Positions 1-64,000 of a stretch of 64,000 nucleotides of DNA are shown in pieces. Origin of the DNA: Hericium rajendrae. Lineage: Eukaryota; Basidiomycota; Agaricomycetes; Russulales; Hericiaceae. The position numbers were made by a program, and so were the translations under genes. The number at the start of each line of letters is the position of its first letter. Within the stretch, counting starts at the first letter, position 1. Below the pieces are notes generated by a model that worked only from the letters and a program-made list of their open reading frames with translations, was not told where the DNA came from and ran no database searches. The DNA lies in the NCBI GenBank assembly GCA_033439255.1, contig CM065892.1:682001-746000 (forward strand), given 5' to 3'.

Positions 1-1
1 C

Positions 2-499
2 TTGCGCGTGCCTCCAAAACCAGATCCACGTTTCTATCCTTACAGCTGCTCATTGTCCGACCCACACCCGATACCGCCACCATCCTCTTCTTCTGGACAT
101 CGGGGGTCGCGATCCCCGTCGGCTGCTCCTTCGTCATCGTCACGGTTGTCGCCCGTGCCGCCGACGACCGAGTCTTATGCCGCCGACATCGACAACGCAC
201 TCGACCTTCTAGAGAAGATCATGGACCCGCTGTCCGTCAAACGTTGCACGCCAAAAGCCGCCCTGGATCACCCGTTTCTTCTCGAAGGCGAAGACCTGCG
301 GGACGATGAATTCTTCCCGCATCCGTTTGGAGAGGGCGTGTGTGGGGAGTGGCACTTTATAGACGAGGTGACGGAGGACCAGTGTGTGCGCATTGATAAC
401 GGTGATGGCGATATCCAGGTGAAGCGGGTCATCGCTGGACAAGGCATTGCTGTGGGCAGTCAGCCATGCGAATACCATAGAGAGCAGTATAACTTGTAG
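2..499 (+). CDS. CDC7: Cdc7-type protein kinase, 3' end (partial)
   Basis: This open frame enters from the left edge and stops at 497-499, so only the C-terminal part is present. After a Ser/Pro-rich linker comes the end of a kinase C-lobe: LLEKIMDPLSVKRCTPKAAL then DHPFL, the usual subdomain XI pattern (Asp-Pro, Arg, Ala-x-x-x-x-His-Pro-Phe). It is followed by a C-terminal extension with FGEGVCGEWHFIDEV and a terminal block containing GIAVGSQPCEYHR, which I associate with fungal Cdc7/Hsk1 kinases. In that family the kinase, with its Dbf4/Dfp1 partner, phosphorylates MCM helicase subunits to fire replication origins in the nucleus. The catalytic loop and the kinase-insert lie outside the window, so the Cdc7 assignment rests on the tail alone. 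Another nuclear Ser/Thr kinase is possible. Confidence 0.7.
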   Translation: MRVPPKPDPRFYPYSCSLSDPHPIPPPSSSSGHRGSRSPSAAPSSSSRLSPVPPTTESYAADIDNALDLLEKIMDPLSVKRCTPKAALDHPFLLEGEDLRDDEFFPHPFGEGVCGEWHFIDEVTEDQCVRIDNGDGDIQVKRVIAGQGIAVGSQPCEYHREQYNL

Positions 500-714
500 A
501 CCATCCCCACTGGGACACATTATCATATAGTTAATTCTGGCCTTTTGGCTTCCGAACGCATGTTTCGACGATTTGACCCACAGTCGCCGGTCGTGTTCAG
601 AGTATCCAAAAAGTCAAGAAACCTTGAAGAAACAACCGCAGACTTGGCCGCCCACCTGTGGGCACCAAAATACCTCACCAGGTGGTAGTCAGGTGGTAGG
701 CAGCTGCTTACGTG

Positions 715-3243
715 ATGAGCATTAGAGGTCAGCCAGGGTCGGTCGCTGCTGAGAATTGTCCCCGACTCCCCGCCCATGTCGACGTCGTCGATGCCGATGC
801 TCAGCCTCTGACCATCTCCCTCTGGCCCGCTCTCCAAATGGTCATAGCTGACTCGCTTCCTGGATCATTTGCTGAATTTGTCGCAAATCCATTTGTCCAG
901 CAACTCGCGCCCCTGCTCGTCGTCCTCTTCATACCCTTCCTAGTCTTCAGCGCACAAGCCCATTTGCGTTATTTTCTTTGGTGGACTGCACATATGATTC
1001 GCTCTATGACATCCCTGCTGTCTTGGGGCTCGTATTGTGACGTCTCAGAGAGCGAACTAAAACCCGTTCGGACGCGCGCGGCCCAGTTGGCGCGCGCCAG
1101 GAATCCCGAGCATGGTGAGTGCAGGTCGCCCTGTCAAGCGTCTAAGATACTTAGATGAACACAGATTCCGAGAAGACTCGAGCGGATGATGATGCATGCT
1201 ACTACCCCGGACTGGTCAATGTCTCCGGTACATATTGCTTCATGAACTCAACCATTCAGGTCGGCTTGCCGTCCCCAGCGCTTGCCACTAGCTGACGTTC
1301 GTTGCAGGCCTTGGCGTCTCTTTCGTATCTCCAGCCTTACATTGAATCTCTGCATGCGAAGGCGGAAGCATTTGATGTCCCGACGCCTGTCACCGACGTG
1401 TTGCGTGACCTCCTACATGGTCAGTGTTTCTCCGATTCTCCAGAATTCTGATCCATATTTCCGTGCAGCTCTCAACACCCCCAAATCCAGTCGCTCATCT
1501 ATCAGGCCCATGGACTTGATTCAAGTCTTGTCGAATCACGAGCCAGGCAGAAAAAGCCCGCTGTTCTCGTCCCGTGAACACCAGGATGCGCAGGAGCTAT
1601 TCCAGCTCGTGTCGGAATGCATCAAGAAAGAGGCCGCGGCAGTAGACAGTGACGTCCGTCGAGATCGAGGTTTTGGCGACGTGTCGCGAGAATACGTCGA
1701 GAACATGCCAGAGCTCTCCAAGACGGGCGTGTTCGACGGGTTGACTGCCAACAGACGAAGTTGTGTTCAGTGTGGCTACACTGAGGCTGTCATGCACTTC
1801 TCTTTCGATAACTGGCAACTTTCTGTGCCTCGTCTGGCGGTGGGCCTTCCAGCTCGATGACTATAGCATGCGAAGGACTGACGAACGATTTTTAGGCTAG
1901 CTGCTCTCTAGAGGACTGTCTAGCTGACTATACCAGACTAGAAATCCTTACGGATTGCATATGCAGGAAATGCTCTATCCTGGCGACATATCAGAAGCTG
2001 ACGCAAGAAGCTGAGAAGCAGACAGGAGCTGCCAATGGCGATGCACACGTATCGTCTTCGAAGAAAAAGCGCGCACGCGAGGCAAGGAAGCTGTTGGGTA
2101 GAGTCAAGGCTGCTTTGGACGAGGGGCGTCTAGAAGACGATCTCAAGGGCATCAAGATGGAGAAGGTGTTTAGCAGCGCATCAACGAAGCAAGCGATGGT
2201 TGCACGGGTGCGCAGTACTATCCTGTCACTCTTGATTCATTTCATTCATATTCTTCTTCCAGCCGCCATCGGTCTTGGTGTTACATCTGAATCGGTCAAT
2301 GCATTTCGGGGGCTATGCAAGCAAGAACAGTCTCAGGATTGCATTTCCAGAGTTTCTGGACCTCACACCATTCATGACGTCCGGAAAGCTGTCCACCTCC
2401 CCCTCCGTCCCCATCTCGTCACCCCTCCCCTCCGCACCCTGCTCGACAACACCTCTTGAAACGCAGCGCGTCCTTTACCGCCTTTCCGCCGTCGTGAGCC
2501 ATTATGGACAACATTCTTTCGGGCACTACATTTGTTACCGCCGCAAGCCTCGCCCGCCAAGTGCCGGCGCTCGGCGCTTCGCCCCGCCGCAGATCCCGCA
2601 CTTCCTCGAATGCGACTGTGAGCGGTGCCGGAAGTGCGGGCCTGTGCGCGATGGCGAGGACGAGGACGCCGGTGAGAGGCCGGGGAAGGGGTGGCTGAGG
2701 ATCAGCGACGATGCGGTCAGCGAGTGCGGAGTCGAGAGCGTGCTCAGCGAGGGCTCGGGCGCCTTCATGCTGTTCTATGAACGCATCGTGCAGCAACAGC
2801 AGCGCCCCGTTCCGCGGCCTGCGCAATCGCCGCGGAGCACGAGCACTCCGGACGCGCAAGCGGACGGCGCGGGCGCTCAGGTGTTGTCGCCGGAAAAGCA
2901 AGACATAAAACCTTCTGTGACGGACGGGTGCACTCCGCGGATCGTCAGGAGCGTCGCGGCTGGACAGGGCAGGGCCAAGTCCACAGGCGCCAGCTCGAGG
3001 AGCGCGTCGGAAGCGCCGCCTGTGAGCGTCGCAGAGACACGAATACCAAGGGCCGAGCTGCCCGCTCTATCGCCGTCGCCGATGCCCGAACCCGAGGGCC
3101 CAACACCGGTGGCGGAGTCGCCGTCGGTTGTTACTCCCTGGGCGCACGACCGGTCCTTCGCACACGACGCCGACGAACCTGCCCAGTCGTGTGCGGACGC
3201 TCTGAGCTCGATTCCTCCTGCGCCGTCTGTGGCCGTTGGTTAG
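715..3243 (+). CDS. Ubiquitin carboxyl-terminal hydrolase, membrane-anchored (Ubp1-like USP)
   Basis: A C19 (USP) cysteine protease that removes ubiquitin from proteins. The Cys box GTYCFMNSTIQAL sits near residue 157 and the His box SHYGQHSFGHYICY near the end of the catalytic core, followed by WLRISDDAV and FMLFYER, which complete the fold. A hydrophobic stretch at about residues 63-82 (PLLVVLFIPFLVFSAQ) precedes the protease. Yeast Ubp1 has the same arrangement, so endoplasmic-reticulum anchoring is inferred. The two halves of the catalytic domain are separated by a Lys-rich insert (KKKRAREARK). The C-terminal 200 or so residues are Pro/Ser/Ala-rich and probably disordered. Introns that fit: 1115-1164, 1260-1307, 1420-1468, one near 1835-1896 and one near 2208-2263. 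Start taken as the ATG at 715; the ATG at 838 is the alternative and would still keep the membrane segment. Confidence 0.85.
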
Positions 3244-3747
3244 ACACCGTACAGTAATTTATGGTAATGCATTATACTTACACCCACTGCTATCATTCGC
3301 AATGACCAGTCTACTCTGTCGTATGCCGAGGATATTATTCCTTCTACACACTTATCCCGGGTGGGATTTCGACTATTCATGCTCAGCCATGGTGCTGCTC
3401 GTACCAAGAAAGGCCACCGTCAACTGGAGACACGTTTCAGAGTTCGCCTTAGTAGTCAAGCTCACGCCATCCAATGTCAATAAAGAAAAAAAAAAAAAAG
3501 AATCGTCACAGCATGATATCCATTCCGCAAGAACACGCAAATAATAGTAATATACAAGACCGTCCTCGAGATAGAGCATCCAGAGAAATCGTCCCCAACG
3601 AGGGCGCCCAGAAGCCTACAATCATCGCTCCGTCGTAACGTCATGCAGGCCTGGCGCGCATCATAATGTACACGTCGTGGGTGCGACGGGACAATAATTT
3701 AGGGATCGTGTGCTCCGCGGGTACGGGCGCACTGTGTGGTAAGGCGG
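3244..3747. other. Intergenic, convergent 3' region
   Basis: Lies between the stop of the ubiquitin protease and the stop of the small minus-strand gene, so it should hold both 3' UTRs. An A-run of about 15 follows an AATAAA hexamer at 3479-3484. I see no conserved reading frame; the short frames on both strands are low quality. Confidence 0.6.
3479..3484 (+). terminator. Candidate polyadenylation signal of the ubiquitin protease gene
   Basis: AATAAA lies about 235 bp past the protease stop codon and is followed at once by a long A-run. Hexamer use is loose in fungi, so this is a candidate only. Confidence 0.35.
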
Positions 3748-4141
3748 TCACCAGTAGATGTGGCGCTCGACGGTGTGCTGCTTTGGGCGGGTGTACACCG
3801 TGCGCTTGACGCGCGTCACGGTGGGGTACCTAGGCATCGCGTTTAGCGCGGCAGAGGGAATGCGTGATGGGGGGCGCGTACCATGCTTGGTAGACGTTGC
3901 CGGGCTCGAACTGGACCTCGACGATCTGGCGGCCCTGCGGGGATGTGTCAGCGGACAGCAGAGCACGGGGAGGCGGGAACAGCACGCACTGCATAGTCGA
4001 CGTGGGACCCGATGACGAGGCCCTCCTTCCGTCCGTAGGCACCGTGGTTGACGGCGACGATATCTCCGGGCTGTGCACATACATCAACGCTCAGTCCGTA
4101 CGAGGCACACTACGACGTACGACAATTTCGTCAGAAGACAT
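3748..4141 (-). CDS. Small conserved-looking protein of 78 residues, unknown function
   Basis: Four tiny exons join cleanly: 4121-4141, 3990-4070, 3882-3934 and 3748-3829, with introns of 50, 55 and 52 bp that all have GT..AG ends and keep frame. The product starts MSSDEIVPGDIVAVNHGAYG, has GLVIGSHVDYAG and VEVQFEPGNVYQAW in the middle, and ends with a basic block around KRTVYTRPKQH and a terminal HIYW. The Gly- and Val-rich start (GDIVAVNHGAYGRKEG) resembles a small beta-barrel such as a KOW or SH3-like fold, but I cannot assign a family. No signal peptide or membrane segment. The splice-maintained frame and lack of stops argue that it is real. It is transcribed towards the ubiquitin protease. 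Confidence 0.65.
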
Positions 4142-4922
4142 GGTTGCGTGTTGGTGAGCGAGGGTAAATGAGGGGATGCGGATGGGTGTGCTTGTGCTGC
4201 GACGAGCGAGCTGGGTTTGATGGGCGTGTGCTTGATGGGGGGATGAAGATGGGGGAGGGCGGTGAGAAAAGGGCGTTTTTATAGATTAGATGCCGTATGG
4301 AAGCGAAGACGTGCGGCGGGCACGAGGCAGGCGCCGGCTATGGCTCTCTTTGTTCTCCGATGCACGACCGCGAGAATTTTCTCATTTTCCGACTGTCGCT
4401 GCTATACGTCAAACGTAGGCATCGTGACGACGAAAGCGGGCCATTGTGGCCAGCGAAACAAAAGAAAAACTGGAGGCACTTTCAGCGGGGGGCTGTCGGA
4501 ACTAAACTGGCTTACGTCCGAAAGTACGAGTCCGGACTCGTGGTAGCCTCGCGCCATCAGAGCGCGGCGTGATGATTGCACCGTAGGGACATCGATGCCA
4601 AGATCGTATTCGGGGGCGTCCGCAACGTGCAGGAGGGGCTTGATGGCAAGCTTGAAGTGTATTCGTTCTAAGTCGCGGAATCAAACTGGCTGTGCCAGTC
4701 CCTGTTGCGCTGCTGCGCATTCAATCCGGTTGTCCACGGCTTGCTCAGAGTTGAACACTAATATTACTGTGTGTATCGATCATCGCTATACTTTCTGTTG
4801 CACAAGAAAAGGAGACAGATACAATAGTTACCATCTCTAGAAAATCGTATACCGCGATCGTAAACCCGATGAAATGTAATACTCCCATCTACATACCACT
4901 GCTGCCTGTCAAATGTTGACCA
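4142..4922. other. Intergenic, promoter side of the 78-residue gene
   Basis: Holds the upstream region of the small minus-strand gene and the 3' flank of the DUF1992 gene. On the minus strand a TATAAAAA sequence (plus 4276-4283) lies about 135 bp before the small gene's ATG. Frames in the interval are short and lack family signals. Confidence 0.4.
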
Positions 4923-6413
4923 TCATGCACGCCACCGAAACCAGCCTCGAATCACGTCGCGGATACGCAGGACAGGCCCGGCATCAGCAGTGCTGCCTCC
5001 CTGCATATCCGCGTCATCGAATCCTGTCCCACCACCACGCACCCTCTGCTGATTGCGCACCCTCTCGGCGAGACCTTGCAGGATATCCTCCCCACTATCC
5101 TGGTACGCCTTCTCCAGCTCCACCGTCCGCGTGTAGTACGGCCGGCGCACAGCATACGGAGCCATCGCGTTGTGCTTCCGCACCAAGGAGTTCAGCTCCG
5201 CCACCGCAGACTCGTGGTACGCGCGCTCGCGCTCTTCCCACTCCGCGTCGCGCAGCCGCGTGACATCACCCAACGTGTATGCAGGCAGGAGCGCGAGCGG
5301 CTGCGCCATCGTGAGCGTGCGCAGGGCACGCCGCGTCCACGACTGGCGGAGGATCTCCCGAAACGCGGCCACGGCCGACTCCAGCTCTAACGCCGTCAGC
5401 TGTCAGCACGAAAGTCCGAAGCAGGGCGATCACCTACCGCCTTGCACCTCGACCCATGGCGGTGCGGCGCCCTGGCGTTGCACGATGCGGTTCAGCAGAT
5501 ACTCTTCGCGAGGGATGAAGGGGTTGCCCTCTTCTGCGGTGCGGTCGATCGGCTGGCCCCGGCCCTTGACCGTGTTGAAGTGCCCCGCAGTGCGGGCACG
5601 CTGTGTGTCCTCGTGGGTAGCACGCAGAGCACGAGAACCGACTGGACGTACCTCGATGCGCTCTTCTACCAGGCCTTGCCAGCCTTTCACGGTCGATGGA
5701 TTCGGCCGCGCATAGGCCTGCGAGCTCTTGATGCCCAGGCGATAGTCCAGCGTCGACTCCTTCGCACGACTTAGCTTGTTCGCCACCTGCGTGCGTTTCT
5801 TCATCTCCCTTTCTTTCTTCCGTGTGCGATCATCAGCTGCTTCCGCAGACTTCGGCTTCGCCCCCAAAGACGACGCAGGGATCTGTCCGTATCGAATAGA
5901 CGACGTCGCGTGCGAGGGAACTTTGAACACCGTATGCCATGGCCTATGGCCCGGGATGGCCTGCAGAATCGGTTCGTCGCCGCGCGGCGTCACCGGCTGG
6001 ACAGGCGGTGTGGTTTCTGGATACGGAGAAGATGTTGCAGGACGCTCGCTCGCTATCGGGGATGAATGGGACTGAGATACCTGCGGGGGTGCCTGCCTCA
6101 GCTTCTCCTCGGCAGACCGGATGGTGCCCCCACGCAGCGGCTTGTACTTGTCGATCAGCATACGAAGCACTGCATCTTCCATAGACTCGTCCCCCATCCA
6201 GTTCTGGTTCTCCTTGCTTGTGATGTATTGCGATTTCCGCGCCGGTGCCTCCGCCTCCTCACGCTCGGCATCGGCGAAGAGCTTGGAGCTCGCGCGGTGG
6301 TCTGGGTTGTTGCTGGTGATGGCCGTGCATGAGAAGCTCTTTCGAGAGGGAAATACAAGGGACTTGCGGGGAATGTGTGTTAGCTGAGAGCGTGCTGAGT
6401 GACCAAAGTTCAT
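4923..6413 (-). CDS. DUF1992 (DnaJ-homologue subfamily C28 domain) protein
   Basis: Two exons, 5438-6413 and 4923-5396, joined by a 41-bp intron with acceptor TTAG; the join gives WVEVQGELESAVAAFREIL in frame. The conserved core has LLNRIVQRQGAAPPWVEVQ, then a helical stretch with WTRRAL, and later EWEERERAYHESAVAELNS and LVRKHNAMAPYAVRRPYY, the usual order for the DUF1992 domain that follows a lost J-domain in animal DNAJC28. No J-domain HPD motif is present. The first 30 residues (HSARSQLTHIPRKSLVFPSR) are basic and hydroxylated, as in a mitochondrial presequence. The region between is low complexity. Function in fungi is not established; a mitochondrial role is inference. Start at 6413 is preferred over an in-frame ATG at 6458 because it exposes the presequence-like end. 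Confidence 0.75.
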
Positions 6414-6660
6414 GGGCGTTGGGAGAGAGTGTAACAGTCCGTCGAGTTTTCCGTACATCCGTAATCAGTCTGCGGGCCGGCGGGCCGAGCCGGCTCCGGA
6501 GGAGGTACAGTTAAATGGGATTGCGCCTTCGCAAAGTCACTCTCTCTTCGGACACATCATAAATCGGGCTACGATGAAAGGTAGAGATAATTACTGCCAT
6601 TTCCATCGCAAGCCCGCGCTATCGTGTATTAAGCTGCTTCCAGTCCCATATTGTCGTAGA

Positions 6661-6748
6661 CGGGACGACCAAGGATGAAATCCGCGTCGTGAGTTAGCCG
6701 GCGGCGCCACAGTCACAGCTTTCCCACGGGGCTCTACTTCGATATCTC
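6661..6748 (-). repeat. Left arm of an 88-bp inverted repeat bounding the 6.7-11.4 kb island
   Basis: The reverse complement of this stretch matches 11283-11370 with only a handful of differences over 88 bp, including a perfect run containing GACGCGGATTTCATCCTTGG. The pair encloses about 4.5 kb of gene-poor DNA. It could be the long terminal inverted repeat of a large non-autonomous element or an inverted duplication. Confidence 0.75.
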
Positions 6749-6936
6749 CCCGAAAGTATGCTGTGGTGGGCTCCAACCAAGCCTAAATTACACATATGAG
6801 ACCTCTAGATGGTCCTATCCTTAGCTAATGCATTACTTTCTCTTAGGCAATTCTCACAGTGTAATAATCTGCACTTTGTGAGTAGGTCTCAGTGGTGTTC
6901 TATGATTATGTAATAACTCAGTAGGGCCGTCTGCAT

Positions 6937-8187
6937 GTGACTAGGGGCAACCTCGGTTACAAAAGCGTCCCGTGCACGTGATCTAAGCGCCCGTCGAAAA
7001 GCGTCCACGAAATGTTTCGTTCGACTCTTCTGCTTGCTATATCCCTCAGAGAGCTGCGAAAAAATTCCGCAGTAGAAGTTGAGATGTATGCAATATACCT
7101 GTAGAAGGATATTACTAGATCTTATGTATTTAGAAGGAAAATGGGTCAACAGTGTATGTGAACTATGAACAGGATGAACCACGAAGCATATACAGTGCGT
7201 AGAGTGTGTAAATACGGAACAGAAAGGGCCAATGATGCTTCAGGAACATCTATAGAAGTCTTTGCTGTAAGTCCGTCAACGAGTCGGGGCAACAAATCTC
7301 GGAGAATTTCGACCAACTCTTGTAAAGCATCAATCTTGTTCTGCTCAATCAAGCTGGTTGGCATGGCTACTTCTCGCACTCGAAGCCATGCAAACCGAAC
7401 GAGATTGGCCTGTAGAGTAAGACAAAGGCAGGGAATGCCTCGAGTTGGGCCCGTAAAAGGGTATTCTGACTGGCCTTACACTCCCCATTCTTCACACCCT
7501 AAGCATGCATTTGAATCCTGTCTTTGTCTTTGCGGGATGGCTTGGCAGTACCGGCATCATGCATCACAAGAGGTTGATAGGTCATGGCTGGATCGACGCG
7601 GACAATTGTTTGATATGGTAGGGATGAGGGGTAGATGAGGCTGCCTTGCCGTGATCTAGTGCCAGAACTGACTTTAAATCAGCCTGTAAAGTGCCATAGA
7701 TAATTTTATAACATGAAACAGCTAAGCACGGTGTCTAGGGATAGGAACATGTTGCAGAACACGGTCAAAAGCAAACGGAGGGCGCACGCGACATGACACG
7801 ACTAGCTTACATAACACGTGTCGTCCGCTCTTCCTCGCAGTGAAAAGGTACACATTCCGACTTCCACAGTGCTCCGGCCGCGACTGGAAGTGTACAGCTA
7901 CTCATCTGCGAACCTCTTGAGTAATGTCTGTTGGATGAATTATTTTATTTTGATTTGAACTCAACAGTGCTCTTCCGGACGCACATGTCAAAATTTCATC
8001 CAACACATATTCTCAAACATAATTTAAGACCACCTGCTACTTGTTTTCCAGAGAGATTCAAAGGGGACGAAGGTACTCAAAGTGTACCTCTTTCTGAGGC
8101 CACTTTTTTGCACTTTTTTGGGTGCTTAAGGCCTGAAATGCGTGGACACTTCGGAGTTTGAATTTGCTTAGCGTTGCCCCTAGTCAC
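6937..8187. mobile_element. Candidate TIR element, 1.25 kb, ends GTGACTAGGGGCAAC
   Basis: A perfect 15-bp inverted repeat, GTGACTAGGGGCAAC at 6937-6951 and its complement at 8173-8187, bounds the segment. Matching direct flanks (target-site duplication) were not seen. The inside contains one possible protein fragment (7146-7640, minus) and no transposase that I can recognise, so if mobile it would be non-autonomous. Low-copy DNA transposons with a TAGGG core near the tip are known in the hAT group, but this class call is weak. Confidence 0.45.
7146..7640 (-). CDS. Possible short gene or gene fragment, unknown
   Basis: A minus-strand frame at 7146-7379 extends upstream through a plausible acceptor (TCTACAG, near 7411) to read ANLVRFAWLRVREVAMP, then EQNKIDALQELVEILRDLLP and SIDVPEASLALSVPYLHTLR. 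The helical, leucine-rich composition is protein-like rather than random. An upstream frame starting MTYQPLVMHDAG lies near 7593, but the join between the two is unresolved because a stop intervenes unless an extra short intron is used. It sits wholly inside the 6937-8187 inverted-repeat pair, so it may be cargo of that element or a captured host fragment. I do not recognise the protein. Confidence 0.3.
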
Positions 8188-8261
8188 TGCACAGCAAAGC
8201 CCGCTACTCAGTGACCCAGCTGTCACACAACATGACTACTCTGTTAGAAACTGAACAAACC

Positions 8262-9060
8262 ATTATTGCCATTTGCAAAACAGTTGGCACAGTGCAGATT
8301 TCTCACAAAAGTGTCCACCAGGCCTCTGCAAAAGAAATTACAGTATCTTTTGAACTGCTGTAGCTATGACAAAATGGAAAATTTAATTAGAATCAGCAAT
8401 TTTTTTACTTTATGATTGTGCCCTTCAATGTGTGTTTTTGCTGCTTTTCAAAAATTGAGTCAGAAGTACAAAAATCAATGATATTACTCTACTCTTACCT
8501 ACCACACTGTGCAGCAATTGTACATGTTTGGCTTTAATCTCCTCCTCGCACATTCCTCATATTTGCTTATGCTTGGTTGTAATCTTTGCCTTGTGCAGTC
8601 TGTACACTGTTAACTTTTTTGCTTCTCGGCATTCATCAGCATCCACACATGCAGCATTCAGTACGTACATAGCTAGTGCTCACATCAGGGTACTTACACT
8701 TCGATAATTTTGGTATTGAGTACATTTGCCACCATCCAAGATCTTATGGCCTCTGTATGTGATAATGGGTTGCTGTTTCAGATGTTCACAAAAGAATAGC
8801 GAATGTGGATGAGGGTGAATGTAGCTAAAAGAGATCATGGATGCAGAAAAGACAGTTGCAGTTGTCAAGTAAGCTGTGCTGCACTTTGTGATTACTGTAC
8901 TCATACAATTCAAATATTGACACACAGTGCACTAAGACTATATCTTCCATTTTGTCATAGCTGCAGTGGTTCAAGAGATATCATAATTTCTTTCATAGAG
9001 ACCTGGTGAACACTTTTATGATAAATCATGCTGCACCAACTCTTTTGCAAATGACAATAA
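8262..9060. mobile_element. MITE-like element with about 117-bp terminal inverted repeats
   Basis: The segment 8262-8379 is the imperfect reverse complement of 8945-9060; shared blocks include TAGCTATGACAAAATGGAA, AAAAGTGTYCACCAGG and GAAATTA. The spacer of about 565 bp is AT-rich and holds no convincing gene. Long inverted arms around an AT-rich core are typical of miniature inverted-repeat elements or foldback elements. Just outside the right arm a 30-bp unit beginning CTCAGTTGTAGATGGAG occurs twice, at 9063 and 9184. Confidence 0.6.
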
Positions 9061-9062
9061 GT

Positions 9063-9214
9063 CTCAGTTGTAGATGGAGAAAAAGAATGACTATGTTATA
9101 TATCTGAACAATCTACTAAGTCTATTGGGTAAGGTACATGAGCATAACAATCAAAATGTAAGGTAAAAGAAAAGATAGCTCACCTCAGTTGTAGATGGAG
9201 GAAAAGAATGACTG
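9063..9214 (+). repeat. Direct repeat of about 30 bp, two copies 121 bp apart
   Basis: CTCAGTTGTAGATGGAG followed by RAAAAGAATGACT occurs at about 9063-9092 and again at 9184-9213 with one base change. It lies between the foldback-like element and the next element, and may mark a local duplication. Confidence 0.6.
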
Positions 9215-10021
9215 AGAAAGGGAGGCAATAATCATATAGTATAAGTACTGACAGCACAAAGGCTGGCAGAACAATACATGAGGTATGAACATGACATCAT
9301 GAGCAGACAGAGTAGGGTTCGACACGAGTGCACTCGTGAGTGACCCAGATCTGAACCCGTGGGTATTCAACATGGCAGCAGGGCTGACCTGGATCCACAC
9401 GTGTTTCAGCCACCGGGTGATCCGGAGCCATGGGTCGAGTACCTGTGACATCATGGGTCACTTGCAGGTCAGTCGGTCTCTCTACTTTCTACACGCTACC
9501 ATCTCTTCTCTCGCAATTTTTCCTCAAGTTGAACAGTATGGAGGGTTTTGTAGGTGCCAGAGGGATGTTAGGTGAGTCAAACCGACTTTTATCTCATTGT
9601 TCTGTACTAATCTCGTGAGTCTCGCTCGATAATGAGCGAGACTTGTTCGGTTTTATTGTTCTTCAACAGACCTTTAGTCCTCTTCCCATTTTTCGACACC
9701 CTACCTCATTTTGTGCATCGTCCGTTGGAGTAGTCCCAGAGGGAGGAACTCTCACTTGGTATATGATGTAGTGGGAGGATGTCTGCTATACATGTCGACA
9801 GCAAATATCTATCTATGCTGACTAATCACCCTCTGAAGTGGCGTAATTGCCTCTATCTCGCTCTCTCTGACCCTTCTATCCCTACTCCACCGTGCCTCTT
9901 CTCATCACCTGCGCCTTTGACATCCCTCACTCACAATCTCTGCCTCTCATGCATTGCCATTCACTGTGCCACCGCACATCTGCTGGTCTCTGCCACACCC
10001 TCCATCCCCTGTACCCACACC

Positions 10022-10041
10022 TCGCATGCATGCATGCATGC
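10022..10041 (+). repeat. GCAT/CATG microsatellite
   Basis: A short run of alternating CATG units (CGCATGCATGCATGCATGCC) lies inside the TIR element, and isolated ATGCATG words recur for the next 200 bp. The sequence is self-complementary and could extrude as a hairpin. Confidence 0.7.
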
Positions 10042-10143
10042 CACGCCTTGCTGTTGGCTGCTCATGTCCACGCCAATGCATGCCCGCCTGCACCTGCATG
10101 CATGCAGCTGAAGTAATACGGCCTTTGTGCATGTACAGCCATG

Positions 10144-10209
10144 CATGGATCGTACGACTGTGCACAGATATGACAGCATGGATCGTACGACTGTGCACAG
10201 ATATGACAG
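10144..10209 (+). repeat. Perfect tandem duplication of a 33-bp unit
   Basis: Two head-to-tail identical copies begin CATGGATCGTACGACTGTGC and end GACAG, at 10144-10176 and 10177-10209. The absence of differences suggests a recent event inside the TIR element. Confidence 0.9.
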
Positions 10210-10850
10210 CATGTGCATGCATGTGTGCCCATGCCTGTGACAAAGCATGCCCCCGCCAGTACACGTCCGTGGACATGATGCTAATAACACCAATGGTGGC
10301 GGCATCGGGCTGCACTCGCTTTACAATCCCGAGGACTTGTGCAGCTACGAGGCAGCCCTGCTTGCACGCAAGATGCCGCTCAACCTCAACCTCCAGGTGC
10401 GTCAACGGGGTACCACCAGCTCACACCAGAGTGGGCACGCATGTGCACGTATGCCCTCCGTGCCTCACATTGCCTCACCGTCCTGCACGTTGCTGGACTT
10501 CATACACCCCCACATGCCCAGTGCAGCTCGCTGACACGTGCGCCCTGCCAGTACATGCACAGGCCTGGAAATATGTAGTTGTAGATAATGCAAATGTACA
10601 AGTCATGTATCTGTAGAGTAATTGTTAAGTTCGAAAATTCATATAATGTTTTGCTAAATATATTGTGTGCTACAAATCCTTACAGGTAACTTGCAGGTCA
10701 GTACGTTTTGACAAGGCCTTGACCTGGATCCGCACAGGTCTCAGCCACCAGGTGATCCGGATCTGCAGGTCAGAAACCTGCGGGTAAATTTTGCGGGTAT
10801 ACCTGCATCGACCCGCAGGTGACTCTGACTCGTGTCGAACCCTATACTGT

Positions 10851-11282
10851 AAGCAGTCATGCACAACTCACCCAAAACTCAACAGATTGACTCCAATTTT
10901 TTTGTCACCTCAGCAGATGGAAAACACTTTCTCAAATCTATTGATCATTTGTCGATAGCTGCTATAGTTTGCTCAGAACAATGCAAAACATTTTAGAGGA
11001 AGTTTATATTTTCAATATTTCAAAAAGCAGTTTTTTTCACTCAGTTTTTTTCATGTACCTCAAGAGCTCGATCAGAGATTTCCAAAACTGAAGAGATCAT
11101 CATATTTGAGTGAGAATTGAGCTAGCTATGATGCAAAACAGTTTTGCTGCCCAATGCATGCAAAACTCGTTGGTGTCCAGAAAAGGAAGCCAGGCCAATA
11201 TTATTGCAAACAGCAATAATACATGGTGTCACCCTGGGGTAAGTAGCACAGACTGAGGACTCCGAAGGAGATACCTGAGACT
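10851..11282. other. AT-rich remnant between elements
   Basis: Sequence with T-runs and no open frame of note, similar in composition to 8.2-9.3 kb. It looks like the right-hand part of an older AT-rich element interrupted by the 9307-10850 insertion, but I could not align it to the left part by eye. Confidence 0.35.
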
Positions 11283-11370
11283 CGGATATCGAGGTAGAGG
11301 CCCGTGGGAAAACTGTGGCTGTAGCGCCACCGGCTAGCTCACGACGCGGATTTCATCCTTGGTCGTCCCG
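11283..11370 (+). repeat. Right arm of the 88-bp inverted repeat
   Basis: Complement of 6661-6748 (see that entry). It ends 60 bp before the stop codon of the first tandem-family gene and may overlap that gene's 3' UTR. Confidence 0.75.
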
Positions 11371-11429
11371 CTAACTTTACCCATATCCTCCGCGCACGGC
11401 CACCGACTTGAAGGAGCGAAATTCGAACG

Positions 11430-12788
11430 TTAGAGGTGAAGTGCTCTCAACTGCTGTACGGCTCCTTCGTCCCCGCTCAGCATTTCGTCGTCGGACTCAT
11501 TGCTGTCCATAGATGATTCTGTGGAAGTCCACTCGTCTGCGGAGCCGTCCGTCGTTGGATCGTCCTCGTCCGAATCGCATCCCTCAGGGGCCGGCGTGAA
11601 CCTCCTGCGATACCAGATCGGCTCCAATTCCTGGTCCTCGTCCCCAGATACATCGGAGCCCTCGTATTCGTTGACGATCAAGGCCTCTTGCACCGAGTCT
11701 CCCACAAATGTAACCGCCTCTCGTACGTCGCTGTCAGTGTCGCTGGTGTAGGAGTCTTCGATAGAGTCTTCATCAGTTTCTTCGGCGTCCATGCCCAGGC
11801 GATCACCCGCGGGCCTTGTCACCCAAACACTTACGTTCCGCTTGTCCCCAGAGTGCTCGAGGACTGTTTCTCCCTCGCAGACTGTCTCCCAATCACCGGG
11901 ATCCCCGTCATCCCTGAGCGGAAATAACATCGCCTCCTCCAACAGCCCCTCGATGAACAAGCTCCCATCTGGATCATCTTCGTCAAGAACGATGCGTCTG
12001 CCAAGGCAAATCTTCCACAAGTCGCCTTGCTTCATACCCGGCCCTGAAAAGTCTTCAAATAGCGCGTCATCGGCCCATGCAACGATGCCGTGCTCGTGAG
12101 TAAACCTCAACTGGAATGTCTCGCACATGAGGCGTGAGGCTCCACGCGCAATTAATGCTCTGTACTCGTCGTCTGGACAGTAGTACCCAGGGGCAGACAT
12201 GTGCACCGCCACGTCGAGCAGGGGCGTTGTGCCTCTCGGGACGATCTGACGATCACTTTGCAGCCAGTCGTCGTTTGTGCTCATACTCCCGCGGAGGCGT
12301 CGTTCACGTTCGTCGTCGTCTTTCTACAATCAACGTCAGGATTGTGTCTGACGATGGGGCACAAGCAGAAGGAACAAACTAGCCTTGTCGCAGGCGTGCT
12401 GTAAACCGCACTTCACATTCTGGCAGATCCTTTGTGCAACCTCCCATTGGCACGCGGTGCATCGAAATACGCCGTCCGTTTCATCGAAGAGAGCGGATGG
12501 TAATTCCTCTTCCTCGCTGCTCTCTTCCTCCTTGCCATGCACTGCATAAATGGATTGTTCAAAAGGGTACACACTAATACGTCCTGTTTCAGACCTACTT
12601 TTGTTGTTCTGATCCAAAATTTGATCCCTTATCTCTGCCAGCTCACTCTGCAGCATGTCGATTATCCGGCCTTGCAACCGTAAGAAGATCTGGCAATTCC
12701 TTATGAGTCTCTAGCATCGCGTCATCACGAGCCATCGTACCGTTGGAAGATCGTCACCATTCCTTGATCCAGAAGCTGTACCGGACAT
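11430..12788 (-). CDS. Tandem family member 1: coiled coil, Cys knuckle, conserved domain, acidic tail (unknown)
   Basis: Unrecognised family; the same architecture is repeated in the next two genes. Exon 1 starts at 12788 (MSGTASGSRNGDDLPT) and splices to a predicted coiled coil (RIIDMLQSELAEIRDQILDQ). After an acidic stretch comes a metal-knuckle pattern: RCTACQWEVAQRICQ, then a spacer carrying C-G-L-Q-H, i.e. Cys-x2-Cys-x8-Cys-x4-Cys-x3-His. The long last exon (11430-12284) has the conserved block: PRGTTPLLDV, DEYRALIARGASRLMCETF, GIVAWADDALFEDFSG, GDLWKICLGRRIVLDEDDPD and VWVTRP. It ends in an Asp/Ser-rich tail with EMLSGDE just before the C-terminus. No signal peptide or membrane segment; zinc binding and a nuclear or cytosolic scaffold role are inference. 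Compared with members 2 and 3 the knuckle has two extra residues between Cys3 and Cys4. Confidence 0.75.
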
Positions 12789-13137
12789 CGATGTGTGTCC
12801 TTTCTGCGTCAAGACGAAGGAGTGGAAACAAATACGAGGTGAACTCGAGGTCAGTGATGCGCACAGGTCAAACTTTAAGCGTCTCGTCATGGACATATTA
12901 CGGCACGCGTCGCGCGTTACCGTACGTACGTACATCGCGGACACTCCATCCTTCCTCAGACGTTCATTTTAGATAGATGGTGACGGTCACTATGCCAATC
13001 TAGAAAGATGGAGGGATGGATGGTAAGGGAGGGGCTGTCATACTGTCTACCACATTTTACAGACCCCATGTCAGTATTGTCATGACTTTGTTGCCTCCCG
13101 CATGCACTCCACTGACACCTGTCGAAGCGAAAGCTAC
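12789..13137. other. Spacer between tandem genes 1 and 2
   Basis: About 350 bp with a CGTACGTACGTAC run near 12922 and no plausible exon. It must contain the promoter of member 1 and the 3' end of member 2. The 14-bp motif shared upstream of members 2 and 3 is absent here. Confidence 0.5.
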
Positions 13138-14454
13138 CTAGCCGGCGCGGAGTGCCCTCAACTGCGGAACGGCCTGTTCATCCCCACTCATCACTTCGTC
13201 TTCATCAAAATCGCTGTCTGCAGAGGACTCCGACGCCGACCATTCGTCTGCCGAGCCATCCGTGGTCTGGGCGCCATCGTAATTTCCGTCGGAGGTTATG
13301 CTGTACTTCTTGCGATACCACTGGAAAGGCTCCGACTGCGGGTTCACGTCCACGTCCACATCCACAGCCATACCTTCATCCTCGTATTCGTCGATGACCG
13401 CGTCCGTCATGTTGGCATCGTTGACTGTGGCTGTTCCCCCTTCGTCCAAGTAGTCGCTGATGTACTCATCGCTAGCGCTGTCATCTTTACCCGTCCGTAC
13501 CTCGAAGGGCCTTGTAACCCATACTCCTTCCTTCTCAAGGACTGTCTCCCAAGTACCAAGTCGCCAGGTCCTCCTGATGGGAAACAGCATCGCTTCCTCT
13601 AACAGTCCCTCGATGAATCCACTCCCGTCCGGATCGTCTTCATCAAGGATAATGCGTCGCCCGAGGCATATCTTCCAGTAATCGCCGGGCTTCATGCGAG
13701 GGCCCGAGAACTCGTCAAACAGTGTATCATCGGCCCATGCGATAATGCCCTTCGCATGGGAAAATCGCAATTTGAACGTCTCGCACATCAGGCGCGAGGC
13801 ACCGCGCGCAAGCAGTGCTTCGTACTCATCCCTCGGGCAGTATCCCCTTGGGGCATCCATGTACGCCCTCACGTTAAGAAGAGGCGTGGTGCCCCTCGGG
13901 GCAAGTTGACGATCGCTGTCGAGCAATTCATTGTCCGTGCTGATGCTTCCATGAATATGTCTCTCCAATCCATCTACTTCCTCCTAGAGCAAAAGTCAGA
14001 TTATATGCCGTGGGGCGCATGTAGGAGGGACAGACCGTTTCACAGTCATGCGCCAGACCGCAGTTTTGACAGAATCCATCCGCAACCTCCCAGGCACATT
14101 CCGTGCATCTCAAAACGTCTGGGTCCTCTTCGTCCAAAATAGCAGATGGCAGATCGTTCTTGTCATCGCTGCTGTCAACTTCCTCATCGTCAGTCACTGC
14201 GAAATGATCAGCGGCAAATCAGCGGAGAAGAGAGCGAACGACGATGAATGTATATTCACAAGCGACTTTATTCTGACACAGAACCTGATTCCTCAATTGG
14301 GTCACTTGGTTTTGTAGTTCGACAATTAACTGGCTTTGTTGCAAGAGCGTCTGATAGAATTTTATGAGTCGCTCTAGCTTCGCAGCAGCATGGACCACCG
14401 TACCTGTGTAACATTGTTCCCGTCGGATGGCCCCGCGATTGCATTGGGAGGCAT
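13138..14454 (-). CDS. Tandem family member 2 (unknown)
   Basis: Same plan and same intron positions as its neighbours. Exon 1 (14454) reads MPPNAIAGPSDGNNVTQ; exon 2 after a TATCAG acceptor is a heptad-rich coiled coil (SQLIVELQNQVTQLRNQVL). Exon 3 carries an acidic run and the knuckle RCTECAWEVADGFCQNCGL followed by AHDC (Cys-x2-Cys-x8-Cys-x2-Cys-x3-His). The last exon (13138 to about 13985) starts EEVDGLERHIHGSISTD and holds the conserved domain: LAPRGTTPLLNV, DEYEALLARGASRLMCETF, GIIAWADDTLFDEFSG, GDYWKICLGRRIILDEDDPD, VWVTRPF. The tail is acidic and ends DFDEDEVMSGDEQAV. The exon 2 to exon 3 junction is the least certain join. Function unknown. Confidence 0.75.
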
Positions 14455-14672
14455 AGCTGTGTTCCTTGGTGAAGAGACTGGATGTGAGGCCAGGTGCTCA
14501 GCAAGTTGACACGCATGGCACGGTCGCGTAACGACCGGCCCTAAATAGCACGCGACGCGCGCGTTCCCGCCTGTCGCTGCTCGAAGTCGTTGTTATTTCA
14601 ACTCTCCGCTTTACCAGACATCATTAGACAAGTTACAGGAACAGCTGTTGTCTTCGTAGAGTTATCTATCTT
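14455..14672. other. Spacer between tandem genes 2 and 3
   Basis: Short promoter region of member 2 containing the shared 14-bp motif. The rest is featureless to me. Confidence 0.5.
14532..14545 (-). promoter_or_regulatory. Promoter word shared by tandem members 2 and 3 (copy upstream of member 2)
   Basis: CGACCGGCCCTAAA on the plus strand, i.e. TTTAGGGCCGGTCG in the direction of transcription, 78 bp before the ATG of member 2. The identical 14-mer lies 123 bp before the ATG of member 3. It could be a regulatory site or just sequence retained from the duplication. Confidence 0.4.
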
Positions 14673-16022
14673 CTATTCTACGGTACTTTGTATTACCTCC
14701 TCATCGCCACTCAACATCTCCGAGTCTGAATCACTGTCAACAGATCGCTCCGGATCTGACTGATCTTCTTCTGAATCCTCATCGTTTTTCGTATCTTCGT
14801 CTTCCGAATCGTCAGAACTCTCGTATTCGTTGCTGAACAGGGATTCTTCTGGTTGATCTTCTATGCTTGGGTTACTGCTATCCGCAGATTCAGCCTTTGG
14901 TGGCACGTCTTGGTCCATAGGCTCTGCTTTAGGTACTTTATCTTCACCCGCGGGCTCTGCTTTGGGCACGTTACTATCATGCGTGGCTCCCGCCCGGCCT
15001 CTTTTAGCATTATCAATACCGTGAGCACCCGCTTCAGCATCATGCATCGGCCTCGTAACCCATACTCCCTCGCTCTCCGGAACGGTCTCCCAGCCATTGG
15101 GGCTGAAGCCAACCATGTGAAACGTCGCTTCGTCCAAGAGCGTCTCTATGAACCAACTTCCATCCAAGTCATCCTCTTCAAGAACGATGAACCGTCCCAG
15201 ACAGATCTTCCACCGGTCGCCCGGCTTCATGCGCGCTCCGGAGTAGTCCTCGAATATCGCCTCGTCGGCCCAGGCGACGATGCCCGTCTCGCGCTCGAAC
15301 TCCAGCTGGAATGTCTCACACATGGCAGACGTGGCGCCCCGCGCCAAGAGAGCGCGATATTCGTCTGCACGATAGTTCCACCCGACAGGGACTTGATCCC
15401 ATGTCACGTCGAGGAGTGGCGTCGTCCCGCGGGGCGCGAGTTGACGGTCGCCGTGGACCGCTTCGTTTTCCGTGGACATGCTTCCGTTGACCAATCGCTG
15501 CATTTGTTCCTCCTCTTCCTAGACGTGCAAGTCAGTTACCTCGGACTTGAGATCATCGTTCGAGATATTAACCTCGTCGTATGCATGCCTCAAATGGCAG
15601 CTCTGGCAAAAACCTTCGACGACTTCCCAGGCGCAGCGCGTGCAGCGCAGGGTAGCAAGACCCTGCATATAATCTGGATGACCATACCATGGATCACCCT
15701 CGCGAATTGCTTCCGGAAGCCTGCGATTCTTGCTTTTATCATTGCTCAGGTCCTCTTGGAGTCCTGATTAGCACAAACTTTATCAAAGCACGATGTTTCA
15801 GACATCTTGCTCACTGTTATTGATCTTAGCCTGGGTTCTCAAAGCTTCGACTTCATCATTTAACTCAACGTTTTCCTTTCTCAACGTAGCGATGATCTAC
15901 CGGAACCAAATGATTATTTCGGGAGTTCAATGGATCCCACACATGGTATGCTCTTTAGGACGCACCTGTATCATGTCTTCCTTGCTAATCAGCTCATAGT
16001 CTTGGTTGGCAGCCTCCGCCAT
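14673..16022 (-). CDS. Tandem family member 3 (unknown)
   Basis: The clearest gene model of the three. Exon 1 from 16022 reads MAEAANQDYELISKEDMIQ; exon 2 is a coiled coil (IIATLRKENVELNDEVEAL); exon 3 begins RLQEDLSNDKSKNRRLPEAI and ends with the knuckle RCTRCAWEVVEGFCQSCHL plus RHAYDE. A 57-bp intron (GTTAAT..TAG) leads into the last exon, which carries LAPRGTTPLLDV, DEYRALLARGATSAMCETF, GIVAWADEAIFEDYSG, GDRWKICLGRFIVLEEDDLD and VWVTRP. Its tail differs from the others: repeated KAEP motifs (VPKAEPAGE, VPKAEPMDQ, PPKAESAD), then acidic sequence and the same EMLSGDE signature. The tail is therefore evolving faster than the core. The knuckle keeps four Cys and one His but lacks the Cys that follows in members 1 and 2. 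Function unknown. Confidence 0.8.
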
Positions 16023-16380
16023 CCTTGGGCATAACTTGGAGACGACGTCGGATGCAAATTGGCGGTCGCAGTCCGGTCGAGCTCGAGCTGGAACGCGTCG
16101 CGCTAAATTATCGAAGCACGATCCTTTTTCGGGTGGGCGCGTATCGACCGGCCCTAAACTGCATCTTAGTCACGTGCGACGCGTTTCTGAGGGGAGCGGC
16201 GGCCCGGCGAGCAGAGGCAAGCGGCTGGCAGCCAGACGATCCTATGTCTCTGTCATGGTCCCTTCCTTCTATACGTCACACTAAAACCAAGACTGCTATA
16301 GACACTTCTTTTCATGTACAGACTGATACATTTTGTTAAGCTACATCGTAGTCATTTGTCCGCTTCAGTTCTTGTCCTCC
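16023..16380. other. Promoter region of tandem member 3 and 3' flank of P5C dehydrogenase
   Basis: Includes the second copy of the 14-bp shared motif; otherwise no gene or repeat that I recognise. Confidence 0.5.
16145..16158 (-). promoter_or_regulatory. Promoter word shared by tandem members 2 and 3 (copy upstream of member 3)
   Basis: Identical 14-mer CGACCGGCCCTAAA on the plus strand, 123 bp upstream of the member 3 ATG; see the entry at 14532. Confidence 0.4.
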
Positions 16381-18612
<2,232 letters not shown>

Positions 18613-18794
18613 GGTCGAACTATACTGGTGTCAAGCAAGTTTGAGAAGTTGCGAGAAGAAATGGACGTCGTGGTACGGTGCAGAGAGATAAATACCCAGA
18701 ATCCCTGTCTAATCATTTCAAGTTGCTATCGCCGTCGTCGGATGCCCGATCGTCGGACGGTCGGCGCGAGGATCACTATCAAGCTGGGTCATGA

Positions 18795-19554
18795 CCAAAA
18801 CAGTGGAAGTGAAGTGGGACCGGCCGGCTCGGCAAGTGCCGGGCCGACCAGAATAGTGGAACTGGAGGCTTGCTGGAGGCCGACTTCCACTGGCGCGTCG
18901 CGCCATCCCGCCCTACGGGCGGGATTCCCACGACTCCTTCATTGTTTTGGCCGGCCAGCAGGGTGTGCGGCCAAGCTCTGGCGCATCGGCATCATCGGCG
19001 AAGGACGCCAGCATGCGAATGGTGCACGCGATGCTGACTGACGCTGAGCGCTGAGAGGCACTGCCGAGGATTAGCTCCTCGGCGTGTGTGGCGCGGGCCG
19101 GCGCGTCTCCCGCCGCCTCAGAGGCCGCCGCCCGCACTCGTGACTCAGGACGGCGCTGTAGCTCGCGTTTGCTGCTGCGTCCTTGCGCGCGTTCTTGCAC
19201 CCCTCGAGTGGCACGGCCCCATTGTCCTGAATCCGCGTCGCCGCCGTGGGCGGCGCACGGCCCGAAGGGGCGCGCATGTCGTTCGAGCCTCGAGGACGGC
19301 GCGGACGTTCCTCCCATCCGTGCTTGTGCTAATATACCTAAATTTACAACACTATTCCTACAATTGTATGAAATACTATGTTAGTGAGGCATCGTATAGA
19401 GCGGCGGAGGGAGGCGCGAAGGCGGGACAATGTAATGCCACCCCGACACAGTGCCGTCAAAATACTTAGTTGAAGTGGACGACACGTCTCAGTGGAAGTC
19501 GGAGCTTCAACTGACTTCCACTGGCTCAGACTCACTTCACTTCCACTCTTTTGG
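18795..19554. mobile_element. MITE-like inverted-repeat element, 760 bp
   Basis: Ends are CCAAAASAGTGGAAGTGAAG at 18795 and its complement ending at 19554, with the match continuing to about 24 bp. The word GTGGAAGT or its complement recurs inside (near 18855, 18890, 19455, 19490 and 19520), a subterminal-repeat pattern typical of transposase binding sites. The interior is strikingly GC-rich for an intergenic region and carries no gene. No clear target-site duplication. It sits between the divergent P5C dehydrogenase promoter and the 3' end of the BTB gene. Confidence 0.6.
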
Positions 19555-19891
19555 TATATACTCCTATCAAGCTCGAGACTCATGCTCAGGCGCGGAGGCG
19601 GAACGGATCTTTTGTGATCTCTAGACTCTTGTGAGCTACGGATGAAAGTACCGCCTTCTCAACAACCATCGCGGCCAGGAACTCGACATGAGTACATCGT
19701 CTATCATGGAGAAGATGAAGCGAGATGGTACATTGCAGGGGTATAGGCATGTACGAATCAGAAAATTCGCGACCAACATTGCTGCCCTAACGACTGGCCG
19801 CCATAAAGTACGTCGGTAATCGTATCAGCTAGCGGCGTTCCGAGGAGGCATCAGTATGGGAGACATCAATCCATGTCAATGCGGATATCTA
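19555..19891. other. Intergenic, 3' flank of the BTB gene
   Basis: No gene or repeat recognised in this stretch. Confidence 0.4.
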
Positions 19892-20731
19892 TCATATCGT
19901 CGACGGGAGTTCGTCGATCTTTGCCTTGAGCGCATCAAGAAACGCATATGAACCAAGGATGCTCCCCGCGCATCGCTGACACCCACTCGCATTCGCGACC
20001 TCCGCCAGAAAACCCAACGAGAAGATGACCTTCGTCGTCGGCCGCACCTTCAGCTCCTCCCTCGCCCGCTCCTTGAACTCAACCCACCACTTGGGCGCCG
20101 CGAACGACGTGTACCCCTGCCCATTGCATTGCATGCACTTCACCCCATCGCCCATCACCAGCAGTTTCTGCGCGGCATCCGCCCGGCGGCGGTGGAGATC
20201 AAGGAGGCGGTAATATGAGAACGCGGTGATGTATTTCAGGTCGTCGGAGAGCGGGCAGTCGAGGACGTTGATGTGGAGCGTGTGCTGTGATGCGCGCTTC
20301 GCCTCCTCTTCGAGCTCGAAACGAGAGGCGATGGCGAAGACGCGCACGGGCGACTCCTGCAGGAACCTGGGCGACACGAGAAGCTCACGCAGTCGAGAAA
20401 TGACGCCCGACATGTCATATTTCGTCGCTGCGCAGAGTAGCGAAACAAGAGTGTCGAGACTGGATATGAGTGGATCGGGGATGGGGTATATGAATTGGAA
20501 GAGTGGATCCAGAACGGAGGCCTCTTCAGACATCTCGATTACAGGCAAAGGGTTAAGCGATGGCATTTGCTGCGCCTGCGGAAGAGAAAACATTGTCGTG
20601 AAGAAAGGTGAAGACGCCGATAAGATGCATTTGTGAGCTGGGAAGTCGACAGGGTCATCGCCGCCGGAGCGCACGATGGTGTCGGCACTAGGGAAATCGT
20701 TGAAGGTATTAGGCGACTTCGAGAGGATCAT
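19892..20731 (-). CDS. BTB/POZ domain protein
   Basis: Single-exon coding region of 279 residues from the ATG at 20731. A 5' UTR intron probably precedes it: GTAAGT near 20784 and CCAAG directly before the ATG. The N-terminal BTB domain is clear: FPSADTIVRSGGDDPVDF, then PAHKCILSASSPFFTTMFS, an acidic strand VIEMSEEASVLDPLFQFIY and the helical part with LLCAATKYDMSGVISRLREL. The C-terminal half contains paired cysteines, VKCMQCNGQGYTSF and ASGCQRCAGS, found in many Agaricomycete BTB proteins. Such proteins dimerise and often act as substrate adaptors or transcription co-factors, but the family is large and no specific role can be given. Confidence 0.85.
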   Translation of the reverse strand: MILSKSPNTFNDFPSADTIVRSGGDDPVDFPAHKCILSASSPFFTTMFSLPQAQQMPSLNPLPVIEMSEEASVLDPLFQFIYPIPDPLISSLDTLVSLLCAATKYDMSGVISRLRELLVSPRFLQESPVRVFAIASRFELEEEAKRASQHTLHINVLDCPLSDDLKYITAFSYYRLLDLHRRRADAAQKLLVMGDGVKCMQCNGQGYTSFAAPKWWVEFKERAREELKVRPTTKVIFSLGFLAEVANASGCQRCAGSILGSYAFLDALKAKIDELPSTI

Positions 20732-21021
20732 CTTGGGTAAACGGGAGAATGGCAGTAGGAAACAACTCACGACAGGCACTTACATAGTATTTAAAGGGAG
20801 CTATTTCAATTCAGTCCAGAGGTCCAGTGCTGAGAGCAACGGCTATGCTGCGTCACTGTGGACTCGTATCATGTGGTTTGATGTCGAGCGATGAAACGTA
20901 CCAAGCAGGCAATGCATATGATTGCAATAATGAAACATGGCTAGGCGCATAACAGAACATGTGAGACAGCTAAATTTGGCTGGTACGCGCGCCCCAGGCA
21001 AGCAAACGCACCCAGCATACT

Positions 21022-22628
21022 TTAACGCCTGCGGTCGCGCTCGTAGCGATCCCGCCTATCCGCCCTATGCCGCGTGTCCACCTCCCTACTCCGACTCCGA
21101 CGTCGCTCGTCTCGATCCCTATGGCCTCCATGCTTTGGGGGAGGAGATTTTGACCGTGTCCTCCTGTCCCTCTCCCTAGATCTGCTGCGACCAGGACTTC
21201 TTCGACGGCGCTTTGGTGAAAAGCCATCGTCCGGAACGTCGAACACCATCCCGTATCTGTCACCATCGAAGCGACTGCCTTCCCTATAGCGCCTTGTGGG
21301 TTCCAAGTCCTCCCTCCCGCCAAAGGTGCCGCGACCAATACCTCCCCTGGCACCTCCTCTGGCACCTCCCCGAGTTGCCTTCGGACCACCTATGCGAGGA
21401 TTGTTGGACCAACTAGTGTTGGAACGGGCGACAGATTGAGAGCTAAGATACGAAGGTTATACGGACCACGAAGGATAGAGCAACGTGACTACGTACAAAT
21501 CAACCCATATGCGCCTGTCATCCACAAGTACATTCTGCATTTTGAAGTATGCCTAGTACAGGACAGCACGTCAGCTTAGCTCAGGGCATAGCAGACAGCC
21601 AGCATACCTGTTCTGCATCTTCGCGCTTGTCAAACTCTATGAATGCATATTGCAGAGAGTCGCCTGTCTTCTTGTCCCGGATGACCTGACAACTCATGAT
21701 GGTGCCGAAGCGGGAGAAGATGAGCTCAAGGTCCTCATCCCTCGTCACCGGATTCAGCTTGCAGACGAAAAGCACGTTCTCAGGCGGTCGAACATTCGCA
21801 AACGGCAGATCGCCGACCATCTCGAGAGTCAGGGCCGCCGCCTCAGCAGCCTTCTTTCGCCGCGCCTCCTCAACCTCCTCTTCAGGCAGCTCCTCAAGCA
21901 CGTCTTCGTTTTCTGCAATGCGAGTCGAATTGTCACTAGGACGTAATGGTGGTTCTGCGGGTACCTCCAGCCCCGGAGGATCCGGGAATGGATCGTCTAC
22001 ATGCAACTGTAAGCATCGCTCCACAAGAATGGAATGGAGGAAGCACTCACCAAGAATGACTACATGTCGTATCCGTATATCCTTGAAAGGTCTTCCTTCC
22101 TGATCTACAAACACTTCGTTGATTTTGTCCAGCGTATCCAGTCCTTCTACGACATGACCAAATACAGCATGCTTGCCATCCAGGTACTCGATGTTATCCG
22201 CCAGCGTTATGAAAAATTGGCTACCGCATCCACCAGCTGGCTGACCTTCAATGGAAGGGGCTACAGCCATGGAGACCGTGCCTTTGTGGGTATGTTTGAG
22301 GCGGGGGTCGATTTCTGGGGTAAAATATCGGGGGACACCCGACTCGCCGCGCTGCGAGGCGATGTATGACCAGATTGACTCGCCTCCTGTACCTGTAGCA
22401 GATGGGTCTCCGGCCTGCGCCAGAAAGTCTTTCGAGACTGATAGGACAAAAAGCCTGTCAATTCATGCTCGTGGGTGATCTCATGACGGACGTACCATTG
22501 AAGAAGGCATTCAGGTTGTAGTAGTACACTTTCGACAGCTTCAGAAAGTTCTCGCTTGTCTTGGGGCATGCATCAACTTCGAGGTCAATGACGATGTCGC
22601 CAAGAGATGTCTCGAGGAGAAGCGCCAT
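21022..22628 (-). CDS. Cyclophilin-type peptidyl-prolyl isomerase with RRM (PPIL4/Cyp6 type)
   Basis: Starts at 22628 with [20 protein letters not shown], the usual start of this divergent cyclophilin class. The isomerase domain shows [40 protein letters not shown] and [19 protein letters not shown] Glu-rich linker ([15 protein letters not shown]) leads to an RRM with [20 protein letters not shown] (RNP2 region) and [17 protein letters not shown] (RNP1 region). The C-terminus is Arg/Gly-rich ([15 protein letters not shown]) and then RS-rich with [15 protein letters not shown]. This order matches human PPIL4 and fungal Cyp6, which work in the nucleus on splicing complexes. About five introns; product about 440 residues. 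Confidence 0.92.
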
Positions 22629-23350
22629 TGTGGCTGCAAGGGTCTTCTCGACCCTTGGAGTTAGAAATCCCGAAGAACGCTCGTTTTACCGACCCTTGAT
22701 AATGAGTGGATGCTGGTCTTGATATGCTTCAAGGTTTTAGTGAATCAGAGACTAAAAGACGCAGTTTTGACAGAAAATCAGGAAGCATTCGTAGCGGCCA
22801 CTATTCAGGACCAAGTCGACGAAACTAACAGCGAAAAGGTAGCCAACGATGGCTGGGGTCGAGGAAAGGATGTGGTCGACGAGAAACAAGAGGAGTACAC
22901 GTGACGACGCGTTCACTTTGCCAAGTAAGAGTTGGGCGCCTATCTGGTTTCTGACCTCCATGTGTGATCCATCTCCGGAGTATCTGCAGGCTTTGTTATC
23001 TCTCATCGGCAGCTTTCTCTTCGGTTTTCCCTCAGATGTGTCCCAGCTGATCTCCAGATGTACCGACGTATATCCAGGAGCCCTCGAGAGTGTCTAGTGT
23101 CGACCCAGCGCCAGCGACGTCGCTTCAAACTCGGATCCCTGCGCGCACTGGACCACAATCGCGCTCTTGGCTGTCTTTTTCGCGACAAAGAAGCAACATG
23201 AGCTCTTTCAGTGCACTTCTTAGGCAGGCCATGTTGTGAGAGGCGGTCGCTCGCCAAGAAATTGAGCAACTTGCCAAGCTCCCGACTTCATCCAGAGACT
23301 GGTATAAAGTGTTTCTTGCAAGCTGATGAGATGCCCAACACGTTTTGAAC
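22629..23350. other. Divergent promoter region, cyclophilin / LPMO
   Basis: Seven hundred bases between two divergent starts. Frames here are short and without family signal. The right end holds the LPMO core promoter. Confidence 0.5.
23303..23308 (+). promoter_or_regulatory. TATA box of the AA9 LPMO gene
   Basis: TATAAA lies 48 bp before the LPMO ATG, leaving room for a short leader. A strong TATA fits an inducible secreted-enzyme gene. Confidence 0.55.
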
Positions 23351-24454
23351 ATGAAGGTATTGCTTGCGATTCTCGGTTCGGCGGCGCTCGCCCAGGCGCA
23401 TTGTAAGTATTACTGATGCGTTCGCCGTACTGCAACTGACTGACCAATTTACTTCTTCTACAGTCACCATGCAGTACATCTGGGTGAATGGGGTACGTTT
23501 ACTTCTATATTAAATGTTGGTGTATGAGCGGCAATAACACCTGATGTTTCATAGCAAGATGAGGGCCACAACACCTACATCCGGGTTCCACCCAACAACA
23601 ACCCGGTGACGGATGTCACCTCGACGGACCTGACATGCAATGTCAACGGTCTGTCCGGTGCCAACGTGGAGACTGTGTCCATCCCTGCCGGAGCGAACGT
23701 GAGTGAACCTGGATCTTACTCGTTGTTCTGTTTGATAAAGCTCGCGTTTGTGATAGGTCACCTTCGAATGGCACCAGCACGACCAGCGCACGGGTGAAGA
23801 CGCCATCTCTGGAGGCCACAAGGGTGCCGTCCAAGTGTACATCGCGAAGGCACCGTCCACCGCCGCGTCCTTCGATGGCCAAGGCAGTGTGTGGACTAAG
23901 ATCTACTCATCTGGTCTTCTGGACCCGTCGTCGCAGCAATGGGCGACGGATGTTGTCAATGCCAATCAAGGTAAAATCTCTGCCTAACTCTACCTAAGCA
24001 TTACTCACTGTAGTCATAGGAAAACATAGCGTGAAGATCCCCCCGTCACTACCTGCGGGGGACTATCTCCTTCGTGCTGAGATTGTCAGTCATATCGTTT
24101 CATATTAAACGTGGTTTCGGGGACTGAAATATGTGCCCCTAGATTGCTCTCCATGTCGCGCAATCGTACCCGGGTGCCCAATTCTACATTGGTCCGCCTC
24201 GCTCTTCATCGTCGATATCTGCACCCTAATACTGCCCTTGCAGGCTGTGCTCAAGCCGCGATCACCGGCGGAGGTAGTGCCAGCCCTCCTACGATCGCCT
24301 TGCCAGGAGCTTACAAGGGCTCCGACCCCGGTATCACGGTCGGTGATGGTGCTCTTCTGTCGTGAGCGCGAGCTGATTGTGGGACCTCTAGGTTAACATT
24401 TATAACAACCTCCAAAGCTACACCGCGCCCGGCGGCGCCGTATGGTCTGGATGA
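23351..24454 (+). CDS. AA9 lytic polysaccharide monooxygenase (former GH61), no CBM
   Basis: Secreted copper enzyme that oxidatively cleaves cellulose or related glucans. The 16-residue signal peptide MKVLLAILGSAALAQA is followed directly by His, so cleavage would create the N-terminal copper-brace His; the codon after it is split by the first intron (23403-23463). Further family marks: YIWVNGQDEGHNTYIRVP, SGGHKGAVQVYIAK with the second copper His, and AQSYPGAQFYIGCAQ with the axial Tyr and the Gln of the QxY motif. Seven small introns divide the coding region, all maintaining frame. It ends VNIYNNLQSYTAPGGAVWSG with no linker or cellulose-binding module. All active-site residues look present. 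A TATA box lies 48 bp upstream of the ATG. Confidence 0.93.
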
Positions 24455-24748
24455 ACGCGCTGTGCATGATTTGGATTGGTAAATTCTTGTATGCCCCTGA
24501 TATCATCACAATGTATTCGAAAGAATGATTTCGAAGTTTCAATGACGGAGGGAAGGCACGGTAAGGTACATGGATGGAGTCGACTGTAACTAATGATACA
24601 TAAGTTCCCAAAAGCAAACAAATCGCCATCGACAGTTGGCATCCTTGGCAATCAGTGCCAGTCGTAGTCCCATGTCAGAAAACAAGAACATCAATTCCGC
24701 CTGGCTACGGGAACACGGCTTATTAGCAACGAGCCTGTATATTTTCAC

Positions 24749-26643
24749 TCAGATGCTCACCTTCATACAGAGGAGCCGCTCTTCGTCCAGCATGAAACCA
24801 TAATATTGCTCATGGTCTGGGATCTTTACCGCGGTGTACGGAAGAGAAGTGGTCACAGGCGCATCGAAGAAGCCTGGCGAGATGTACGTAGTTGGCCCAA
24901 AGGCGACAGCTACAGCAGAACCATTGCTGCTAGTGGACAATGCCCGTTTGTGGGCACGCAGATTGAAATCCAGAACGTACGCAGTGTCTTTTCCGTCCTT
25001 GTCACGTATTTGCAACGCAATACGCTCCCCAACTATGGATCTAGAATTCTGTGTTTAGAACTATCAAGTCGCCGACGGAGCAAAACAGACGAACCTGTGA
25101 GGAGGGTTCTCGATATATGTAAGTGGTTTGACGGTGAACAATCTTGAGTACCCGGGGCCCCAATCTTCCCAGGGCACGAAGATGTCGACCGCTTCCTCGG
25201 TGTTTCTTTTGTGCATTCGAAAAGCCCACATCCCCCATTTGCAAAGAGCAAGGCCATGCACTACCAGACATAAACCTGGGGCATCCTCATCCATTGTTGG
25301 AGTTATATCGACGACGAAGATCTGGAAAGACGTGCGCCTATACGCATTGAACGGCATGCCGGTCAGTCCATAGGAGTTGAAGCATGATGGACCTGTGGAT
25401 AAGTGCAGTTCAAAATTTTTATCGTAGCCAGCCTTTGGAAGGCACAGGCTAACAAGGTGCGTGACCGTCCCAGTAGTCACCTCGGTTTCGCGTCCGGCTG
25501 CCCCAGGGGTGCCACCGAAAGAGAATATGCTCAGTGTCTCTACCATTCCATGGCAGGGTTCGAAGGTGCCACTTGTCTGACACCACGTGCTCCCGGACGT
25601 CCTGGACATTCCCACGACGACGATGCGGGATGACAGAAATGCGAAATCCCAAATTAAAGCAATGTCGTTGTGAGTCATATGCTGCCAAAGATTTTGTGAA
25701 CACGGGAAGACTAGAGAGCAGGTAATGATCGACCTACCATCAGACATTCTCCCGAATGCCAATTCCAAATCACAATCTCCATTAACTCATAGACCAGGAA
25801 AGCTACTCCAAAAGCATCGCCATGTACGTGCGAGTAGGCTTCGCATGCGTCCTTGTGTACGAACTCGATAACACCATTTGGTACCCGACAGGCTGGGTGG
25901 GGTTGCACTGTACCGGAGCTCATGGTCCTGAATACCATACGGATCACGGTTCGTTCGTCTTCCTCTTCGGTGTTCTCTTCAGAATCGTCCGAGTCGGAAT
26001 AGAGCTGCGAGAAAGAGTAACGCTCGAAGAACACGACGAGGTCGATCTCCGGTTGGAAATGGAAAGTCCGCTCAACGAAAGTCTCTTGTTTCCTGGTAAT
26101 ATCGGGAATCACAGCATCAAGATCGCGGAGTGGTCTAGTTCGCCCTGGCAAGGCGACTCGAGATATGAACTCTATTTTATCTTCAAGATTAGGGCCACCG
26201 ACGGCCTGTGCAAACAAGCCTCCAGCATAAACGTCAAATATTGCTAAGCGCTTTGGCAGATAAGAGTGGGAGATTGTCTCGCGCTTGAAAGGTTTAAACA
26301 ACGCCCAGCGAGAGCGCATATCGCGAAGCATATGCAGACAGTCTGCAACAGACATCCTGCGGAGGGGAGAACCGACAAACCCTGCAGCAAAAAGCTCTAT
26401 AACATACACCAGCTCCGATGCATTGTTGACTAGATTGCAGAACATTTTACAAACCTGAAACGTGGTTTTCAACGGTCACATCCTGAAACTTGAGATGAGA
26501 CTCACTCTTGAGCATTTAAGCAGGTCGTTGTATCCAAGATACCCGAGAATCATCAATAGAATCTCTTGGGGGAAGGGAGGGTTGGTTACGCGTGAGTGAC
26601 AAAGGTAGCCGCGGGAAACCCGCAAGCTGACATCCATCTGCAT
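24749..26643 (-). CDS. F-box protein of the large Agaricomycete family
   Basis: Start at 26643 (MQMDVSLRVSRG; a second Met two codons on). The F-box is split by an intron: FPQEILLMILGYLGYNDLLK then CSR, and VCKMFCNLV after the splice, where the conserved Leu-Pro, Leu, Leu and Val-Cys positions are visible. The rest is a long C-terminal region with no named domain, including an acidic segment (SDSDDSEENTEEEDE) and Trp-rich beta-like strands. Short frame-maintaining introns occur near 25730, 25060 and elsewhere. F-box proteins bring substrates to SCF ubiquitin ligases through Skp1; the substrate here is unknown. It could functionally link with the NEDD8 gene at 58.3 kb only in the general sense that cullins are neddylated. 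Confidence 0.8.
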
Positions 26644-27243
26644 AAAGCGATGTAAGTCGAAGAGGTTAAGACCTAGCGATCACTGTGATGCTGCTTATAT
26701 AGGCCCTGCGCGTGTTGCCACTGACGGTCAAAGCGTGCTATGTGATGCATACTGTCACGACAGGGTCTGACACGCTACAACAAAAGGCAAGGAATGAACA
26801 AAAGAGCTCAGCCCTTTATTTACGGGAACATGGGCCGCATTCTCTTATTCTTCGCAGTTTGCTCACAAAGAATAAGGATCACTCGCTAGAATCTGATTCA
26901 AATAGTAAGCAGGTTGTAGCCCATATTATGACGAATGGACAGCAAACTTCTCACCGAAGAGGTGAGGTGCCAGATACTACTGCGGTGTCAGCCGGAGAAC
27001 GTGGTTCGTAGGTGGGGCGAATTGTGCGTGAAGAAGTAGCACGCGAGACGTGCGGCACGTTGAAAAGGTGTGGCTACGATGAAAGGGCTTGGGGATCAAA
27101 AAGGCAAGTAGGTCACGTCGTGATGAAAGAAAACGTAAGTTCGCTTTTGTTCGTTTTGCCGGTCAAGAACTGGCCTGTTCTGATGGTCGATGATAAGCTA
27201 TTGGCTATTGTACTACTTACATCCATAGCTGTCCATCGAGTAG
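26644..27243. other. Intergenic, F-box promoter and 3' flank of the dead P450
   Basis: Six hundred bases without a gene that I can support. Confidence 0.45.
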
Positions 27244-29340
27244 CTATCCCACAACCGCGTTTGCGGCTGACCGTTTCCTGAACAACACATTAGCGTCAGC
27301 TGGAACAATATTATTCCCGATGACGATGTTTGGTGGGACTTCGCGTGCCCCATCCTCGAGCTTGATGTCATACGCGGTCACGACATGGGCGAGAAGACAC
27401 TTGAGCTCGTTCGTCACGAAGAAGCGACCGGGGCTTAGATCACCATGATCAGTCAGTGGCCCGGCTCAGTTTACGCTACAGAAAGCATGGACGCACCACG
27501 CATGGCGCGGCCTTGGCCGAAGGCGAGATACTGGTTCGTCGTGGTACTCATCTGATGCTTCAAGCCTTCGCCGTCCCCTTCGCGTATATCCGCGAACCAG
27601 AACGGGTGGAATGTGTCTCCGTCAGGGTAAAACTCGTCGTCGCGATGGATCGGTGCCGCGGCGCAGCTGATCATGACTCCTGCGGGGACGGCCACAACAT
27701 TGGAGAATGTGAATGGCTTGTTAACCCAGCGATCCATGACCGCTGTTTGATGCATAAAATAAGGAATGGCGGAAGGGTCAGAAATGCAGACGAGACGTAC
27801 TCAGGGAAAGGCCGTTGATACGCGTGGCTTCGCGGATAAAACTGTTGACTTTGAACATCTTGCCGATGGCGGCCTTGGTCCACCCTTCGACTGCGATGAT
27901 TGATTCGACTTCGTCACGCAGTGGCTGAACGTGTTCGGAGTGCGCAGCAAGGAGATAGTGCACATGGGTAAAGGCCTGTTCATTCGGGTTATCCACCTCA
28001 TCACTCCATGCGAATGAGCAAGGCGACACACACCATCGATGATGTGTGTATAGCCGCAAAGTTGAGGACCATGATGCGAAGACTCAAACTACGGGTCGTC
28101 GCCATCCTGACTTCTTCGATCAGCCACATCAGGAGATCGTTCTGAAGGGGCTCAATTAGTGTTATCCACAACAACTTGGAAGGCTCTGGCATACAGGTCT
28201 GTTCTCCCAGTTATCACCATACAGCTCGAGCTTGCGACGGCGATCCTCGATGATGGGTTTCAGTTGCTTCAACCCCATTTGAACGCTACCTTCGAGGTTA
28301 GCCAATATCATGCGCGCCAGCAACCTGAGTCGGCGACATATCAGCACTATCGTGCAGATGATATGGGACAGGACGAACGGCTTGATGAATTCCGGAAGCG
28401 GGCTCAAGACGTGCGCCTTTGACGACGTCAACAGTGTACTCCATGTTCAGCTTCAACCACTCTGGGTCCCTGCCTGTGTAGAGCCTTGACGGTCAGAGCT
28501 ATGACAGCGGAACCATATTTACATAGTTACACAGCGGCAGCCCCACAAAGATGCGGTTACTTGTACGAGCTATAATCTCCATGATTGCTGCACGGACGGC
28601 ACCCCGACCCATTCTGCAAGCCATGCGATAAGTACGTCAACCACACAGCTGATAAAGAGACAAGCAGCATACCATTCTCCTTTGCCGGAATCAAATCGAA
28701 ACACCCCGCCACGAGCTCGTCGCGTATCTGCGGGAACACAGCAGTAAGGTTCCGCGACAACCGCGAGCGCACGACGGGGATATGGAACGGATTATTGGCG
28801 AGCTCCATGCCAATGGTGTCTTTGGTCTGGAAAATCTGCCGTCGACCTAATGTCAGAATTCACCAGTACGGAGCCATTCTATACTACTTGCCCTAGTAAC
28901 AGCATCGTCATTTGAGAGGACATCATCCGGGGCTTTGCGCACATCGTCGACAAGGTCAGGGCTGGTAACAACCACTATCCAGTAATTCATGTGGGCCAGC
29001 TTAAATAGGCCACCTTTATACTGGGATATGCCGTCAGCCTTGGTCGATGGGCGGTGCAACGAGGAGGATCGGGTTTCTCACCTTCTCGTAGCCCTCTTGT
29101 AGCATACTACGGCTACCTGACACCCATCGAGAAGCAGTGATACAGGATAGCACGGGTGCTGTATATCCTATAGCGAGGATGGTATCGAGCTGTGCAGTAG
29201 TCAGCTGATCCAATTCGTGGAGTTAGCTGAACGAATGGATAACGTACATCACTTCTACGGGTTTATATCCACCTGAAGACGAAGTATGTGCACAACAATA
29301 CACCGACTGCAGGGTAAGGAGAGACAATAAGATTATCCAT
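27244..29340 (-). pseudogene. Cytochrome P450, decayed tandem copy
   Basis: Aligns along its length with the next P450 gene (29814-31906) and shares exon layout. It begins MDNLIVSPYPAVGVLLCTYF, an N-terminal membrane anchor, but codon 26 is TAA (29263-29265) where the sister gene reads Asn. At the haem-binding loop it reads FGQGRAMRG instead of the sister's FGHGRHAC: two extra bases shift the frame so that the exon does not rejoin PGRFF and runs into a stop. Other blocks are still good: GKMFKVNSFIREATRINGLS (K-helix ExxR region), FHPFWFADIREGDGEGLKHQ and LRIMVLNFAAIHTSSM (I-helix). Two independent lesions in otherwise well-preserved sequence suggest recent loss after tandem duplication. A sequencing error at both sites is the alternative. 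Confidence 0.75.
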
Positions 29341-29813
29341 GGTGATGGGGATATTCGAGAGAGAGATGGAGAAACGAGAGAGATAGAGAGAGTATACCAC
29401 GGCACGCCAACGTTATATACTGCACTCTATGCTGCATGGGAGGAAGGCCATGCGCTGCTTTACGTGTCGGAGCCGGTGGTGTGAGAGTCGGAAAATTCAA
29501 TGAACTGTTTCAGACGCTGTGATGCGTGCTCATCCAACTGTTGTGGTGGATAAGTCTTCCGTTCAGCTGATTCGAGGTGACTGCAAGCTGCGGGGACCGT
29601 TAAAGCAATGCCGACAATATAGTTGGATCTGCGACTGCCTCGGTCATTCGCCCCAATCTTGTCCTTCACGCGCTTGGAGGCGCCAGCGGCAGTACAGAGA
29701 TATTTGACCAACCTTTCCGCCATGAGCGTCAAGGCAGTTATGCAGGCTGACGGTCGATTATGGCAGACGGGTAGTAGATAGTACTACATGCACAGCTGTC
29801 CAGCGAGTCGCTA
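29341..29813. other. Spacer between tandem P450 copies
   Basis: Holds the promoter of the upstream copy. TATATAA on the minus strand (plus 29413-29419) sits about 75 bp before its ATG, similar in placement to the TATA-like box of the intact copy. No other feature seen. Confidence 0.5.
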
Positions 29814-31906
29814 TCATACGGCCGTATCTGCTGTTAGCCGTTTCCTGAACATCACGTTAGCTCGAGGGGCAGGAACAATACTACCCCCGATGACGACGCT
29901 AGGTGGAACTTCGCTCGTTCCGTCCTCGAGCTTGACGTCGTACGCGGTCACGATGTGAGCGAGCAGGCATTTGAGCTCGTTTGTCGCGAAGAAGCGACCA
30001 GGGCTAAGATGACCGTTAGCAATGAATAGATATCCCTGTACACTGCAGAAAGCGGAGAGCGTACCATGCATGGCGGCCGTGGCCAAACGTGAGGAAGTCA
30101 TTCGCTGTCGAGATCATCTGATGCTTCATGCCCTCACCGCTCTGTTCACGCTTATCTGCAAAACGGAAAGGGTTGAACGTGTCTCCGTCAGGGTAGAAGT
30201 CGTCATCATGATGAATCCGTTGAACGGCCGCGCTGAGCATGGTTCCTGCCGGGACAGTCACGCCGTTAGAGAACGTGAACGGTTTCTTGACCCAGCGATC
30301 CATGGTCGCTATGTAGCGCACCCAAAAATGAGCGGTTACGAAAGACCCGATCATATGAAGGGACGTACTTAGGCCAAGGCCATTGATGCGCGTGGCCTCC
30401 CGGATGAAACTGTCGACTTTGTGCATTTTGCCTATCGCGGCCTTCGTCCAGCCTTCGACCGCAACAACATATTCAACTTCTTCACGTAGGGATTGCGCGT
30501 ACTCGGGATGGGCGGCAAGGAGGTAGAGCACGTGAGTGAAGCTCTGTTCGTTTCGAACCATTAGTCTCGGTGCTGATTAGGACTGAATGAGGGGGAAGGA
30601 CACGCACCATCGATGATGTATGAATGGCCGCAAAGTTGATGACCATGATGCGAAGAGTCAAGCTACGAGCTGTCGCGTCCCGACCTGAGGCTTCCTCCAT
30701 AAGCCACATCAAGAAGTCATTCTAAGGAAGGGTGAATCAATGTCCGTTTACAAAACTCGGGAAACTATGGCATACAGGCTTATCCTCCCAATTATCTCCG
30801 TAGAGCTCAAGCTTGTGACGACGTTCCTTGATGAGGGGCTCCACGTGCTTCATCCCGGTTCGAACGCTACCTTCGAGGTTAGTTATACGAGCTATCAACC
30901 TGAGCCGTCAGTCTGTCAGCAACGACGATATGGGCAAAATAGATAAGGACGGACGGCTTCATGAACTCCGGGAAGCGGTTTAAAATTTGTGCTCCTTTGA
31001 TCACATCGACAGTGTAGTCCATGTTGAGCTTCAGCCACTCCGGGTCTCTGCCTAGGTGCAGTTCAGCGCTGTTCAATGCGTTCATATGGAGACACCTACA
31101 CAACGGCAATCCCACGAAGATGCGGTTACTTGTACGAGCTACGATTTTCATGACTGTCGCATGTGCAGGCACCTTGACCCATTCTGCGAACCATAAATCA
31201 GCCATGCGAATTAGTAAACAGGGACAAGAAACAAACCACTCTCCTTCGCTGGGATCAGATCAAGACACCCAGCTATGAGTTCGTCACGAATCTCTGGGAA
31301 AAGAGAAGTGAGACCCCGGGTAAGCTGCGAGCGCACGACATTGATATGGTATGGATTTGTGCTGGTCTCCAGGCCGATGGTGTGCTCAATTTGCAGACCC
31401 TACCGTTTACTGAGTGTCAGACTGCCGATCAAGGAATTAGAAAATTCAGGCATGTACCCGTATGATGGCTTCATCGAACGAAAGCACGTCGTCCGGTGCT
31501 TTGCGTATGTCTTCAACGAGCTGAGGGCTAGTAGCGACCACCGTCCAATTGTCGAGGTGAGCTATTCTGAACAAGCCGCCTTTGTACTGAGGCGAGCCGT
31601 CAGTGGATAGATGGTGCAACGAGGGGGATGACGGTGCTCACCTTCTCATAGCCCTCTAGAAATAAGCTACGACTGTCGAATATGCGCTGGTACGCTGTAA
31701 TATATGACAGAAAGGATGATGTGTATCCTATGGCGGGTATGGCTTCGAGCTGTACAATGGTCAGCAGGTTCAGCGCGTGAAGTTATAAATAACGGAAGTC
31801 ACAAGTGACGTACATCGCTGTTGCGGCCGTTGATCCATTTCGAGGCAAAATATATACACAGCAACACGCCGATAATAGGGTATGGAGAGACGAAGAGTTC
31901 GTCCAT
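29814..31906 (-). CDS. Cytochrome P450 monooxygenase (basidiomycete, ent-kaurene-oxidase-like class)
   Basis: Haem-thiolate monooxygenase anchored in the endoplasmic reticulum by the N-terminal helix MDELFVSPYPIIGVLLCIYF. Visible blocks: LEGYEK and YKGGLFRIAHLDNW; WVKVPAHATVMKIVARTSNR; I-helix LRIMVINFAAIHTSSM; K-helix VDSFIREATRINGL (ExxR); FNPFRFADKREQSGEG (PERF-like region); and the haem loop FGHGRHAC completed by PGRFFATNELK across an intron, giving the Cys ligand. It ends MFRKRLTADTAV. About ten introns; product about 510-520 residues. The I-helix has Ile-His-Thr where most P450s have the acid-threonine pair. Substrate cannot be read from sequence; related P450s oxidise terpenoids and other hydrophobic compounds. 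Next to it is a decayed sister copy. Confidence 0.85.
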
Positions 31907-32588
31907 GGTGACGATACTAGGGAGGGAGATGAAAAAATCTCACCACGGGGACACAAGTTTATATACCGCATTCCATGCAGTCCGCGTACAGGTCGACTCT
32001 ACTCGATCACACGCGTCGGATCACACAAGCCGGCGATGTGAGAAATCGAACGATTTCTTTCAGATGCTGCGGTGCGCCCTTGCAAATCAAGTACAGGCGA
32101 AGAAGACAGAAACCTGCATGGTGGTCGCCGGCCGCCGCAATTCGAAAATATCGATCCATAGTAACGGAGATCATATTGTTGGCGTCGGCGAATCTCTTCC
32201 AAAAATACGACTCGGATGGTATGCAGGCAACGATCGGAGGGTTGTGGATATGCTAGAGCGGACGAAGCAGAGAGTTCCATTTGATCTTGCAGGAACTGCG
32301 GCCTGCGGCCAGCGCTTACGTGAATATGATGACAAATCGAACGGGCGCGAAAAGTCCCAGTTGCCACTGCACTCTCGACATCGGTGACGTTCACCTCGTT
32401 CCTATTTTTCGTGTATCCCGGCCTAATCAGTGAGTGTCCTGCAAACCCTGCATGAAGATAATAGTAGACATATCCTGGTACTGATACAAAGGATCATATA
32501 GGGTACTTTACGACAGTCATCATCTCGCAGCTCCCATTTTCCAGAATATCGACTCTTCATCCCACGTCATTTCATTCACTGCGCTCCC
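31907..32588. other. Divergent promoter region, P450 / U5-40K
   Basis: About 680 bp between divergent starts; the open frames are not protein-like. The P450 side carries the TATA-like box at 31959. Confidence 0.5.
31959..31965 (-). promoter_or_regulatory. TATA-like box of the intact P450
   Basis: TATATAA on the minus strand, 53 bp before the ATG. The decayed copy has the same heptamer about 73 bp before its start, so the promoter was duplicated with the gene. Confidence 0.45.
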
Positions 32589-33980
32589 ATGTCAAAACGA
32601 ACGGCGGCATCACCACCCAGCAATGGCGCGCTGACGAAGCGCGCCCGATCTACAGAGCCCGAGGCAAGCCAGCAACTTGCCATTTCGACCTCGAATGACG
32701 AGCGCCAACAAGGACTCATTCGCTCGGTGAAACGGACGAGTAGCCTCGAGGCGCCCATCGTCAGCCTTTCTGGTTCTCATGCGGTGACTACGGCTATATT
32801 TCAGCGCATGTACATGCTCAGCTGACGTGTTTTAGGCCGAGATATTGTGTTGCAGGTTCGACCCAACTGGCCAAAATATCGCTGCGTGCTCAGCAGATCG
32901 GGGCATATGTGCGTGCTTTGTTTCATATACGCGTCCAGGCATCAACGTTAATTTCTGGTTTCGGAACAGCGCTCTGGCGAACCTACCCTCCCAATACAAA
33001 CTACGGCCTCCTCTCGACCATCCACAAAGCGCCGGTCCTCGACCTCCAGTGGTCGCTCGCCTCACCCCTCCTATACACCGTCTCCGCAGACCACACGCTA
33101 GCATTCACAGATCTCACGACGGGCCAGCGCGTCCGGAGGCTGCGCGCGCACCGCGGCATCATCAACGCGCTCGACCGGACGCTCGCAGGTGGCGCCGGCG
33201 TCGAGCTGATCGCCACCGCCAGCGACGACGGGACGGTCCGCGTGTGGGAGGGCGGCGAAGACGGCGGGAAGGAGCCCATCGCCGTGTTCGAGATCGGGTG
33301 CCCGGTGACGTGCGTCGCGTGGAGCGCGGATGGCGCGAACATCTACGCCGGCGCTCTGGACAACGAGATCCACGTGCGTTTTCTCCGGTCTCGATCTCTG
33401 CTTCATCAGGCGTTTTACGCAGGCTCTATAGGTGCTGGACCTGCGCAAGAAGGAGCAGGTGTCGACGCTCACGGGCCACACCGATACCCCGACTTCGCTG
33501 GCTATCTCGCCGAATGGCCAGTACCTGCTGTCCCCCTCCTTCTCCTCGCAGACCATCATCCACGACATCCGTCCGTTCTCGCCTATCCCGAGCCGTATTC
33601 ACCGCATCCTCACTGGCGCACCCGCCGGTTTTGAAAACACCCTGTTGAGGGGTGCGTGGAGTAAAGAGGATGGAGGGCGACGAGTTGCGGTGGGCGGCGC
33701 AGACAGGACCGTCACGATTTGGGATGTTGAGAGTGCGAAGATCCTATACAAGGTGCGTTTAAGTCAGTGTAGGCTGTGTTCTTCTTCTTATTCGATACCT
33801 AGTTGCCTGGCCACAAAGGGACAGTCACGTCCGTCGATTTCCATCCCAAGGAGCCAATCAGTGAGTATCCTCTTGCGAATGATCGGGCTCAGTTGCTCAT
33901 TTTTTTTTACTACACTAGTCCTCACGGGAAGCAAAGACGCAACGATGTTGTTGGGCGAGATCGAACCAGGTGCTCTGTAA
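32589..33980 (+). CDS. WD40 protein, U5 snRNP 40-kDa subunit (SNRNP40-like)
   Basis: N-terminal MSKRTAASPPSNGALTKRAR is a basic, low-complexity lead typical of this protein. WD repeats follow with SLSGSHA, FDPTGQNIAACSADRGI, LDLQWSLASPLLYTVSAD, LIATASDDGTVRVWEGG, VAWSADGANIYAGALDNEIH, LAISPNGQYLLSPS, VAVGGADRTVTIWDVESAKI and LPGHKGTVTSVDFHPKEP, ending LTGSKDATMLLGEIEPGAL. The repeat spacing and end match human SNRNP40 and its fungal counterparts, a scaffold of the U5 snRNP next to Prp8 in the spliceosome. Four or so introns, including one inside repeat 2 and one at about 33752-33803. Product about 380 residues, close to the family length. Confidence 0.85.
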
Positions 33981-34194
33981 CCTATCTGAGTGTTATTCTT
34001 GTCGCTGTGGTGTGCTGCTACTTATTTCGTCTTACCTGCAAAATGATTTCACAATTATTGTATCAGTGTCATGCATGCTCGCCCCTAGTGATGGAGAAAG
34101 GTATTCCATAATGGATGGTCTCGGGCTACATATGAGAGCAAGCAACTAAAAGTACAGAAATACATGCGATAGACTTCTCATCCCAGGCCGTCAT

Positions 34195-36066
34195 TTACTC
34201 TTCAGCATGATAGCTAGGCAGGACATGCATTACATGGTCGATGTACCAGTACCGCGGCCTTTCCTCCTTACCCTTCTTTCCACTAACCACAGCTTCTTCC
34301 AGTCGGGAAATCTCGACCCAATACGCACCAATGCCCATCCCGACGCGCAACACGTCAATCACCTCGGACGACACCAGCACCGTGATATCGTCCCTGAACG
34401 GGTTGTGCGGCTTGACTGCATCTTCCCCAACAGGCGCCTCATCCGTCTCATCCAGCACCACCGCCCCGCGACTCGTGCCCGGAATGACCGGCCTCGTAAT
34501 ATCGGACTTATCGTTCCTGTCCCACTCCCACCCGACCAACGGCGCCAACACCACGCGCCCGAACCGCCGCTCTAGCTCCTCCTCCACCGCCTCAGCCCCC
34601 GCCGCCGCCCTGCGCGGCGCCATCGGTGCATGCAGACTCGCGATGCGGCGCGTCGACCACTCGACGACGCCCGGCGCGTGCGTGAGCGGGAGCGCGGTCG
34701 GCCCGAGCAGCGGCAGCAGCGCGGGCAGCGGGCGGTCCCAGAAGCCCGGCGGCGCGCCCTCCGCGCCCGGCTCGCGCGCCCAGCCCCAGTCTTCCGCGTC
34801 CTCGGCAGCCCAGTCGCCCTCCGCCGCGGGGATGCTGGTGCTGCTGTCGATGACGAACGGGTCGCCCGCGGCGAGCGCCGCCTTGACCGCCTCATCGAGG
34901 CGCGCGGCCTCCGCCTCCTCCACGCGCTTCTGCCGCGCCGTCTCGGGCGAGTCGACGGTCTCGCCCCAGTCGGGCGCGGCCCGCATGCTGCCCCAGCACT
35001 GCGCGCACGCGGCGCTGAGCGCGTCGGGCACGGCGCGCCCGATGCGGTGGATGAGCGGGAGCTCGGCGCGCGCGGTCTCGACGAGCGCGAGCGCGCGGCG
35101 CAGCGGCGCGTCGTGCTCTGGCTCGGGGAGCGCGTAGCTGCGCAGGAGGAAGCGCAGGAAGAACGCGACGAGCGTGGGCATCGCGACGCAGCGCTGCTCG
35201 GACCTGCGCCGCGGCGTCGTTAGCACCTAGCACACATGCCTGCGTGAAGGGACACACCAGATGAGCCCGCGGTCGCGGAAGTAGTGCGAGAAGAGGATGC
35301 GCATGCTCGTCTCGGGGTCGTTGAGGAAGTCCGCCATGCGCGCGTCCTTGTCCTCGTACCGCAGCTGCAGCTTCTCGTCCCACGTCAGGCCGTCCTCTGC
35401 CTCCGCGGTCTCGGCCGCCTCGTACGCGGAGCCCATGGGCATGAACGGCCGGCGGCGGCGGTACTGCACCTTGCCGTCCGCGCGGAGCGGCGCCGGCGGG
35501 CGCCGCTCGCGCTCGCGCACTTGCATGTGCGGCCGGGGCGCTGGGGCGGCGTCGGCGTCGTCCGAGTCGTCGTCGTCTGAGATGGGCGCCTGTTTTCGGC
35601 GGTTGAGGATCGGCTTGTGTTGCAGGCCGACGTAGTTCCGGAACTGGCGCGGGATGGAAGTGACGCGTTGGTTAGATGTCGGGCTGGTCGGTGGCGTGTA
35701 AGCATGTAATGATGGACGCACCTGTTCCCAGAGATCCTGCAGCAGTCTGCCTGTCGGGTCGGGCGGCCACGGACGCCCGCCTCTGAAGTCAGCACCGGCT
35801 TGGAAGACGCGATCTACGCGCGAAGCATTCCTAGCAATTACGGATAATGAGCATGAGCGCCTGCATCGCGGATAGACAGAAATCGCGCACGGATCGTAGT
35901 ACCCTCGCCTGACGGCCTCGAACTCCTCCCACTCCTCCCACCATGTCTTCGTTTTCGCGTCGCCGACGCTAATTGATGGCTTCTTCTGGCCCGCAGAAGC
36001 AGGCCAGAGCGGGAACCGAAGCAGGCCTTCGGGATTAGCATTCTGTGGGCTGGTCAAAGCCGGCAT
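34195..36066 (-). CDS. Unknown protein, paralogue A of the 42-44 kb gene
   Basis: I do not recognise the family. From the ATG at 36066 (MPALTSPQNANPEGLLRFPL) the protein runs through WWEEWEEFEAVRRGYYDP, a conserved RVFQAGADFRGGRPWP block, FRNYVGLQHKP, an acidic/basic linker, then LTWDEKLQLRYEDKDARMADF and SHYFRDRGLIW. After an intron it continues with SEQRCVAMPTLVAFFLRFLL, an Ala/Glu-rich middle, LPALLPLLGPTALPLTHAPG, VVEWSTRRI, SDITRPVIPGTSRGAVVLDE and ends RYWYIDHVMHVLPSYHAEE. Every block recurs in paralogue B with the same intron positions. No signal peptide or clear membrane span. The last exon is very GC-rich, so the opposite strand shows long spurious frames. Product about 560 residues. 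Confidence 0.75.
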
Positions 36067-36489
36067 GATAGGATTGGGTGTGGCAGAGAGGATGAAACCG
36101 ATTACGACCCACGGAGTCGGCCTTATATCTGTAAGTGGTGACTGAAAAGGGACAATGAGAAACGGCGACTTCGTGCGAACTTCGACACGAGGGCCGTCAT
36201 GCTGACATGTTGCTGCTTCTACATTGAGTGCACAATGGCAGATGCCATAGACAGGCCAATCGATTGCAACGCGAACTGCTAATATCGAAGGCTTCGATTA
36301 CCTCCATGTCGTCGAGACAATGAATCGCGATGCGTAGCACATTATCAGTCAAGTCCCAAACTGGAAAGTCTCCAAGTTCAAGAAGGTTCAAAAGCGCCCG
36401 ATAACGTCGATTTGCGGTGGTCTGATTTAATTATCTATGGAATCTTAAATCGCACGAGGCTGCAACAGAGGATTTCTATAGAGGTCTTC
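36067..36489. other. Intergenic, promoter side of paralogue A
   Basis: Roughly 420 bp with no supported gene; the short minus frame at 36197-36391 has no family signal. Confidence 0.4.
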
Positions 36490-37150
36490 TTAGAGACTCA
36501 AAGTCCAAGAAGTCAGTGGGTATCATTTGTGCATGATTTTAGGTGAGTAGGACACTATGTACACCTGCTACGAAAGCAACTTATATTCAGCAAAAAAAAG
36601 GACCCAATTCATAGGCTAAGACTAATCAAAACCCAGAGCTAGAAACAGCAAGTAGGAATCAATGCGCGGCTCTGAGCTGTGGGAATATGTTAGGCACGAA
36701 CATAGGAATAAGTCGGTGGTGCTGGTCAGTATACATCGTGTCATAAGGCAAGAGGACAGAGTCCGACTGGAAGGAGTGTACGATAGTTCGGAGATAGCTG
36801 AAACGAAGACAGAAGTAAGCATTTAGTCAAGGTGGTCATGGCACGACGTACCGGTCAATGCGGATAAAGGATCGGGGTAACGCGACAAATTCTTAGTCTC
36901 CCTAAGGCAGAGTAGATGATGACTCAACCATCGTGCCTCAGGATCGTTTCATCTGACCAAATTCTACGCCACGATCTGCAAGGCCAGCTCAAATATGCAC
37001 TCTGCTGAAGCCATATTACTCCGACAGCTTCGTTCCACGATGGAACAGGCGCATACACGCACCATCACGCGGAAGACACGACCTTTCTCTTCTTCCGCGC
37101 TTTGCCCCCGTCCGCAGCCTCCTTGCGCTTAGGCGTAGCAACACTCACTG
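36490..37150 (+). repeat. Duplicated segment R, copy 1
   Basis: Clearly homologous to 39416-39960, with shared runs such as CTATGTACACCTGCTACGAA, AGAAACAGCAAGTAGGAAT and GAGTCCGACTGGAAGGAGTG. Its right end includes the 3' coding tail of a CHORD-like gene, so R is the 3' flank of that gene and was copied with it. Copy 1 has about 100 extra bases near 36890-36990. Confidence 0.85.
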
Positions 37151-37157
37151 CGTTCCG
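37071..37157 (-). pseudogene. Detached C-terminal tail of CHORD-like gene copy 1
   Basis: The minus strand reads KRKEAADGGKARKKRKVVSS then Ala and a stop, nearly the same as the end of the complete copy at 39901 (KRKEAAHEA ... GKARKKRKVVPSA). The rest of the gene lies 1.4 kb away at 38523-39388, so this is the 3' end of copy 1 cut off by the inserted segment 37145-38550. Confidence 0.75.
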
Positions 37158-38550
37158 GACACTGCTAGTATTTTGTCGAGTAGCTTGGATTAGATAAGCT
37201 AGTCACCAAACTTGAGTATACAAGCAGCGCGTCATCGAACTAACTAAGTCAAGACGATTCACTCGAAAGGTAAGTAGATCAGCCATTCGAGAACCTGAGT
37301 AGCTGGCCACTCAAGGCCACTCCGCCTTGTAATACACTGACCTGTATAGGATCTCAACCAGATGCGCTGGTCGAGGTGAAGGTGGGTGGGAGCTGGGTCA
37401 AGGGCTTGTCGAGGATCCGTCGACTTCGACGATTTTCTCCCAAGTCATCGTCTTTCGCCCCTTCCCACCTTCGCCCGTCCGCCGTGTCTACTTACTCCCA
37501 CCACCATGTCCTCCCGACGCGGCGCACCCCTTCGCTTTCAAGACAAGACAGTATCGGTTCGGCGCAAAGTACCCCCATCCTGTACAAAGACAGCGCCATC
37601 ACGCTCCTCCCCATGCTGTTGCTGTCGCCCATTGCCATCTCGCCCATCATGCCCCCTGCGGTTACCCTGTCCACTCGAGACAGAACGGTGGCGCTCATCT
37701 CCACGCAGATTTGGATGGATATGGGAATTGTCGCGGCGTCGATATGTGCGCCCACCTACACGATCTCGACCCGAACGCGATGCTGAACGACTAGGGGATC
37801 GTGATGAACCATAGCGTTCTCGCATGCGGCCACGACCGCGATGCGTGGATGCCTCAGGTGCGTTTGTATGCATGCGCTTGCGGGGCCTCTCACGTGAAGC
37901 GTCCGAACGCGACCGCTCCCTGCGACCATGGCGGCTACTAGCCCTGCCTCTGCCCCCATCCTCGTCCCTCCCTTTCTTGCGTCGAAAAGGATCCCCGCAG
38001 GCGCTCCATCTCCGTACGTGTTGCGAAGCTTCTTTGCGACATACCGCTTACGATGCGCTAAGTCCAGCCCGTCCCACATCTCGCGCACTGTCTCCTCGGC
38101 ATCGCTAGGCGGGTGTTCATACTCGGAGTCGGACATGGCTCAGAATGAAGGCTTGATGGTATGGGGAGGGGGTCAGAGAGATGTTGCCCTCATGCTCGTT
38201 TTCTCGTCTTATTATCAGGTAGCATACACTCTTCTAATCTATTCACTGTCAATCCGACCTTTGATTGGTGTTCCATAACGGGTGCGACCATAGCCAAAAG
38301 CGGCAGCGCGGACGTGCGTGAACAGGCAAGATCTAGCCCGAGCTACTCCGATCTAATCCGAGCTACTCCAAGGACAAGTACATAGATTCTCTTGTTTACT
38401 CTACTACCGGAGCTGCCTAGCTACTATTGCCTTGTTTTTTGGCGCTGTACCGATGCCTTCCGAGATTGCGTGGGCCGGCTCATGTACGTGAGAACATGCG
38501 CCAACTCAGACGTACTCCGACTCTAACCATCAGTATGCGGAACGCAGTGA
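37145..38550. mobile_element. Inserted 1.4-kb segment with 13-bp terminal inverted repeats
   Basis: TCACTGCGTTCCG at 37145-37157 and its exact complement at 38538-38550 lie at the two points where the homology with the complete CHORD-like gene (39901-41158) breaks off. The segment therefore looks like an insertion into copy 1 of that gene. No transposase is visible; inside is an SR-rich reading frame (37538-38136). Direct flanking duplication is not clear. Capture of a host gene by a TIR element is the favoured reading; simple recombination is the alternative. Confidence 0.5.
37538..38136 (-). CDS. SR-rich small protein, reading frame broken or unusually spliced
   Basis: From the ATG at 38136 the frame reads MSDSEYEHPPSDAEETVREM then WDGLDLAHRKRYVAKKLRNT, a compact helical start. 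The Arg/Ser-rich remainder, RRKKGRDEDGGRGRASSRHG and RSRSDASRERPRKRM, then YGSSRSPSRSASRSGRDRV, lies in another frame that overlaps around 38000. No GT..AG pair joins the two in phase that I could find, so either a one-base frameshift or a splice that I missed separates them. RS-rich tails are usual for nuclear RNA-binding proteins, but no RRM is present. The gene sits inside the inserted segment 37145-38550. Could be a pseudogene. Confidence 0.45.
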
Positions 38551-39388
38551 CTCTTGACATTCCTTGCCCGCCCGATGCTGCTCTCTCCGTCTTCCGCACC
38601 GCTGTCGTTCGCCTTTGCCTTCCCTTTGCCCTTGCCCTTATTGGCAGCTTTGGACTTCGGCTTTGCCTTGTCATGGCACTTGAGCTCCAGACACGAGACG
38701 AGCATGTCCTCCTCGGGAGTGGAGTCCTCGCGGAACCGTGCACGCTTGACATCAGTCTGTAGATACAGGACTCTTCAGCATGCAAGATGAGATATACAAA
38801 GAGAGCGGCGCATACGGTGTGCTTCCCTTCGTAGCACCATCCGTCCGGCGGGTCCCCATCGTCGCCTGGCACCGTGCTCCCACAGCAGCCCCACGACGTC
38901 TCGTATTCCTCGCTGCCGCGCCCCCCGACCCACTCGACGTCGATGCTGTTGTCATCGTGCGCGACGTGGCATGAATGCTCCGTGTTTTCGACCTCGATGA
39001 AGTCCTGGTGGCAGCGCACACAGTGCAGGCGCCGCGGCGGCGCGAGTGTCGCGAAGAACGCGGAGAGCGCCGCGAGCGTGGGCGGCGGCGCGTCGTCGAG
39101 GTGCGCGAGCGTGTAGGTATGCAGCGTCTTGGGCGGGATGGAGGTGAGCAGTGATTTGAGTGTCGCCGGGTCTGACGGGCTCGTGCTAGGCGCGGCGCGG
39201 GACATTCTGGAAAGAAGGGTGGGGGGAAGAGGGAGGGCGTTGGTGATGCTTGTGGGTGCGATGGGTCTTTACTCGTCGACGTGGCGTCAATTGGGGACGG
39301 AAGGAAGGAGCTGCTGTACCGGGCCGTCGGCTACGTCGGCTGCACCGGGCGCTGCGGGCGCGGCCTTTCTCGAGAAAAAGCTAAACAT
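38523..39388 (-). pseudogene. CHORD-like Cys/His-domain gene, copy 1 (disrupted)
   Basis: The core is intact: LHCVRCHQDFIEVENTEHSC, HVAHDD, YETSWGCCGSTVPGDD and PDGWCYEGKHT, i.e. Cys-x2-Cys, Cys-x3-His, Trp-Gly-Cys-Cys-Gly and Cys-x3-Gly-Lys-His, reminiscent of CHORD zinc domains. The original start (39388, MFSFFSRKAAPAAPG) is followed by a frame change that brings TGA in the N-terminal linker, so translation could now begin only at the internal ATG at 39205 (MSRAAPSTSPSDP). The 3' end runs into inserted DNA and stops at 38523, losing the AT-hook and basic tail that the complete copy has. Relative to its sister it is damaged at both ends. An expressed, shorter protein is still possible because the core frame is open. 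Confidence 0.65.
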
Positions 39389-39415
39389 TATTGAGTGATA
39401 TCAGGCTGCTGCATA

Positions 39416-39960
39416 GAGCCTGGGAAGTTCAAGAAGTCAGATAGCATTTATGCAGATTTTAGGCAGGACTCTATGTACACCTGCTACGAAAGCAAGTAAT
39501 ATTCAGTATACAAGAGGATCGCTTAGGCAGAGACCGGAGCCAGAAACAGCAAGTAGGAATAAATACGCAGCTAAGAGCTGTAGGGATATGTTAGGCACGG
39601 ATACAGAAATAAGTCGGCGGTGCTGGTATATGCTGGTATACAGGTTGTCATAATGTCAAAAGGACAGAGTCCGACTGGAAGGAGTGTATGATAGCTCGTA
39701 GACAGCTGAAACAGAATAAGCATTCAATCGAGGTGGGCATGGCATGACGCACCATTCAATGCGGATAATCATAAAGGATCGGAGTAACGCGATAACTTCT
39801 ATGCGGTGGCCTGCATGGCAAGCTCAGAGATGCACCGTGCTGAAGCCCACGACATACCGTCAGCTTCGATTCACATTGAAATAGGCGCATACACGCACCA
39901 TCATGCGGAAGGCACAACCTTCCTCTTCTTCCGTGCTTTGCCCTCCCCATCTATCTTCTC
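39416..39960 (+). repeat. Duplicated segment R, copy 2
   Basis: Second copy of the segment at 36490-37150, forming the 3' flank and last coding bases of the complete CHORD-like gene. Together, R plus the CHORD-like gene make a tandemly duplicated unit. Confidence 0.85.
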
Positions 39961-41158
39961 ATCCCCAGTCTCCGCGCCCTCTTTCGTCGATCTTGGCCGA
40001 CTCGGACTCCGCTTCTGCATCATCACCTGGACGGACGACTTTGGCTTCCGCGAGGTCGAGCGGCCCTTCTTAGCGCCCTGCGGGGACTTGTCGCCCGCGC
40101 TCGTCGCCTCGTGTGCAGCCTCCTTGCGCTTGGACGGCCGCCCGCGCCGCTTAGGAGTGGAAGCGCGCTTCACGCTCGCTTCCCGCCCGACGCTGCTCCC
40201 TCCGTCTTCCGCACCACTGTCGTTCGCTTTCGCCTTGCCCTTGCCCTTATTAGCAGCCTTGGACTTCGGCTTCGCCTTGCCGATATCGCTGACACCCTTC
40301 GCGATCTCGGCGATGCCGCTATCCTCCGTGCCCTCGCTGCCCTCCTCGTCCTCATCATCCTCCACGGGGCGCGGACGCTTGTTCTTATTCGAAGCGCGCG
40401 TGGCACGTGGAAGGGTCGAGCGGATGCCATGGCAATTGAGCTTCAGGCAGGACACGAGCTTGTCCGCCTGGGGTGTCGAGTCCGCGCGGAACCGCGCACG
40501 CTTGATGTCAGTCTGCAAACACGGACCCTTCAGCATGCAAGTTATGATAATATGAAAGAAGAGTGCGGCATACGGTGTGCTTCCCCTCGTAGCACCACCC
40601 GTCCGGCGGGCCGAGATCGCCCTCGCCCGGCGCCGTGCGCCCACAGCAGCCCCAGAGCGTCTCGTAGTCCGAGTCGGTGCGCCCGCGCGCGCTGCGCCCG
40701 ACGTACTCGACCTCGGCGCTGTCGTCGTCGTGCGCGACGCGGCACGCGCGCTCCGTGTTTTCGACCTCGATGAAGTCCTGGTGGCAGCGCATGCAGTGCA
40801 GGCGCGGCGGCGGCGTGAGCGTCGCGAAGAATGAGGAGAGCGCAGCGAGCGTGGGCGGCGGCGCGTCGGCGAGGTGTGCGAGCGTGTAGGTGTGCAGCGT
40901 CTTGGGTGGGATGGAGGTGAGCAGCGATTCGAGCGTTTCTGGGTCTGGCGGGCTCGTGCTGGATGCGGTGGGTGACATTTGTGGGAAGAACGGCGGGCGG
41001 GAGATGGAGGGTGTCGGCGATGCTTGCGGGTACGACGGATCTTTGCTCGTCGAGGCGGCGTCGGATGGGGAGGGCGTGCGGAGCTGCTGCACCGGGCCGT
41101 CGGTTGCGTTGGCGTCAGGCGCGCTGGGCGCGGCTTTTTTCGAGAAAAAGCTAAACAT
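39901..41158 (-). CDS. CHORD-like Cys/His-domain protein with AT-hook, copy 2 (complete)
   Basis: Starts MFSFFSKKAAPSAPDANAT at 41158. After a Ser/Pro-rich linker it has LLTSIPPKTLHTYTLAHLAD and the metal-type domain: LHCMRCHQDFIEVENTERAC, RVAHDDD, YETLWGCCGRTAPGEG, PDGWCYEGKHT. This order of Cys-x2-Cys, Cys-x3-His, W-x-C-C-G, and C-x3-G-K-H recalls the CHORD zinc module, though spacing differs from Rar1/CHORDC1, so the relation is tentative. Exon 2 begins TDIKRARFRADSTPQ, has an acidic block, KAKPKSKAANKGKGKAKAND, an AT-hook TPKRRGRPSKRK and a basic end KARKKRKVVPSA. The tail suggests a nuclear, DNA-contacting protein (inference). Product about 395 residues, one intron. A disrupted sister lies directly downstream. 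Confidence 0.7.
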
Positions 41159-41392
41159 TATTGAGTGGTATCAGGCGGGGGCAAGGTAGATGTGATAAAA
41201 GGTAAGGGTAGGCGAGCTTCAAATACGTCGAGATGAAGTCGATGAAGGACTTCGGCGCGTCTCCCTCATGGTCGTCACGTCAGTCACAATGCGGTGTCAC
41301 GCAGACATTGAACGTACCCTGATGCACCACGATGCAGGGATCGTTGATTGCGCATGATACAGGCTGCGAACACGCTATCAGTGCGACTTATG

Positions 41393-41432
41393 AACGAGGG
41401 AACGAGGGAACGAGGGAACGAGGGAACGAGGG
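41393..41432 (+). repeat. Tandem repeat, 5 perfect units of AACGAGGG
   Basis: Five consecutive 8-bp units without mismatch in the divergent promoter region. Such arrays are unstable in length and could vary between strains. Confidence 0.9.
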
Positions 41433-41933
41433 AACATAGCCTCTGAGCAGCATGGTGGGCGCGATCTAGTAAGTAATCCACGAGCTGCGGAGAACTCCAG
41501 CCATCGTGCTGCGCTCCCAATCGCATCCAGAATTTGGGGGTACCTGTCGTTATCGAAGTGGATCCCCTCCCCCTCCCTCCTGATCTTTGATGTTTTTTTT
41601 GAGCATGAGGCATCACTACCTCCTCCAACGTTGGGGAGTTTGGAAGCTTGTACTACGAGACTTTCCCGATTAGGGCGCGTTATTGCGGCGCGTCGCGGTG
41701 GTGGCTCTGTGCGTCTCGACAACGTCGAGAGCGTGAGCGTAGCCCTTGACTACGATTACGCGTTGACCATCGATTGACGCGTTTTTCCAGGTCTTCTCGA
41801 CGTGTTGGCATTCCGCAGCAGGTTCGACGCAGGAGAAGCGGCGATATATCCTGAAAAGGTGCTCCTCGTGTCGATTCGCGGCCACTGGCAAGTCGCCGTT
41901 TCTTGTTCCCATTCAGTCAGAACCCGTACGACG

Positions 41934-41940
41934 CATATAA
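41934..41940 (+). promoter_or_regulatory. TATA-like box of paralogue B
   Basis: CATATAA lies 55 bp before the ATG at 41995, the usual distance in this window. Confidence 0.4.
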
Positions 41941-41994
41941 GACCCCCTCCGTCGTAATCAGCCCGTATCCTCGTCTTCCGTTACGCGTCCCATC

Positions 41995-44137
41995 ATGTCG
42001 TCCAAGCCGACTGCAGAAAACACCACTCCCGAGTACATGCTCCGATTTCCGCCCTGGCCTGCACCTCCTCCAGGCAAGAAGATAATCCCATTCAAGGAAT
42101 TCAAGCCGGTGGGCATCCGTATCTCGATGGATGGCGATGATGACGCTCCGGAGTTCGATGGCCTTGGCATCCCGACCGTCCCACTGCTCGTGAAGCACGG
42201 AACCGACGATCTGGAGAAGAAGCGCAGAAAGAAAAAGGGCGGCGCGTCCCAGGTCACTGTTGCGGATGGTAAACGGAACATGTGGTGGGACGATTGGGAG
42301 GAGCTCGAGGATGTGCGGAAGAAATTCTATGATCCGTACGTGATTCCCGTCCATCTGAAGCACTTGCACTCACGCTCCTTTTCTATCCTTTGCCAGGCAT
42401 ACGTCGCCCATTGATCGCGTGTTCCAGGCGGGCGCCGACTTTAGGGGCGGCCGTCCGTGGCCGTCAGGCCAACTAGGCATGAGGCTGAATGAACAGTGGG
42501 ATCAGGTGCGTGCATCCGAATCAAATACATCCCAGCAGGCCGACAACTCATCTACTCGCCACCTTCACGATCCACCAGTTCCGCAATTACGTGGGCTTGT
42601 CACCTCAGGCCGTCGTCAGTAAGAAGAAGCAACAGGTATCGGACGACGAAGACTCGGACGGCGGCGAGGGCGAGGCTGCGCCCGAAACCCAGCCAAACCT
42701 CGAAGCGAGTGAGACGCCTCATCCTGCTGCAGATGAGCAGCAGCGAAAACGTAAGCGACGTCACTCTATGCCTGTGGGCTCCGCCTACGAAGAAACAGAG
42801 ACCGCCGACGCGGAGGAGGGCCTGACATGGGACGAGAAACTTCAAATGCACTACGAGGACAAGGACATCAACATGCTGAAATTCCTGAACGATCCCGAAA
42901 TGAACATGCGCATCTTCTTCTCGCACTACTTCCGCGACCGCGGCCTCATCTGGTAAACCTCCTGCTGTGTATCCAAGCAAGGGCGCTCATGACGCCTCTG
43001 CACAGGTCCGAGCAGCGCTGCCTGCACATCCCGACCCTCATCTGCTTCTTCCTGCGCTACCTCCTGCGCAGCCGCGTCCTCCCCGAGCACGAAAAGCCCC
43101 TGCTCCGCGCGCTCGACGTCGCCGAGACCGCGCGCACCGAGCTCCCGCTGACGCATACAATGGGGCGCGCCGTGCCCGACGCGTTCAGCGACGCGTGCAA
43201 GCAGTGCTGGGGCAGCCGGCAGCCCGCGATCGACTGGGGCTTCTGCGTCCCCGCCGAGCCGCCCGACGTCGAGCGCATCGAGTCGCCCGAGACGAAGCGA
43301 CAGAAGACGGACGCGGACGCGGGCGTGGACACCGCGCAGCTCGACGCGGCGGTCAAGACCGCCCTCGCCACGGGCGGCACGTCCGACCCGTTCGTGATCG
43401 ACAGCACCATCGTCCCCGCCGACGCGGCGGGCGAGGGCTGGGCGAATGCTGGCGCATGGCCGGACGCGCAGGGCGCAGAGGGCGGCTGGGGCATAGAGCC
43501 GCCACAGGACGCAGAGGAGGAGCAGGCGAACTGGGGCACGCAGGACTGGGCGCGCGAGCCGGGCACGGAGGCGCCGCCGAGCGTGTGGGACAGCCCGCTG
43601 CCGGCGCTGCTCCCGCTGCTCGGGCCGACCGCGCTCCCGCTCACGCACGAGCCGGGCGTCGTCGAGTGGTCGACGCGCCGCATCGTGAGCGTGCACGCGC
43701 CGCTGTCGCCGCGCAAGCCCGCGGGGGGGCCGGAGGCGGTCGAGGAGGCGCTGGAGCGGCGCATGGGGCGCATGGTGCTCGCGCCGTGGCTGGGGTGGGA
43801 CAAGCATGAGAAGTCGGACATCACGCGGCCCGTGATTCCGAGCACGAGCTGCGGGGCGGTGGTGCTGGATGAGAGCGGGACGGAGCCGGAGGCGCCTGTC
43901 GCGAAGGGCGCGCTCAAGCCGCACAATCCGTTTAAGGATCATATTACGGTGTTGGTGATGCCGGAGGTGGTCGACGTGTTGCGTGTTGGGATGGGCATTG
44001 GTGCGTATTGGGTTGAAATTGTGCGGCAGGAAGGGGCTGCGGTTAGCGGGAAGAAGGGCAAGAAGAAAGAGAGGCCGCGGTACTGGTATATCGACCAGGT
44101 GATGCACATTTTGCCTAGCTATCACGCCGAAGAGTGA
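41995..44137 (+). CDS. Unknown protein, paralogue B of the 34-36 kb gene
   Basis: Starts MSSKPTAENTTPEYMLRFPP at 41995. Introns: 42336-42396 (joining FYDP to HTSPIDRV), one ending before FRNYVGL near 42570, and one near 42955-43005 after SHYFRDRGLIW. Blocks shared with paralogue A: RVFQAGADFRGGRPWPSG, GLTWDEKLQMHYEDKD, SEQRCLHIPTLICFFLRYLL, LPALLPLLGPTALPLTHEPG, VVEWSTRRI, SDITRPVIPSTSCGAVVLDE, GIGAYWVEI, and the end RYWYIDQVMHILPSYHAEE. The middle of the last exon is longer than in A, with Trp-rich repeats (GWANAGAW, GGWGIEPP, ANWGTQDWA). Basic run KKRRKKKGG near residue 80 could be a nuclear signal. Product about 650 residues. Family unknown to me; intron positions and both ends are conserved between copies, so it is under selection. 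Confidence 0.8.
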
Positions 44138-44472
44138 ATGCGATCCGGATTATCGTCATAATGAGCTATCGTACTGCTTTCTGTACTTTTAGGCATCCTT
44201 TTTCGTGCTTGGAGCAACACCACATCTAATAGCCTACCATCGTATTCGTTGGCCAGGGTAATATTGCATGCCTGTACACTTGCATATGACATGCACAATC
44301 ACCGGACTAAGGAGATTGGGTAAACGTGGCGAACGATCCCTTTAATTGAACTGACATATATCCAAACCTAAAATATACATCGTGATCCTGAAGGTATCAT
44401 TTCGCAGAATCGTGAGCACAGATGCCCAATCCGTAATGACTGCATCGTCCCGTCATAACCCAACCACCGCGC
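44138..44472. other. Convergent 3' region, paralogue B / Atg22-like gene
   Basis: Holds two 3' UTRs; no additional feature seen. Confidence 0.5.
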
Positions 44473-46897
44473 TCACGCAACCTTGCTCGCGCTGCCCACC
44501 GACTCCGTATCCTTGTCATCGATAACAGCCGCTCCCGCGCGCTGCTCCTCCGCCCACCGCACCGCCGCGCGCCGGCCCTTCGGCACGTCGACGCCGACCC
44601 AGATGACGATGCTCGCGCACGCGCAGAGCGCGAAGAGGAAGGGGAAGCCCTTCCAGTTGTCGCCCGTGTTCTGGATGATCGCCTGGATGACGTTCGGCCC
44701 GATCATGGACGACGCGCGGTTCGAGAGGCCGAAGAGGCCGAAGAACTGCGACGTGTGAGCTGAGCATAAGGGATGTGAAGAAGGAAAAGAGACATACCAT
44801 GTTGTCGAATCCGGGCGGCGTGAGCTCGGCCATCATTGTCTGCGAGAATGCGTAGTACGGCGCCTGGAAGAGACCGAAGACGACGTTGTATGCCCTGTAT
44901 GGACCGAATCAAGGTGATGATACAGTACCTGTCGTCGCGGAGATCGGGGCGTACCAGAACTCCCAGACGTTGTGGAATCCGAACTTGGTGGTCCAGATAC
45001 CGATCATGCCCCACAGCGGGATCATGACGGTGACCACGTTGGTGACGACGAACTGGGGCGAGACGTGAGCTGCAGACTTTCGGCTACTATGACGAGGGCA
45101 TTCACCATCTTCTTCGTAGGGATCTTCCAGTATTTCTGGATATACCAAAAGCCCAAGGTACTGAATATACTGTTAGCATCTAAACAGACGGTTCGGACAT
45201 GAGATCATACCTTGCCGTAGAGGTAAATGCCTGAGCAAGACCAAGATAAGTGTTTTGGAGGAATGAGAAATGGAAATGATCATTCTGGCAAATGGACACC
45301 AGGGTTCCTGTAGTGTTCAGGCCCTGTAACCGTAGCATGTGAGCATATAATCTGAAACAGAAGGAAGTAATCGGACATCGGCGAGTAAGAAGAAAGCAAC
45401 AAGGTAGATGAACGTGTAGGGCAGCTTCTTATACTGCTTAACAGCGATCCAAATCTGACGCACAAGACGAGGTGAGCTCGGAATGCGGAGAAACTATAAA
45501 TATGTCCGAACCTGTTTCCAACCGACGGTCAGATAGCTCTCGCCTTTAGGCATGGGCGGGCCAGGTCGTGGTTGTTGGAAAATGACTGCAAGAAATGTCT
45601 CAGATGCACGAAATGGGACGATATATGACCGTCCACTTACACCACCAGATACCAGTCAGAACCCAGTAACCATTAGTCCTGATTACATATATTACAGATT
45701 AGGTGCCCAGAGAACCAGGATGGAGATGTCTCCTTACAATACGAGCGTGTAGTTGTTGACTTTCGGGTTCGACGCAAGTGGAAGCAGCAATGACAAGTTC
45801 AGCGCGAGCGTGAAGATGTAACCGATATTGCTGTGCGTCTGTTGGCTAATGGTTAGCCAAAAACTCAGCGCATTGCAAAACATAGGCTTACGGTACTGAT
45901 GTTGCTGATCCTGTTCTTCTCCAGACTCTCTTCCGTCTCGTACTCCTCCGCGGAGATCTCTCCGTTTTCGTACTTGTCGCGGAGCTTTCGCGCATGCGGA
46001 GTGTTGCGCGCGAGACGCGGGAAAAGTGCGGCGTAGAATACGAGGGTCGCGCCATACGTGATGAATCCGACCATGTAGAGCGCCATGGCCGCTCCCCAAC
46101 GGTCCGGTGCTAATGACAAGTTCTGTTAGACACAAAAGCAAAAGTCGACTCAACAATGCGCTTACAGGTGAGACTCATGCTGGCGAACTGGGCCGCCCAA
46201 CAGATCACGGTAATGACGAGCAGCAGCCACCGACCAAATGAGCCGTAGTCCGCCGCCGAGCCGATGGTCGTGAAAATCAATGTCATAACCTTCCCATATA
46301 GCAAGCATGAGCATGTCGCATGCACATTGACAAAATAAAGACCGACTCACAGCAAACGAGACGCCGTTTGCAACTAGTACAATAGAGCTAACGGGCTTAG
46401 TCCCGCCGGCCCACGGCAGTACGCACTGGCCCGAAGCCGCATCATCATTACACGACGTTCCTGGCCCACGCAATGGGTCATAGCCAGCTCCCGTGGCGAG
46501 TGACTGGAAGAGGGTCATAGAGTAGCCTTAAAGGATACGTCTCAGCAGTGCCGTATCCACTCGAATATAAGAACTGACCGTTGGGACCGACACCCTGTAA
46601 TCGCAAACATGCTTTGAGGATTCGCGTGTTTAATGAAGAGAGAAATGGAGACATACATTGTCACCATTGTAGTACACTTCAACAACAAACCGTCAGCAAC
46701 CGGAAACACGCAAACGCGAAGGGATACCCACAGTAGTAACTCCACAGTTCCCTGCGCGTGACGATGGGCTCATCTCTCGACGGAGCCGCTGCGACAGGAA
46801 TCGTAGGGTCGAGCATCCGCCCATGCTTGTCGTCCAAGGAGATGGGCTCCGGCTCCGTCAGAGGCTTGGGGTTCTGGGGAGGTAGGTTGCGCGACAT
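44473..46897 (-). CDS. Atg22-like permease (major facilitator fold)
   Basis: Start at 46897 (MSRNLPPQNPKPLTEP). After a cytosolic lead, TRRELWSYY joins to YNGDNGVGPNGYSMTLFQ, the family's first-helix signature in Atg22 proteins. Further helices: VLVANGVSFAVMTLIFTTIG with SAADYGSFGR, LLLVITVICWAAQFASMSL, ALYMVGFITYGATLVFYAA, GYIFTLALNLSLLLPLAS, GYWVLTGIWWVIFQQPRPG, LPYTFIYLVAFFLLADGLN, MMAELTPPGFDNMFFGLFGL and PFLFALCACASIVIWVGVDV. In yeast Atg22 exports amino acids from the vacuole after autophagic breakdown, so vacuolar efflux is inferred. About ten short introns. An acidic central loop (ENGEISAEEYETEESLEKNR) is typical. It ends GSASKVA with no extra domain. Confidence 0.85.
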
Positions 46898-47639
46898 GAG
46901 GAACAAGAGCCAGACGGTGCCAACGACTCGAAAGAGCCGAAGTCCAAAGATTGTCCATTATAACAGTGAAGGATAAGGCAACCCACGGTCCGCACTCAAA
47001 AGCGGTCTTCTGACTGCCCGCATGATGATTCTGCGTCTGTTGCCCGTCTTGGGAACAGCATCGGGCCTGGAAGGCCATGTTGACCTTGATACGCCGGTAA
47101 GCGATCAAGATTCACCCAAATGAAGGAGATAAACGCCTGCCTGAAGCATTTCTGAAGGTGCTTATCGTTGCTTCACGCGTCTCGAAGTCGCGTACGTAGG
47201 GCTGATAAGACGACGGAGGGTTTATGGTGAAATGAGTGATTGTGCAAATGACAAGGTACCCAAATTGGTACTAGGCGGGGAGGGCAACACGCGACGCGCG
47301 CCTCTTCATTCCTTCATGACCATGATGATCTGTCCGGGCATGCTCTGGTGAATACTATTCATGTAATTATCCTCTATCTTTTCCACTAGTTCTTTCAAGG
47401 CATTACGATTATAAAAGAGATGAATCACCTGGTATGTTGCACTACTACACGTACTGGTCAGAGGTCTCTGACGTGGTGTCCCAGCGCATGTTACAGCTCA
47501 GCTTATTTGGCTCATGTGTCACTCATGTTTTCTATGCATTTTGAAGGCTGCCAGACATTCGGAGTCAGATTCTCGGTGCATGATGCCCTGACGTGACGAT
47601 AGGCTGGTAACTCAAATCTGCTAATTTTACAATCTCTAT
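46898..47639. other. Intergenic, Atg22-like promoter
   Basis: No supported gene. It includes the upstream region of the permease and, at its right, possible 5' exon sequence for the weak gene at 47640 (MHFEGCQTFGVRFS near 47527), which could not be joined in phase. Confidence 0.4.
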
Positions 47640-48019
47640 GTAGACGTCGTGATGAGTTCGGTGCCTTTATCCGAAGCTGGCGCGACCTGAAAAGTCTGGC
47701 CAGAGTATGTTCAAGTGAATCAGACTCTGGTTGCTTCCTCACGGACATCCGATGGGATACTTGCTCGAGATCTCATCGTATACTGAGTATCGATGAGCAT
47801 CTGGTGAGTATTATGACCTATCTTACGCTCCAAGCTCATGTATTTCTCCAGTTTTTGCAGCCTGTCGATATTGGAACATATCAAATCCACGAACATCCGC
47901 TTGTCTGTATGATCATAAGCAAGATCCCATATCCCCCAGCAATGTTAGACGAGAGGCCCGGAATATCAGATCCAGATGGGACTTATTTTTTCTCGTTTAT
48001 GACACCTCTCGTGCTATGA
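47640..48019 (+). CDS. Possible gene end or remnant, unknown
   Basis: An uninterrupted frame follows a plausible acceptor (TATGTAG near 47642): RRDEFGAFIRSWRDLKSLAR, then DSGCFLTDIRWDTCSRSHRI and LSIDEHL. A 48-bp GTGAGT..CAG intron joins it in phase to FLQPVDIGTYQIHEHPLVCM, MIISKIPYPPAMLDERPGIS and a stop after MTPLVL. The composition is protein-like and the intron fits local rules. No start codon can be placed and the upstream piece carries a stop, so this may be a decayed gene. I do not recognise the family. Confidence 0.3.
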
Positions 48020-48636
48020 CGAAGAAAAGCAACATTCCTGACAGCCGTCTCAAGTGCGACGTGCAGCGTTTCTGCTTGTTCCTTTGGGGCAGGTAGTAAC
48101 CGTCGCCGCCTTGACAGACAAATTGGCTGGATGACGGGTGTAATTTGCAATCGGAGCACATCTTCCCCTCTCCTTTTTTCTTCGTTATATTTCTTCACGA
48201 TAGCAGGGTGGATTACACTGTATATAACGACATGTAGATCCATGTTGACCTGAAAATTCGGAATGTCTGCCTGTTTTTAAGTTGTCAACTTGTCTGTGTT
48301 TTTTGGCCAACCCTAACCTTCCAAGTGCAACGTTGCGTTTTGGACGCTTGGCCTTGCTTGGCAGTACTTTGTGTTCGGTCCCGTCACATCGCGAAGATGG
48401 CACAGATAACTTTGTTCAGCAACGCGAGGGCGTCTTGCGGGCCACTTTATGTGCGTCTAGTCAATTCTAGTCATTTGTAGAGTCAAGGTGACTCCAGTGG
48501 CTTAGAAACGTGCACCAGGATTCGCGACATACGCACGGATTCAAAAAGACGAAGCACACTGACGCAACTCTGCTTTGCTTGCTTCCTTCAATCCACGCGA
48601 CTGTAGATCTGCGAACGCATCCGCCAGCCTAGAGAT
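48020..48636. other. Intergenic before the ITPase gene
   Basis: About 620 bp. A minus frame at 47983-48243 contains YSVIHPAIVKKYNEE, faintly like a decapping-scavenger motif, but nothing around it supports a gene. Confidence 0.35.
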
Positions 48637-49485
48637 ATGCCAGAAACCCCGCTTGGTTTGTACTGATTCCTTACGACTCTGCACCAGCTGATCGGACGCC
48701 ACTAACCAGTCTTCGTGACTGGCAATGCCAGTAAGCTGAAGGAGGTCCGGGAAATCCTATCCATTGGACACCCCATCGAACTAGAAAACCAGGATCTCGA
48801 CCGTACGTGCTCTTTTCCACTGTTTCATTATAAGTACAACCTAATGATCCGCCGAAGTCCCCGAGATTCAGGGTACAACTCAGGAGGTTGCACGCGAGAA
48901 ATGCAGACGCGCCGCTGAGATCGTCAGTTCACTTGAATTGCATTGCCCGTTCTCAGTCCTCACATTTGATTACCCCACGTCGCAGCTTAAACGTCCTGTG
49001 ATCACAGAGGATACCGCTCTTTGCTTCAAGGCCCTTAATGGCCTCCCGGGCCCGTACATCAAGCACTTCCTGAAAGATCTTGGCCACGAAGGTCCGCGGC
49101 AGGCCTCGCTTTCAGACGACGAATTGTCCTGATGTAGTTATCGCCAGGTCTGAACAATCTGCTTGTCGGCTTTCCGACGAAAGAGGCGTGGGCATTGTGC
49201 ACATTCGCATACTGTGCAGGGCCCGGATCAGAGCCGATCCTCTTCGAGGGCCGGACGGACGGGATGATCGTGCCTCCGCGCGGACCCCCGAAGTTCGGAT
49301 GGGACCCTGTGTTCCAGGCCGAGGATACAGGAAAGACGTGTGTTCTCTGTCCACTTACGGCGGCGATAAGTTTTGCTGATAATAATCATAGGTATGCCGA
49401 GATGGAGCCCGAGCAAAAGAACAAGATCTCGCATCGCTACCGCGCGCTGGACAAGCTGAGGGATTATCTTCGCAGACTCGAGTAA
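48637..49485 (+). CDS. HAM1: Inosine triphosphate pyrophosphatase (ITPase, Ham1 family)
   Basis: House-cleaning enzyme that hydrolyses ITP, dITP and XTP to monophosphates and so keeps deaminated purines out of nucleic acids. Exon 1 is tiny: MPETPL, spliced at GTTTGT..CAG to [17 protein letters not shown], the substrate-binding T-x-N-x-x-K motif. Later come [90 protein letters not shown] with [14 protein letters not shown], and the terminal [18 protein letters not shown]. The S-H-R-x-x-A-L and F-G-W-D-P motifs are diagnostic. Five or so small introns. Cytosolic, no targeting signal. Length about 190-200 residues, normal. Confidence 0.93.
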
Positions 49486-49564
49486 ATACCTGTATTGATC
49501 GGTTGCAGGTATCGCTGCAGCATTATAAGTCATAAGTACTACGGATTTGATTTCATCAGCCCTA

Positions 49565-50303
49565 TCACAGTTTTTGCAAGTGCTGAACAGCCTTGGATCC
49601 CCGACCTGCTTTCGTGTGGACAGCAGAGCAGAGCAGCATCTGTTTACTCTTGTCCCAGACCTGAGGATCGCGTTCAACAGTGTGCCTCGCAAGGGCCACA
49701 TGCTGCTACTGTACGTACCTCGCATCGCGCCGTGTTTATTTTGCCTCCATAGGCCAGACTCGTTGCGGTAATCGTGAGCTCGGCGCCGATTGAAGCAGGT
49801 GCGTGCCATGTAATGCTCATTGCTTGTGACAAACCGGCCGTGTCCGTGTCGAGGTGGATGCTGAGGTTCGCAAGGCAGAGAGACGAACAGCTGGATCGCA
49901 AATCAGAGCAGATGACCATGCTTGGGCTCGTCACCTACATGTCAATGAGGTACGCCGCACAGGCGCCATGGAGCACTTTATAGACATTGACCATGTCTTC
50001 CCTCGAGAGCGTTACGGGAGCTACAATTATCGTGAAAAACAACGTACCTTTGTCAACGGTCACCTTACATGTCACATCAGCCTGCAATCCTCCTCCCTCC
50101 ACCTCTTTAATATTTGTCTCAATAAATCTGATCCGCCTCGCCACCGCAGATCCATACGACTGTCCCTCCTGGTCTATGAAGAACGAAAATGCGTTCGCTT
50201 GAAGCTGTTTCTCCGCAAGCGGTACGTTGCCGTTCATGAGATTAGGATCGAATAGCAGCGACTGGGGAAGGCGAGTCATCCATAGTGTGTTCTTCCTGGC
50301 CAT
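49565..50303 (-). CDS. Hotdog-fold thioesterase (PaaI/THEM2-like), copy 1
   Basis: Start MARKNTLWMTRLPQSLL at 50303 (an in-frame Met two codons up is possible). Exon 1 ends ADVTCKVTVDK and splices (GTACGT..GAAG) to DMVNVYKVLHGACAAYLID, the hotdog His-Gly-Gly/Ala motif on the central helix. A second intron joins to ICSSLCLANLSIHLDTDTAG, then LSQAMSITWHAPASIGAEL, ITATSLAYGGKINTARCE and, after a third intron, VWDKSKQMLLCSAVHTKAG. This is the acyl-CoA thioesterase pattern of PaaI/THEM2 proteins that release free acids from CoA esters. Canonical HGG reads HGA here. Two relatives follow upstream on the same strand, one of them decayed. Substrate unknown. It converges with the ITPase gene, whose stop is 80 bp away. 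Confidence 0.8.
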
Positions 50304-50649
50304 GGGCATGGAATTCAGCTGACATTTTGTGCCGTACCGGGCTTATGACAGGTGCGAATGACGCCGATGTGCCATGCTTATCAACCCAGGCTGTGCGAGA
50401 AGAATGGTGTTGACAGACCCGCGGATCTACAGGAATGAAAACTTCCTCGTATCGCTGGGATGGCCCGCGGAGAAGACTTAGAAGGCCAATCCAGGCGACC
50501 CTGGGCCTGATGCTGTGTATGAGCCTGGCGTGCGAGTGTCAATGACATTCTGAGTGTACAAGTATGGTGGCCACGCGGCTGCTATGCTTCCGTATTCAAG
50601 GACATGAAGGAAGACACTGATCACATGTATGAATGCGACCGAACTCAAC

Positions 50650-51250
50650 CATCGCAAAGCTTCGGCTGCGATTGGCGGTGAGAAGCATTCCGGACCTTTC
50701 TAGCGCAAATCATGTCAACATGATATTGGATACTGAGAAGGAATAAACGACTAGCCTCGCAGCAGGATGCCATGACACGGGCTCCCACCGTGACGGAGCG
50801 CCTTATCAACCTCACCTCATCCCCGCTGACATGTCGGAATGGCGAAGATGCTTGGTAGTGTCAGAAGTACTGACTGACAAAACACTGACATGGGAACGGG
50901 AGCGTGGTACACCAAATAAATGGCTCGCAAGACTCCCAACTCGCCATTCTCATTTAGCGCCGCGAATGCTTAAGCGGAAGTGCTTATGGACCCTGTTATT
51001 GTCAGCAACTTTCATCATCTCTGGGGAACCATCAGCCTTCCAGCATCATCATGTACGTTGCGTGGTGGATAGAAATGAAATATACTTTCCGAGGCACTAG
51101 CACTCTCGAGAACGTGCGTGCCTCCATCCTCTAGGCTGGGTTTCTTTTGCCATTTACATTCTTGGCAAGAGCAGGGCCGATTATTCGATAAGATTAGGAG
51201 TGTCAACCATGCGCTCTTCAATGACGTCTGACGCACTTGCAACTACGTGA
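50650..51250 (-). pseudogene. Hotdog thioesterase, decayed copy
   Basis: Follows the same exon order as the intact copy at 52208. Recognisable pieces on the minus strand are FAALNENGELGVLRAIYLVY with HAPVPM (matching FAAINESGEMGVSQAINMVY), then RRSVTVGARVMASCCE (matching NTSITVGSRVMTSRCE) and a C-terminal VRNASHRQSQPKL. The HGG-motif exon is mostly lost, several stops fall in exon 1, and small deletions shift frame before the last exon. Non-coding parts also align with 52330-52425. It was therefore once a full gene, duplicated together with its introns. Confidence 0.75.
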
Positions 51251-52207
51251 ACGGCTCTCTGGAAAGGCATGGTGAACAATTATTGACCGAGAAGGAAGTG
51301 AACACTCCGAAGGGGGTGAGAACACGTCAGAACCTGGTGACAGATGCATAGATGAAAGGGTTTGAGCGGGAACAGCATTTACCGAACCCAGTCCACAGCG
51401 GTACTTGCTTCACTGTCTAGCCTCCTGCGCTGCCTATAAGCAAGTACTCAATCGCCGCAGGCTCCGGAGAAAAAGGGCGCAGTCTGAAGTATTGTGAAGC
51501 GCCATAAAACCGAAGACAGTTTCCGCGACAGAAAGGCATTCTCCCTATCCCGCGCCGAGTCAACTGGGAGGCCTCGGTGTTTTACCATAGGACCGCTGAA
51601 GAATCCCCCGAGTTCGATGCGCTCGGGAAACTAATCAAACAGCAGCTCGTGTCTGACTGCGTGGACGGTCTTGTCACTAATTGTGGTTCATTGTAAGGGC
51701 CGGTACGGCTGGAGACGCAGAGCAATAGCAGAGAGTGGGGGACATAACGTATACAGGACAGACAATCGTGGAGCGACGGGGAGCAGGACCAACGGCCTCA
51801 GAGCTGAGTGAGAGGTAGCCTATGATCATGAAGTTCACGGCTACTGCGCCAAATCCATCGTTGTCGGCGTGAGGCGTGCCCCGGCAAAACGGCGACATTC
51901 CAGCTGAGACGGTCTTCAAGTTCGAACGTTCAAGCTTCACGGCCATTCTCGCCTGACGCCGCCCACGCAATGGCCGTAAAACCACGCCCCTCATCTTCAT
52001 CCGAGGCTCTTGTCACATCCGCAAGCTTCACAAATGCCATTTAGCATCTGCCTCTCGAGATATTGCTCCAATATTGTAACCCCTAGTATAGATATTCTAT
52101 TGATCGCTGCCTGTAAGCGCATCCTTCATATTCCTGCCAATGACGGATATGAATAGTACATCTGCCGGAGTCGGGTATGTGTCACCGGTCCACCCAAAGT
52201 CAACGTT
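51251..52207. other. Spacer between thioesterase copies
   Basis: Nearly 1 kb with no gene I can support; the minus frame at 51677-52000 has no family signal. Confidence 0.4.
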
Positions 52208-52942
52208 TCAGAGCTTCGGCTGGGATGCTGCCATCTTTATGTGCGTCCCTGAGGCCACCAGGCGGTGGTGCGTAACATCCCAGACCTTGTGAGGCAAGTC
52301 AACCGGTAGAACCGACTATTCGGCACGAATATATGTCTGACCTCGCAGCGGGATGTCATCACACGGGAGCCGACCGTGATAGATGTGTTTACTAATCTCA
52401 GTTTGTCCCCACTGACGTATTAGGATTGTAAGAAAACGAGATTCAGGATTGACCACAGTTCCAGGTGAACTTACAGTTTAGCGGGAGCATGATATACCAT
52501 ATTGATTGCCTGTGAAACACCCATCTCTCCACTTTCATTAATCGCTGCGAACGGTAAAGTGGATGCGCTTGTGGATGCGTGCTTGAGCTGATAGCGACCA
52601 TCGAACGAGTCTCTAGTGCTCACACATCAACCAAGTACGCAGTGCATCCGCCATGCACGTTTCCAGCGACATTCAACATGCCTGTGGGACTATCAGACTT
52701 CCGACAAAACGCATGTCGGCATGAAACGTACTCTCTACGACGGTAACCTCGAGAACGACTCGCGCCTCCATCCTTTGTGGTTCATCCGCCTTCGGGCGGA
52801 TGTCGACCTCCTTAAGAACCAAATCATCACGTATTTCCTTTCCAAAGTGTATACTGGCCCTCGAGATGAGATTATGGGCGTTGATGACGCGCTCCTTAAC
52901 GGCATCTGGCGCGTTTCCGGCTATCTGTGCGGGGGAAGACAT
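52208..52942 (-). CDS. Hotdog-fold thioesterase (PaaI/THEM2-like), copy 2
   Basis: Five exons reconstruct a complete protein of about 170 residues. From 52942: MSSPAQIAGNAPDAVKERVI, then RASIHFGKEIRDDLVLKEVD and ARVVLEVTVVES. After a GTACGT..ACAG intron: MLNVAGNVHGGCTAYLVDV with a canonical His-Gly-Gly. After an intron ending CACAAG: ASTLPFAAINESGEMG and VSQAINMVYHAPAKL. Then LGDKLRLVNTSITVGSRVMT with SRCE, and finally VWDVTHHRLVASGTHIKMAA with SQPKL. All phases agree. The family hydrolyses acyl-CoA thioesters; the helix His-Gly-Gly and the conserved Ser-Gln-Ala region are intact. No targeting signal. Much shorter frames on the opposite strand are shadows. Confidence 0.82.
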
Positions 52943-53451
52943 GACAAGTGACAGGGGAGCGGAGGTTAACGATGGAGTCCTTCAAGGAGATGAAAGGAGC
53001 GTCTGTGATTAGGCCAATACCCTAGTATAAACGTGTGGACGCGAAGGCTTGGGAGCGTCAAACAAAGAGTCGCAACGTCGGCAGATTGGGGTGGGCCGAA
53101 TCCCGCAGCGGCGCTTCGATCAATATCACAGGCTCTCTTCAGGACTCCAGCGCCCAGTTAAACAGCACATGTCGTCCCTACGTGACTTGAGCAAGTATAT
53201 GAAGGACGAGTTGCGCACATGAGGCTGATCGACGATGGCGGCGTTGAGGGAGAAAGAAGCACGTGGTCGCGCTCAGCACGGATATGAGAAATGCGTGGTC
53301 ATTAATTCATGGTCCAAGAAGTGGACCTTCGAGAGTACAAAAACATTAGGCGTGCAATGTCTATGCACCCTGATCCCCGTGATACATGTTAAACACTATA
53401 TTATATATCCAGAAAATCCCAAGCAAAAATCCACGACAAGAGCTGGCGAGC
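52943..53451. other. Intergenic, thioesterase promoter / OPT 3' flank
   Basis: No supported gene or repeat; upstream region of thioesterase copy 2. Confidence 0.45.
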
Positions 53452-56400
53452 TTAATCGAGCGCGCCATTGCCATTGCAGTAATCTGCATTCCCCTTCGAA
53501 GGGTTGCCGGCCCACTAAACACAAGTATTCATGAGAATAAAATAGCAAACCGACAGACGAGATACATACCGTTGGGAACGGGCGGGAGACGCCCGATGCG
53601 CCGAAGACAGCGAACGACAGGATGAAGATCATCACTTGCGCACCGCCATCCATCGCCCCTCCCAGGATGTAATTGTACTTGCGGTACCAGCCAGGGTGGT
53701 ATCGCCTCAGCCAGAGCTGCGACGTGATGCCGACGAGGATGCACGATAAGATGATGGAGTTGACACCCACATACATCCAGCCGGAGTACTGTTCTGGTGT
53801 AAGGATAGGAAGTCTAGCCAAGAAAGTTGTCAAAACGTACCATGTAGATGATCGGCAGCATGATCTTATCAACGGAAATCGGGCCAATTTTTGGCCACCG
53901 CTGAGGAAGACTGTCAGTACCTGAGGCATCGGTCAAGAAGTATCTCTCGCACCTTGTATATTAGCCATTGGAAGAAGGTCACACCAGCACCGATGAACAG
54001 ACTCATAGGAACGATGAAGTAGGGTCCGTTCCTGCCGTACAACTGCTTGGCTAGCGACCAAGTGACAGCATTGCTGTTCAAGGATTGTACGGTCTGTCCA
54101 CTCCATACCGTGTTCCCTTGAGGGTCAAGCAGAAGATCTGCTTGGGCTGTCGTGATCGAAATCATGACGGCTGTCAAAGATAGCTAGTCAACATCATTTC
54201 GCATCGCAGCATGAAGTTCGAGACTTACCATAGTTCACGAAGCACCCGATGATGGCACCCCAGAGCTGCATGATAAACATGATGCGGGGAGGAATCTTCA
54301 GGTATTGGCCAATCTTCAAGTCTCCAGCGAGACTGATGGAGGTCGATACAACGTCGTGGCTCCACATAGAGAACTATACTCGAGCAAGGATGAATATAAT
54401 TCATGTAGCGCATCAAAGCAATGACGCACGTAAAGGTTCGCAACGGGTCTACCCGGGTTAACGGATCCCGCAATCATCTTAAACAATTGATTTGTCGCTA
54501 TACCGTTACCCATGCGAGCATAAAGCAACGTAGAGAATGGCTTGAAAGAGCGGGAGTGAGAAGCAGGACGAAGCAACGCGAATTGTGCTGCATTACCGTC
54601 ACGAACGCACCCGTGGCAAGGGCGACGATGTACGACCACCATGGCAGTGTGGTCTGTCCTTTGAGTACGACGATAAGGCCTGCCATTGTCGTGTCAATGA
54701 GTCCCACCCCATGCAAAACCGATGCATGGTACATACCAGCGAAGAAGGCCAAGAGCAGGAGGATGGCATACCACCACCAAGGTGCCTCCTTGTACTTCTG
54801 CATGGCTCTCCAGTGAGGATCAGGCTGGGTCTTGGTGCGGGCTTGTCTGAACGAGTCCCGAACGTACGGGCCCCAGAAGAAGATGCAATGCGCAATCAGA
54901 CCGCCGATCTACATGCGATGAGCATTCACCACTCTTGTGAAAGCCAACTACACATACCGACAAGTTGGCAGTGAGGCTAGCCCAGGCGTTAGAGCCGGTC
55001 AGAGCGGGAAGACCGATCTCGTCCAGTGCAGTCTGGTTCAGCTTGAAATCCGGTGAACTAAAGACGGCAGTCTGGTGGTAGATCGAGCCGTTCTGTGAGA
55101 ACAGGGACGACGACAACATAGGGAAGTCTTTCGACTAGAAAGGGTCCGTCAGAAATATCGAGGGTACCAGGTCGATCGTCAGACTCACGTTCCAAGTGTT
55201 CGAGTAATAGATACCGAGGATTGCGATGTAGCAGATGGCGTATCCAACCCAGGAGTTGGCTAGAAGGCTTTTAGTAACCATGTGATGCAGACGGCTATGA
55301 CAGTGGCTTACCCTGCTGGATCAGAGGATAGCTCATGAAACTGCAATAAGACCACTAATGAATACGAGACAAACAAAAACATGTGTTCACTTACGCGGAA
55401 GTGATGTATTGCCAGTCGAAACTCAAGCTGAGAAGTCCAAGACCCTCATTACCATCGGAACCGCCGAAGATGTTAGTGAAAACATCTTGGGTGGCCGGGC
55501 TCGCATGCTGCGAAGCAAGGCAGAAGATGCTGAAGCCGTTGAGGAAAGGGAAGATGTACGACGGGATGATTTCGTAAATAAACATGGCCGTGAATGCGAT
55601 CCAGAAAATCTTGACACGCTTGGCATTGCCAGTAGTATCAAAGTGAAGGGCTATCGAGTGCAATGACAAGTCAACGACACAGTCAATAAAAACGCTGGGA
55701 AACGCACCTTGGAAGATGGACACTGTCGGCATGTTCTGTGTGCAATCGTCAGCAAACTATAATCCAGCCACAATCAGGCTAGCGCACCGCCCAGTAGACC
55801 ATCTCACTTGGGTACACGGTCAGAGGTCGGAGCAAACCGACGATACCGTAGCTAGAGTGACAGTTACTACAGAACATGAGAGGACAGAGCAATAAGGCTT
55901 ACCCGAAAACGGCCGTCGAGAATGTCGAAAGGACAGCTGTCGTTGCAGTGATATGAGTGTCATAATAAAGCTGAAAGCCGCCTCAGATTAGAACGGACCG
56001 CGAAGAGTACATCGCAATATGCCACGTACTTTTTGAACCGCAAAATTGAGAACCGCCGAGCTGCCATAAGCGGCAGTGGAAGCGACAATCGACGAGATGA
56101 CATGCTATAAGCCCCAAACGTGTAAGCCGATCGCAGCATAGCGTTGAAAGCAGGACTTGCCTCTTTAATTTTGAACTCTCCGGGATTAATGAACTCGAAG
56201 ACGGGACCCAGGCTATTCGCAAAGCGTGTCCCTTCAACCCAGGAGCGGCGCGGGAAGAATGCGGCCCAGAAAGTCCCAAAGATGTAGATAATCAAGAGCA
56301 GGAAAACGGTCGAGATCGTCTCCACAACAGGTTTGAACGTGTAGATCTGTGAAGAGTCAGACATGAGTACCAATGTGTAATAAGTGCGACCAACCTGGTA

Positions 56401-56730
56401 GAGTGCCGCTCCAAGTCCGCCGAAAACCGTACCGAGGACGACTGACCGGAATGTCAAGGGAGGGTCTCCATCGTCACGAAGATCGACGACATAGCGAGAG
56501 ATGTCCCTGCCCGAGGTGATAACAGGTTCGCCATTCACCAAGGTCATCTCATGGTCTTCGTCCAAGAAGTCCTGAATGTCCTTCTCGGTTGCAGAGTGGG
56601 GATCCCTTTCCTTGATGATGTCGCCGTCGTCCGACCCCTTCTGGGATACAGAGGCCGCCTTCTCATCGAAAGGCGCAGCGGCCGACGTCAGCGTCGGCAT
56701 CGGAGACTCTGGCTCGTCGTGGAATGCCAT
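53452..56730 (-). CDS. Oligopeptide transporter, OPT family
   Basis: Start MAFHDEPESPMPTLTSAAAP at 56730; a hydrophilic N-terminus with acidic EKDIQDFLDEDHEMTLVNGE precedes the first helices, as in fungal OPTs. Family landmarks: FRSVVLGTVFGGLGAALYQ, the short-peptide region RSWVEGTRFANSLGPVFEFI with NPGEFKIKEHV (the NPG motif), YPSEMVYWANMPTVSIFQ, KIFWIAFTAMFIYEIIPSYI, FDWQYITSAFMSYPLIQQAN, WWWYAILLLLAFFAG, LYARMGNGIATNQLFKMIAG with GRPVANLYFSMWSHDV, and KRWPKIGPISVDKIMLP (the KIPPR region occurs just before as LKIPPRIMFIMQLWG). The end reads WAGNPSKGNADYCNGNGALD. Plasma-membrane proton-coupled uptake of tetra/pentapeptides or glutathione is the family role. Roughly 800-850 residues in about fifteen exons. 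Confidence 0.92.
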
Positions 56731-58280
56731 GATCGTCCGAAGCTTGACGCAGGAAAGGCCGTCAAGTTGACCAGGGGCTTGATAAGGCTGAGGGGGAAGA
56801 GGCCTGCTGAGCAGGAGCATGAGAAGGCTTCCTTTTGTCACTCTTACGCCATTGCGATAGAAGTCCTGTTGCTGGCGCAATAAGGGCCGAACTGGAAAAT
56901 CGACAACCGTCCTGGGCGTATTCGCGATCTGGCGAAACGTCGCATGGAGCGAGACCATGTGGATAGGGCCATCGCAGAAACCTAACGGAGGAATGCCATC
57001 AAAGTAAGGAACGTAACAATTCTCGAAGTTATCGCAGATACGCACACTACATGCACGCATGGGCACGACTGATAAGAAGATACCGCATATGCCGTGAGCG
57101 AGCTAACACGATACTACTGATAGAACCAAAACGATGGGCTTTTACTGATCTTGAGAGCCCAGCAGCTGCAGTGAATAAGAGCGCTTCCAGGGTCCATACA
57201 TCATGGTCACGGCCATGTTTGATGGACCGCCATGCACCCACGCGGGCGCGGCGACACCACGATGTCGACTTGTAGTTGAGCGAAGGGACACAGGGCCGAG
57301 ACTGATTGCGCCATCGACGGATCTTGCGTTCCGGGACTTCTCAAGCATTAGGTGTTACAGCTGTTAGCCCAGGCAAGCGGAAGAGTTGCAATTTAGTTAC
57401 GAAATGACGCCACGAGAGCTGGACAGCCAATAGAACCGGTCGAAATGCAGCAATGAAGAATTGTAGAACCGAGGAAGCAGTGGAAATCAGGCAAACAACG
57501 CCCACCTATAAGGCTATGGTTTGCTGGTGCTCGAGTATGAAGGTCCTCATAATTGACACCAGCGCAGGTGCCAGGACAAGCTTTTTCGTGGGCAGCTCAA
57601 AGCTGCTGACCGGCCCGACCGGGCTGAGCAGCGTATAATCCGATCTTCCGCCAGTCGAAGGACAAATGCACCGATCTCCAAACCAGCGAAGACACGACAA
57701 ACATGACGATCGAGCATGCTTCAAATAGAACAAATTATGGGCCAGTTTGATGACGAGCAGGACTGGTATGAGTGAATGCCCTCCGGTACGATTTGATCTG
57801 AATCCAGCGAGTCCATTGGAGTCGCCGACAGCACTGGGATAGTGAAGGAAGTCAAATTCTGTTAACTGAAGCGAATCAGCTTGATGATGAAATAAATATG
57901 GCACTGGCAGCATCGCTTCAGAGGATTTGAATTTGACGATTCGACAAGTGGTCCGGGGTCCCTGGCCTCCTACACGGTTCGACTCCAGTCAAATGTCGAA
58001 TGTGATGATCTGTATTTCGGAGAGATTTCCCCATACCTTGGCTGATGATACTTTGTAACATGTGGTACAAACCAAGAACTACTTACCGACTTGAATTTGG
58101 GTTGAACATCGAAGTTCAAAGGAGAGCACTGCGGTTCATGGACGTCTAATTGATGGCTTGCGAACACGTGGACTGTGGGAAAGCTTCACCTTTCCGGATA
58201 TCAATGATTTGCCCGATCCTAACCCGCCACTCAGCAATTCGGTATCCCTCAGGTCTTCCTCCACCCTTTACGACTACAAC
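56731..58280. other. Intergenic, divergent OPT / NEDD8 region
   Basis: About 1.5 kb. The ORF upstream of the OPT start merely extends its frame into leader sequence. A minus frame at 57506-57913 is open but has no recognisable content. No repeats noticed. Confidence 0.4.
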
Positions 58281-58727
58281 ATGCTGATCAAAGTGAAGGT
58301 ACGCGTTTCACTTCATCTAGAGTATATGCATGCTCACCGCGTCTTCTCTCCTTAGACTTTGACTGGGAAAGAGGTGAGCCACACGCGTGCTCCATATTGA
58401 CAGACTGTCTGACGCTCCTCTCAGATCGAGTTGGACATCGATCCTGATGACAAAGTGCAGAGTGCCGTCTCTTATTCCAATCGACGCGTTTCTCATGATT
58501 TTATGTGCAGGTAACGCGTATCAAGGAGAAAGTCGAGGAGCAGTCGGGTGTGCCACCACCACAACAAAGACTGATCTTCTCCGGACGGCAAATGTGAGTA
58601 AGCACGTCTACGCCTGTCGCATTATCTGACAACTCGCGGTAGGCCCGACGACAAGTGCGCGAAGGACTGCAATGTCACCGCAGGCGCCGTGCTACATCTT
58701 GTCCTGGCCCTTCGTGGTGGTAGATGA
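58281..58727 (+). CDS. RUB1: NEDD8/Rub1 ubiquitin-like modifier
   Basis: Five small exons give a 77-residue protein: [42 protein letters not shown] with LIFSGRQM, and [20 protein letters not shown] with LALRGGR. The residue before LRGG is Ala, the NEDD8 discriminator that separates it from ubiquitin (Arg at that place). One residue (Arg) follows the Gly-Gly and must be trimmed before E1 activation. The protein is conjugated to cullins and so switches on SCF-type ubiquitin ligases. An intron lies directly after Lys6 (MLIKVK), a phase-0 split. The coding region converges with the AlkB gene, whose stop lies 150 bp downstream. Confidence 0.95.
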
Positions 58728-58875
58728 TCATGATCGCCACGATATCAGTCCATCGAAGATCGGCAGTGGATAGAGCAGTGGTAGTGTTGTACGTTGTCAT
58801 GTGAAGTTCCAATACATCCCGCGATTCTCTAGGGTTTTCTGGACATGATGCCTTTACGAGTTTGAAGGGACCATG

Positions 58876-59805
58876 CTATATGTCCTCGCCGCCCACAACA
58901 TCTGCGCCCGGCAACAACCACCGGAACGTCACGCTGAGCCTGACGTCGCGCTCGATCCATTCTTCCCCATCCACGCTGTCTTCGTCATCCCTGACCGAAT
59001 CGCCCAAGCGCTTCTCGATCCCATGTGTCCACTGGTATCGTGCCTCATCCGATAGAACTAAAACACTTCTTTCCGGAAGATACAGGTCCCATCGCCTCCT
59101 CTGACCATCCTTGACCAATCCAGGGCCCAAGTTCTGAGCGGCCATGGGTGCCATGACACGCGTCTCTTCGCATTCCCTGCGGAAGTTCATGACGCAACCG
59201 CTTCCCAAGCTGACGCCTATGATTCCGTCCCCAAACCGGCGGAGAAGGTCGACGTGTGGGGAAATGCCCTCTCCGGGTCGGTACAAGTTTATGATGGCCT
59301 GCCGCGCCCGTGCTGGCTCCGAGGGTGGAGGAAAGAGAAGACGGTAAGTCGCATCTGGTAAAACAGGTTTCAACACCTTTTCGAGCTGGACAAGGAGCGA
59401 TTGTAAGAATGGTGGTAGGCCGCTGTCGTCCAAGCTACCCAGAACGTGCTGGCCCGCGGAGATGGTGGTAGCGTCTCTGGCTCTACCAAATAGCATAATC
59501 TGATTAACATTCTCGTTCTGAAAATATGCGTCCATAATCGTCTTCAGGACTTCCTCCGCCAGCTCGGCAGGTAATCGCAATTCGGGGTCGAAGAAGAGGC
59601 CGGGGATGGGAGGTGCTTTCCGATATGCAATGATGGCTTCTGAGCTATCTTTATGTCTGAAATTGGATATCTCTTCTGGTCCGCTGTCCGAGACGCCTGG
59701 CATCGCTTCGTCGAAAAGTGAGTTGGGGCTGGTCGGTCCCTCATAGTCCCTGTCGTCTGGTAGTGCCGTACATTCGGTGCAGATGGCGAGCGTGGGTACC
59801 GACAT
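58876..59805 (-). CDS. AlkB-type 2-oxoglutarate/Fe(II) dioxygenase
   Basis: Single-exon protein of 309 residues. The double-stranded beta-helix core has NLYRPGEGISPHVDLLRRFG with the His-x-Asp iron ligands, GVSLGSGCVMNFRRE, SVLVLSDEARYQWTHGIEKR with the distal His, and RDVRLSVTFRWLLPGADVVG with the Arg that binds 2-oxoglutarate plus a second conserved Arg. These fit AlkB homologues that demethylate nucleic acids or proteins by oxidation. The N-terminal 75 residues are poorly conserved and include a Cys pair (CTECTALPDD). Which ALKBH subgroup it belongs to cannot be fixed; the WLLPG end resembles the ALKBH6/8 type of fungal proteins. No targeting signal seen. Confidence 0.85.
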   Translation of the reverse strand: MSVPTLAICTECTALPDDRDYEGPTSPNSLFDEAMPGVSDSGPEEISNFRHKDSSEAIIAYRKAPPIPGLFFDPELRLPAELAEEVLKTIMDAYFQNENVNQIMLFGRARDATTISAGQHVLGSLDDSGLPPFLQSLLVQLEKVLKPVLPDATYRLLFPPPSEPARARQAIINLYRPGEGISPHVDLLRRFGDGIIGVSLGSGCVMNFRRECEETRVMAPMAAQNLGPGLVKDGQRRRWDLYLPERSVLVLSDEARYQWTHGIEKRLGDSVRDDEDSVDGEEWIERDVRLSVTFRWLLPGADVVGGEDI

Positions 59806-60367
59806 TGGCGTCTGGATGACTGCAACAAGCTTAAGGGATCCGAAGTCCTGGCAACTTTGAATTGGTCAAGATATGGAACTCGTGTTGTGTGCAGTGTAGA
59901 TGAAGGTGTAGAGTTGATAGACGCTGTAGCGAGGGTAATGTAGCGCTGATGTCTGCTGGCAAGCTTAGGCTGAAGCAGGAGGCAGCGCCAATCCGAAATT
60001 GGCAGGTATCGTCAGACAGACGATCCTGAGGTACGAAGCGTTGAGTCCTGTCTACTCTGCCTCTGGGAGACTACAGGTATCCAAGAACCGAAGAAAGCCT
60101 CCGCGGCATATTGGCGGTGTAGAACGGAGTCCAAGGAATTGAAGAACACCTGAGCAGCCTTCATTGGGAACTTATCATAGCAATATTGCCATAACATCTC
60201 ATGAGAAATTATCTGATTCCACATGATCGCTTTGCTTCTCAATACAAACCAGGTTCCTCGCAATTGCCACTACGCAAGTTCCCACCACATGGGAAAGGGG
60301 GATAACAATTGAGAGCCATGTACTGTATGCAGAGTACTAACGCTCAATGCCGCCCGGAGCATTATTC
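59806..60367. other. Intergenic, AlkB promoter / 3' flank of the DUF1399 gene
   Basis: No supported gene; a few short frames only. Confidence 0.45.
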
Positions 60368-63009
60368 CTACCCACCACCACACCCGCCTCCACATCCACC
60401 ACCACACCCGCCTCCACATCCACCACCACACCCGCCGCCACCGTCCCCGCCGCCACTATCGCCGCCGCTGCCACCGCCATCCCCACCGCCGCAACCGGGC
60501 CCGCCATCCTCACCACTGCAGCCGCCCCCACAGCCGTTCCCTCCTCCACTTCCTCCACCACAATTCGCACATGCCGCACTTGCACACCTGCCCCCGCATC
60601 CTGCAATCCCGCCACCACAACTCCCACAGGCCGCACTTGCACATCCGCCACGCTGCATCGACCTGCGCCCTGCAAACAACTCGTCTCAGTAATCCAGATG
60701 GGCACAGAAGCATATACCCTACCACCGCGCACGACGGCTGAGACGCGATGAGGTACAACGCCTCCACGATGCTTCCGTCGTCATCTTCTGCCAGGACGCG
60801 CAGATGCACCGGGACAAGGAACGCCTCCTCATGTTCTTCAGCATCCCGATCCGTCCTCTCAAAGTCCTTGTCCGCGCTCTTCTCCGCATCGCGCTGCCTC
60901 CGCCTCTCGGCCTTCGTGTGCCCGCTTCTGCGCCGCGACTCGTAGAGCGGCGCGGGCACGCGCACGGCCAGCACGGCGTTGTGATCGCTCGGATGTGTGC
61001 GCGCCTTCGCGCTCCGCGTCGGCGCGAGGGCGAGGTACCCCGCGGCCCTGGCGCCGAGCCTTCAGGTGGGCAAGCTTTTCTCCGATGCGCTTGCCTGGTG
61101 TCGGACACCCGCAGTGCATGTAGGGCACGTCGTAGCGCGCCTAGACAGGCGAGATGGGTGGTCGTCCTTTATGAACAGCGAGGCGGACGTACTTGCCAAG
61201 CCCGACAGGTCAGCTCGAACGCATTGGCAAGCTTTGATTCTTCGACCTTGTCGTCACTGCAGATAGTCGGTGATCTGTGATTGTCGTGGGTTGAAAGACG
61301 GCGGACGTACTGGTCTATGTATCTCCCGACGTATTTCTTGCAGTCTTCGTGGTACTGTCGGCCCAGCATCTGGTGTGAATGCCAGACGAGATCGATGTCC
61401 AGGGTGGGGACGAGGAAAGTGACAGGCGATGAGGCCATTAGTCCGAGGAACCTATCGTCGCACCTGATCAAATGCGTCATCAGGATAGGTGTCGATAGGC
61501 ATACCCATAATATCGAGCAATTGCTTGGTGCAAGACCTGTTCGTCAGCAGCCGAGCCGAAGAAACCCGGCCGTGTCCATCCCAGATCGTACATCTTCCTG
61601 ATGAACGAGCCTTGTCGGACGACCTGGATAGAGATGTCACGCGAGATTCGGGCAGGGCGCACACACAGCTTGGCTCACAGCTCCAACCAGTTCAGGTGAG
61701 AACGGCCGCTGATCCGTGTATGCGCTCAGGATGCGATTCAGCCTGTGGAGTTCGTCAGCACAAGCTCCTCAAATTTGGACATCGCGGGCATACAGCTGTG
61801 CGCTATTCTTCTTGATAGCATTGCGTGTGCTGCTTCTCACTTCATTCATGGAATGCTTGACATTCGTCTGCAGCTCCTGTTCGTCGAGGTATTCTGTTCC
61901 AGAGCTGTCGCTTCTTGGTTTGAATGCATTCGACTTGAGCATGTTCGACTTGATGAGCTTCGCGCGAGCAACATTGGCTGGATCAGCAGCAGTAAAGAGC
62001 GTCCCTCTCATCCCAATGGAAGGATCAGAAGGTGAGCCTGCATTCAGCAGAACGAACGAATAATGCGTACGCCATAAACACCGCCTTGCCATGCTCCGCG
62101 TATACCTGGTTGTTTTCATGCTTGAGCGAAAGGTCATGACAAAACTTCGCGACACCGAGCTTCTCCCTGTTTAACATGAACCGACAAGCCCTGCACCATC
62201 CTTTGAAGTTAGGCTGTGCATAACCACATATGCTGGAAGCGACCGCCGCCCGAGTGAGCGTGTACACCTGAGTTGAATTAACAGTCACCTACAGAAACTT
62301 CCTACCACGCCGCATTGTGGGCAGGTTAGATCTTGCCTGGGAAGTAGCGCTGCTGACTCCAGCGGGTCAAAAACGATCCCGGTTCCATCGGCCCAGCTCC
62401 TCTGGTGCTCTGTCGACGGCGTGAAAGAAAGAGGATCGCCAAGTACCTCCTGGAGATCCATCCTCTAAGCATGGCGCCGAGCCTCGAAAATCTGACTTAC
62501 GAGCACATCAAAGAATACCTCCGGCCGCAACTCAGCCAAAGCGCAAAGGACGGGCAGGTGCATACAGTCCTCGGCATACCAGCTTCCACCGGGTCCTAAG
62601 TCAGAGGCCTTCAAAGCGCAGAGAGCGTCTTACAACGGATTCAGCATGTACGCGTGCCACACCATCAGCACATCCAGCGGCGGCACATGCTGCGCGACCC
62701 AGACCGCAGCGTCGCAGTCCACCAGCGTCTTCGGCCACCGCTCGAACCTAGCACCGCAATACGCCTCAGCATTGCGTTCCAACACCGGAAGATTGAGAAC
62801 AGAACACTCAACCGTTCTACTGCCAGCCCGACGAACCACGTCCACCGCTGGGCGCCGTCTATTTGCTGCATGAGATCCAGAAGCCCGGGCACGTCACCCG
62901 CCTCGACAGTCTGCCGTAGTTTATAAAGCGCATGGAGGAAGCGGAGGTGGAGTTTCAGTTGATGCACGTCTACCAGCAGGCTGTGGATCGAGCGGTTGCC
63001 GATGCGCAT
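60368..63009 (-). CDS. DUF1399 glycine-rich-domain protein (GRDP-like) with Gly/Cys-rich tail
   Basis: Many-exon gene. N-terminal block: MRIGNRSIHSLLVDVHQLKL, FVGLAVERL, and PPLDVLMVWHAYMLNP spliced to WYAEDCMHLPVLCALAELRP (the P-x-D-V-x-x-x-W-H-x-H/Y-M-L-N-P signature). Middle: CPQCGV, SSICGYAQPNFKGWCRACRF, KFCHDLSLKHENNQVYAEHG. Second signature: FLVPTLDIDLVWHSHQMLGR, then YHEDCKKYVGRYIDQDDKVE and CRAWQ; PYMHCGCPTPGKRIGEK follows. After a charged stretch (ESRRRSGHTKAERRR) and VPVHLRVLAEDDDGSIVEAL, the tail is Gly/Cys-rich: ASAACGSCGGGIAGCGG and many CGGG units to the stop. Homologues in plants and fungi are stress-linked; biochemical role unknown. The 5' end is unresolved: coding similarity continues upstream (SRETSFHAYRAAGLFQ, to about 63085) without an in-frame ATG; MSHNYSSSSQRF at 63091 is in another frame. 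Confidence 0.75.
60371..60470 (+). repeat. CCACCACACCCGCCTCCACAT-type minisatellite encoding the CGGG tail
   Basis: A period of about 24 bp, containing CCACCACACCCGCCTCCAC, repeats at least twice before becoming irregular CCGCCACC sequence. On the coding (minus) strand it gives CGGG units. The same DNA read on the plus strand gives a spurious PPPHPPPH frame. Confidence 0.75.
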
Positions 63010-63091
63010 TTGAAACAGTCCAGCTGCTCTGTACGCGTGGAATGATGTCTCCCGCGAAGCGCTGGGAAGAGGAAGAGTAGTTGTGCGACAT

Positions 63092-63487
63092 AGGCCTATT
63101 GCTTATATTTAGGATTTCTGACAGGACGCGCCCATGCCGGCATGCACAAAGCGATGTGAGGCAACGCATCTGCTATGATATAGATGCATGACAACGGAAC
63201 CTAGGAGAGAGACCGGTGACGTGCTACGCTAGGACTCGGGTCCTAGCCATCAATAAGAACGTAAGTGATCATTGGGCAGTGCTCCATACCTTATTATATT
63301 CGAGAGCTGTCAAGACTTCTGAGGCGCTGTGGTGGGCGACGTCTGCAGGGGACCAGTGCAGCCTAATTCTGCTCACGACAGCCGCTTCCTGCAGTCCACG
63401 TGAAGAGTGCTTACAGCAGAGCAACCTTATGGTTACCCTCCCGAGTTAATTACTGGACAGCTATGTCAAGTCATGATGGCGAACGAG
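63092..63487. other. Intergenic, 5' side of the DUF1399 gene
   Basis: About 400 bp; may contain an undetected first exon of the DUF1399 gene and the 3' UTR of the next gene. Nothing else seen. Confidence 0.4.
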
Positions 63488-64000
63488 TCAATTAGGTCCA
63501 ATAAACTGGTACAATATCCGTCTAACAAATCCAGACAGATGCTGTGGATCATTCTGCAGAAAGAACACAATTAGTATCGCCAAACACAGCATATCAAAAG
63601 TCCATACCTGATACGTGCTCTGCGCAAGACCAAGTCCATCATCAGCACAAATTGTATCGGACAACAAAGTCGCTCCTTACCATGACCATGCCCATCCCAA
63701 TCGCAGTCAACTTTCACAGAAGACCATTAGTCACATGCTATGAATACTCAACAGGCACGCACCATCGCCTCTCCAAATTCTCCGGTACGAAAGACAAGGC
63801 CCTTTCCTCGAGCCATGATCCACGCGCTCTCGAGACCCTTCGGCAGCACGTACATAGCCAACTCACCGCGTCTCCGCTTTGCTTCCACGAAGAGGGACAG
63901 CCCGGACAGCAGGCCGCCCATCCAGAAGGACGTTTTGGAGATGAGGAAGTTGATGAGCCATTGCGGCGGCTTAACAAAGGACGACGACTCGCGCAGCGCC
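63488..64000 (-). CDS. Membrane protein C-terminus, TMEM135-like (partial)
   Basis: The gene enters from the right edge, so only its 3' exons are present. Minus strand: ALRESSSFVKPPQWLINFLI, SKTSFWMGGLLSGLSLFVEA, KRRRGELAMYVLPKGLESAW and IMARGKGLVFRTGEFGEAM. After an intron comes LTAIGMGMVM, then STYQ and, after another intron, NDPQHLSGFVRRILYQFIGP with Asn and a stop at 63488. The helix with Leu-Pro-Lys-Gly-Leu-Glu-Ser followed by Arg-Gly-Lys-Gly resembles the repeated helix pair in TMEM135-type proteins, which lie in peroxisomal or mitochondrial membranes. The similarity is by eye over a short region, so the family is tentative. Confidence 0.5.

Follow-up and report, generated by a model that had tools for sequence, protein, structure and literature searches.

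Three tandem genes of an orphan family with a Cys/His knuckle and a conserved core in Hericium rajendrae

In Hericium rajendrae, three minus-strand genes with four exons each form a tandem array that runs from position 16022 to 11430 of the window (the whole stretch of DNA analyzed, 64,000 nucleotides). They look like old tandem orphan genes that are real and conserved. We read the locus, with a probability of about 0.5, as three functional tandem paralogs from an orphan family, which is probably restricted to its lineage and whose products would be intracellular, non-enzymatic zinc-knuckle adaptors. All three genes have the same anatomy: after an acidic linker come a Cys/His knuckle, a conserved core of 146-160 residues and, finally, an acidic tail. 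The computed proteins have masses of 43-44 kDa and pI values of 4.1-4.3.

Gene models and copy number

The spliced models are as follows:
11430..12788, minus strand: gene of member 1, exons 12788-12741, 12689-12599, 12541-12384 and 12323-11430; 396 aa
13138..14454, minus strand: gene of member 2, exons 14454-14404, 14350-14260, 14196-14036 and 13983-13138; 382 aa
14673..16022, minus strand: gene of member 3, exons 16022-15966, 15896-15815, 15763-15573 and 15518-14673; 391 aa

The initial annotation had described three same-strand genes of one shared order, and the spliced models fit its coordinates almost to the base. Its statement that the introns fall at the same places also holds, as introns of 51-69 nt with phases 0, 1 and 0 lie at matching positions in all models. 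For intron 3 of member 1, the model requires a GC-AG intron with the donor GCTAGT. The models are least secure at the boundary between exons 1 and 2. Homology and reading frame suggest that the knuckle exon and the core exon belong to one gene.

Searches with three core or knuckle-plus-core protein queries and one knuckle query revealed only these three copies in the host genome (46.8 Mb). Copy number was further checked with two motif patterns, whose places were then scored with the core profile. MCETF occurred at nine genome places (three for the backwards control) and PRGTTP at 17 (seven for the control), three of each being the array itself. Over loci L012-L024 and L028-L054 the core profile gave no convincing relative outside the array; the best outside score, 7.7 bits (E 0.037 for this small locus set), fell on a stretch with four stops (C4). 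The knuckle pattern was detected at 17 places, compared to three for its backwards control. Two of them are members 2 and 3, eight are nearly identical to each other and probably constitute a repeat, and seven are single sites; member 1 was missed because it does not contain the Gly of the pattern. Among the 15 places outside the array, six were read (one of the eight near-identical and five of the seven single ones), none of which continued with C-x2-C-x3-H.

A short stretch is shared by the upstream regions of members 2 and 3 and was not found upstream of member 1:
14533..14545, minus strand: TTTAGGGCCGGTC, 79-91 bases upstream of the member 2 start (shared stretch, genome count)
16146..16158, minus strand: TTTAGGGCCGGTC, 124-136 bases upstream of the member 3 start (shared stretch, window count, genome count)

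A RING-bearing parent gene was considered and rejected: the core had no fourth copy in the searches, and the sequence inspected upstream of the genes was just 349 bases for member 1, 218 for member 2 and 342 for member 3. Four long antisense open reading frames over the array (330, 191, 179 and 136 aa) had no Pfam match at E <= 0.01. Neither Rfam matches nor tRNAs (bacterial settings) were detected in the window.

Knuckle, core and tails

Alignments and composition defined the following segments:
12396..12461, minus strand: knuckle of member 1, C-x2-C-x8-C-x4-C-x3-H (alignment; sub-threshold zf-C3H1)
14048..14107, minus strand: knuckle of member 2, C-x2-C-x8-C-x2-C-x3-H (alignment; AlphaFold2 block means of 86-88 for residues 21-50 of the exon piece)
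15585..15644, minus strand: knuckle of member 3, C-x2-C-x8-C-x2-C-x3-H (alignment)
11811..12290, minus strand: core block of member 1, GSMST to WVTRP, 160 residues (alignments)
13507..13950, minus strand: core block of member 2, 148 residues (alignments)
15048..15485, minus strand: core block of member 3, 146 residues (alignments)
11433..11810, minus strand: acidic tail of member 1, D+E 32% (composition)
13141..13506, minus strand: acidic tail of member 2, D+E 27% (composition)
14676..15047, minus strand: acidic tail of member 3, D+E 32%, KAEP repeats (composition)

The Cys and His residues and the WEV motif are invariant across the three knuckles, in agreement with the pattern Cys-x2-Cys-x8-Cys-x2/4-Cys-x3-His with WEV that had been proposed, including two extra residues in member 1 (C-x4-C versus C-x2-C in members 2 and 3). 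The AlphaFold2 model of the knuckle reached a mean pLDDT of 76.5, with blocks 21-50 at 86-88, and the segment is predicted with fair confidence to form short beta strands. A Foldseek search with this model gave no significant match (best E 2.5), and many of the matches were zinc-binding proteins. The list includes TRABID NZF1, Nup153 and MDM4 RanBP-type fingers with TM values, normalised by target, of 0.39-0.67, all at E > 1, and the superpositions on the Nup153 and TRABID fingers had an rmsd of 1.5-1.8 over 24-26 columns, likewise at E > 1. It also holds Nop10, eIF2 gamma, TFIIB, PHD, BIR, LIM and CHY proteins.

PRGTTPLL and WKICLGR are invariant in the three cores. A domain with PRGTTPLLDV and WKICLGR had been described; this stands except for the end of the first motif, which reads PRGTTPLLN in member 2. 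The likeness of the cores is not due to chance: used as a query, the core of member 3 found its two counterparts with E values of 4.6e-45 and 5.9e-43, and pairwise amino acid identity is 60-72% over 146-148 codons while synonymous difference is high (pS 0.67-0.80). That the multi-domain family of the array is unrecognised was borne out for the core and last exon, as no significant match was obtained in Pfam, NCBIfam, PHROGs or PDB: the last exons of all three members had no Pfam match at E <= 5, the core profile none in PDB at E <= 10, and the best E in PHROGs and NCBIfam was 0.049. Two single-sequence PDB matches of the core to ABC-transporter binding proteins (E 0.72 and 0.73) were taken as chance. 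In viral and prokaryotic contigs, 23 and 21 stretches carried the core pattern, none of which was confirmed by tblastn. AlphaFold2 modeling of the core from three sequences yielded a pLDDT of 34.6, which is unusable as a fold.

The KAEP repeats proved to be confined to member 3 in the spliced models. These also agree with a tail ending in or near MLSGDE, save that member 2 ends in VMSGDE. The tails of members 1 and 2 have a C-terminal motif in common. Compared to shuffled sequences, the N-terminal heptad signal of the three members is weak (p 0.054, 0.074 and 0.143), and CK2-type sites are in clear excess in member 1 only (p 0.024, 0.115 and 0.072). For nuclear import, the three proteins contain short basic clusters only and no clear signal.

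Among the pairs of the three paralogs, all from one genome, pN/pS was 0.26-0.33 for the core and 0.24-0.30 for the knuckle, which are under purifying selection. Values were 0.61-0.65 for the tails (bootstrap upper bounds 0.76-0.87) and 0.47-0.77 for the N-terminus (0.68-1.08). Linkers and tails diverge in length and sequence, in line with the stable core and differing linkers and tails that had been described. The looser values of the tails are in keeping with a relaxed constraint on segments that are acidic and probably flexible.

Possible function and alternative readings

The three proteins are most likely intracellular, non-enzymatic adaptors, each gene product probably being a small zinc-binding one. 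In this reading, subunits would pair through a short heptad-like segment at the N-terminus, and the knuckle would coordinate zinc and contact a partner, which may be a protein, ubiquitin or a nucleic acid. The conserved core would interact with a second partner, and these contacts would be modulated by the tail, which would be flexible, acidic and open to phosphorylation. The homologous four-exon models with conserved phases argue for functional paralogs. An array of adaptors is further favored by the presence of only three copies under purifying selection with invariant Cys/His and WEV residues, by the pLDDT of the knuckle together with its weak matches to RanBP2/NZF-type fingers and zinc-ribbon proteins, and by tails with 27-32% D+E in proteins whose scanned exons contain no Pfam family over cut-off. 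On the other hand, the weak heptad signal and a CK2-type excess clear in member 1 only count against the mechanism, as does the lack of a clear nuclear signal against the adaptor reading, and the low pLDDT of the core leaves room for a catalytic role.

From a stable core and fast-changing tails, the initial annotation had tentatively suggested diversifying pressure as in recognition or regulatory systems; the corresponding reading is one of recognition or self/non-self genes whose tails change under positive selection. The local array and the differing tails and linkers match this idea, and one of the 12 pN/pS intervals, that of the N-terminus between members 2 and 3, reaches above 1 (0.77; 0.56-1.08). 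However, the point values are below 1 in all 12 segment-pair comparisons, and the interval is so in the other 11. As purifying selection acts on both the knuckle and the core and even the tails remain below 1, diversifying selection is unsupported. Moreover, only three copies were seen, members 1 and 2 share their C-terminal motif, and a Pfam scan of the three last exons and of the knuckle-exon reading frames gave no domain of a recognition type. This explanation is therefore improbable, even though site-specific or recent positive selection may exist alongside such values from three paralogs of one genome. Still less probable is a domesticated mobile-element fragment. Proteins of mobile elements often carry zinc knuckles and the core is an orphan, but there was no Pfam match, PHROG matches were weak, no further core copies were seen in the genome and the introns are conserved among the members.

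Somewhat less remote, yet unlikely, is an RNA-related CCCH-type protein, in which the knuckle would be a diverged zf-C3H1 finger that may act with RNA or in nuclear RNA decay, a process to which the zf-C3H1 family is linked. The member 1 knuckle matched PF10650 with 18.2 bits (E 0.0021) in the Pfam scan and 19.9 bits in the genome search, where it was the second of three places; the top one of these has the C-x-aromatic-E-aliphatic pattern as well. Both scores are below the curated cut-off of 20.9, though, and members 2 and 3, which do not have the two residues giving C-x4-C, had no match at E <= 10. Of 14 prokaryotic-type control genomes, three likewise gave sub-cut-off matches to this short profile, which indicates that such scores arise by chance. 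An adaptor of the ubiquitin pathway with an NZF-like, ubiquitin-binding knuckle is doubtful to the same degree: the TRABID, Nup153 and MDM4 fingers speak for it, but they belong to a mixed list without significance, and the NZF spacing differs.

Being constrained and having no profile in the searched copy of Pfam, the core is a candidate for structure determination and for a family entry of its own. The three paralogs, which have retained their order and their introns, represent a small genetic system in a filamentous fungus. Otherwise, the array is probably one among many lineage-restricted orphan families. It is conceivable, as a tentative proposal, that the PRGTTP...WKICLGR...WVTRP core is a new, fungal-lineage-restricted domain that has a fold of its own and is linked to a zinc knuckle in an adaptor family whose regulatory role is fungus-specific. 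A new fold would raise the significance of the array; other hypothetical proteins with this core, which mushroom-forming fungi presumably possess, would lower its novelty.

Comparison with known families

The spacing of zf-C3H1 fingers (PF10650) is C-x7/8-C-x4-C-x3-H. It is found in member 1 only, where C-x-aromatic-E-aliphatic is followed by C-x4-C-x3-H, while members 2 and 3 have C-x8-C-x2-C-x3-H. The array differs from this family by its sub-cut-off score, by a match at E <= 10 in just one of three members and by an extra CxxC partner upstream in the members; no relation of the core was found.

With zinc ribbons and RanBP2/NZF fingers (PF13240; PDB 3gj3, 5af6, 1pft, 2ey4), the knuckles have in common two Cys pairs and a small predicted beta structure. 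By contrast, no score was significant (Foldseek E > 1; PF13240 against member 2, 13.8 bits, cut-off 25, E 0.052), and the knuckles carry an extra His. The RanBP2/NZF consensus is W-x-C-x2-4-C-x3-N-x6-C-x2-C, from which all three knuckles deviate by a loop of 8 and by the absence of a W before the first Cys.

The literature searches brought up no paper recognisable as dealing with the array family, a weak negative because sequence letters seldom appear in text. For Agaricomycetes, one study (PMC8893723) counts 172 conserved unannotated orthogroups within the set confined to species with complex multicellularity. Like the array, these are conserved genes without a known domain in mushroom-forming fungi, and the family may be one of them.

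Gene models and genomic setting of the array

Manual splicing guided by conserved signals yielded three complete genes of four exons each, members 1, 2 and 3 of a tandem array, encoding 396, 382 and 391 aa:

11430-12788, (-), member 1
13138-14454, (-), member 2
14673-16022, (-), member 3
12324-12383, (-), intron 3 of member 1, GC-AG boundary (GT-AG in members 2 and 3)

The GC donor is required since a GT four bases further breaks the frame with the same acceptor. The introns are 51-69 nt long and their phases (0, 1, 0 for introns 1-3) are identical in all members. All three proteins run from a short N-terminus through a heptad-like segment, an acidic linker, a Cys/His knuckle and a core (a block containing PRGTTPLL and WKICLGR) to an acidic tail. 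The tandem family with shared layout and introns that had been proposed in the initial annotation was thus confirmed by spliced models with matching phases.

A fourth copy was not found in the window by tblastn (best other stretch, E 1.7). In the whole genome (46.8 Mb, 19 contigs, the window lying on contig 15), the three protein queries detected the array loci and one 16.4-bit stretch with four stops; because this search works exon by exon and scores best candidates only, distant copies may go undetected. The knuckle query matched only members 1-3, and two motif patterns run over the genome, with the loci then scanned by the core profile, revealed no convincing distant paralog. The last exon of the three members had no Pfam match at E <= 5, NCBIfam and PHROGs gave weak matches only (best E 0.049), and the core profile had no PDB match at E <= 10. 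An AlphaFold2 model of the core (34.6 pLDDT) did not yield a fold, probably because the alignment comprised three sequences only. Judged by sequence, the array is an orphan, constrained tandem family whose core has no class in Pfam, NCBIfam, PHROGs or PDB.

An aldehyde-dehydrogenase-family gene (Aldedh) lies upstream of the array on the same strand. Elsewhere in the window, there are two ORFs resembling Arb1, the Argonaute siRNA chaperone subunit (42755-44134, (+); 34198-35226, (-)), which are oppositely oriented, separated by about 7.5 kb and 63% identical over 389 columns, and an ORF for a 2OG-Fe(II) oxygenase (PF13532 family; 58879-59865, (-)). The fungal peroxidase extension PF11895 occurs at eight genome places, all over the cut-off, and in none of 14 control genomes; six of the eight cluster at C14:971330-991420. 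Short introns, Arb1 and PF11895 are marks of white-rot agaricomycetes, and their presence here suggests such a fungus.

Members 2 and 3 share an upstream element:

14533-14545, (-), TTTAGGGCCGGTC, 79-91 bases before the start of member 2
16146-16158, (-), TTTAGGGCCGGTC, 124-136 bases before the start of member 3

Both copies, the only ones in the window, are embedded in a 24-base match (92% identity); none was found upstream of member 1. The genome contains 17 places including these two, versus one for the backwards pattern. A TTGTAG stretch is common to the left flanks of a few places, and no long common flank was seen. At 14 of the 17, an ORF that begins with ATG and has 60 codons or more follows within 900 bases (mechanical ORFs, counted without a control). 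The element may belong to promoters of this fungus in general rather than being private to the array.

Divergence and selection

Core identity is 72% between members 1 and 2 and 60-62% for the remaining pairs, hence member 3 probably split off earliest, as judged from these identities. Synonymous difference is high in all segments (pS 0.59-0.96). Between members 1 and 2, corrected dS reaches 1.63 for the core and 1.16 for the tail; in eight of 12 segment-pair comparisons, dS is beyond correction. Due to this saturation, uncorrected proportions were used, whose ratio overstates omega where pS is saturated.

Uncorrected pN/pS between paralogs (bootstrap intervals)
Segment; pair 1-2; pair 1-3; pair 2-3
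N-terminus; 0.47 (0.32-0.68); 0.68 (0.50-0.91); 0.77 (0.56-1.08)
Knuckle; 0.24 (0.11-0.51); 0.29 (0.16-0.49); 0.30 (0.14-0.56)
Core; 0.26 (0.18-0.36); 0.33 (0.25-0.44); 0.32 (0.24-0.41)
Tail; 0.64 (0.48-0.87); 0.65 (0.50-0.83); 0.61 (0.49-0.76)

A second estimate by YN00, available for some comparisons only, was near 1 when the N-termini of members 1 and 2 were compared (0.818/0.885). The diversifying pressure suggested initially is not borne out: the pattern is one of purifying selection overall, looser in tails and N-terminus, which indicates that the copies are maintained as working genes.

Members 1 and 2 are also alike in intron 1 (12690-12740 and 14351-14403, (-); similarity score 22 versus a shuffle mean of 4.0, 0/500) and intron 3 (14 versus 0.8, 0/500), which argues against a very great age of their split. 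Intron 3 of members 2 and 3 shows a weak likeness above shuffles (p 0.016); the remaining six of nine comparisons revealed none. Possible readings of the likeness between members 1 and 2, despite their strong synonymous difference, are functional introns, gene conversion or, in the case of intron 1, a misplaced boundary between exons 1 and 2.

Protein properties and the knuckle

The full-length proteins have a pI of 4.1-4.3, and acidic residues make up 27-32% of the tails, which suggests that the proteins are intracellular and their tails flexible. Compared to shuffles, exon 2 shows no more than a suggestive heptad signal (p 0.054-0.143), and CK2-type sites are in excess at p 0.024, 0.115 and 0.072 in members 1, 2 and 3. 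An adaptor mechanism would therefore be deduced from the domain layout.

Invariant in the aligned knuckles are R-C-T-x-C-x-W-E-V, C-Q and C-x-L-x-H. AlphaFold2, run with three sequences, modelled the knuckle exon of member 2 with three short strands (mean pLDDT 76.5; block means 86-88 for residues 21-50). Together with the comparisons below, this makes a metal site probable, though not one particular family. The member 1 knuckle, with its two extra residues, matched zf-C3H1 at 18.2 bits, below the cut-off of 20.9, and took second rank among the three genome places for that family; sub-cut-off matches also occurred in three of 14 control genomes, and the knuckles of members 2 and 3 had no match to zf-C3H1. 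At a limit of E <= 10, Foldseek gave 52 matches, of which not one reached E <= 0.001 (best E 2.5). Many of the best 50 are, to judge by their titles, zinc-binding proteins. Among these insignificant matches are the RanBP2/NZF fingers of Nup153, TRABID, MDM2 and MDM4, likewise Nop10, eIF2 gamma, TFIIB, RNF216 and Pirh2, and also PHD, BIR and LIM domains.
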